This document shows positions 1 through 30,439 of a DNA stretch of 30,439 nucleotides, piece by piece. This DNA is from a bacterium (lineage in GTDB: Bacteria > NPL-UPA2 > JAGMAN01), in NCBI GenBank assembly GCA_023130215.1, contig JAGMAN010000068.1, forward strand, positions 1 through 30,439. The letters run 5' to 3'. Made by a program: the position numbers and the translations under genes. Numbering within the stretch: position 1 is the stretch's first letter; each line of letters opens with the position of its first letter. The notes under the pieces are model-generated. The model saw only the letters and a program-made list of their open reading frames with translations, did no database searches and was not told where the DNA came from.

Positions 1-801
1 GAAGAGATTATCGGGCGCAGTATTGCCGGTAAACGGAAAGAATTTTTCATAACAACCAAAGTTCATAAAGGCATAGATGGGAAGAGCATTGCCGGAAGCA
101 TTGATGAGAGTTTAAAGAGGCTGGGCACAGATCACGTTGACCTCTATCTTATTCACTGGCCGAAAGAGAAAATGAATCCTGAGGAAATTATGAGGTCTTT
201 GGATAAAGTAGCAAAGAGTGGTAAGACCCGGTTTGTGGGCTGTTCTAATTATCCGGCCTGGTTGTTTGCTTACTCCAATGCCTGTGCTGAACGTAATGGC
301 TGGGCAACGCTGGTCTCTAACCAGATTCCTTATAATCTAATTGAGAGAGGAGTGGAAGTTGAAGTTCTTCCCCAGGCAGTAGCAGAGAAAATCGCTATAA
401 CTGTCTATCGACCACTGGTGAGAGGTTTGCTTGCCGGAAAATATAAACCTGGAGAGCCTCCACCGGAAGACTCACGTGTAGATACCAAGGGAATGACTAC
501 TTGGTTAGAGAGATATGGAGAGTCCATTAAAAGATTATTGAGTTTTGCCAAAGGTAAGGGTATATCACCGGCCCAAGTAGCAATTTCCTGGCTCAGGAAA
601 TCTCCGGCGGTTACCACTCCGATCGTAGGAGTCAGTTCTCTTGAACAATTTAAGATGAGCATCAAGGCTTTCGATTTTGACCTGTCCAATGAGGAATATG
701 ACGATGTCACGAAAATGTTTGATACAGAAGTAAAAGAAGAGGCAGGTGGGGATTATAAAAACCTGCGTCGCAATCTTTTCCTTTTAGCAGGAATAACTTA
801 A
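1..801 (+). CDS. Aldo/keto reductase, 5'-truncated by the window edge
   Basis: NAD(P)H-dependent oxidoreductase of the aldo/keto reductase superfamily (TIM barrel, cytosolic). The frame is open from base 1, so the annotated part is about 266 residues of a usual 280-330; the N-terminal strand with the catalytic Asp and Tyr lies outside the window. Visible landmarks are the strand ending FFITTKV (catalytic Lys), LGTDHVDLYLIHWP (catalytic His), GKTRFVGCSNY, VSNQIPYNLIERG, and the cofactor-binding end SPAVTTPIVGVSSLEQ. The substrate cannot be told. No same-strand neighbour gives context; a tRNA gene follows about 110 bp downstream. The ATG at 172 is internal, not a start, because the conserved upstream sequence is in the same frame. 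Confidence 0.92.
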   Translation, partial: EEIIGRSIAGKRKEFFITTKVHKGIDGKSIAGSIDESLKRLGTDHVDLYLIHWPKEKMNPEEIMRSLDKVAKSGKTRFVGCSNYPAWLFAYSNACAERNGWATLVSNQIPYNLIERGVEVEVLPQAVAEKIAITVYRPLVRGLLAGKYKPGEPPPEDSRVDTKGMTTWLERYGESIKRLLSFAKGKGISPAQVAISWLRKSPAVTTPIVGVSSLEQFKMSIKAFDFDLSNEEYDDVTKMFDTEVKEEAGGDYKNLRRNLFLLAGIT

Positions 802-910
802 GGGTGAGGGGTAATTAACGTTTGCCACCCAGCCTCCAACATGATAAAATCTTCCCACCTGTTCCAATTTTAACAAAGGTATGAATAAAGCGGGCTTAGC
901 AACTCGAAAT

Positions 911-981
911 TGGGGGATCGTCTAGTGGTAGGACGATGGATTCTGGATCCATTAGCGGAGGTTCGACCCCTCCTCCCCCAG
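911..981 (+). tRNA. tRNA-Gln (anticodon CUG)
   Basis: A complete cloverleaf can be drawn. The acceptor arms TGGGGGA (911-917) and TCCCCCA (974-980) pair fully. The D arm is closed by GTC/GAC. The anticodon stem ATGGA/TCCAT (936-940, 948-952) encloses loop TTCTGGA with anticodon CTG at 943-945, reading CAG. The T arm GGAGG-TTCGACC-CCTCC follows. Base 981 is G, the usual Gln discriminator. CCA is not encoded. Confidence 0.93.
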
Positions 982-1086
982 TTCTTTTAACATCAAACTT
1001 CACCTGGGTCCCCTTAAGCAGCTCCCTGGAAAGATCAGGAACAGGAGCCGAAGGTGGATGAATCTGAGTTCATCTATAGTTAAAAA

Positions 1087-1953
1087 ATGTTGAATAAAAT
1101 CTTGTTGGCGGCAATACAAGCGGCTACTGAATTTCTACCTATATCTTCTTCAGGTCATTTAGCCTTAGTTTCAAATCTAATTTCACAGCCAGACTTATTT
1201 TTCTTCACCGTGCTTCACCTATCTTCACTTATTGCTGTTATTATTTTCACAAGAAAAGAAATAGGTTGCCTCCTTAGATTTAACAGGCAATACAGGAAAA
1301 TGTGGTTATATTTGGCCGTGGCCACCGCTCCAGCGGCATTATTTGGTTTCTTCTTCAGAGGAAAAATAGAAGAAACTTTCTCATCATTTCTATTTATAGG
1401 AATTGCTTTTATTTTTACCGGAATTATTTTATTTTTAACCAAATTCCAAGAAAATCGCTTCGCGATAACTTCAATCCCCTGGCGGGGAGGGTTCCCACTG
1501 CGATTTTCAGTGGTTAGGAAAGTGTTTTTATACTTTCCTATACCGTCAAAAACATATTCAAATTTAAATATCAAAAATTCTCTTGTTATCGGACTGTTTC
1601 AAATTTTAGCCTTATTCCCGGGGGTTTCAAGAAGCGGCATGACAATTTCTTCTGCCTTATCTCTGGGCATTGACAGGGAAAAAGCTATAAAATTTTCATT
1701 CCTGCTATTTATTCCTCTCTGCCTGGGAGCATTTGTATTAGAGATGCGGGAAGAGTTATTGGAAATGGGGAACTTTTTTTGTTTTGACTTATCCCTGATC
1801 ATTTCCTTTTTTGTTTGTTTAATTTTGAGCCTCTCTTTTCTTAACCTTCTCCTCTTTATAGTTAAAAAAAGGAAGTTCTGGGCATTCTCAATTTATTGCT
1901 TTGTGATTGGCTTCGTTTCTTTATCATTGTATTTCCTGAAGCCCTCAGTATAG
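1087..1953 (+). CDS. uppP: Undecaprenyl-diphosphatase (UppP/BacA family)
   Basis: Integral membrane phosphatase that recycles undecaprenyl pyrophosphate to the lipid carrier used for peptidoglycan and other envelope polymers. The two family signatures are present: EFLPISSSGHL near residues 15-25 and PGVSRSGMT near 177-185, within a protein that is otherwise almost entirely hydrophobic helices. Length (288 aa) is slightly above the usual 260-280. The excess sits between FLTKFQ and NIKNSLVIGLFQ, where a palindromic repeat (1450-1508) is translated in frame as a basic, non-membrane stretch. No SD precedes the ATG, and TATAGT lies at 1075-1080, so the mRNA may be leaderless. It runs convergently into the leuC-like gene, with 3 bp between the stop codons. 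Confidence 0.9.
   Translation: MLNKILLAAIQAATEFLPISSSGHLALVSNLISQPDLFFFTVLHLSSLIAVIIFTRKEIGCLLRFNRQYRKMWLYLAVATAPAALFGFFFRGKIEETFSSFLFIGIAFIFTGIILFLTKFQENRFAITSIPWRGGFPLRFSVVRKVFLYFPIPSKTYSNLNIKNSLVIGLFQILALFPGVSRSGMTISSALSLGIDREKAIKFSFLLFIPLCLGAFVLEMREELLEMGNFFCFDLSLIISFFVCLILSLSFLNLLLFIVKKRKFWAFSIYCFVIGFVSLSLYFLKPSV
1450..1508. repeat. Composite palindromic repeat inserted in frame in uppP
   Basis: Bases 1450-1458 (GAAAATCGC) and 1500-1508 (GCGATTTTC) form a 9-bp terminal inverted repeat. Nested dyads lie inside it: ATCGC-TTC-GCGAT (1453-1465) and CCCC-TGGC-GGGG. Two further hairpins follow at once: CCACTG...CAGTGG (about 1495-1513) and AGGAAAGT...ACTTTCCT (1516-1539). The block is translated into a segment that breaks the hydrophobic pattern of UppP at a loop, as expected of a repeat tolerated inside a gene. 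Confidence 0.65.
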
Positions 1954-1956
1954 AGG

Positions 1957-3207
1957 TTAAGGATGGGTTATTCTGCCCTTCAGGGCTGAGGCGGCGGCTA
2001 CGGCCGGGTTGGCCAAGTAAACTTCGCTTCGGGGATGCCCCATGCGTCCGGTGAAGTTACGGTTGGTGGTAGCAATGGCTTTCTCCCCTTCAGCCAAAAC
2101 ACCCATATGTCCTCCTAAACAGGGGCCGCAGGTAGGAGTGGTAACCACGGCTCCTGCCTCAATGAAAATCTCAATTAGCCCTTCCTGGAGAGCTTGAAGA
2201 TATATCTTCTGAGTGGCCGGGATGATAATCAGGCGCACATAGGGATGAATCTTATGACCTCTTAGGACCTGAGCGGCTAATCTTAAATCTTCCATCCTCC
2301 CATTGGTGCAGGACCCGATAACGGCCTGGTCTATGTTAATATCCCCTGCCTCAGCTACCGGTTTAGTATTGGAAGGAAGTGGGGGAAGGGCTACCTGGGG
2401 CTTTATCTTAGAGCAGTCATATTCCCTTATCTCGGCGTAGGTTGCATCCTCATCACTCTTATAACTGGTGTACTCCTGCCTGTCGGCAGACAGGGGTGAC
2501 TGCTGCTGGACATAATTAAGCGTAATTTCATCCGGCTGGAAAATTCCATTCTTAGCTCCAGCCTCTACCGCCATATTGGCCATGGTGAACCTTCCATCCA
2601 TAGAGAGCTGGGAAATAACCTCCCCATGGAATTCCATAGCCTTATAGTTAGCTCCATCAACTCCTAAGTCACCTATAGTATAAAGTATGAGGTCTTTACC
2701 AGTTACCCATTTTTTCAGTTTTCCATAATAAATGAGCTTAATGGATTCAGGAACCTTCAGCCAGATTCTACCACTGAGCATACAAGCGGCTAAATCGGTG
2801 CTTCCCACTCCAGAGGCAAAAGCCCCCAGGGCTCCATAAGTGCAGGTATGGGAATCGGCTCCGATAATGAGCTCCCCTGGCTGAACCAATCCTTTCTCAG
2901 GAAGGAGGGCATGCTCTATCCCCATGCGGCCCACTTCAAAATAGTGTTTTATCCGGTGCTTCTTAGCAAACTCTTTCAGGATGCGACACTGCTCGGCTGA
3001 CTTAGCATCCTTATTGGGAGTGAAATGGTCCGGAACCAGAGCAATTCTTTCCGGGTCAAATACCTTATCATCGCCCAACTCCTTGATGGCTAAGGGACCG
3101 GTGATATCATTAGCCAAGAGAAGGTCTGCCTTGGCTTCAATGAACTCGCCTGGCTCGACTTCCTTTCTCCCGGCGTGGGCAGCCAGGATTTTCTCCGTTA
3201 TAGTCAT
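1957..3207 (-). CDS. leuC: 3-isopropylmalate dehydratase / homoaconitase large subunit family
   Basis: Aconitase-superfamily [4Fe-4S] hydro-lyase large subunit (416 aa, typical of the roughly 418-aa LeuC/HacA branch). It isomerises 2- to 3-isopropylmalate in leucine synthesis, or homocitrate in the lysine/2-oxo-acid chain elongation route. Motifs: [25 protein letters not shown] (substrate/cluster region, about residues 118-140, cited in part), IGSCTNGR (cluster Cys, about 300), [11 protein letters not shown] (two cluster Cys, about 360) and [10 protein letters not shown]. The small subunit (LeuD) is not in the window, so which reaction it serves is open. A palindrome at 2475-2494 is translated as [11 protein letters not shown] in a variable linker. 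It is last in the apbE-rex-MshEN-ndk run, 3 bp after ndk. Confidence 0.82.
2475..2494. repeat. Palindromic repeat inside the leuC-like gene
   Basis: CCTGCCTGTCGGCAGACAGG folds as CCTG/CAGG and CTG/CAG arms around TCGG, with a single C-A mismatch. It is GC-rich relative to its surroundings and falls in a poorly conserved linker of the protein. Only one copy of this exact unit was found in the window. Confidence 0.5.
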
Positions 3208-3210
3208 TCC

Positions 3211-3717
3211 CTATTTCTTCCAGCCCTTTTCCTTGACATTGTTTCCGGTAATTACTTCCGTTTCGTACACATCAAAGATTATCTCATCTGGCTTAAACCA
3301 GAGTTTAATCTCCCGCTCTGCTTCTTCCTCATTGGTAGAAGTATGGATGCAGTTCTCATAAACCCCTTTGGTAGTAACCCGGCCATAGGCTCCCCGGATG
3401 GATATTGAATTGGCCTCTTCCGGATTGGTGGCTCCGGCCAGCTCCCTCACTTTCCTGATAGCATCCTCTCCGTAATAGACCATGGCCATGACCTTTCTTC
3501 GCTCATGAAGTTCACCTGTAATATATTCTATCAGCTCCTCAAAGAATGGCTTATCCCTCATGTGCCTGTAATGCTCTTCAGCCAGTTCCTGAGATACCCT
3601 CACCATCTTAGCGGCGGCAATCTCCAACTTGGTCTCCGAGAGCCTGGTGAGGATGTTCCCGGTGAGGGATTTCTTCAACCCATCCGGCTTGATGAGAACC
3701 AATGTCTGCTGAACCAT
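3211..3717 (-). CDS. ndk: Nucleoside diphosphate kinase
   Basis: Transfers the gamma phosphate of ATP to NDPs through a phosphohistidine, balancing NTP/dNTP pools in the cytosol. The N-terminal TLVLIKPDG (Lys10), SIRGAYG near residue 107 and the active-site block ENCIHTSTN with His125 identify the family. The protein is longer than the usual 130-150 aa. There is an insertion around residues 65-75 (ITGELHERRK) before the AMVYYG strand, and a C-terminal extension after IIFDVYETEV. The start is supported by GGAGGTGAT 6-7 bp upstream. It lies 3 bp ahead of the leuC-like gene and 78 bp after the MshEN gene, in one transcriptional direction. Confidence 0.93.
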   Translation of the reverse strand: MVQQTLVLIKPDGLKKSLTGNILTRLSETKLEIAAAKMVRVSQELAEEHYRHMRDKPFFEELIEYITGELHERRKVMAMVYYGEDAIRKVRELAGATNPEEANSISIRGAYGRVTTKGVYENCIHTSTNEEEAEREIKLWFKPDEIIFDVYETEVITGNNVKEKGWKK

Positions 3718-3737
3718 AGTTTAATCACCTCCAATTA

Positions 3738-3760
3738 ACCACAGAGAACACGGGGATTTT
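3738..3760. repeat. Copy of an ACCACAGAG-type dispersed repeat
   Basis: The motif TAACCACAGAGAACACGGGG lies upstream of ndk. A related CACAGAG/GACACCGAG block recurs at 5868-5925 in the 5' end of apbE. Both resemble the low-complexity CACAGAG family seen in many environmental bacterial genomes; that link is from memory. Confidence 0.4.
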
Positions 3761-3795
3761 CTTTTCATTTAATTCCCTCATCTCAGGACTCAACT

Positions 3796-4260
3796 TCACT
3801 CTTTAAGTTCACCATAGTAAAATTCTATACCTTTCTCAATGGCACTTATGGTGCTCACATAGGAGATCACTTTACAGCCGGTCAGTTCTTTTACCGCCTC
3901 AACCACCCTTGTTTCCAGAGGATTGGCCGCAGCTACGGTGAGGAGATTGCCCATCTTATCAACGGGAAGGAGAAGATATTTTCTGGCTACCGCTTCCGGG
4001 ACCATCTTTATCGCTTCCGGGTTCATCTCGTAGTTAGCTAAGGGTAGATAAGGGCAGCCGTACCTCTCTACAAAGTGTCCGGTCAATTCTTCTTCAGAGA
4101 GGTAGTCCAGCTCAACCAGGATCTTACCTATGAATCCGCCTTTCTGCTTCTCTATCTCGAAAGCTTCTTTGAGTTGGCTTTTGGTAATCATTCCTTCTCT
4201 GACCAGACTTTCTCCAATCCTCGATGGTGATCTAGACCGTCGTTCCTCGTTAATGATCAT
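3796..4260 (-). CDS. Stand-alone MshEN / GspE-PilB N-terminal domain protein
   Basis: A 154-aa protein consisting only of the domain normally found at the N-terminus of type II secretion/type IV pilus ATPases. The pattern RIGESLVREGMITKSQLKEA, then FIGKILVELDYLSEEEL, then ERYGCPYLPL, PEAVARKYLLLPV and LLTVAAANPLE is typical of that domain; the ATPase core is absent. In this family the domain can bind cyclic di-GMP, and the RxGxxL-type motifs fit, but binding here is inference. I chose the ATG at 4260, which overlaps the 3' end of rex (stop 4252-4250), rather than the ATG at 4302, because the extra 14 residues are only rex in another frame. Its partner and role are unknown. Confidence 0.75.
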   Translation of the reverse strand: MIINEERRSRSPSRIGESLVREGMITKSQLKEAFEIEKQKGGFIGKILVELDYLSEEELTGHFVERYGCPYLPLANYEMNPEAIKMVPEAVARKYLLLPVDKMGNLLTVAAANPLETRVVEAVKELTGCKVISYVSTISAIEKGIEFYYGELKE

Positions 4261-4888
4261 TTCCCTTTCCAGCCTTGGCCAGAAAATAAGACAGATTCTC
4301 AAGTTCCATGGCTAAGTCTACATTGACTAACTTCACCTTAGAGGGCACGAAGATGCGGACAGGAGCAAAGTTGAGAATGGCCTTCACTCCCGCTTCAGTT
4401 AGTAGAGAAGCCAGCTCCTGAGCAGCCTCCATGGGAGCGGTGATAACGGCAATCTTTATATTTCTCTTTTTGGCACTCCGGGGAAGTTCCTCCATATCCT
4501 GGATAGTGACATTTCCAAGGGTTCGGCCAATCTTGCGCTTGTTATTATCGAAGACGGCCTTTATCTTAAATCCCTGCAGTTCAAATCCCTTATAGCGGGC
4601 TAAGGCCGAACCCAAGTTACCAGCTCCCACCAAGGCTACATTCCAGGTTCGGTCTATACCCAAAATACTGTGAATTCTCCTCTTTAGCTCCTTAACTTGA
4701 TAGCCCTTCCCCGGAATGCCAAACTGACCAAAGTAAGTTAGGTCACGGCGCAGTTGACTATCTGAGTGACCAGAAAGCTCAGCCAGTTCCTTAGAAGATA
4801 TAGTCCTTCCATCATCTATGCCTGCCAAGATCCGGGAATATATGGAGAGGCGGGTAATGGCCATCCCTGGAATTTTCCTGCGATACAT
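4250..4888 (-). CDS. rex: Redox-sensing transcriptional repressor Rex
   Basis: Homodimeric DNA-binding protein that senses the NADH/NAD+ ratio and represses fermentative and respiratory genes when NADH is low. A winged helix covers about residues 12-60 (LAELSGHSDSQLRRDL is the recognition region). It is followed by a Rossmann fold with VALVGAGNLGSAL (85-96) and a C-terminal swapped helix ending near LSYFLAKAG. Length (212 aa) is normal. It follows apbE by 7 bp and overlaps the MshEN gene, so redox control and flavin maturation genes are probably co-transcribed. A possible Rex site cannot be identified with confidence here. Confidence 0.93.
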   Translation of the reverse strand: MYRRKIPGMAITRLSIYSRILAGIDDGRTISSKELAELSGHSDSQLRRDLTYFGQFGIPGKGYQVKELKRRIHSILGIDRTWNVALVGAGNLGSALARYKGFELQGFKIKAVFDNNKRKIGRTLGNVTIQDMEELPRSAKKRNIKIAVITAPMEAAQELASLLTEAGVKAILNFAPVRIFVPSKVKLVNVDLAMELENLSYFLAKAGKGNDH

Positions 4889-4895
4889 TCAACCC

Positions 4896-5969
4896 TCACT
4901 TCGTTATGGTTACTCTATCTCTTAAACCATCTGTCATTGATATGGCCATCTCCCCGCTATCATCCTCACGGACAATTATTGCCTCAACGCCCTCCAGGCA
5001 ACTGGCTAATTTTAGCCCCCTCTCCGACCCAAGGACGAAGAGGGCAGTGGCCAAGGCATCTGCTCTCATGGCCTCCCTGGCAATAACAGTTACACTTAAT
5101 GTACTCTGCACTGGTCTTCCGGTGACCGGATTAATAATATGGCAAAATCTCTTCCCCTGCAAGATAAAATATTTCTGGTAGTCGCCGGAAGTGGCCACTG
5201 CTTCATCTCGGACTTTAATTAGTCCTAATATCTCTCCTTCCCTGCGAGGATGCTTCAGGCCCACCTGCCAGAAGTCCCGGTCGAGTGGCTTTCCTAAAAG
5301 ATACATGTCGCCCCCGGCATTGACGATGGCCCGGCTTATCCCATTTTCCCTAAGCACGTCTGCCGCTCTATCCACCCCATAGCCTTTGGCCGCTCCCCCT
5401 AAATCAATCTTCATTCCTTCCTTCTCAAACCTTATTGTTCCTTCCTCCTCGTTGAGGGAAATGCGGCCGTAATTAACCAATCCTCGAGCCTCTCTCAACT
5501 CTTCCTCCCCGGGAAGATGCCCCTCTTTCTTAGAGAAACCCCAAAGCTCCATCAGGGGAGAGATAGTAATGTCAAACGCTCCATCAGTAAGTTCTCCTAC
5601 TCTAATGGATTCCCGGATGACCCTTAGGGTATCCTCACTCGCCTTCACCGGCCTCTTAGCTCCTTCCCGGTTTAAAATAGATATTTCACTTCCCTCCCTA
5701 TACTTACTCATTAAGTTCTCTATTCTCTCTATTTCTTTAAAGGCCAACTCTATAGCTTTTCTGGCCTCAGCTTCTTCTTTCCCCTTAACGGTGATCTGGA
5801 CTGTCGTTCCCAACAGGAGCCTGGTCTCTCTTATGGGTGGCTTCTGGCAACCAGCAAGAAAAAGCCCACACCACAGAGCAGACAGAACGTAACAGAGGAC
5901 ACCGAGATAATTTTTTCTCTGTGGCCCGCCCGCCCGCCGCAGGCGGATCTGTAGTTTATGATTCCTCAT
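4896..5969 (-). CDS. apbE: FAD:protein FMN transferase, lipoprotein (ApbE)
   Basis: Attaches FMN covalently to Thr/Ser of target proteins such as Rnf/Nqr subunits on the outer side of the cytoplasmic membrane. A hydrophobic segment ends in a lipobox, GLFLAGC. The enzyme follows: LLGTTVQITV, the DLGGAAKGYGVDRA block, VNAGGDMYLLG, FCHIINPVTGRP (FAD/metal site) and DALATALFVLG near the end. The extreme N-terminus (RLRRAGGPQRKNYLG...) is encoded by two repeats: a CCGCCGCAGGCGG palindrome and a CACAGAG-type block, which also supplies much of the signal peptide's hydrophobic core. Only a weak SD (CAGGA) precedes the start. It is first gene of the apbE-rex operon, divergent from cysS. No Rnf/Nqr target is in the window. 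Confidence 0.9.
   Translation of the reverse strand: MRNHKLQIRLRRAGGPQRKNYLGVLCYVLSALWCGLFLAGCQKPPIRETRLLLGTTVQITVKGKEEAEARKAIELAFKEIERIENLMSKYREGSEISILNREGAKRPVKASEDTLRVIRESIRVGELTDGAFDITISPLMELWGFSKKEGHLPGEEELREARGLVNYGRISLNEEEGTIRFEKEGMKIDLGGAAKGYGVDRAADVLRENGISRAIVNAGGDMYLLGKPLDRDFWQVGLKHPRREGEILGLIKVRDEAVATSGDYQKYFILQGKRFCHIINPVTGRPVQSTLSVTVIAREAMRADALATALFVLGSERGLKLASCLEGVEAIIVREDDSGEMAISMTDGLRDRVTITK
5868..5946. repeat. Repeat cluster forming the 5' coding end of apbE
   Basis: Bases 5868-5925 hold CACAGAG-like and GACACCGAG-like units related to the copy at 3738. The 5' and 3' ends are in opposite orientation (ACCACAGAG near 5872, TCTCTGTGG near 5917). Bases 5934-5946 are the perfect dyad CCGCC-GCA-GGCGG, whose identical copy lies in hisF at 22288-22300. 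Confidence 0.5.
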
Positions 5970-6019
5970 TGTTTTCCTGATCTGCCAACTACTTTGAGGA
6001 TGTCAATCTCTTCCCAATT

Positions 6020-6048
6020 ACTTTATCACAAAGTCATCTGTAAAGCAA
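6020..6048 (-). promoter_or_regulatory. Candidate sigma70 promoter for apbE operon
   Basis: On the minus strand TTGCTT and TAAAGT are separated by 17 bp, about 50 bp upstream of the apbE start. Each hexamer matches the consensus at 4 positions, so this is moderate support. Confidence 0.4.
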
Positions 6049-6064
6049 AGGTATTTTAAAGTTC

Positions 6065-6094
6065 TTGTCTCCTTTAACTAATCTGTGGTAAGAT
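6065..6094 (+). promoter_or_regulatory. Candidate promoter of cysS, giving a leaderless mRNA
   Basis: TTGTCT at 6065-6070, an 18-bp spacer and TAAGAT at 6089-6094. The cysS ATG begins at 6101, just where transcription should start, and no SD precedes it. Confidence 0.5.
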
Positions 6095-6100
6095 AAGCGC

Positions 6101-7546
6101 ATGAGCCTGAAGGTCTATAATACTCTTACCGGTACTAAAGAGGAGTTCCTTCCCTTAGTGAAAGGGAAAGTGGGGATGTATGTCTGTGGGGTGACTGTTT
6201 ACGATGAATGCCATTTGGGACATGCCCGGGCCTATGTAGCTTTTGATGTCATCCGACGTTATTTAGAATATAAAGGCTATCAGGTCAACTATATTCAGAA
6301 CTTCACCGATGTAGATGATAAGATAATCGCCAGAGCCCGGAAAATGAGGGAGAAGAGTTCCCAGAAGGATTTGAAAGAGCTGGTCAGGGAGATCGCTGAG
6401 AAGTATACCAGGGAGTATTTTGAGCATATGGATAAACTAACTGTTAAGAGGGTAACTCAATATCCCAGGGCAACCGAGCATATCGGGGAGATGATAGAGC
6501 TTACCAAAGGGCTTATCAGGAAGGGATATGGCTACCAGGTAGATGGAGATGTCTTTTTTGAGATAGGAAAGTTTAAGGATTATGGGAAGCTTTCTCAGAG
6601 GAAACTTGAGGAGATGAGAGCAGGCGTTAGGGTGGAGGTGGATGAACGAAAGCGAAGTCCCCTGGACTTTGCCCTCTGGAAGCATTCTAAGGAGGATGAA
6701 CCTTCCTGGGATAGTCCCTGGGGGAAGGGCAGACCGGGCTGGCATATAGAGTGTTCAGCCATGTCCATGAAATACCTGGGGGAGAGTTTTGATATCCACG
6801 CCGGAGGTCAGGACCTCATCTTCCCCCATCACGAGAATGAGATTGCTCAATCTGAAGGTTATACCAAGAAACCATTTGCCAGATATTGGCTACACAATGG
6901 TTTCGTTACCATAAATCGGGAGAAGATGTCCAAGTCCTTAGGAAACTTCTTTACCCTCAGGGAGATATTTGAGAAGTGCAATCCTCGTGTGGTGAGGTTG
7001 TTTCTCCTCTCCACTCACTACCGTAAGCCGATAGATTTCAGTGATGATAAACTAAACAACGCTAGGAGGAGCCTGGAAAGGATAGACAGCTGCCTTCGGG
7101 AAGTGGAAAGGAGGAAACTTAGCGCACCTGCGGCGCGGCCTTGTAGGGGTTCGATTTATCGAACCCGCTTCGAGGAAGCTATGGATGATGACTTTAATAC
7201 AGCCGCCGCCTTAGGAGTAATCTTTGACCTGGTGTCCAAGATTAACAGTCGCTTGGACAAAGGGGACTTATCTTCAGTGACCAGGGTGGCTTCCGAGTTA
7301 AGGGATTTTTGTGGGGTTCTGGGATTGAGCCCTGAAAGCGGCCAGGAGACAAGATTAGAAGAGGACTTAATGAAACTAATCCAAGAGAGAGAAGAAGCTC
7401 GCCGAGAGAAAGATTGGGGTAGAGCCGATACCATCCGGGATAGATTGAGGAAAGAAGGGATTATCCTGGAAGACCGTCCACAAGGAACAACCTGGCACAA
7501 AATAAGGAGAAGTTTCTGCCTCGAAAACAACTTACTTCTACTTTAA
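6101..7546 (+). CDS. cysS: Cysteinyl-tRNA synthetase
   Basis: Class I synthetase charging tRNA-Cys. Signatures: [17 protein letters not shown] (Zn Cys29 and HIGH motif at 38-41), [10 protein letters not shown] (Zn Cys), [13 protein letters not shown] (Zn His) and KMSKSLGN near residue 276. The C-terminal helical domain starts at [17 protein letters not shown]. Between VERRK and RFEEAMDD lies an extra segment, residues about 340-356, encoded by a palindromic repeat (7142-7168) in frame. The family usually ends shortly after the GT.W motif (here QGTTWHK). The last 14 residues ([14 protein letters not shown]) are read through the SD and start of the downstream radical SAM gene, so the tail is probably not conserved. 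Confidence 0.95.
7122..7168. repeat. In-frame palindromic repeat inside cysS, related to the element at 11109
   Basis: Bases 7147-7166 fold as GGGTTCGAT-TT-ATCGAACCC. They are preceded by TTGTAG and by a GC-rich arm containing GCGCACCTGCGGCGC. The 5' half TTGTAGGGGTYSGATTTATC and the end ACCCGC are shared with the intergenic element at 11109, with changes that preserve base pairing in the stem. It is translated as part of the linker before the C-terminal domain of CysS. Confidence 0.75.
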
Positions 7547-8772
7547 TAAAACCAGCAGGTCCAGACTGCAACATGGCCTGCAAATACTGCTTCTATCTGG
7601 AAAAGGCTAAGCTGTTCTCCAATTCCAAAGTCCATCGAATGAGTGAGGCCATTTTAGAAGAAACCATCCGCCAGGTGATAACTGGGGCTGGATCGAACGT
7701 CTCTTTCGGATGGCAAGGCGGTGAGCCGACGCTAATGGGGCTTCCCTTTTTCGAGAAAGCGATTGAGTTCCAAAAACGCTACGGTCGGGGACAAACCGTC
7801 GGCAATGGCCTTCAAACCAACGGCATTTTGATTGATGAAAAATGGGCTAAGTTTCTGCAAAAATATAGCTTCCTGGTTGGACTATCGCTGGATGGGCAGG
7901 AACACATCCATGACTATTACCGTTTGATGTTGGGTGGTCAGGGTTCATGGTCGCGCGTTGTCGATAGCGGCAAACGCATGCTCGACGCCGGCGTAGCAGT
8001 AAATGCGCTTACAGTTGTAAACGATTACTCGGTGCAATTTCCTCAGGAGATTTATGAATTTCACAAGGATCTGGGATTGACTTACATGCAATTCATCCCC
8101 TGTGTTGAAACGGACCCAGAAAACCCGACGCGAGCAGCACCTTTCTCTGTTTCGTCTGAAAAATATGGTGACTTTTTATGTACGTTATTTGATTTGTGGA
8201 CAACCGATTTTGTCGATAATGCTCCAACGACCTTTATTCGTTACTTTGATTCCGTGCTCCATAACTATGTGGATTTGTCACCACCTGAATGCACTTTGCT
8301 GCCTAACTGCGGGGTTTATGTTGTTGTCGAACATAATGGCGACGTGTATTCGTGTGACTTTTTCGTGGAGCCCGAATGGAAGCTTGGCAACGTAATGGAA
8401 GGAAATTTGACCGAAATGTTGAATTCCGAACGCCAAGATGAATTCGGTCAGATGAAGGCTGATCTTCCCAGAGCTTGTAAGAACTGTAGATGGTTGAAAT
8501 ACTGCCGGGGAGGATGTACCAAAGATCGCCTTCGGGACCCACGAGATAAGAAACTCAATCATTTTTGCCTGTCTTACAAGATGTTTTTCGAACATGCCGA
8601 CGCACGGTTGCGACAATTTGCCGAGGATTGGAAAGAGCAACAAGCTAAAGCTCTCGAACGCGATGACCTGGTCAAAGCCATAAAACGCGGGGAGATCAAA
8701 GTCGGCCGAAATGATCCCTGTCCTTGTGGAAGTGGCAAAAAATTCAAGAAATGTTGTGGCGCGTACCTGTAA
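7516..8772 (+). CDS. Radical SAM/SPASM protein, anaerobic sulfatase-maturase type, with C-terminal SEC-C motif
   Basis: Family members (anSME) oxidise Cys/Ser of sulfatases to formylglycine; the substrate here is unknown and no sulfatase is in the window. The N-terminus reads [22 protein letters not shown] with the CX3CX2C cluster motif (Cys18, 22, 25). [19 protein letters not shown] and VGLSLDG follow. The SPASM cysteines lie in [20 protein letters not shown] and [14 protein letters not shown]. The C-terminus adds a SEC-C zinc motif, [17 protein letters not shown]. The ATG at 7573 would cut off the first cluster Cys, so translation must begin upstream. No ATG/GTG/TTG exists between there and the in-frame stop at 7441. 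CTG at 7516 has AAGGAG (7504-7509) six bases ahead and gives the N-terminus length usual for anSME. Codon choice (many CGC/GGC/TCG) differs from neighbours, suggesting transfer. Confidence 0.85.
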
Positions 8773-8834
8773 GCATGCAACCATCAGCATTTGTGCTCAT
8801 TTCTATTTTGGCTCGACACATAGTGATTTTTTTC

Positions 8835-8863
8835 TTGACAGGACGTGTATAACGTAATATAAG
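8835..8863 (+). promoter_or_regulatory. Strong sigma70-type promoter of the PDZ/HAMP gene pair
   Basis: TTGACA at 8835-8840, a 17-bp spacer and TATAAG at 8858-8863. It is the only good promoter match seen between the radical SAM gene and the PDZ gene. Confidence 0.65.
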
Positions 8864-8883
8864 TCACTTTGGTATCAAAGTGA
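8864..8883 (+). promoter_or_regulatory. Perfect 8-bp inverted repeat at the expected transcription start
   Basis: TCACTTTG-GTAT-CAAAGTGA directly follows the -10 hexamer. It could be an operator dyad overlapping the start site, or a 5'-terminal RNA hairpin. Confidence 0.5.
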
Positions 8884-8940
8884 TATTGGAGACCATAGTA
8901 GAATTGACTTAAGGTTTTTCTTAAAGTGAGGCGTATATTG

Positions 8941-10470
8941 ATGAATAAAAATACAGTGAGAAAACTTCTGTCTGTAATTTGTCTCCTTTGCATTACAGAT
9001 CATCTTTATGCCGATAAAGTTGTTCTTAAAAATGGAAATACAATGAAGGGAATCGTTGTTGAAAAATACCATGACCGTATTGTTCTCAGCGTTCCTAATG
9101 GAGAATTAACATTGCGTAGAGAACAAATAGCAAACATTATATATGATCGGCCTGAACAAAATTTCCTTAAAATGGGCAATGAGTACCTTGATAAAGAGAA
9201 TGTTGATAAAGCAATTGAATGTTATAAGAAAGCTTTGAAGATAAAACCGGATTTTGAAGAGGCTAAGGATGCGATTCTCAGAGCGGAAGACAGTCGCAGG
9301 AAAATTGAAGAGCGTCGAAAGGAATTTTTAGAACAGAGACAGAAGAGGATTCAACAAAGGGAAGTTGTAGAAAAAGAACAAAGGCGGGTCCGAAAGTTAA
9401 AATTAAAAGAAACTCTGGGCCTGGAAATCGAGAAATATGACGACAACATAAGAACAGCTTTTGTTTATCCTGATACACCCGCTGAAAAAGCCGGTATCAG
9501 ACCGGGTGATATTATCGTCAATATCTGGGGTACCACTATAAAATACAGAACCATAGATAAAGTGATCGAGCTTTTGGTTGGTGAAAAGGGCAGTTCTGTT
9601 ACATTGATAATCGAGAGACATCTCAGCCCTGTACGTAAGAAGATCCGTTGGTATGAAAAGAGTTTTGTCGGTATAGGCATATCCTTAAATATGGAAGAAA
9701 AAGGCTTGACTGTCAGTGATGTCCGCCCCGGCCAGCCGGGTGATACAGCCGGACTGAAAGCAGGTGATCATATTACCGCTATTGAAGGAAAATCCACCCT
9801 TCATATGTCTTTAAAAGAAGCGGTCAGAAATATGACCGGGGAGGAAGGAGCGCCGCTTAGACTCACTGTCCACAGAAAAATCAAAGTATTGCGCGGTGGT
9901 TTTAGTAAGCGGATTAAAGTGTCTCAGAAAGAACCGGTTAGAAAAGAACCGGCCAAACCGCGGGAAACAGGCGGTATTGGTATTAGAATAAGCCGTGTGT
10001 CTAATGGAATTAAGGTTTCGGCTGTTTTTCCACAGTTACCTGCTGAAAAAGCAGGCATAAAAAACGGCGATCTTTTTGTGGAAATTAATGAAAAACCAAC
10101 GAAAAACATCTCCATTGAAGAAGCTGCAGAGTTACTTCGCGGTAAGCCAGGCACTTACGTTAATGTCATGATTGAGCGGCAGGTTTCCATTTTTAGAAAA
10201 AAGATACCCGGAACGGATTTTGCCGGAATAGGCTGCGCTTTGACCATGACTGAGAATGGTTTGAAAATTACCGAGGTCAAGGCAGACGGCTCGGCCCGGA
10301 AAGCCGGCATAAAGAAAGGTGACATTATCGTTAGACTGGGGAATAAAATTGTTAAAGGAACATCGTTTTCTGAGGTGGTTAACAGGATTCGCGGCGAAAA
10401 AGGAACACGCCTTTCTATTACGATTAGAAGGGATTTGAGGATTAAAAGGACTTCTATTAAGACATTTTAA
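8941..10470 (+). CDS. Exported protein with TPR, coiled coil and four PDZ domains
   Basis: About 509 aa. A signal peptide (MNKNTVRKLL...HLYA) is followed by a small beta domain, VVLKNGNTMKGIVVEKYHDRIVLS..., of the same general style as the head domain of the paralogs at 26382-28849. Then come one TPR (YLDKENVDKAIECYKKALKI), a highly charged coiled coil (about 120-160) and four PDZ domains. Each PDZ shows the AEKAGIRPGDII-type motif: about residues 170-235, 245-320, 340-415 and 420-505. No protease domain is present, so it is probably a periplasmic scaffold or adaptor. I prefer the ATG at 8941 (AGTGAGG about 10 bp upstream) to the GTG at 8926. The HAMP gene follows 13 bp downstream with its own strong SD, so the two probably act together. 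Confidence 0.85.
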   Translation: MNKNTVRKLLSVICLLCITDHLYADKVVLKNGNTMKGIVVEKYHDRIVLSVPNGELTLRREQIANIIYDRPEQNFLKMGNEYLDKENVDKAIECYKKALKIKPDFEEAKDAILRAEDSRRKIEERRKEFLEQRQKRIQQREVVEKEQRRVRKLKLKETLGLEIEKYDDNIRTAFVYPDTPAEKAGIRPGDIIVNIWGTTIKYRTIDKVIELLVGEKGSSVTLIIERHLSPVRKKIRWYEKSFVGIGISLNMEEKGLTVSDVRPGQPGDTAGLKAGDHITAIEGKSTLHMSLKEAVRNMTGEEGAPLRLTVHRKIKVLRGGFSKRIKVSQKEPVRKEPAKPRETGGIGIRISRVSNGIKVSAVFPQLPAEKAGIKNGDLFVEINEKPTKNISIEEAAELLRGKPGTYVNVMIERQVSIFRKKIPGTDFAGIGCALTMTENGLKITEVKADGSARKAGIKKGDIIVRLGNKIVKGTSFSEVVNRIRGEKGTRLSITIRRDLRIKRTSIKTF

Positions 10471-10483
10471 GGAGGGAAAACCC

Positions 10484-11077
10484 ATGGATAGAGGAAAGAA
10501 GAAAAGGATTCATTATTTGATCAACAAGAAATTTCAGTTAAAATACGCGGCTACAGCTTTTGTCCTTATGTTTCTGGTAGCTGTTGTTCTTATTATAACC
10601 GCTTATTACTCAGGCTGGGTCCCTCTTGTAGAAAAATTATCCGCTGTTTACCCGCAGGGTATGCTTACTATAATTTTGAGAAGGTTGAGCTGGCAATTAG
10701 CAGCCGCGTTTCTCCTTCTTGTTCCTGTTATAATAACAGCTTCAATATATTTATCTCATAAGATAGCCGGGCCCCTGGTAAGGGTTGAAAGAGCAGCCAG
10801 AGATATTGCCGGCGGCAATCTCCAAATCAGGGTTAAGCTTAGAAAAAAAGACAGCCTGCAGGAATTGGCCCAGGCAATCAATGAGATAGCTGAAAGTGTA
10901 GAACAAATGGTTGGAAGGAATAAATGCTCTATAGAAGAAGCTGTCAAAATATTAGGGAGTTTGAAAAGTGAGTTGCAGCAACGAGGAGGATCTGCTGAAA
11001 TTCTCAACCTGACTAACCGAATAGGTAATTGTATAGATGATATTAATGGAAGATTGTCTAATTTTCAAATTTCGTAA
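10484..11077 (+). CDS. Two-helix membrane protein with HAMP domain and no output domain
   Basis: 197 aa. A basic N-terminus precedes a transmembrane helix (about residues 22-44), a short outer loop (SGWVPLVEKLSAVYPQG) and a second helix (about 68-90). A HAMP domain with the usual KIAGPLVRVERAARDIAGGNL pattern follows (about 91-140), then roughly 55 residues of helix-forming sequence. No kinase, cyclase or methyl-accepting domain follows, so it must signal through a partner or act structurally. AAGGAGGG 8-9 bp before the ATG marks the start. It forms a two-gene unit with the PDZ protein. Confidence 0.8.
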   Translation: MDRGKKKRIHYLINKKFQLKYAATAFVLMFLVAVVLIITAYYSGWVPLVEKLSAVYPQGMLTIILRRLSWQLAAAFLLLVPVIITASIYLSHKIAGPLVRVERAARDIAGGNLQIRVKLRKKDSLQELAQAINEIAESVEQMVGRNKCSIEEAVKILGSLKSELQQRGGSAEILNLTNRIGNCIDDINGRLSNFQIS

Positions 11078-11108
11078 TAGCTTAGATATCAGAAGTACCA
11101 AGGGGTTT

Positions 11109-11178
11109 TGTAGGGGTCGGATTTATCCGACCCGCGGGTTTGATACCCTTGCGGGCACAAGTGAATCAAACCCCTACA
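11109..11178. repeat. 70-bp palindromic element with TGTAGGGG termini
   Basis: The ends TGTAGGGGT and ACCCCTACA are exact inverted repeats. Inside are two hairpins: GGGTCGGAT-TT-ATCCGACCC and GGGTTTGAT...ATCAAACCC. The left half is closely related to the block inside cysS. It lies between the convergent HAMP and glycerate kinase genes, where it could also act as a bidirectional terminator, although no U-run follows. Confidence 0.8.
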
Positions 11179-11191
11179 GTACTTTTCATAG

Positions 11192-12334
11192 CTAAACTGT
11201 TACGTTTCCGATCTTCAAGATGCGCATGGCCCTTTCAGCTGCCTCAACCGTTAATTGCCTTGACTCTTTTATCGCCTCCTCCAAGCTCATCGGCACTTTG
11301 AGGTTAGAAAGAATAGCATCGAAACCACGCTGATAGAGAACTTCTGCTCCCTCCCCTAAGGTTCCACAGATGCCAATGATGGGTTTCTTATGCTTCTTAG
11401 CCAGTTTTGCCACTCCAAAGGGAGTCTTCCCATAGATGGTCTGCTCATCCATCTTCCCTTCTCCGGTGATGACCAGGTCGACATCAGTTAGTTTCTTCTC
11501 TAACTGGACCGTTTCCATGACGATATCCACTCCTGGTCTAAGTTCTGCACCCAGGAAAGCAATCAATCCTGCTCCCAATCCTCCGGCCGCACCCGCCCCG
11601 GGAACATCCCGGACATCCCTGCCTAAATCATGTTTCAAAATCTTAGCAAAGTGTTCCAATGCTCTTTCTAACTCTTCCACCATCTCCGGGGTAGCCCCTT
11701 TCTGAGGGCTGTAGACACGAGCGGCTCCTCTCTCCCCGCAGAGGGGATTATCCACATCAGAGGCCACGGTTACTGTACTTTCCCTTATTTCAGCATTCAG
11801 ATTAGATACATCGATTCGGTCAAGTCTTCTCAATTCTGCGCCTCCAAAGCCAATTCCTCTTCCTTCTTTATCCAATAGCCTTGCTCCCAGAGCCTGGGCC
11901 ATACCGGCTCCCCCATCGGTGGTAGCACTTCCCCCGATGCCAACAATGAAGTTTCGGCATCCTTTTCCAAGAGCATCCACAATAAGTTCTCCGGTTCCAT
12001 AAGTAGTTGTCCTGGAAGGGTCGCGTTTCTCAGGTGGGACTAAAGGGAGCCCGGAGGCAGCGGCCATCTCAACCACGGCGGTGCGCTCATCCCCCAAAAT
12101 TCCATAAAAGGCCATAACTTTCTCACCTAATGGTCCGGTTACCTTCTTCCTGACAATCTCACCCCCGGTGGCATCAATCAATGACTGGACAGTTCCTTCT
12201 CCCCCATCAGCCATGGGCACTTTCCTCACCTCTGCCTGAGGGAAAACTCTCTTTATTCCTTCCTCTATAGCAGTAGCTACCTCCAGGGCAGTGAGTGAAC
12301 CCTTAAAAGAATCAGGAGCAACCAAAATCTTCAT
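11192..12334 (-). CDS. Glycerate 2-kinase (GarK/GlxK family)
   Basis: Phosphorylates D-glycerate with ATP to 2-phosphoglycerate, linking glyoxylate, serine or sugar-acid breakdown to glycolysis. The family start KILVAPDSFKGSLTA is intact, followed by VPMADGGEGTVQSL, VEMAAASGLPLV, TYGTGELI, VGIGGSATTDGGAGMAQALG and VITGEGKMDEQTIYGKTP. Length (380 aa) is typical. SD GAGGAG stands about 12 bp upstream. It is a single-gene unit, divergent from tsaE. Confidence 0.95.
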   Translation of the reverse strand: MKILVAPDSFKGSLTALEVATAIEEGIKRVFPQAEVRKVPMADGGEGTVQSLIDATGGEIVRKKVTGPLGEKVMAFYGILGDERTAVVEMAAASGLPLVPPEKRDPSRTTTYGTGELIVDALGKGCRNFIVGIGGSATTDGGAGMAQALGARLLDKEGRGIGFGGAELRRLDRIDVSNLNAEIRESTVTVASDVDNPLCGERGAARVYSPQKGATPEMVEELERALEHFAKILKHDLGRDVRDVPGAGAAGGLGAGLIAFLGAELRPGVDIVMETVQLEKKLTDVDLVITGEGKMDEQTIYGKTPFGVAKLAKKHKKPIIGICGTLGEGAEVLYQRGFDAILSNLKVPMSLEEAIKESRQLTVEAAERAMRILKIGNVTV

Positions 12335-12419
12335 TCTGCCTTAAACTCCTCGGCCATCTTTATCCTCCTGGAACCTGTTTTTAATCTCACTCTCCCCCTC
12401 TTCTCTCCCATCGTTGCTA

Positions 12420-12449
12420 ATTATATCAGATGGCCCGGACAAAGAGCAA
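12420..12449 (-). promoter_or_regulatory. Candidate promoter of the glycerate kinase gene
   Basis: On the minus strand a perfect TATAAT (12425-12420) is preceded after 18 bp by TTGCTC. It is about 85 bp upstream of the start codon. Confidence 0.45.
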
Positions 12450-12461
12450 GGCAAAATGTGG

Positions 12462-12490
12462 TTTACCATATATTTTTTCTGTGATAAAAT
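12462..12490 (+). promoter_or_regulatory. Candidate promoter of tsaE, giving a leaderless mRNA
   Basis: TTTACC at 12462-12467, 17 bp, TAAAAT at 12485-12490, with an overlapping TATAAT at 12490-12495. The start codon at 12500 lies within a few bases of the predicted transcription start, and no SD is visible. Confidence 0.5.
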
Positions 12491-12499
12491 ATAATTGGA

Positions 12500-12958
12500 A
12501 TGGTTAAGCTTGAGACGCAGAGCCCCGCTGAGACAAAAGCCCTGGGCAGAAAGATAGCCAGGAACCTTAAATCCGGTGACATCATTGCCCTTATTGGTGA
12601 ATTGGGGGCAGGAAAGACATGCCTTGCTCAAGGACTAGCCCTGGGCCTGGGAGTGAGTCCCAAGGATTATGTAGCCAGTCCTTCCTTTGTCCTGGTTAAG
12701 GAGTATGGCGGTCGCACACCTCTCTATCATATCGACCTCTTCCGGATTAACAGTACTGAGGAGCTGGAGAGTTTGGGCTGGGAAGAATATCTTTATGGAG
12801 AAGGGGTGTGCATCATCGAATGGGCAGAAAGAGCAGGGAAACTCATGCCATCAGAGTATTTGCGGATTGAACTGGAGATCTTAGGCAGCCGCAGACGCCG
12901 CATCCGCCTGAAGGCCTTTGGACGACATTATCAAGCAGTCCTGAGGAAACTTAGATGA
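12500..12958 (+). CDS. tsaE: tRNA t6A37 synthesis ATPase TsaE
   Basis: P-loop ATPase of the TsaBDE complex that makes N6-threonylcarbamoyladenosine at position 37 of ANN-decoding tRNAs. Walker A GELGAGKT lies near residues 33-40. It is followed by SPSFVLVKEYGG, YHIDLFRI and the C-terminal IIEWAERAGKLMP block, all family signatures. 152 aa is the normal size. It overlaps the tsaB start by four bases (ATGATAG), so the two are translationally coupled. TsaD and TsaC are elsewhere. Confidence 0.95.
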   Translation: MVKLETQSPAETKALGRKIARNLKSGDIIALIGELGAGKTCLAQGLALGLGVSPKDYVASPSFVLVKEYGGRTPLYHIDLFRINSTEELESLGWEEYLYGEGVCIIEWAERAGKLMPSEYLRIELEILGSRRRRIRLKAFGRHYQAVLRKLR

Positions 12959-13671
12959 TAGTATTGTCAATGGATACTTCCACTCGGACGGGTAGCGTAG
13001 CCGTGGTTGAGAAGAAGGGGCTAATAGCTGAATATAATCTAAATATCGCTGAGACGCATACCTCCCGACTAATGCCCATGATTGATCAAGTGCTCAGGGA
13101 CGCCCGCTTTACCATAAAGGAGATGGATGCTATAGCAGTTGGGCTTGGGCCAGGTTCCTTCACCGGGCTTCGCATTGGCATAGCTACCGCTAAGGGATTA
13201 GCCATGGCTTTGAATAAGCCAATTGTTGGTATTCCCACCTTAGATGCTCTTGCCCATAACCTCTCCTCTGCACCAGGCTTGATCTGCCCCATCTTGGATG
13301 CTAAGAGAGGAGAAATTTATACAGCCCTCTACCGCTACCGTGGCTACATCTTAAAGAAGCTGACTGAGAACCTGGTGCTACCGATGAGGGATTTACTGCC
13401 TAAGATAAATGAGCCAGTTACATTTTTGGGAGATGCTATTGATATCTATCAGGATTTAATTGAGGAGGAACTGGGGAAGAAAGCTTCCTTTGCTCCCATT
13501 AGCCTTCGGCTGCCAAGGGCAGCTAATGTGGCTGTGTTAGCCTTTAAGAAACTAAAGGCAGGCAAAGAAGGTCCCCTTCATAGGATAAAGCCGCTCTATG
13601 TTCGGCGAGCGGAGGCTGAAGTCCGATGGCAAGAGAGAAAACGGCAGAAGAAATCTCCATTGAAAGGATGA
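12955..13671 (+). CDS. tsaB: tRNA t6A37 synthesis protein TsaB
   Basis: Non-catalytic ASKHA-fold partner of TsaD. Recognised by LSMDTSTRTGSVAVV at the N-terminus, ETHTSRLMPMIDQVL, and AVGLGPGSFTGLRIGIATAKGLA near residues 60-82, followed by GIPTLDALA and CPILDAKRGEIYTALY. Length is 238 aa. It starts inside the end of tsaE and ends inside rimI (46-bp overlap), in the common tsaE-tsaB-rimI order. Confidence 0.95.
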   Translation: MIVLSMDTSTRTGSVAVVEKKGLIAEYNLNIAETHTSRLMPMIDQVLRDARFTIKEMDAIAVGLGPGSFTGLRIGIATAKGLAMALNKPIVGIPTLDALAHNLSSAPGLICPILDAKRGEIYTALYRYRGYILKKLTENLVLPMRDLLPKINEPVTFLGDAIDIYQDLIEEELGKKASFAPISLRLPRAANVAVLAFKKLKAGKEGPLHRIKPLYVRRAEAEVRWQERKRQKKSPLKG

Positions 13672-14156
13672 GAGAGAAAGACCTGAATGAGATAATGGAG
13701 ATAGAGAAAGTTTCCTTTCTCTCTCCCTGGACGAAAGCACAGTTCTCTCAGGAACTGGAGGCAGGCTCGGCGCACTCATTTTCTCACTTCTTAGCGGCTA
13801 AAAGTGAAGAGCGGTTAGTTGGTTACGGCGGTTTCTGGTTAGTAGCCGGGGAAGCTCATATCGGAAACTTAGCTGTCCATCCCCATTTTCAAAGGAGGAG
13901 AATAGGAGAGAGGCTGGTTTTGGCTATGCTTGAATTAGCCAAGTCCAACGGAGCAAAGAAGGTCACCCTGGAGGTAAGAGCCGGGAATATAGCCGCTCAA
14001 AAACTATACCAGAAATTTGGTTTCTCAAGGGTAGCTACTCATCCGAGATATTATGTGCTAACCCAGGAAGATGCCCTAATTATGTCCCTTGACCTTCTAA
14101 AAACTTCTTCATATCACCGAGGGCTGATCTGCCAACCATGGCGCCGACGAAAATGA
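13626..14156 (+). CDS. rimI: Ribosomal-protein alanine N-acetyltransferase (RimI-like GNAT)
   Basis: GNAT acetyltransferase, classically modifying the N-terminus of ribosomal protein S18. Seen: ISIERMREKDLNEIMEIEKVSFLSPWT, the acetyl-CoA loop VHPHFQRRRIGERLV (Q/RxxGxG/A type) and LEVRAGNIAAQKLYQKFGF. The ATG at 13626 (GGAGG about 10 bp upstream) keeps the first beta strand; the ATG at 13668, which forms ATGA with the tsaB stop, would remove it. The last about 20 residues after ALIMSLDL are not family-like and overlap the 3' end of the convergent gene. Confidence 0.9.
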   Translation: MAREKTAEEISIERMREKDLNEIMEIEKVSFLSPWTKAQFSQELEAGSAHSFSHFLAAKSEERLVGYGGFWLVAGEAHIGNLAVHPHFQRRRIGERLVLAMLELAKSNGAKKVTLEVRAGNIAAQKLYQKFGFSRVATHPRYYVLTQEDALIMSLDLLKTSSYHRGLICQPWRRRK

Positions 14157-14604
14157 GTACAGAGAACTGCCAGCAATCCTCAGGGCCCACAATTAATGCC
14201 GTATAAACATCCTCCTTCATGTCAAGTTGATGGGAGAAATGGTTTATGGACTTGCTCAAAGAGTTTTCATGGACATCAATGGTAGAAATCTCATTTGTAT
14301 ATTTCAGGGATGGAAACGATATGCCTCTCACCAGGAGGAAGGTTCTAACTGCATCTTCGTCCACCTGATAGTCTTCCTCAAATTCAAATCCTTCAAATTG
14401 GGGAAAGTTCGGTGGAAGGAAGATGGATGGCTCATGGGCCAACACCTTGCCTTTCCTGACCACCGTATCACCTATATTCACAGAAGACTCTCCCAAGAAT
14501 ATGTAAGGTAGTTCAGTAGGCTTAAAGGTGAAAAGTGTGCCCGCATGAAACCTTATGACCTCAGTTTTCTTTAGAGCCTTTTCCCATTTATCACGTAGAT
14601 CCAT
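14080..14604 (-). CDS. Unrecognised 174-aa protein
   Basis: I do not recognise a family. The sequence looks like a genuine soluble alpha/beta protein with balanced composition: it starts MDLRDKWEKALKKTEVIRF, has a beta-rich middle (ELPYIFLGESSVNIGDTVVRKGKVLA), an acidic EGFEFEEDYQVDED, and a hydrophobic C-terminal stretch (FSVLIFVGAMVGRSALGDMKKFL). There is no signal peptide or clear membrane helix. A GAGG SD lies about 8 bp before the ATG. Its 3' end overlaps rimI tail to tail by 77 bp, which suggests that one of the two C-termini has drifted. Confidence 0.6.
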   Translation of the reverse strand: MDLRDKWEKALKKTEVIRFHAGTLFTFKPTELPYIFLGESSVNIGDTVVRKGKVLAHEPSIFLPPNFPQFEGFEFEEDYQVDEDAVRTFLLVRGISFPSLKYTNEISTIDVHENSLSKSINHFSHQLDMKEDVYTALIVGPEDCWQFSVLIFVGAMVGRSALGDMKKFLEGQGT

Positions 14605-14710
14605 AACTGCCTCAGGTTTATTCCTCTTTGAATCTTAACATAAAAACTTAAAGCAGGTCAAGTATTGTTAGCCCCTCCACCGCCATATCGAATTTCTTCA
14701 TTTTTCACAT

Positions 14711-15703
14711 TTATCCAAATTCAATTGAAGCATCAAGTAGGGCCTGATAATTTCCCAGGGGAATATACTCAGGAATACTGCTAGATGAGCCAACGCAATA
14801 ACCTCCTCCTGGTGCGCCAATACTTATAGCCTCCCTGGTTAATTCTTTTATTTCTTCTGGTGTTCCTCGCGCCAGCCTGTCTACATCTACATTTCCAATA
14901 AGACATAACTGTTGACCATATTTCTCTTTTACCCCTTTTAAGCTCATAGCTTTGGGCTCAATAGGGTGTAGTCCATTTATACCACATGAAAGTAAATCCT
15001 CCATAACCTGCCATAACCTACCATCAGTGTGATAGATATAGATCAGATTATTTTCTTTAGCTAGTTCCCCAATTTTCTTCATCCAGGGAAATAGATATTT
15101 TCTTAAAACTTCAGGGCGGACCATCAGGCCTTCTGTATAAGCAATATCATCACTATAAAGAATAGCCTCTACCTTTTCATACTTGACTATCCGGGTAAAA
15201 ATTTCATAGATGTAGTTGCCAATTTTATCAAACATCTTCTCAATTAACTCTTCATTTTTTATAAGAGAGAAGCAAAAAGTCTCAAGACCCATCAATTGCC
15301 ACACATGGGTAAAGATGTCACCCGCTGCTCCTATTATTCTCATACCCCCCGGAATCTTATCCATGGCTTCATCAAACATAGAAAAATCCACTGCTCTTAC
15401 GTCTGGCCAAGTAAAGGTTTTAAACTCATCCATATTTGTAATTATCCCTTTGCCTTCAGCGGCCCAGATATACTCTTCCTCATACCCTGGCAAAAGTTTT
15501 ACATAATCATAGCCAGCTGTATACCAAAACTTAATCTCATCTTCTATGCTCTTCAAAGGATGACCAAGAAAAGCTTCTTTTACCGGATTATTAATCCAGA
15601 ATTCAGCCAAGGGCACCCGATCTGGCTCTCCTTTTAAGAGCAAAGCTTTACGAAAACGCTCAAAATCTGCACTTAAATGACTGTTTCTTTTGCTGCCAAT
15701 CAT
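14711..15703 (-). CDS. Uroporphyrinogen decarboxylase (UroD) family protein, methyltransferase-like
   Basis: 330 aa, UroD/MtaA/CmuA fold. The N-terminus FRKALLLKGEPDRVPLAEF, the central HVWQLMGLETFCFSLIKNEELI, YSDDIAYTEGLMVRPEVLRKYLFPW, YIYHTDGRLWQVMEDLLSCGINGLHPIEP and GNVDVDRLARGTPEEI match the branch found in anaerobes. Members act as cobalamin/corrinoid-linked methyltransferases or are uncharacterised. True haem UroD is unlikely, because no haem genes are nearby and the DG-type motif differs. A strong GGAGGGG stands about 14 bp before the ATG, a little far. It follows leuS by about 90 bp on the same strand. Confidence 0.82.
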   Translation of the reverse strand: MIGSKRNSHLSADFERFRKALLLKGEPDRVPLAEFWINNPVKEAFLGHPLKSIEDEIKFWYTAGYDYVKLLPGYEEEYIWAAEGKGIITNMDEFKTFTWPDVRAVDFSMFDEAMDKIPGGMRIIGAAGDIFTHVWQLMGLETFCFSLIKNEELIEKMFDKIGNYIYEIFTRIVKYEKVEAILYSDDIAYTEGLMVRPEVLRKYLFPWMKKIGELAKENNLIYIYHTDGRLWQVMEDLLSCGINGLHPIEPKAMSLKGVKEKYGQQLCLIGNVDVDRLARGTPEEIKELTREAISIGAPGGGYCVGSSSSIPEYIPLGNYQALLDASIEFG

Positions 15704-15790
15704 TCTGTCTGGATCTTCCCCTCCTTTCTCGTCCCTTTCCTCACCGGTGCTCAGTCTGACCCTGTGGAATGTGGAGACCTGACCCTTTCC

Positions 15791-18259
15791 TTAAGTGACG
15801 ATATTTACCAGTTTTCCAGGCACGACGATGACCTTCTTCGCCTCCTTGCCCTCAATCCACTGTCTTATGCGATCATTGGCTAAAGCTTGTGTCTTCAAAT
15901 CCTCTTCGTTTATGTCGACAGGAACGGTTATATGGCTTCTCACTTTTCCGTTCACCTGAATCACAACCAGTATTTCCTCCTCCTTAATGGCGCCATCATC
16001 ATAGTCAGGCCAGGGTTGGTTAAAAATACTCGGCTCATTTTTCATTCTTTTCCACATTTCCTCTGCTAGATGTGGAATGAAAGGACAGAGAAGAATAACT
16101 ACTGTTTTTACTGTTTCCTGCAGAGGTCCAATGTTTCGTATTTTATCCGCTAAACGATAAAACTCGTTCACCAGTTCCATAATACTGGAAATGGCTGTAT
16201 TAAATTTGAAGGATTCAATATCTTCAGTTACCTTCTTTATGGTCTCATGGGTTTTGCGCTTTAAGAGCTCTCTGTTCTCCCTATCCCTATCCTTCTCCTT
16301 CGATACAGATTTGCATTCTACCCATTGATACAGCGCATCAAGCATTCGCCAAACTCGATTTAAAAAACGATGTGCCCCCACTGAGCCCTGCTCACTCCAT
16401 TCCATCTGGTCCTCGGGAGGGGCGGCAAAAAGCATATAAAGCCTTAAAGTATCTGCCCCGAATTCATTTATAATTCCATCGGGGTCAACAGTGTTCCCTT
16501 TTGACTTAGACATAACTTCACCGTCTTTTAAAACCATACCCTGAGTAAGAAGCCTCTGAAACGGTTCATCAAAACTTACCAGTCCAAGATCCTTTAAGAA
16601 TTTTGTAAAAAAACGAGAATATAAAAGATGCAAAACCGCATGTTCAATTCCACCGATATACTGATCAACCATCATCCAATAAGCTGACTCTTTTTTATTA
16701 AATGGACTGTCCTTGAAGTCCGGAGAACAATATCTTAAAAAATACCAGGAGGAATCAAAGAATGTGGTCATGGTATCAGTTTCCCGACGGGCTTGAGCCT
16801 GACAGCGTGGACAAGTGGTCTGAACAAAAGACTCAACCTTGCCCAAGGGACTACCTCCCTTTCCAGTAAAGGGCGCTTTCGCAGGCAACTCTACTGGTAA
16901 ATCATCCTCGGGTACAGGAACGATGCCACATCCATCACAATAAACAATTGGTATGGGAGTCCCCCAGAAACGCTGGCGAGAGATTAACCAATCACGCAGA
17001 CGCCAACAACACTGCCGCTTGCCAATATTTATCTTTTCCATCCACTGGGCAATCTTAATCTTTGCCTCCTGATTCGGCAATTTATCAAACCGAGCAGAAT
17101 TAACTTGGCGACCATCCCCTTCATAGGCCTCTGTTAAATCATCAGGCTGTAAACTAGAATTCAGTGGTTGAATCACTACTCTTATGGGTAGATTATTCTC
17201 TTTGGCAAACGAAAAGTCCCTTTGGTCATGAGCCGGAACGGCCATAATGGCGCCAGTCCCATATTCCATCAACACATAATCAGCAATCCAGATAGGAATC
17301 TCTTCATTGTTTACCGGATTAATGGCGAAACTACCGCTAAATATTCCTTCCTTCTTTACCTCAGCCGAATCGCGAATATTTCTTGCTTTCTCGCTAACCC
17401 TATCGATGAATTTGAGTACTTCCTTCTCCTGCGGTTTGTCCTGGATAATCTTTTTTGCCTGAGGATGCTCTGGAGCAAGCACAATATAAGTAGATCCAAA
17501 TATAGTATCTGCCCGGGTAGTAAATACAGTAATTATCTCCCGGCTATCCTTAAGTTTAAAATAAATCTCTACGCCCTCACTTCTACCGAGCCAGTTTTTC
17601 TGCATAGTAATTACCCGCTCCGGCCATTCTTCGAGTTGGGCCAAGTCTTCTAACAGCCTCTCCTTATAGTCGGTAATCTTGAGAAACCACTGCTCAAGAT
17701 TCTTCTGTACTACCTCATTTTTGCATCGCCAGCACTTACCATCTATAACTTCTTCATTTGCCAGCGTAGTTTGGCAATCCGGACACCAATTTACATTTGT
17801 CTTTTTTTTGTAGGCTAGACCCTTCTCAAACATCTTTAAGAATATCCATTGATTCCATTTGTAATAATCAGGAAGGCAGGTTGAAACCTCTCTTGACCAG
17901 TCATATGAAAAGCCCATTCTCTTTAATTCCTGACGCATATCGTCAATGCACTTTATTGTCCAGGTTCTTGGATCCGTATTATTTTTTATGGCGGCATTTT
18001 CTGCCGGTTGGCCAAAGGCATCAAAGCCCATCGGATGTAGGACATTAAATTTTTTCATAACCTTGTAGCGCGCCAGCACATCACCAATTGTATAATTGCG
18101 CACATGTCCCATGTGAATCTTACCTGAGGGATAGGGGAACATCTCCAGAAGATAAAATTTCGGTTTGGGAGAATGAGGCTGAACCTTAAAAAATTCCTTT
18201 TCAGCCCAGAACCTCTGCCACTTCTTTTCAATATCCGAAAAAGGATAACCTTCTCTCAA
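15791..18259 (-). CDS. leuS: Leucyl-tRNA synthetase
   Basis: Class I synthetase of bacterial LeuRS length (822 aa). It contains [15 protein letters not shown] (HIGH-type at about 49-52), a zinc-ribbon-like [23 protein letters not shown], the CP1 editing domain with [12 protein letters not shown] and [23 protein letters not shown], and VMSKSKGN near residue 580 (Val for the first Lys of KMSKS). The C-terminal domain ends [13 protein letters not shown]...GKLVNIV. The start codon is TTG with AAGGAGG 7 bp upstream. It is downstream of the rmuC-like gene with about 55 bp between. Confidence 0.96.
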
Positions 18260-18314
18260 CTGCCAACCTCCTTCTCGCCATCATTTTTTTCTATTGCCTT
18301 AGACACCAGATTTG

Positions 18315-19199
18315 CTATTCCTCAGGGATTTTTGAGATTCTATCAAACTCTTCTCTTAGCTTTTTATAGGCTTCATCTAACTCTTCGGCTTTACCTTCCA
18401 AATTTTTGAAATGACTGTTATAAAATACTCGCCATATTTCATCAATCCGGTCGAACCGTTGTGAAAGCCTAAGGAGATTCTTCCTTACTTTTTCTGCATC
18501 TTGGGAAAGTTTCTTTGCGTGAACACCTGCTTTTATAAGTTCGATTTTATGTGAAAGAGTCAGTGGAGATACTACCTGTACTCCTTTTCTGGTATAATCT
18601 CGCAGCATCTGGTAGGCTTCATTGACTAAGAAATAGTAAACCCCTTCTGAAGGGATGTAAGCGAAAGCAAACTCAGCAGAGCCTTTTTCCGGGCATACAT
18701 AATCAGCGGATATTTTATCGAGATGACCCTGGACATCTCTGATAAATTGCTTTTTGGAGTTTTCTTTTTCTTTGGATTCCTCTGTTTCTATCATTTTTCT
18801 GTAATTGTCAAGTGGGAACTTAGAATCTATGCAAATTAGCCCCACAGTTGATTTGATAGAGGCATCCGGGGTTTTTCCGTCAAGAATTCTCTCCCTAATG
18901 CCAAACATATCCGGGGGAAGTTGGTCTGATAGAATTGTTTCTAAGCTTAGCTCGCCAAGAGAAGCTCTCTCTTTAGGCACTCGAAGCATCTGTTCGATTG
19001 ATCTATGACTTTCCCGGATGTCCCTGGCCTGGGTGGTCAGCTCCCCTACCTTTTCATCTAAGCCGGATTCCCTCCAGGCCTTTGATATGGCAGATTCGAT
19101 ATCTCTTGTTTCGATCCTTCCATGTCTGCCTCTATGAATTAAGAAAATCAAGAGAAGTAGGAGTAGTACAATAACTATGAGCAAAATTTCTGCTATCAT
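18315..19199 (-). CDS. rmuC: RmuC-family protein, membrane-anchored
   Basis: 294 aa with a very hydrophobic N-terminal helix (residues 4-22) followed by a helical stalk and the RmuC core: LGELSLETILSDQLPPDMFGIRERIL, PDASIKS..GLICIDSKFPLDNY, FAFAYIPSEGVYYFL and VVSPLTL. RmuC limits recombination between inverted repeats in E. coli; the fold is nuclease-like and its mechanism is unclear. The protein is shorter than E. coli RmuC (about 475 aa), mostly through a short coiled-coil stalk. SD GAAGGAT precedes the ATG. The role may be relevant in a genome with many palindromic repeats, but that is inference. Confidence 0.82.
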   Translation of the reverse strand: MIAEILLIVIVLLLLLLIFLIHRGRHGRIETRDIESAISKAWRESGLDEKVGELTTQARDIRESHRSIEQMLRVPKERASLGELSLETILSDQLPPDMFGIRERILDGKTPDASIKSTVGLICIDSKFPLDNYRKMIETEESKEKENSKKQFIRDVQGHLDKISADYVCPEKGSAEFAFAYIPSEGVYYFLVNEAYQMLRDYTRKGVQVVSPLTLSHKIELIKAGVHAKKLSQDAEKVRKNLLRLSQRFDRIDEIWRVFYNSHFKNLEGKAEELDEAYKKLREEFDRISKIPEE

Positions 19200-19296
19200 T
19201 CTGTTATCCTTCTCAAGCTACCCCTCTTAGAGTAGTGCAGTTGATAGCCAGTCCGACAACACCCGCTCCTACAATAACTGTATCTACCTTCTCCAA

Positions 19297-20571
19297 CTAA
19301 ACCCAACCACGAAGTTTCATCGCTTCAACAACACGTCCAACAGCAACAACATAAGCAGCCTGCCGCATGTTTATGCCGGACTTTTTAGAAGCATCCAATA
19401 CAGAATAGTATGCAGTAGTCATTTTCTTATCTAAACGTTGGTAAACTTCTTTTTCATCCCAGTAGTACATATAGAAGTTTTGAACCATCTCAAAATATGA
19501 GACTGTTACTCCGCCAGCATTGCATAAGAAATCGGGTATCACATGGACACCTTTTTTATACAGAATATCATCCGCTTCCGGTGTAGTTGGGCCATTGGCT
19601 AATTCAGCAATAATCTTAGCTTTAATGTTTGTAGCATTCTTTTCTGTGATGACATTTTCCAGAGCTGAGGGAATAAGTATATCCACATCAAGTTCCAGGA
19701 GTTCTCCATTGGAAATAGCTCTGGTATTTGGGAAATTGATCACCGAACCTGTCTTAGCTTTGTGTTCACGAACTGCTTCCGGGTCAATGCCCTCCTTGCT
19801 GAATATTCCTCCTTTAGTGTCACTGACAGCTACTATCTTAGAGTCAAAGAGAGTTTTACCGCGGTATCCTGCATAATATCCAGCATTCCCATAGCCCTGG
19901 ACGGCAACGGTAGCTTTTTTAAGGTCTATGCCACATTCTTTTGCGGCTTCACCAATGGTATACCACCCACCTTGAGCCGTTCCGTCATCGCGTCCAGCAG
20001 AGCCACCAAGGCAAAGCGGTTTACCGGTAATGATACCAAATTGATTCTTCCCGGCAATCTTTGAGTACTCGTCCATCATCCAGGCCATTATTTGAGGATT
20101 TGTGTAAACATCAGGTGCTGGAATGTCTTTGTCTGGTCCAATGAACTGCCACATAGCTTGTATATATGCCCGGCTTAAGCGTTCCAACTCACCCTGTGAC
20201 ATCTCCTTAGGATTGCAGATTATCCCACCTTTAGCTCCTCCAAGAGGCAGGTCCAAAAGAGCACATTTCCAGGTCATCCAGGCCGCAAGCGCCCGCACTG
20301 TATCTATTGTTTCATCAGGATGAAATCTTATGCCTCCCTTTGTTGGACCTCTGGCATCGTTGTATTGCACACGAAACCCCTTAAAAACCTTAATCTTGCC
20401 ATCATCCATCTTTACTGGAATAGAAACATGCAGTTCCCTCACCGGCTCTCTTAAAATAGCGTGAATCTCAGGCTCCAATTTCAACATCTTCGCTGCCCCA
20501 CCTAACTGTGCCTGGGCAATGCGAAATGGATTTGTCTCTAAAATCTCTTTAGATTCAGTTATTCTTACCAT
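19297..20571 (-). CDS. gdhA: Glutamate dehydrogenase
   Basis: Interconverts glutamate and 2-oxoglutarate plus ammonia, so it sits at the nitrogen-carbon junction. Residues: [11 protein letters not shown] (Lys79), [10 protein letters not shown] (catalytic Lys114), [19 protein letters not shown], the NAD(P) loop [19 protein letters not shown] and [17 protein letters not shown]. Length (424 aa) is typical of the short hexameric type. GlxxxG is replaced by GYGNAG, normal for this class. AAGGAGG stands 6-7 bp before the ATG. A 190-nt leader carries a promoter, two six-base-loop hairpins and a terminator (20682-20796), so expression is probably controlled by transcription antitermination. Confidence 0.95.
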
Positions 20572-20603
20572 GGTTTCCTCCTTGACGAGTATTTGTTTTC
20601 TAC

Positions 20604-20633
20604 CGTATGGGAAATTATATAATTTCCCATACG
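20604..20633. promoter_or_regulatory. 30-bp perfect palindrome in the gdhA leader
   Basis: The 15-base arm CGTATGGGAAATTAT is followed directly by its exact reverse complement, with no loop. It lies between the terminator and the gdhA SD. It may be an operator, a hairpin that stabilises the mRNA end, or a repeat remnant. Confidence 0.6.
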
Positions 20634-20681
20634 ATAGTAAGAAATTGCGAGGCGATAGCCGAGCTTTCTTGTTCCTCCAAC

Positions 20682-20725
20682 AAAAAACGCCCTTGCCGCC
20701 TAAAATGGGCGGAACTTCAAGGACG
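20682..20725 (-). terminator. Intrinsic terminator in the gdhA leader
   Basis: Transcribed on the minus strand. CGTCCTTG (20725-20718) pairs with CAAGGGCG (20695-20688) with one G-U pair. An inner stem CCGCC/GGCGG has a seven-base loop, and TTTTTT follows at 20687-20682. It lies downstream of the gdhA promoter, so it terminates the leader itself as well as any read-through from guaA. Confidence 0.75.
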
Positions 20726-20761
20726 TCTTTGTCCGCTTTACCGTCAACACAACTCCGTGTC
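20721..20761 (-). promoter_or_regulatory. Tandem six-base-loop hairpins (candidate ANTAR recognition element)
   Basis: Hairpin 1 is GACAC-GGAGUU-GUGUU (20761-20746), with G at loop position 4 but G instead of A at position 1. Hairpin 2 is GGAC-AAAGAC-GUCC (20734-20721), with A at position 1 and G at position 4, as required in known ANTAR targets. A 12-nt linker separates the cores. The 3' arm of hairpin 2 is also part of the terminator stem, so hairpin 2 and the terminator exclude each other. Confidence 0.6.
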
Positions 20762-20767
20762 TTTTAA

Positions 20768-20796
20768 ATTATGACACATTCCTCCCGCTTTGTCAA
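20768..20796 (-). promoter_or_regulatory. Near-consensus sigma70 promoter of gdhA
   Basis: On the minus strand TTGACA (20796-20791), exactly 17 bp, CATAAT (20773-20768). The predicted start near 20761 is at the base of hairpin 1. The -35 lies 10 bp downstream of the guaA-like stop. Confidence 0.75.
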
Positions 20797-20806
20797 ATTT
20801 TAAATT

Positions 20807-21745
20807 TTATATATATTCAATTGTGCTTGGTGGCTTTGGGGTTATATCAAAGAGAACCTTTACCACCTGGGGGATCTCCTTTATAATCCTATCCCTGATC
20901 CTTTCCAGGATCCTCCACGGAACCCTGGTAACGGATGCCGTCATTGCATCCTTACTCTCTACCGACCTGACTGCTATAATGTTGCCAAAAGACCTTTTTC
21001 CTTTTCTTATGCCTGTAGCCTTATCGTTCAATAAAACAGCCAACGCCTGAAATGGTCGCAGTTCCTTAATTTCCTCTTCCACTATCTCCGTAGCCCGTCT
21101 TAAAATCTTGACTTTCCGAGGTGTCACCTCTCCTATTATTCTGGTTGCCAACCCGGGCCCGGGGAAAGGCATCTGTTTATAAACCCGAGGGGAGAATCCC
21201 AATTCCTTGGCCACTTGCCTCACCTGGTACTTAAAAATTTCCCGCAGAGGCTCCACTACCTTAAAGCCAAAGCGTTTTTCGGGGTCAATGCCTATCTGCT
21301 TTAAGATATTATGCTGAGTCTTGATCTTTCCTTTGGTTTCAATAATATCAGCAGCGATGGTGCCCTGAATTAATGATTTCACTTTATTTTGCTTAACTGC
21401 CTTACCCAGCGTCTTATAAAAGAGATGCCGGAAGACCTTTCGTTTCTCTTCAGGATCTTCTTTTCCTTTTAAAGCCTTGAAGAAATCTTTCTGTACATTT
21501 AAAACTTTTACATTTATGCCAAATGGCTTGAGCTCCTCTCTCACCCTCTTTTTATCACTATCTCTCATCAGACCATCGTCTACAAAAAGTATAACCGCTC
21601 TTTTGCCCAATGCCTTGTGTGCTAACAGGGCACAAGCCATACTATCAACTCCACCAGATGTAGCTACCAATGCCCCTCTATCTCCTACTTCTTGTTTTAT
21701 CTCTTCTAACTTTTCACTGATGAATCGCTTTGCCTGGATTTTCAT
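20807..21745 (-). CDS. Stand-alone GMP-synthase-type ATP pyrophosphatase (GuaA C-terminal part)
   Basis: 312 aa, resembling the PP-loop plus dimerisation part of GMP synthase without the glutaminase domain, as in the two-subunit archaeal enzyme. Seen: PP-loop TSGGVDSM (about 29-36), FVDDGLMR, QGTIAADIIET, QMPFPGPGLATRIIGEVT and a C-terminal KPPSTIEYI. In classical GuaA these read SGGVDSS, GTLYPDVIES and KPPGTIEWE, so the substrate-binding places are divergent. It may be the B subunit of a split GMP synthase, or a paralog aminating another nucleotide with ammonia. Its ATG overlaps the hisF TGA (ATGA), a tight coupling. No glutaminase subunit gene is in the window. Confidence 0.78.
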   Translation of the reverse strand: MKIQAKRFISEKLEEIKQEVGDRGALVATSGGVDSMACALLAHKALGKRAVILFVDDGLMRDSDKKRVREELKPFGINVKVLNVQKDFFKALKGKEDPEEKRKVFRHLFYKTLGKAVKQNKVKSLIQGTIAADIIETKGKIKTQHNILKQIGIDPEKRFGFKVVEPLREIFKYQVRQVAKELGFSPRVYKQMPFPGPGLATRIIGEVTPRKVKILRRATEIVEEEIKELRPFQALAVLLNDKATGIRKGKRSFGNIIAVRSVESKDAMTASVTRVPWRILERIRDRIIKEIPQVVKVLFDITPKPPSTIEYI

Positions 21746-22518
21746 TTGACCGGTACCCCCTTACTTTTCAAGTATTCTTTTACCTCCTTGATAGAAATCT
21801 CACCGAAGTGAAATATTGAAGCGCATAAAACTGCAGATGCACCTGCCTCAGCAACAGCCTCATAGAGATGCTCAAGTTTTCCTGCTCCTCCGGAAGCAAT
21901 TACAGGGATGGAAACTGCTTCTGCCACTGCCTTAGTCATCTCCAGGTCGTAGCCATCTTTAGTCCCATCAGCATCCTTGCTGGTCAGCAAAATTTCACCC
22001 GCTCCCAGAGCTTCCACCTTCTTTGCCCATTCAACAACATCCAGGCCGGTTGGCTCAGCCCCTCCCTTAACTAAGACTTCCAATCGAGACAGTCCTTTTC
22101 CTTCAGGGTTTTTCCTTCCATCTATCGCCACTAAAATCCTTTGTTTGCCAAATTTCTCTGATGCTTCCTTTATCAAGTCCGGATTTTTGACAGCGGCAGT
22201 ATTTATGGAAACTTTGCTTACTCCCAAGTTGAACAAAGCCTCCATATCTTCTAAATTTCTAATTCCACCGCCTACAGTAAAGGGAATCCGCCGCAGGCGG
22301 ACGACTTCTGCAACTTTCTTTACCCACTCCAATCTCGTTGACCTTCCCTCAACCGAGGCGGCGATATCTAAAAAGGCCAGCTCATCTGCCCCTTCTCTAC
22401 AGTAAGAAGCCGCTGCCTCAACCGGGTCTCGGGCATCTCTTAGATTAACGAATCTTATCCCTTTAACCACCCGACCATCCTTCACATCCAGACAAGGAAT
22501 AATCTTAATAGGTTTCAT
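21742..22518 (-). CDS. hisF: Imidazole glycerol phosphate synthase cyclase subunit HisF
   Basis: TIM-barrel cyclase that uses ammonia, normally delivered by HisH, to convert PRFAR to imidazole glycerol phosphate and AICAR in histidine synthesis. Catalytic Asp11 (IIPCLDV) and Asp133 (VAIDGR) are present, with TVGGGIRN, SINTAA, LLTSKDADGTKDGYD and PVIASGGAG. The second Asp is three positions later than the well-known D130. This agrees with a three-residue insertion (VVRLRRIP) made by a palindromic repeat at 22287-22301. hisH and other his genes are not here. It is coupled to the guaA-like gene downstream. SD is GAGGAAGG. Confidence 0.94.
   Translation of the reverse strand: MKPIKIIPCLDVKDGRVVKGIRFVNLRDARDPVEAAASYCREGADELAFLDIAASVEGRSTRLEWVKKVAEVVRLRRIPFTVGGGIRNLEDMEALFNLGVSKVSINTAAVKNPDLIKEASEKFGKQRILVAIDGRKNPEGKGLSRLEVLVKGGAEPTGLDVVEWAKKVEALGAGEILLTSKDADGTKDGYDLEMTKAVAEAVSIPVIASGGAGKLEHLYEAVAEAGASAVLCASIFHFGEISIKEVKEYLKSKGVPVK
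22287..22301. repeat. Short palindrome inserted in hisF
   Basis: TCCGCC-GCA-GGCGGA, a perfect dyad. Its core is identical to 5934-5946 in the apbE start. It encodes Arg-Leu-Arg-Arg in hisF at the beginning of beta strand 3, where relatives have fewer residues. Confidence 0.55.
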
Positions 22519-22598
22519 TGGCCTTCCTCTTAATATGTTGTTTTTTTACGAATAGGAACTGAGGCATTCTTTTCTATTGCTCTCCTCAATCAAAACAC

Positions 22599-23078
22599 CT
22601 AACCAAATGTTGACGATATCCAATCACCAACATAATGAGTTACAACTATAACTACCAATGCAATAATTAGGTGCTCTACAACGACCTTCCATGGCTTTGC
22701 TTTCTGTGCCTTAGCAATGCTGAAACTAAGAATACCTAACACGGATAACCCCCAAATGACGCTTACCACAATTGCCGTTGAAAGTTCAAACAATAAGATT
22801 GGAATGATAAATGTCAATGCAAAAACAAACTTAGAGACAAAAGCGGAGATTGTTGATTGCCATATCTCTTTTGTAACATGTTTATTCTCTGCCTCTTCAG
22901 AAATATGAATGCCTAATGCATCTGAAAATGCATCCGCTATTGCTATTATGAATATGCCGCCAATAACCGCAAGTTTTGAATGAGTGCCAGAATGCAGGCC
23001 AACCATTAATCCAAGCGTTGTGATTATTCCAGAGGTTAAACCAAAACTAAATCCTGTTTTTACTGAATGTTTCATCAT
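22599..23078 (-). CDS. VIT1/CCC1-type small membrane protein
   Basis: 159 aa, nearly all membrane helices: GFSFGLTSGIITTLGLMVGL, then IGGIFIIAIADAFSDALGIHISEEAE, two helices around FALTFIIPILLF and STAIVVSVIWGLSVLGI, and a last one, HLIIALVVIVVTHYVGDWI. The helix 1-2 pattern with ADAFSDALGIHISEEAE resembles the metal-binding region of VIT/CCC1 iron or manganese transporters, in a short variant. Transport of Fe or Mn is inferred from the family. There is no SD, and it starts 11 bp after the nifU-like stop, so it is probably translated by coupling. Its proximity to an Fe-S carrier fits an iron theme. Confidence 0.65.
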   Translation of the reverse strand: MMKHSVKTGFSFGLTSGIITTLGLMVGLHSGTHSKLAVIGGIFIIAIADAFSDALGIHISEEAENKHVTKEIWQSTISAFVSKFVFALTFIIPILLFELSTAIVVSVIWGLSVLGILSFSIAKAQKAKPWKVVVEHLIIALVVIVVTHYVGDWISSTFG

Positions 23079-23089
23079 AATGAATTTTT

Positions 23090-23314
23090 CTACACCGCTT
23101 CAACCTTCTTGACTTGAGGAACCTTGGATTTAATAGCACTCTCAACCACACCTGCCAAGGTCATCTGAGCTGCAGGGCAGCCAGAGCAGCCTCCGGTTAA
23201 TTTCACTTTGACTAGACCGTTATCAGCCACCTCAACCAACTCTACATCTCCACCATGCGTTGCTAACATCGGCCTTACCTGCTCACTAAGCACCTTTTCA
23301 ATCTCCTCTTGCAT
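23090..23314 (-). CDS. NifU C-terminal domain (NFU-type) Fe-S carrier
   Basis: 74 aa. A short NFU protein that carries or transfers an [4Fe-4S] cluster bound between two subunits through the CxxC motif, here GGCSGCPAAQMTL (Cys43, Cys46). The N-terminal VRPMLATHGGDVELVEV is typical. It has no N-terminal scaffold domain, so it is a carrier rather than a primary scaffold. SD GAGGGGGT about 9 bp before the ATG. It sits between the GAF-ANTAR and VIT-like genes in one direction. Confidence 0.93.
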   Translation of the reverse strand: MQEEIEKVLSEQVRPMLATHGGDVELVEVADNGLVKVKLTGGCSGCPAAQMTLAGVVESAIKSKVPQVKKVEAV

Positions 23315-23397
23315 TTTTTCTTACCCCCTCTATTTTTATCCTATACCATTCGTTTCCATTTAGCCGATTGTCCCTTGCCCGGGCATTTAATCTTTTT

Positions 23398-24093
23398 CTA
23401 CTTCCGTAATTCAAAAGATAAAATAATGGCCTCGGCAACCTCGCGCATGGACTTTCGGCTGTCCATGCTCTTTTTCTGTATCCGACGATAGGCTTCTTCT
23501 TCAGTCAAACCACTTTCTTTCATCAGTATACCCTTGGCTTTCTCTGCAACCTTGCGCGTCTCCAGCTCTTCTTGAATAACCTTACTCTTTACCATCAACT
23601 GGGTATTCTCAATAACAATGGCTGCTTGATTGGCTACCGCAGTAAGGGTTTCAATTTCGGCTTTAGTAAATCGGTGGGGCGTGGAAGTGTAACTATTTAT
23701 TACTCCCACAACCTTACCTTTCACCTTCATGGGAACACTCAACATGGAACAAAGTCCAAGTTTCTTAGCTAACCTTTTCTCCTTGTATTTTGGCTCTTTT
23801 GAGACATCCGAGATTTTCATGGGTTTCTTCTGCTGAGCCACAATGCCGACAATTCCTTCTCCTAATTTTAAGGTCCTTTCCCTGATATATTCCTCATCTA
23901 TAGCCTGAGTAGCTCGCAACCTCAACTCCTTTTCCTCTAAAAACCAGAGGGAGCAAATCTTTGAGCCCATCACCTCTGCAGTTACCGTAACTATTAGACG
24001 CAGTATATCGTCAAGATAAAGGTCAGAGACGATGGTCTTGCTTATCTCCTGCAAGGCCTTCAGCCGCTTAGCGTATGTTGTTTGGGGAGACAA
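23398..24093 (-). CDS. GAF-ANTAR RNA-binding antitermination regulator
   Basis: 231 aa. The GAF sensor (about residues 15-160) shows LDDILRLIVTVTAEVMGSKICSLWFL, LGEGIVGIVAQQKKPMKISDV, MLSVPMKVKGKVVGVINSYTS and the closing LTAVANQAAIVIENTQL. The ANTAR domain follows (about 170-228: RKVAEKAKGILMKESGLTEEEAYRRIQKKSM...MREVAEAII). ANTAR proteins such as NasR, AmiR and EutV bind paired six-base-loop hairpins in leader RNAs and prevent termination, often in nitrogen metabolism. The start is TTG, chosen because GGAGGAGG precedes it and the coding sequence begins SPQTTYAKRLKALQEI. The likely target is the gdhA leader 2.7 kb downstream. The GAF ligand is unknown; no partner kinase is in the window. Confidence 0.9.
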   Translation of the reverse strand: MSPQTTYAKRLKALQEISKTIVSDLYLDDILRLIVTVTAEVMGSKICSLWFLEEKELRLRATQAIDEEYIRERTLKLGEGIVGIVAQQKKPMKISDVSKEPKYKEKRLAKKLGLCSMLSVPMKVKGKVVGVINSYTSTPHRFTKAEIETLTAVANQAAIVIENTQLMVKSKVIQEELETRKVAEKAKGILMKESGLTEEEAYRRIQKKSMDSRKSMREVAEAIILSFELRK

Positions 24094-24136
24094 ATTCCTC
24101 CTCCATCCTTGTTATGATTCTCTTTGTAAAGTCTCA

Positions 24137-25669
24137 TCAATGTCCATCCCTCAAAAAATATCCAGGGGCAGTAGGGTTGGCATCGGTGGTCATGTTAATG
24201 CCAAGTTTTCTCAAGCCTCCTTCATCACCATCTGAAGGTATATGGGTCATATGCATTTCGCACCCTTTTAATTGGCCCAACTCTTTCATTGCCGCCTCTG
24301 CGGCCGGATTGCTGGTGGCGCTTATAGAAAGTGCAACCAATATCTCCTCTACATCCAGGCTTTCCGACCTCATCCCAAGAGTATCTTTTTTGAGCGTGCC
24401 GATGTTATTAATGACCACCCTTGGCAGGAGGTCTATTTTATCAGGTATCTTTGCTAACTTTTTAACAGCATTGAGGATAGCTGCTGAGGCAGCATGTAAT
24501 AAGGGAGAGTTCTTTCCAGTAACAATTTTTCCATTTCGCAACTCAATGGCTGTCCCGCAGAATACGCCCTTATGCCCCTTACCTTTTCTTTCAGCCTGAC
24601 GAGCTGCCTTCCTGGCTGGCACCACACATGGTCTATCCTCCTCCTTCAAACCAAGCTGCTCCATCAAGCCCCTGGCCCGGTCCACCGTCCCCTTCTTCTG
24701 CACACCAAGCATGAACTCCCAATGATAGCGAAAATACCTTCTGATGATCTCCTGCTTAGCTGCCCCCTTAACTATCTCATCATCAACGACCCCGAAACCA
24801 GCCCTACTTACCCCCATGTCAGTGGGAGAATTATACATCACCATAGCCTTTCCCTCTCCCACAATACTCTCTAAAATCCTCCTTAATATGGGAAAGGCTT
24901 CCACATCTCTATTGTAATTGATAGCTTCTTTCTTATAGGCTTCCAGGTGAAATGGGTCCACTAAGTTAAAATCCTTTAAATCACATGTCGCGGATTCATA
25001 GGCCACATTCACAGGGTGTTTCAAAGGCAAGTTCCAGATAGGGAATGTCTCAAACTTGGCAAAGCCTGAATTTATTCCCTTTTTATGGTCGTGATACATC
25101 TGAGAAAGGCAAGTAGCCAACTTTCCACTGCCGGGACCGGGAGCAGTAACAACAATTATGGGTTTCTTGGTTTTAATATACTGATTTCTGCCATAGCCCC
25201 CATCGCTTACAATCCTCTCCACATCCAATGGATAGCCAGCTATCTCTTCATGGATATAGGTAGTTATACCTTTCCTTTCCAGCCTTTCCTTAAACCTGAT
25301 TGCCTGGGGTTCACCTCCAAAGCGGGTGAGGACAACGCTTGAGACATCCAGTCCCCAGTCTTTAAGATCATCTATCATATACAAGGTAGTGGTATCATAG
25401 GTCATCCCAAAATCACCCCTGAGTCTACCCATCTCCACATCCTTGGCGTAGACACAAAATATGATCTCAATCTTATCTCCCAACATCTTGAGAAGGCTCA
25501 TCTTCGCTCTGGGATCATATCCCGGCAGAATCCGGGCGGCATGATAATCAAAACAGAGTTTTCCTCCAAATTCAAGATAGAGCTTGTGGTCAAATTTCTT
25601 CACTCGGCCCAGAATCGCTTTGGATTGCTCTCGGAGGTATTTCTCGTTGTCAAAGCCCATCTTTTTCAT
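24137..25669 (-). CDS. DUF1846 family protein
   Basis: 510 aa, the full length of this conserved but functionally uncharacterised family. Recognisable blocks: GFDNEKYLREQSKAIL at the start, KLYLEFGGKLCFDYHAARILPGYDP, IIVVTAPGPGSGKLATCLSQMYHD (a glycine-rich, P-loop-like turn near residue 175), LVDPFHLEAYKKEAINYNRDVEAFP, and SPLLHAASAAILNAVK near the C-terminus. It is cytosolic with no signal peptide. It precedes the GAF-ANTAR gene by 43 bp on the same strand and may be co-transcribed. AGGTGG lies 6 bp before the ATG. The function is not known to me beyond the family name. Confidence 0.88.
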   Translation of the reverse strand: MKKMGFDNEKYLREQSKAILGRVKKFDHKLYLEFGGKLCFDYHAARILPGYDPRAKMSLLKMLGDKIEIIFCVYAKDVEMGRLRGDFGMTYDTTTLYMIDDLKDWGLDVSSVVLTRFGGEPQAIRFKERLERKGITTYIHEEIAGYPLDVERIVSDGGYGRNQYIKTKKPIIVVTAPGPGSGKLATCLSQMYHDHKKGINSGFAKFETFPIWNLPLKHPVNVAYESATCDLKDFNLVDPFHLEAYKKEAINYNRDVEAFPILRRILESIVGEGKAMVMYNSPTDMGVSRAGFGVVDDEIVKGAAKQEIIRRYFRYHWEFMLGVQKKGTVDRARGLMEQLGLKEEDRPCVVPARKAARQAERKGKGHKGVFCGTAIELRNGKIVTGKNSPLLHAASAAILNAVKKLAKIPDKIDLLPRVVINNIGTLKKDTLGMRSESLDVEEILVALSISATSNPAAEAAMKELGQLKGCEMHMTHIPSDGDEGGLRKLGINMTTDANPTAPGYFLRDGH

Positions 25670-25758
25670 ATTGCCACCTGAATTTCATCTATGTCAGCAT
25701 CTTAAATAAGACCACAATTTATGAAAATCTCTGATTTTTGTAAATTGTACGGTCGAAT

Positions 25759-26043
25759 TTAACCCCAGCCTTTGATGGAGAAGGAACTAAATTCTCCTTT
25801 ATATTCCTGCCACTCAACCTTCACCTTCCTGACCACTGCTCCCGGTGGTCCGTGATGGCACCAGGAGATAAGAGATTCCACCGCAGGCTTATCTCCTTCC
25901 ATCAGCGTCTCCACAGTCCCATCCCAACGGTTGGCCACCCAGCCGTTTACCTTGAGGCGCTCGGCTTCCTGGCAGGTAGCGTAGCGAAAAAATACCCCCT
26001 GCACCCTTCCAGAAACAACTGCTCTGGCCCGAACCAAAGCCAT
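25759..26043 (-). CDS. acyP: Acylphosphatase
   Basis: 94 aa. Hydrolyses carboxyl-phosphate bonds such as acetyl phosphate and carbamoyl phosphate. Catalytic Arg20 in VQGVFFRY and Asn38 in GWVANRWDG are both present, with the C-terminal FSIKGWG. It is 89 bp upstream of DUF1846 and directly follows a charged coding remnant ending at 26051. Confidence 0.95.
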   Translation of the reverse strand: MALVRARAVVSGRVQGVFFRYATCQEAERLKVNGWVANRWDGTVETLMEGDKPAVESLISWCHHGPPGAVVRKVKVEWQEYKGEFSSFSIKGWG

Positions 26044-26050
26044 TCTTTTC

Positions 26051-26148
26051 CTACTCCTCCGTCTCTATTGCTTCCTTGAACATCTTGATGAGTTTATCCA
26101 CCTCTTCTTTCTTTCCTCCTCCATTTCCATCGCTTCAATCCTCTCTAC
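26051..26148 (-). pseudogene. Possible remnant of a small charged-helix gene upstream of acyP
   Basis: On the minus strand one frame reads VERIEAMEMEEERKK and the next frame reads KKEEVDKLIKMFKEAIETEE, ending in TAG 7 bp before the acyP ATG. Joined by a single frameshift at the poly-purine tract near 26110, they give a plausible amphipathic helix. A stop lies just upstream of the first frame. It could also be chance, because purine-rich DNA always yields E/K-rich translations. Confidence 0.3.
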
Positions 26149-26250
26149 TTGTACCGTTCAATTTTGCCACTTTAGTGGTTATCTGTCCCATAGTAGTATA
26201 ATAACGCAGATTCTCTCATTTTGGCAAGGATTTTTTGGCTCTAAATTAAA

Positions 26251-26273
26251 AACTCCTGTTAGAGCGAGGAGTT
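26251..26273 (-). terminator. Intrinsic terminator after the paralog cluster
   Basis: On the minus strand AACTCCT (26273-26267) and AGGAGTT (26257-26251) enclose a nine-base loop and are followed by TTTAATTT. It lies about 110 bp after the stop of paralog A. Confidence 0.6.
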
Positions 26274-26381
26274 GGGGGGACGTAGAGGCCGTGTGTCTAT
26301 GTTGGCCTATTGTAGGGCAAGATAGATACGGTTTTACCCACTTGTCGGTACCCCTACCAGTAGTGCCACATAGAACTGTTT

Positions 26382-27185
26382 CTATCTTGGAAAGGGCCAA
26401 TGCTTTTTTGCGCCCTCAACGACAATTTTTACCAACTGCTCACGTGTTAGCCCATACTTCTTTGCCAATTCGTCTTTATACTTATCTATCAGGCGATCCT
26501 CAAGTTCGGATTGTTTTTCCATTTGTTCTTCAAAATCGCCTTGTCTTATTAGAGCAATACTGTTAATCCATCCAGAGCCAAGAGAGGGTTTCGATGGGCT
26601 CGTCGCTTTTACAAAATACCACGGCGTTTGGTGTTTCTTGACAACCCTTAGCACCTTGATAGTAGCCCCCGAGGGGAGCCTTCGCATTTTTTGTAAAGCA
26701 GCCATGGGGTCTGCGGGTTCCAATTCTGGCATCAGAGGAGTCTCTTTTGTAAGTTGGAATGCTTGGCCTACACGAAGGGACTGCCCGGAAGCTACTATTG
26801 GATATTGCCCTTCAGCCTCTTTTCTTGCCCTTCTTTCTGCTAATACAAGTTCTTCCCAGATTTTCTTTCGTTTTTTCTCTGATAACTCAGCTAAGGAAAC
26901 AACTTTCTCGACTTTTTCCTCTTCCTCTTTTTCCCTAAGAACAGTTTCCTCTCCCTCAATCTCCTTAAACACAATCCGATCAAAAGCTTTCCACCACTGT
27001 GTGTCTTCAGCCCTCTTTACCTTTATTTCCCCATCCTTGTATTCCAGGACTTTGATATTCTTCCACACGTTGTCACTTTTCCAGTAAATGTCATCTCCAT
27101 AGGTTAAAGGAGCAAAGCATACATAAGAGATGGATACCACCCACGGAACTGAGATTAACAGACTCAATAACGTTCTTTTAAGCAT
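26382..27185 (-). CDS. Paralog A: exported head domain plus SH3-like region
   Basis: 267 aa. A signal peptide (MLKRTLLSLLISVPWVVS...LTYG) is followed by the shared head: DDIYWKSDNVWKNIKVLEYK, then GEIKVKRAEDTQWWKAFDRIVFKEIEGE. A charged linker (about 80-125) follows. Then comes a segment resembling a bacterial SH3 (FQLTKETPLMPELEPADP...LPSGATIKVLRVVKKHQTPWYFVKA...GSGWINS) and a helical tail ending YGLTREQLVKIVVEGAKKHWPFPR. The function is unknown; cell-envelope or surface binding is inference. I chose the ATG at 27185 (GGAG 8 bp upstream) over the GTG at 27194. It is the last of three paralogs, and a terminator lies downstream. Confidence 0.78.
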   Translation of the reverse strand: MLKRTLLSLLISVPWVVSISYVCFAPLTYGDDIYWKSDNVWKNIKVLEYKDGEIKVKRAEDTQWWKAFDRIVFKEIEGEETVLREKEEEEKVEKVVSLAELSEKKRKKIWEELVLAERRARKEAEGQYPIVASGQSLRVGQAFQLTKETPLMPELEPADPMAALQKMRRLPSGATIKVLRVVKKHQTPWYFVKATSPSKPSLGSGWINSIALIRQGDFEEQMEKQSELEDRLIDKYKDELAKKYGLTREQLVKIVVEGAKKHWPFPR

Positions 27186-27255
27186 TTTTATCACTCCTTT
27201 CCAGCACTAATATCATTAACCTTTTACCGATGGGAATCTTTTTTCTTGTCGTTTT

Positions 27256-27399
27256 CTATCTTCCCGCCCCCTTTCTCATTTTCTTTTCTATGTCCGCTAT
27301 TGCTTCCTGCCTCTCATTTTTGATTAAAGCATCTTCGGTCAGCTCACCCAAAAGAAAAAGGGGCTCATCCCTTTCATTCTGCCAGTTTCCGTATTCCAT
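27256..27399 (-). CDS. Small 47-aa ORF overlapping paralog B, or frameshifted tail of B
   Basis: ATG at 27399 lies within the last codons of paralog B, and the ORF runs to TAG at 27256. The product is charged and helix-like: WQNERDEPLFLLGELTEDAL, then IKNERQEAIADIEKKMRKGAG. Composition is protein-like, with balanced hydrophobics. No SD is evident, so it would rely on coupling to B. Equally, a one-base frameshift near 27380 would fuse it to the end of B (DIADGIRK) as an extra C-terminal segment. No family is recognised. Confidence 0.45.
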   Translation of the reverse strand: MEYGNWQNERDEPLFLLGELTEDALIKNERQEAIADIEKKMRKGAGR

Positions 27400-28141
27400 C
27401 AGCTATGTCTTTATATATAGTTATTGCGTCTTTAGCATAGAAATTATAGGGAGTTATTTTAAGACTTATAAGGTCGTTTACTCTCCAAGTAATTGACAAT
27501 AAGGGGACAGCTTCCCTCATCTTTTTCTTTATGCTATGGCTTACTTCGCTTTCTGGGGCATTTAAAATGTCGGCTTGCACACCAGTAGTCTTAAATTTTG
27601 CTGTTGCTAAAACAGCTACAGGATTATCGGGGTCTGCAAGTACTTCCCAACCAATAAATTTAGGGTTCTCATAACAATATGAGTAGATTGCAGATAGTTC
27701 AACATAAGTTGCAGACATGCCACTATATACATATTTAGTATTTGACAAATAATATACAATTTTACTTTCTCTATCAGAACTGACCTCTTTTTTCTCCACC
27801 AACTCTTTTTCTTTCTTCTCTTCTCTTTCGGGAAGTCTTACTATCTTCTCTATACTGTACTTCGGCATGGCAACCTTTTGTTGTTTTTCTTCTTTTTTTG
27901 CTGCAATAATTTCCTCTCCATCAATCTCCTTGAGCACAATTCGGTCGAAAGCTTTCCACCACTGCGTGTCCTTGGATGTCCTTACTTTTATGTCTCCATC
28001 CTTGTATTCCAGGACTTTGACATTCTTCCACACATTGCCACTTCTCCAGTAAATGTCGTCCCCATAGGTTAAACATACACAAGAGAGGCTTAACACCCCG
28101 GAGACTGAAGCTAAAAGGCTCAATAAGATTCTCTTAAGCAT
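27374..28141 (-). CDS. Paralog B: exported head domain plus unrecognised C-terminal domain
   Basis: 255 aa. The signal peptide MLKRILLSLLASVSGVLSLSC may be a lipoprotein signal or may be cleaved at LTYG. The head is DDIYWRSGNVWKNVKVLEYK, then GDIKVRTSKDTQWWKAFDRIVLKEIDGE, nearly identical to A and C. A charged linker (about 80-125) precedes an alpha/beta domain (KIVYYLSNTKYVYSGMSATY...VLATAKFKTTGVQADILNA...LLSITWRVNDLISLKITPYNFYAKDAITIYKDIADGIRKLAE) that I do not recognise. The start is clear: GGAAGGAGGG lies 6 bp before the ATG. Upstream DNA is duplicated in front of paralog C. Confidence 0.75.
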   Translation of the reverse strand: MLKRILLSLLASVSGVLSLSCVCLTYGDDIYWRSGNVWKNVKVLEYKDGDIKVRTSKDTQWWKAFDRIVLKEIDGEEIIAAKKEEKQQKVAMPKYSIEKIVRLPEREEKKEKELVEKKEVSSDRESKIVYYLSNTKYVYSGMSATYVELSAIYSYCYENPKFIGWEVLADPDNPVAVLATAKFKTTGVQADILNAPESEVSHSIKKKMREAVPLLSITWRVNDLISLKITPYNFYAKDAITIYKDIADGIRKLAE

Positions 28142-28149
28142 ATTTATCC

Positions 28150-28212
28150 CTCCTTCCCAGCACTAATTTCTTAAGGGTTCTTAGGGCTATCATAATGAGG
28201 TAATGCTATACG
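28150..28212. repeat. Duplicated upstream segment, copy in front of paralog B
   Basis: CACTAATTTCTTAAGGGTTC and the following TTAGGGCTAT...CATAATG...TAATGCTATACG match 28859-28925 with a few substitutions and one roughly 15-bp length difference. The minus-strand SD of paralog B lies just inside this copy. Confidence 0.7.
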
Positions 28213-28306
28213 GGTCTCCAATAGAAAGTCTCTCAATGTCATTTGCCATACGAGCCAATTTACACAAGAAGCTTACAGTTTTGCTCATTTTAGATTCACT
28301 CCCTTC

Positions 28307-28849
28307 TCATGGTTTACATACACTACACGGGGTATAACCATCGGCTATTGCTTCTTTCTTAGATATGAGAATTTTACTTTTCAGCAGATGTCGGCAATTA
28401 CCTCTATGGTATTTCTTCCCCGTATTTGTTACATATACAGTTTCTTCCTTTTTCTCCACCTGGGCTGTGCCAGAAGCCTTTTTCTGCCCCGGGATTTGCT
28501 GCACAGCAGGCTGAGTTGCAGGTTGCGTTTCCCTTCCCTCAATTTCTTGCTCTTTTTTGCTCAGGTCAACGCTCTTCCCCTCCAAAGTAGCCGCGCTCTC
28601 TGAGACGATTTCCTTTCCCTCAATCTCTTTAAATACAATCCTGTCAAAAGCCTTCCACCACTGCGTGTCTTCAGCCCTCTTTACCTTTATTTTCCCATCC
28701 TTATATTCCAAGACTTTGACATTCTTCCACACGTTGCCGCTTTTCCAATAAATGTCGTCTCCATAGGCTAAAGAAGGAAACCATAAAAAAGAGATGCTTA
28801 ACACCCCAAAGACTGAAATTAAGAGGTTCAACAAGATTCTCTTAAACAT
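28307..28849 (-). CDS. Paralog C: exported head domain plus Ada-like zinc-binding tail
   Basis: 180 aa. The signal peptide MFKRILLNLLISVFGVLSIS ends near SLAYG. The shared head follows: DDIYWKSGNVWKNVKVLEYK, then GKIKVKRAEDTQWWKAFDRIVFKEIEGK. After a Gln/Thr/Pro-rich linker (TQPATQPAVQQIPGQ) comes a small module, VYVTNTGKKYHRGNCRHLLK...KKEAIADGYTPCSVCKP. Its H..C..C..C pattern matches the Ada-like metal-binding modules found at the ends of exported nucleases and surface proteins. No catalytic domain is present. The ATG at 28849 aligns with those of A and B; the frame is open up to GTG 28861. The SD found in A and B is deleted here. Confidence 0.78.
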   Translation of the reverse strand: MFKRILLNLLISVFGVLSISFLWFPSLAYGDDIYWKSGNVWKNVKVLEYKDGKIKVKRAEDTQWWKAFDRIVFKEIEGKEIVSESAATLEGKSVDLSKKEQEIEGRETQPATQPAVQQIPGQKKASGTAQVEKKEETVYVTNTGKKYHRGNCRHLLKSKILISKKEAIADGYTPCSVCKP

Positions 28850-28858
28850 ATTTATCAG

Positions 28859-28925
28859 CACTAATTTTTTAGGGGTTCTTAGAGCTATCCTTCATCATCA
28901 TATCATAATGGACTAATGCTATACG
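28859..28925. repeat. Duplicated upstream segment, copy in front of paralog C
   Basis: This is the counterpart of 28150-28212. It reaches GCTATACG on the far side and CACTAATTT on the gene side. The SD-bearing bases between CAGCAC and the start region seen in B are missing. Confidence 0.7.
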
Positions 28926-28976
28926 TAGGCTCCGCATAAATCACATCGAGTATTTCTGCCCAGTTTTTTAAGACTC

Positions 28977-29174
28977 CTATCTTTTCTCATATGCTTCTCT
29001 GACTTGCTCTGGTGCCAGATTAGAGTAAATCTGGGTGGTAGCCAGTCTTTTATGCCCCATTTGTTTTTGTACTGCTGCAATGGGGATGCGGTCTAAGAGG
29101 GCATGGACTATATGGGTATGTCTTAAAGTGTGTGGGGAAGCCTCTAAATTAGCTCTTTTTGCGTACTTTTTCAT
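28977..29174 (-). pseudogene. C-terminal fragment of a tyrosine recombinase
   Basis: 65 aa containing the HxxR box (SPHTLRHTH), the following MGHKRLATTQ and the nucleophile Tyr in QIYSNLAPEQV, as in Xer/phage integrases. The N-terminal DNA-binding domain and the first catalytic Arg are missing, so it cannot be active alone. It starts with ATG directly after the TAA of the ATPase gene (TAAATG) and in the same frame, so the stop codon is all that separates the two. Probably the leftover of an integrase disrupted or captured by the ATPase gene. Confidence 0.75.
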
Positions 29175-30311
29175 TTAGTGCCTTGGTTTGTATTTTTTAC
29201 AAAGCCAGTTTTTAAATAACTCATCAGTAATGCGGTACTTGCCCCGAGCGATTCTAACAATCATCCCTTTTGCTTCTAATTCTTTGATATAAGGGCCTGG
29301 GTAGCTGGATATTTTGGTTGATATCTCATTGGCACTAACACCTTCCTGGCAATCTAAGAAAGCAAATTGGAGCAAAACATCAGCATAGAGACCTCTTTTT
29401 TCTAAATCTTTAATTCGGGCAGCAAAAACTTTCTCTCCTAATTCTTTTAAAACAGAGTTCCTGTTTTTGATATAGAAATCTTTGGTAACGGCAGCTGTTC
29501 TTATAAGGTCAAAAAGTTTATCTCCAAAGAACTGAATGTAATAAGGCATACCTTGCGTGTCTTGAGTAATGAGTTCACAGGCCTCTTTTTGAAAGCGGAC
29601 ATTAGTTCCCTTAACTGTACTCTGAAGGATGGTCGTCACTTCATGTGTATTTAATCCCGACAATTCCATCTTCTGGAATGCTCTGTCGGCAGGGGTGGCT
29701 TTGAGTATTTTCTCTTCTAAAACTGGTATTCCGGCCAGGACAAAGACCCAATTTGAGGCATATTCCGGAAGTTCTGAATAGAGGGTGTTGACCATAAATC
29801 GAGCTACTCCATTACCTAGAACACTTTGAGTCTCATCAGTGAAGATACAAACTTGGCGGTTACTTAAGAGTCTGCCCAAGGAGATAACAAAATTATTTTC
29901 ATTAATCTCTTCTGACCTTAAGGAGGAAGCTATCTGCAATTCCATATCTTGAAGCTTAACAGAAAGTTTAGGCTCTATTCTTTTGAGAAATCTCTTAGCT
30001 TTCAGAGTAATAACCTCATCTTCTAAAACAGCCTTGATGCGGCCAAAGATTCTCCTTGCTACTGTAGGAGGGGTGGCTGAGGATTCATCGAGAGCTAAGT
30101 AGACAGGGCAGAAATTGCTCTGTCTAGCAATGCCTGAGAAGTATTTAAGTAAGACTGTCTTTCCTATTCCTCTTTGGCCTATCAAGAGGATTGAGGAAGG
30201 TTTGTTATCTTTGGCATCTTTTAAGAAGGCTTTGAAGGCAGAAATTTCTTTCTCTCTGCCAACAAAGGCTTTAGGTGCTGTACCAAGATAGGGTGTAAAT
30301 GGGCTGGGCAT
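29175..30311 (-). CDS. AAA/STAND-like ATPase with C-terminal winged helix
   Basis: 378 aa, similar to the ATP-binding proteins of archaeal ATPase/Orc-like type found as mobile or selfish genes in many prokaryotes. The N-terminus PYLGTAPKAFVGREKEISAF precedes Walker A GQRGIGKTVLL (about 44-54). Walker B-like QVCIFTDETQSV lies near 150, and sensor-like VFVLAGIPVLEEKI follows. The C-terminal winged helix is seen in SANEISTKISSYPGPYIKELEAKGMIVRIARGKYRITDELFKNWL. The role is unknown; autoregulation through the palindromic site at 30324-30344 is inference. A consensus promoter stands upstream, and a recombinase fragment follows in frame. Confidence 0.82.
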   Translation of the reverse strand: MPSPFTPYLGTAPKAFVGREKEISAFKAFLKDAKDNKPSSILLIGQRGIGKTVLLKYFSGIARQSNFCPVYLALDESSATPPTVARRIFGRIKAVLEDEVITLKAKRFLKRIEPKLSVKLQDMELQIASSLRSEEINENNFVISLGRLLSNRQVCIFTDETQSVLGNGVARFMVNTLYSELPEYASNWVFVLAGIPVLEEKILKATPADRAFQKMELSGLNTHEVTTILQSTVKGTNVRFQKEACELITQDTQGMPYYIQFFGDKLFDLIRTAAVTKDFYIKNRNSVLKELGEKVFAARIKDLEKRGLYADVLLQFAFLDCQEGVSANEISTKISSYPGPYIKELEAKGMIVRIARGKYRITDELFKNWLCKKYKPRH

Positions 30312-30323
30312 GATGGTCCCTCT

Positions 30324-30344
30324 TGTAAACCAAATCGGTTTACA
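30324..30344. promoter_or_regulatory. Palindromic operator in the ATPase leader
   Basis: TGTAAACC and GGTTTACA arms (8 bp, perfect) enclose a 5-bp centre, 13 bp before the start codon. A half-site with the same TGTAAAC-GATTT core (one changed base) lies at 30358-30370, next to the -10 hexamer. Two spaced copies suggest repressor binding across the transcription start. Confidence 0.6.
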
Positions 30345-30369
30345 TTGTTTATAAATGAAATCTGTTTAC

Positions 30370-30398
30370 ATTATATTCTTCCTGGAGCAACATGTCAA
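30370..30398 (-). promoter_or_regulatory. Consensus sigma70 promoter of the ATPase gene
   Basis: On the minus strand TTGACA (30398-30393), exactly 17 bp, TATAAT (30375-30370): a match to consensus at all 12 positions with the optimal spacer. Confidence 0.85.
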
Positions 30399-30439
30399 GA
30401 CAATATCAAAACTTTTTGGAAATGGGAAGAGACATCGTG

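Follow-up and report, generated by a model that had tools for sequence, protein, structure and literature searches.

We propose that the leader of gdhA, the glutamate dehydrogenase gene, in the window analysed here (the whole stretch of 30,439 nucleotides, contig C102 of a 1.01-Mb assembly that is 90% complete) is an ANTAR-type transcription antitermination switch, with a GAF-ANTAR protein encoded about 3 kb from it as the predicted partner. Judging from sequence, we assign this reading a probability of about 0.86. The evidence comprises the anatomy of the leader, in which a hairpin and an intrinsic terminator exclude each other, the recurrence of this arrangement in relatives, the pairing of GAF-ANTAR and gdh genes in genomes, and the conservation of RNA-contacting residues in the protein. 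The original prediction, which had described the gdhA leader as such a switch, is thus supported by leader anatomy, relatives and gene pairing.

The leader is located past the guaA-C stop codon, within the 235-nt guaA-C/gdhA intergenic region (Table 1). Its promoter consists of TTGACA (20796–20791), a spacer of 17 nt and CATAAT (20773–20768), with a TG preceding the -10 element. The two hairpins that follow, P1 and P2, carry the loops GGAGTT (DNA letters; 20756–20751) and AAAGAC (20730–20725). An ANTAR leader is defined by a pair of hairpins, each with a stem of 3 bp or more and a six-base loop; the stems of P1 and P2 each contain at least 4 bp. Both loops have G at position 4; A at position 1 is found in P2 and not in P1, where G1 takes its place. 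The linker of 12 nt falls within the 5–12 nt given for eut linkers in the main text of PMC3369931. In the terminator, CGTCCTTG (20725–20718) pairs with CAAGGGCG (20695–20688) around an inner CCGCC/GGCGG stem and T6 follows (20687–20682); the arms may also be written as CGUCCUUG/CAAGGGCG, with the same inner stem and U6 after it. Bases 20725–20721 are common to P2 and the 5' arm of the terminator, so that the two structures are mutually exclusive. The promoter, the loop sequences and their separation, the full fit of loop 2 to the ANTAR consensus and of loop 1 at G4 only, and a terminator reusing the 3' arm of P2 and ending in six U had all been predicted, and all are present on the minus strand.

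Table 1. Positions of the leader elements, neighbouring genes and related hairpins. Positions refer to the window unless a locus is named.
Feature	Position	Strand	Remarks
Sigma-70-type promoter TTGACA-17-CATAAT	20768..20796	(-)	11/12 matches, extended -10
Hairpin P1, ACAC-GGAGUU-GUGU	20747..20760	(-)	G4 present, G1 replaces A1
Linker P1–P2	20735..20746	(-)	12 nt, counted between 4-bp stems
Hairpin P2, GGAC-AAAGAC-GUCC	20721..20734	(-)	A1 and G4, AC/GU closing pairs
Intrinsic terminator	20682..20725	(-)	Overlaps P2, U6 end
gdhA, glutamate dehydrogenase	19297..20571	(-)	Predicted controlled gene
guaA-C, GMP synthase ATPase/C-terminal subunit	20807..21745	(-)	Upstream neighbour
GAF-ANTAR gene	23398..24093	(-)	Predicted antiterminator; GGAGGAGG precedes the TTG start
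Seven-base P1 hairpins of relatives	L149:6014-6030, L038:4874-4890, L223:1010-1026, L224:901-918, L142:6056-6040		

Two further features of this region were observed. The upstream GMP synthase gene (20807–21745) encodes the ATPase and C-terminal part only, without a glutaminase domain; the same-genus genome G001 encodes both such a shortened GMP synthase and a full guaA. A near-perfect 38-bp palindrome, CTACCGTATGGGAAATTATATAATTTCCCATACGATAG (20600–20637), lies downstream of the terminator and ahead of the gdhA ribosome site; its core occurs once in the genome, and it may represent an operator or else an insertion.

The full leader folds with an MFE of -31.9 kcal/mol (z = -3.3). At -29.1 kcal/mol, the terminator form exceeds the P2 form (-18.9 kcal/mol) in stability by about 10 kcal/mol. 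Termination would therefore be the default state, and P2 would have to be held by a bound protein. ViennaRNA favours an extra G-U pair closing loop 1. A consensus terminator scanner run on the leader missed the terminator, presumably owing to an asymmetric internal bulge in its stem. When the 235-nt intergenic region was dinucleotide-shuffled 20,000 times, the full arrangement appeared twice. The same arrangement scanner found no match in 5.6 Mb of shuffled related loci and seven in 976 kb of real loci. Five of these are distinct, namely four gdhA leaders (the window, L038, L040 and L054) and one glutamate synthase leader beside gdhA (L035).

These results bear on the possibility that the terminator merely ends a hisF-guaA-C operon, with gdhA transcribed from an unrecognised promoter or by incidental read-through from the identified one, and with the hairpins arising by coincidence. 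Terminators at operon ends are common, and the element lies directly behind guaA-C. However, the promoter stands downstream of guaA-C and ahead of the terminator, the minus strand past the terminator yielded no promoter-like site, the arrangement almost never arises in shuffled sequence, and it stands ahead of gdhA in genomes with different upstream genes. We consider this explanation highly improbable.

The recurrence of the element was investigated by scanning the upstream regions in 98 relatives and in 80 named contigs encoding this gdhA. An element with an overlapping terminator precedes gdhA in L038 (genome G008), L040 and L054 (Atribacteria by title). In L035 (Candidatus Aerophobetes Ae_b3a), the gdhA leader, read by eye, contains three consecutive six-base loops, of which the last lies within the terminator. 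Matches to glutamate dehydrogenase put the window's genome close to Candidatus Aerophobetes, the enzymes of L035 and the window being 79% identical; this placement draws on that one gene together with the ANTAR protein, and certain contigs with archaeal MAG titles score equally high. The element is missing from most scanned gdhA loci, the archaeal loci among them, and no leader is found directly ahead of gdhA in G001. Two candidates were not counted: in L046 (Omnitrophota by title), two six-base loops are present and the terminator misses P2, and L039 has a single hairpin only.

Across an alignment of 14 P2 hairpins, 91% of cells are paired and three of the five pairs vary at both positions, compared with 31–53% of cells paired in slid controls; many of these hairpins were picked for forming hairpins and the counts lean towards structure, and we take the covariation as sequence-level support rather than proof. 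For P1, the five dual elements of a clade model seeded with ungapped alignments include three pairs changed on both sides. Compensatory changes are thus seen in 14 and 5 sequences, respectively, partly picked for hairpins. The conservation of both hairpins in relatives, proposed as a test of the original prediction, is borne out: they recur ahead of gdhA, together with overlapping terminators, and their stems are substituted yet still pair.

The P1 hairpins of the five dual elements and of a glnA leader in G008 carry A1 and G4 in a seven-base loop, a size outside the published six-base ANTAR definition. Such loops (AACGUUA, AAGGUUA, AAUGUGA) each stand ahead of a six-base P2 loop. A1 is also found in P1 of L040, of L054 and of the second L035 leader. 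A covariance-model check, which had been suggested for the leader, did not identify it. An Rfam 15 scan at gathering and permissive thresholds gave no relevant match and, as far as it shows, Rfam 15 offers no ready-made model for this element; our own clade model, R2, did not recover the window site. Another model built from two sequences (R1) was discarded as too narrow; it scored the window site at E 2.6.

As had been predicted, a GAF-ANTAR protein is encoded on the same strand as the leader. A GAF domain is followed by an ANTAR domain (Pfam E about 1e-21); the ANTAR domain scores 76.5 bits against a Pfam cut-off of 27.3. No other ANTAR protein was found in the genome assembly. A gapless alignment to EutV was read against the crystal-structure contacts in PMC8934654; the residue mapping assumes that the PDB chain numbering runs two ahead of that of the paper, which fits all named residues. 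Most RNA-contacting residues are kept (Arg142, Lys143, Lys147, Lys149, Glu160, Tyr164, Met172 and Arg175), while Arg168, Asn173 and Arg177 are replaced by Gln, Asp and Ser. Directly downstream of the GAF-ANTAR gene, a small NifU-like (CxxC) open frame (23103–23313) is followed by a gene for a VIT-family membrane protein.

In the EutV crystal, Tyr164 stacks on the flipped G4 of the loop, and A1 is without protein contact (PMC8934654), which bears on loop 1 of the window, where G4 is present and A1 is replaced by G1. We treat A1 as a consensus preference rather than a protein contact and call the window site divergent. With G4 in both loops, an exclusive terminator and a linker of fitting length, and with A1 missing from loop 1, the leader is a divergent member of the known class. 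It might instead be a decaying relic, in which P1 has diverged and an unresponsive switch mostly terminates or leaks. The G1 in P1, the failure of R2 to score the window site in its genome and the G001 gdhA without a leader directly ahead are in keeping with such decay. We judge it unlikely, as P2, the terminator, the U-run, the promoter and the GAF-ANTAR reading frame are all intact, G4 is kept in P1, and the position that was lost is the one that makes no contact in the EutV crystal.

The genomic neighbourhoods of relatives link GAF-ANTAR genes, leaders and nitrogen genes. Of 22 relatives that carry an ANTAR gene, 5 have one no more than 1 kb away from gdh, where chance would give 0.06; four of the five proteins are GAF-ANTAR and one is a response regulator (G066). 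In L035, the order is GAF-ANTAR (62% identical to that of the window), leader, gdhA, two tandem leaders and glutamate synthase. G008 contains glnA, nadE, glnB, gdh2, GAF-ANTAR, leader, glnA2, glutamate synthase genes, leader and gdhA; its glnA leader, which was outside the model seed, scores E = 5.7e-4. A leader and GAF-ANTAR precede gdh in G074 and glutamate synthase in G035. G002, of the same genus as the window, has GAF-ANTAR, glnB, gdh, glutamate synthase, hisH and guaA in a row, and its GAF-ANTAR is 89% identical to that of the window; this gene (L146:3457-4167) has an apparent frameshift in its ANTAR end, which could be an assembly error. In G072, GAF-ANTAR adjoins gdh, and no clear element was found there.

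In G001, gdhA ends a row of genes (nuoE, nuoF, ferredoxin-like, glutamate synthase, argG, hisF, guaA-C, gdhA) that is headed by an ANTAR element. The element stands ahead of the nuoE/nuoF-like genes, followed by glutamate synthase (L223:1010-4225), which suggests that electron supply and ammonium assimilation are co-controlled in this organism. A second G001 element, also outside the seed, precedes hisH-guaA (E = 1.3e-5). Elsewhere in G001 (L224:900-1090), three tandem ANTAR-like terminators follow purF, and the next open frame begins well beyond them. A search for nuoE and hisH in G000 found neither.

These neighbourhoods also weigh on a different account of the leader, as an attenuator run by an undescribed riboswitch or by an RNA-binding protein other than an ANTAR protein. 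Its merit is that ANTAR binding to the leader rests on prediction, that loop 1 is off consensus and that no Rfam family identifies the leader. On the other hand, loop 2 and the AC/GU closing pairs match an ANTAR site, and related leaders directly adjoin GAF-ANTAR genes, which makes this account very unlikely.

A scan of the window's genome with R2 and the pattern ACAAAGNNGT gave no further convincing site; an R2 match on contig C52 was rejected as it lies antisense to a transporter-like gene and has no terminator. With queries from relatives, neither glutamine synthetase nor glutamate synthase was found in the 90% complete assembly. Because of this, gdhA may be the main ammonium entry of the organism, within the limits of an assembly of that completeness. 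A second, distant gdh-like gene is located on contig C69. We put at even odds a wider scheme, in which gdhA, glnA, glutamate synthase and hisH-guaA form a regulon for ammonium assimilation that GAF-ANTAR proteins control, in this phylum and neighbouring ones, through leaders that often have a seven-base P1 loop, the circuit in the window's genome being reduced to gdhA alone. A role for gdhA as the main ammonium entry would be consistent with a circuit that has shrunk to a single target.

Taking the leader as an ANTAR-type switch, we infer that this GAF-ANTAR protein binds this leader, that binding activates gdhA, and that the GAF domain supplies the signal. RNA polymerase would start from the promoter at 20796–20768. 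By default, the more stable terminator would form at 20725–20682, and transcription would stop before gdhA. Once activated, presumably by a GAF-domain ligand reporting nitrogen status, GAF-ANTAR would capture the emerging hairpins in turn, first P1 and next P2, by way of the flipped G4 in their loops. With 20724–20721 held in P2, the terminator would be blocked and gdhA transcribed. Counted against this reading are the G1 and the extra G-U fold of loop 1, the G001 gdhA without its own leader, the changes at Arg168, Asn173 and Arg177, and the single target found in the genome.

According to the main text of Ramesh et al. (2012; PMC3369931), ANTAR targets include PII, transporters, nitrogenase and the synthases for glutamate, glutamine and arginine, and at the time the ANTAR site was defined, GAF-ANTAR had no characterised example. 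That main text makes no mention of glutamate dehydrogenase. When ANTAR was searched for together with gdhA or glutamate dehydrogenase, the papers that came up dealt only with expression, redox or nitrate regulation, and no pairing was found in them. This agrees with the original prediction, which knew of no described ANTAR-gdhA pair. Supplements of PMC3369931 aside, both the gdhA target and the pairing of a GAF-ANTAR protein with a target thus appear undescribed in the literature searched. GAF-ANTAR proteins gain a predicted target, and glutamate dehydrogenase, the ammonium-capturing enzyme, would join the genes under predicted ANTAR control, in uncultured lineages on whose nitrogen regulation there has been little work. 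Leader and protein are both short and self-contained, which makes it possible to rebuild the pair in vitro.

The mechanism itself is already known from the eut, nas and ami systems. The eut leaders of Enterococcus faecalis, controlled by EutV/EutW, share with the window two six-base-loop hairpins, the overlap of P2 with a terminator, G4 in both loops and a linker within 5–12 nt, as described in the main text of PMC3369931 and in PMC8934654; tandem copies are a further common trait, seen in relatives of the window. They differ in that EutV is a phosphorylated response regulator (REC-ANTAR) whereas the window protein is a GAF-ANTAR, in serving ethanolamine genes rather than gdhA, and in the P1 hairpin, which lacks A1 in the window and has a 7-nt loop in several relatives. 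The ANTAR elements of Desulfotomaculum, Pelobacter and others likewise act on nitrogen targets, including glutamate and glutamine synthases and PII, with several elements per genome, but glutamate dehydrogenase is not among the targets in the main text of PMC3369931. In NasR (nasF) and AmiR (amiE), as predicted here, an ANTAR output domain acts on a leader terminator, and in NasR it is likewise joined to a sensor domain. The sensors differ, with NIT in NasR, separate amide sensing for AmiR and GAF in the window protein, and so do the targets, which are nitrate and amide genes for NasR and AmiR and gdhA in the window.
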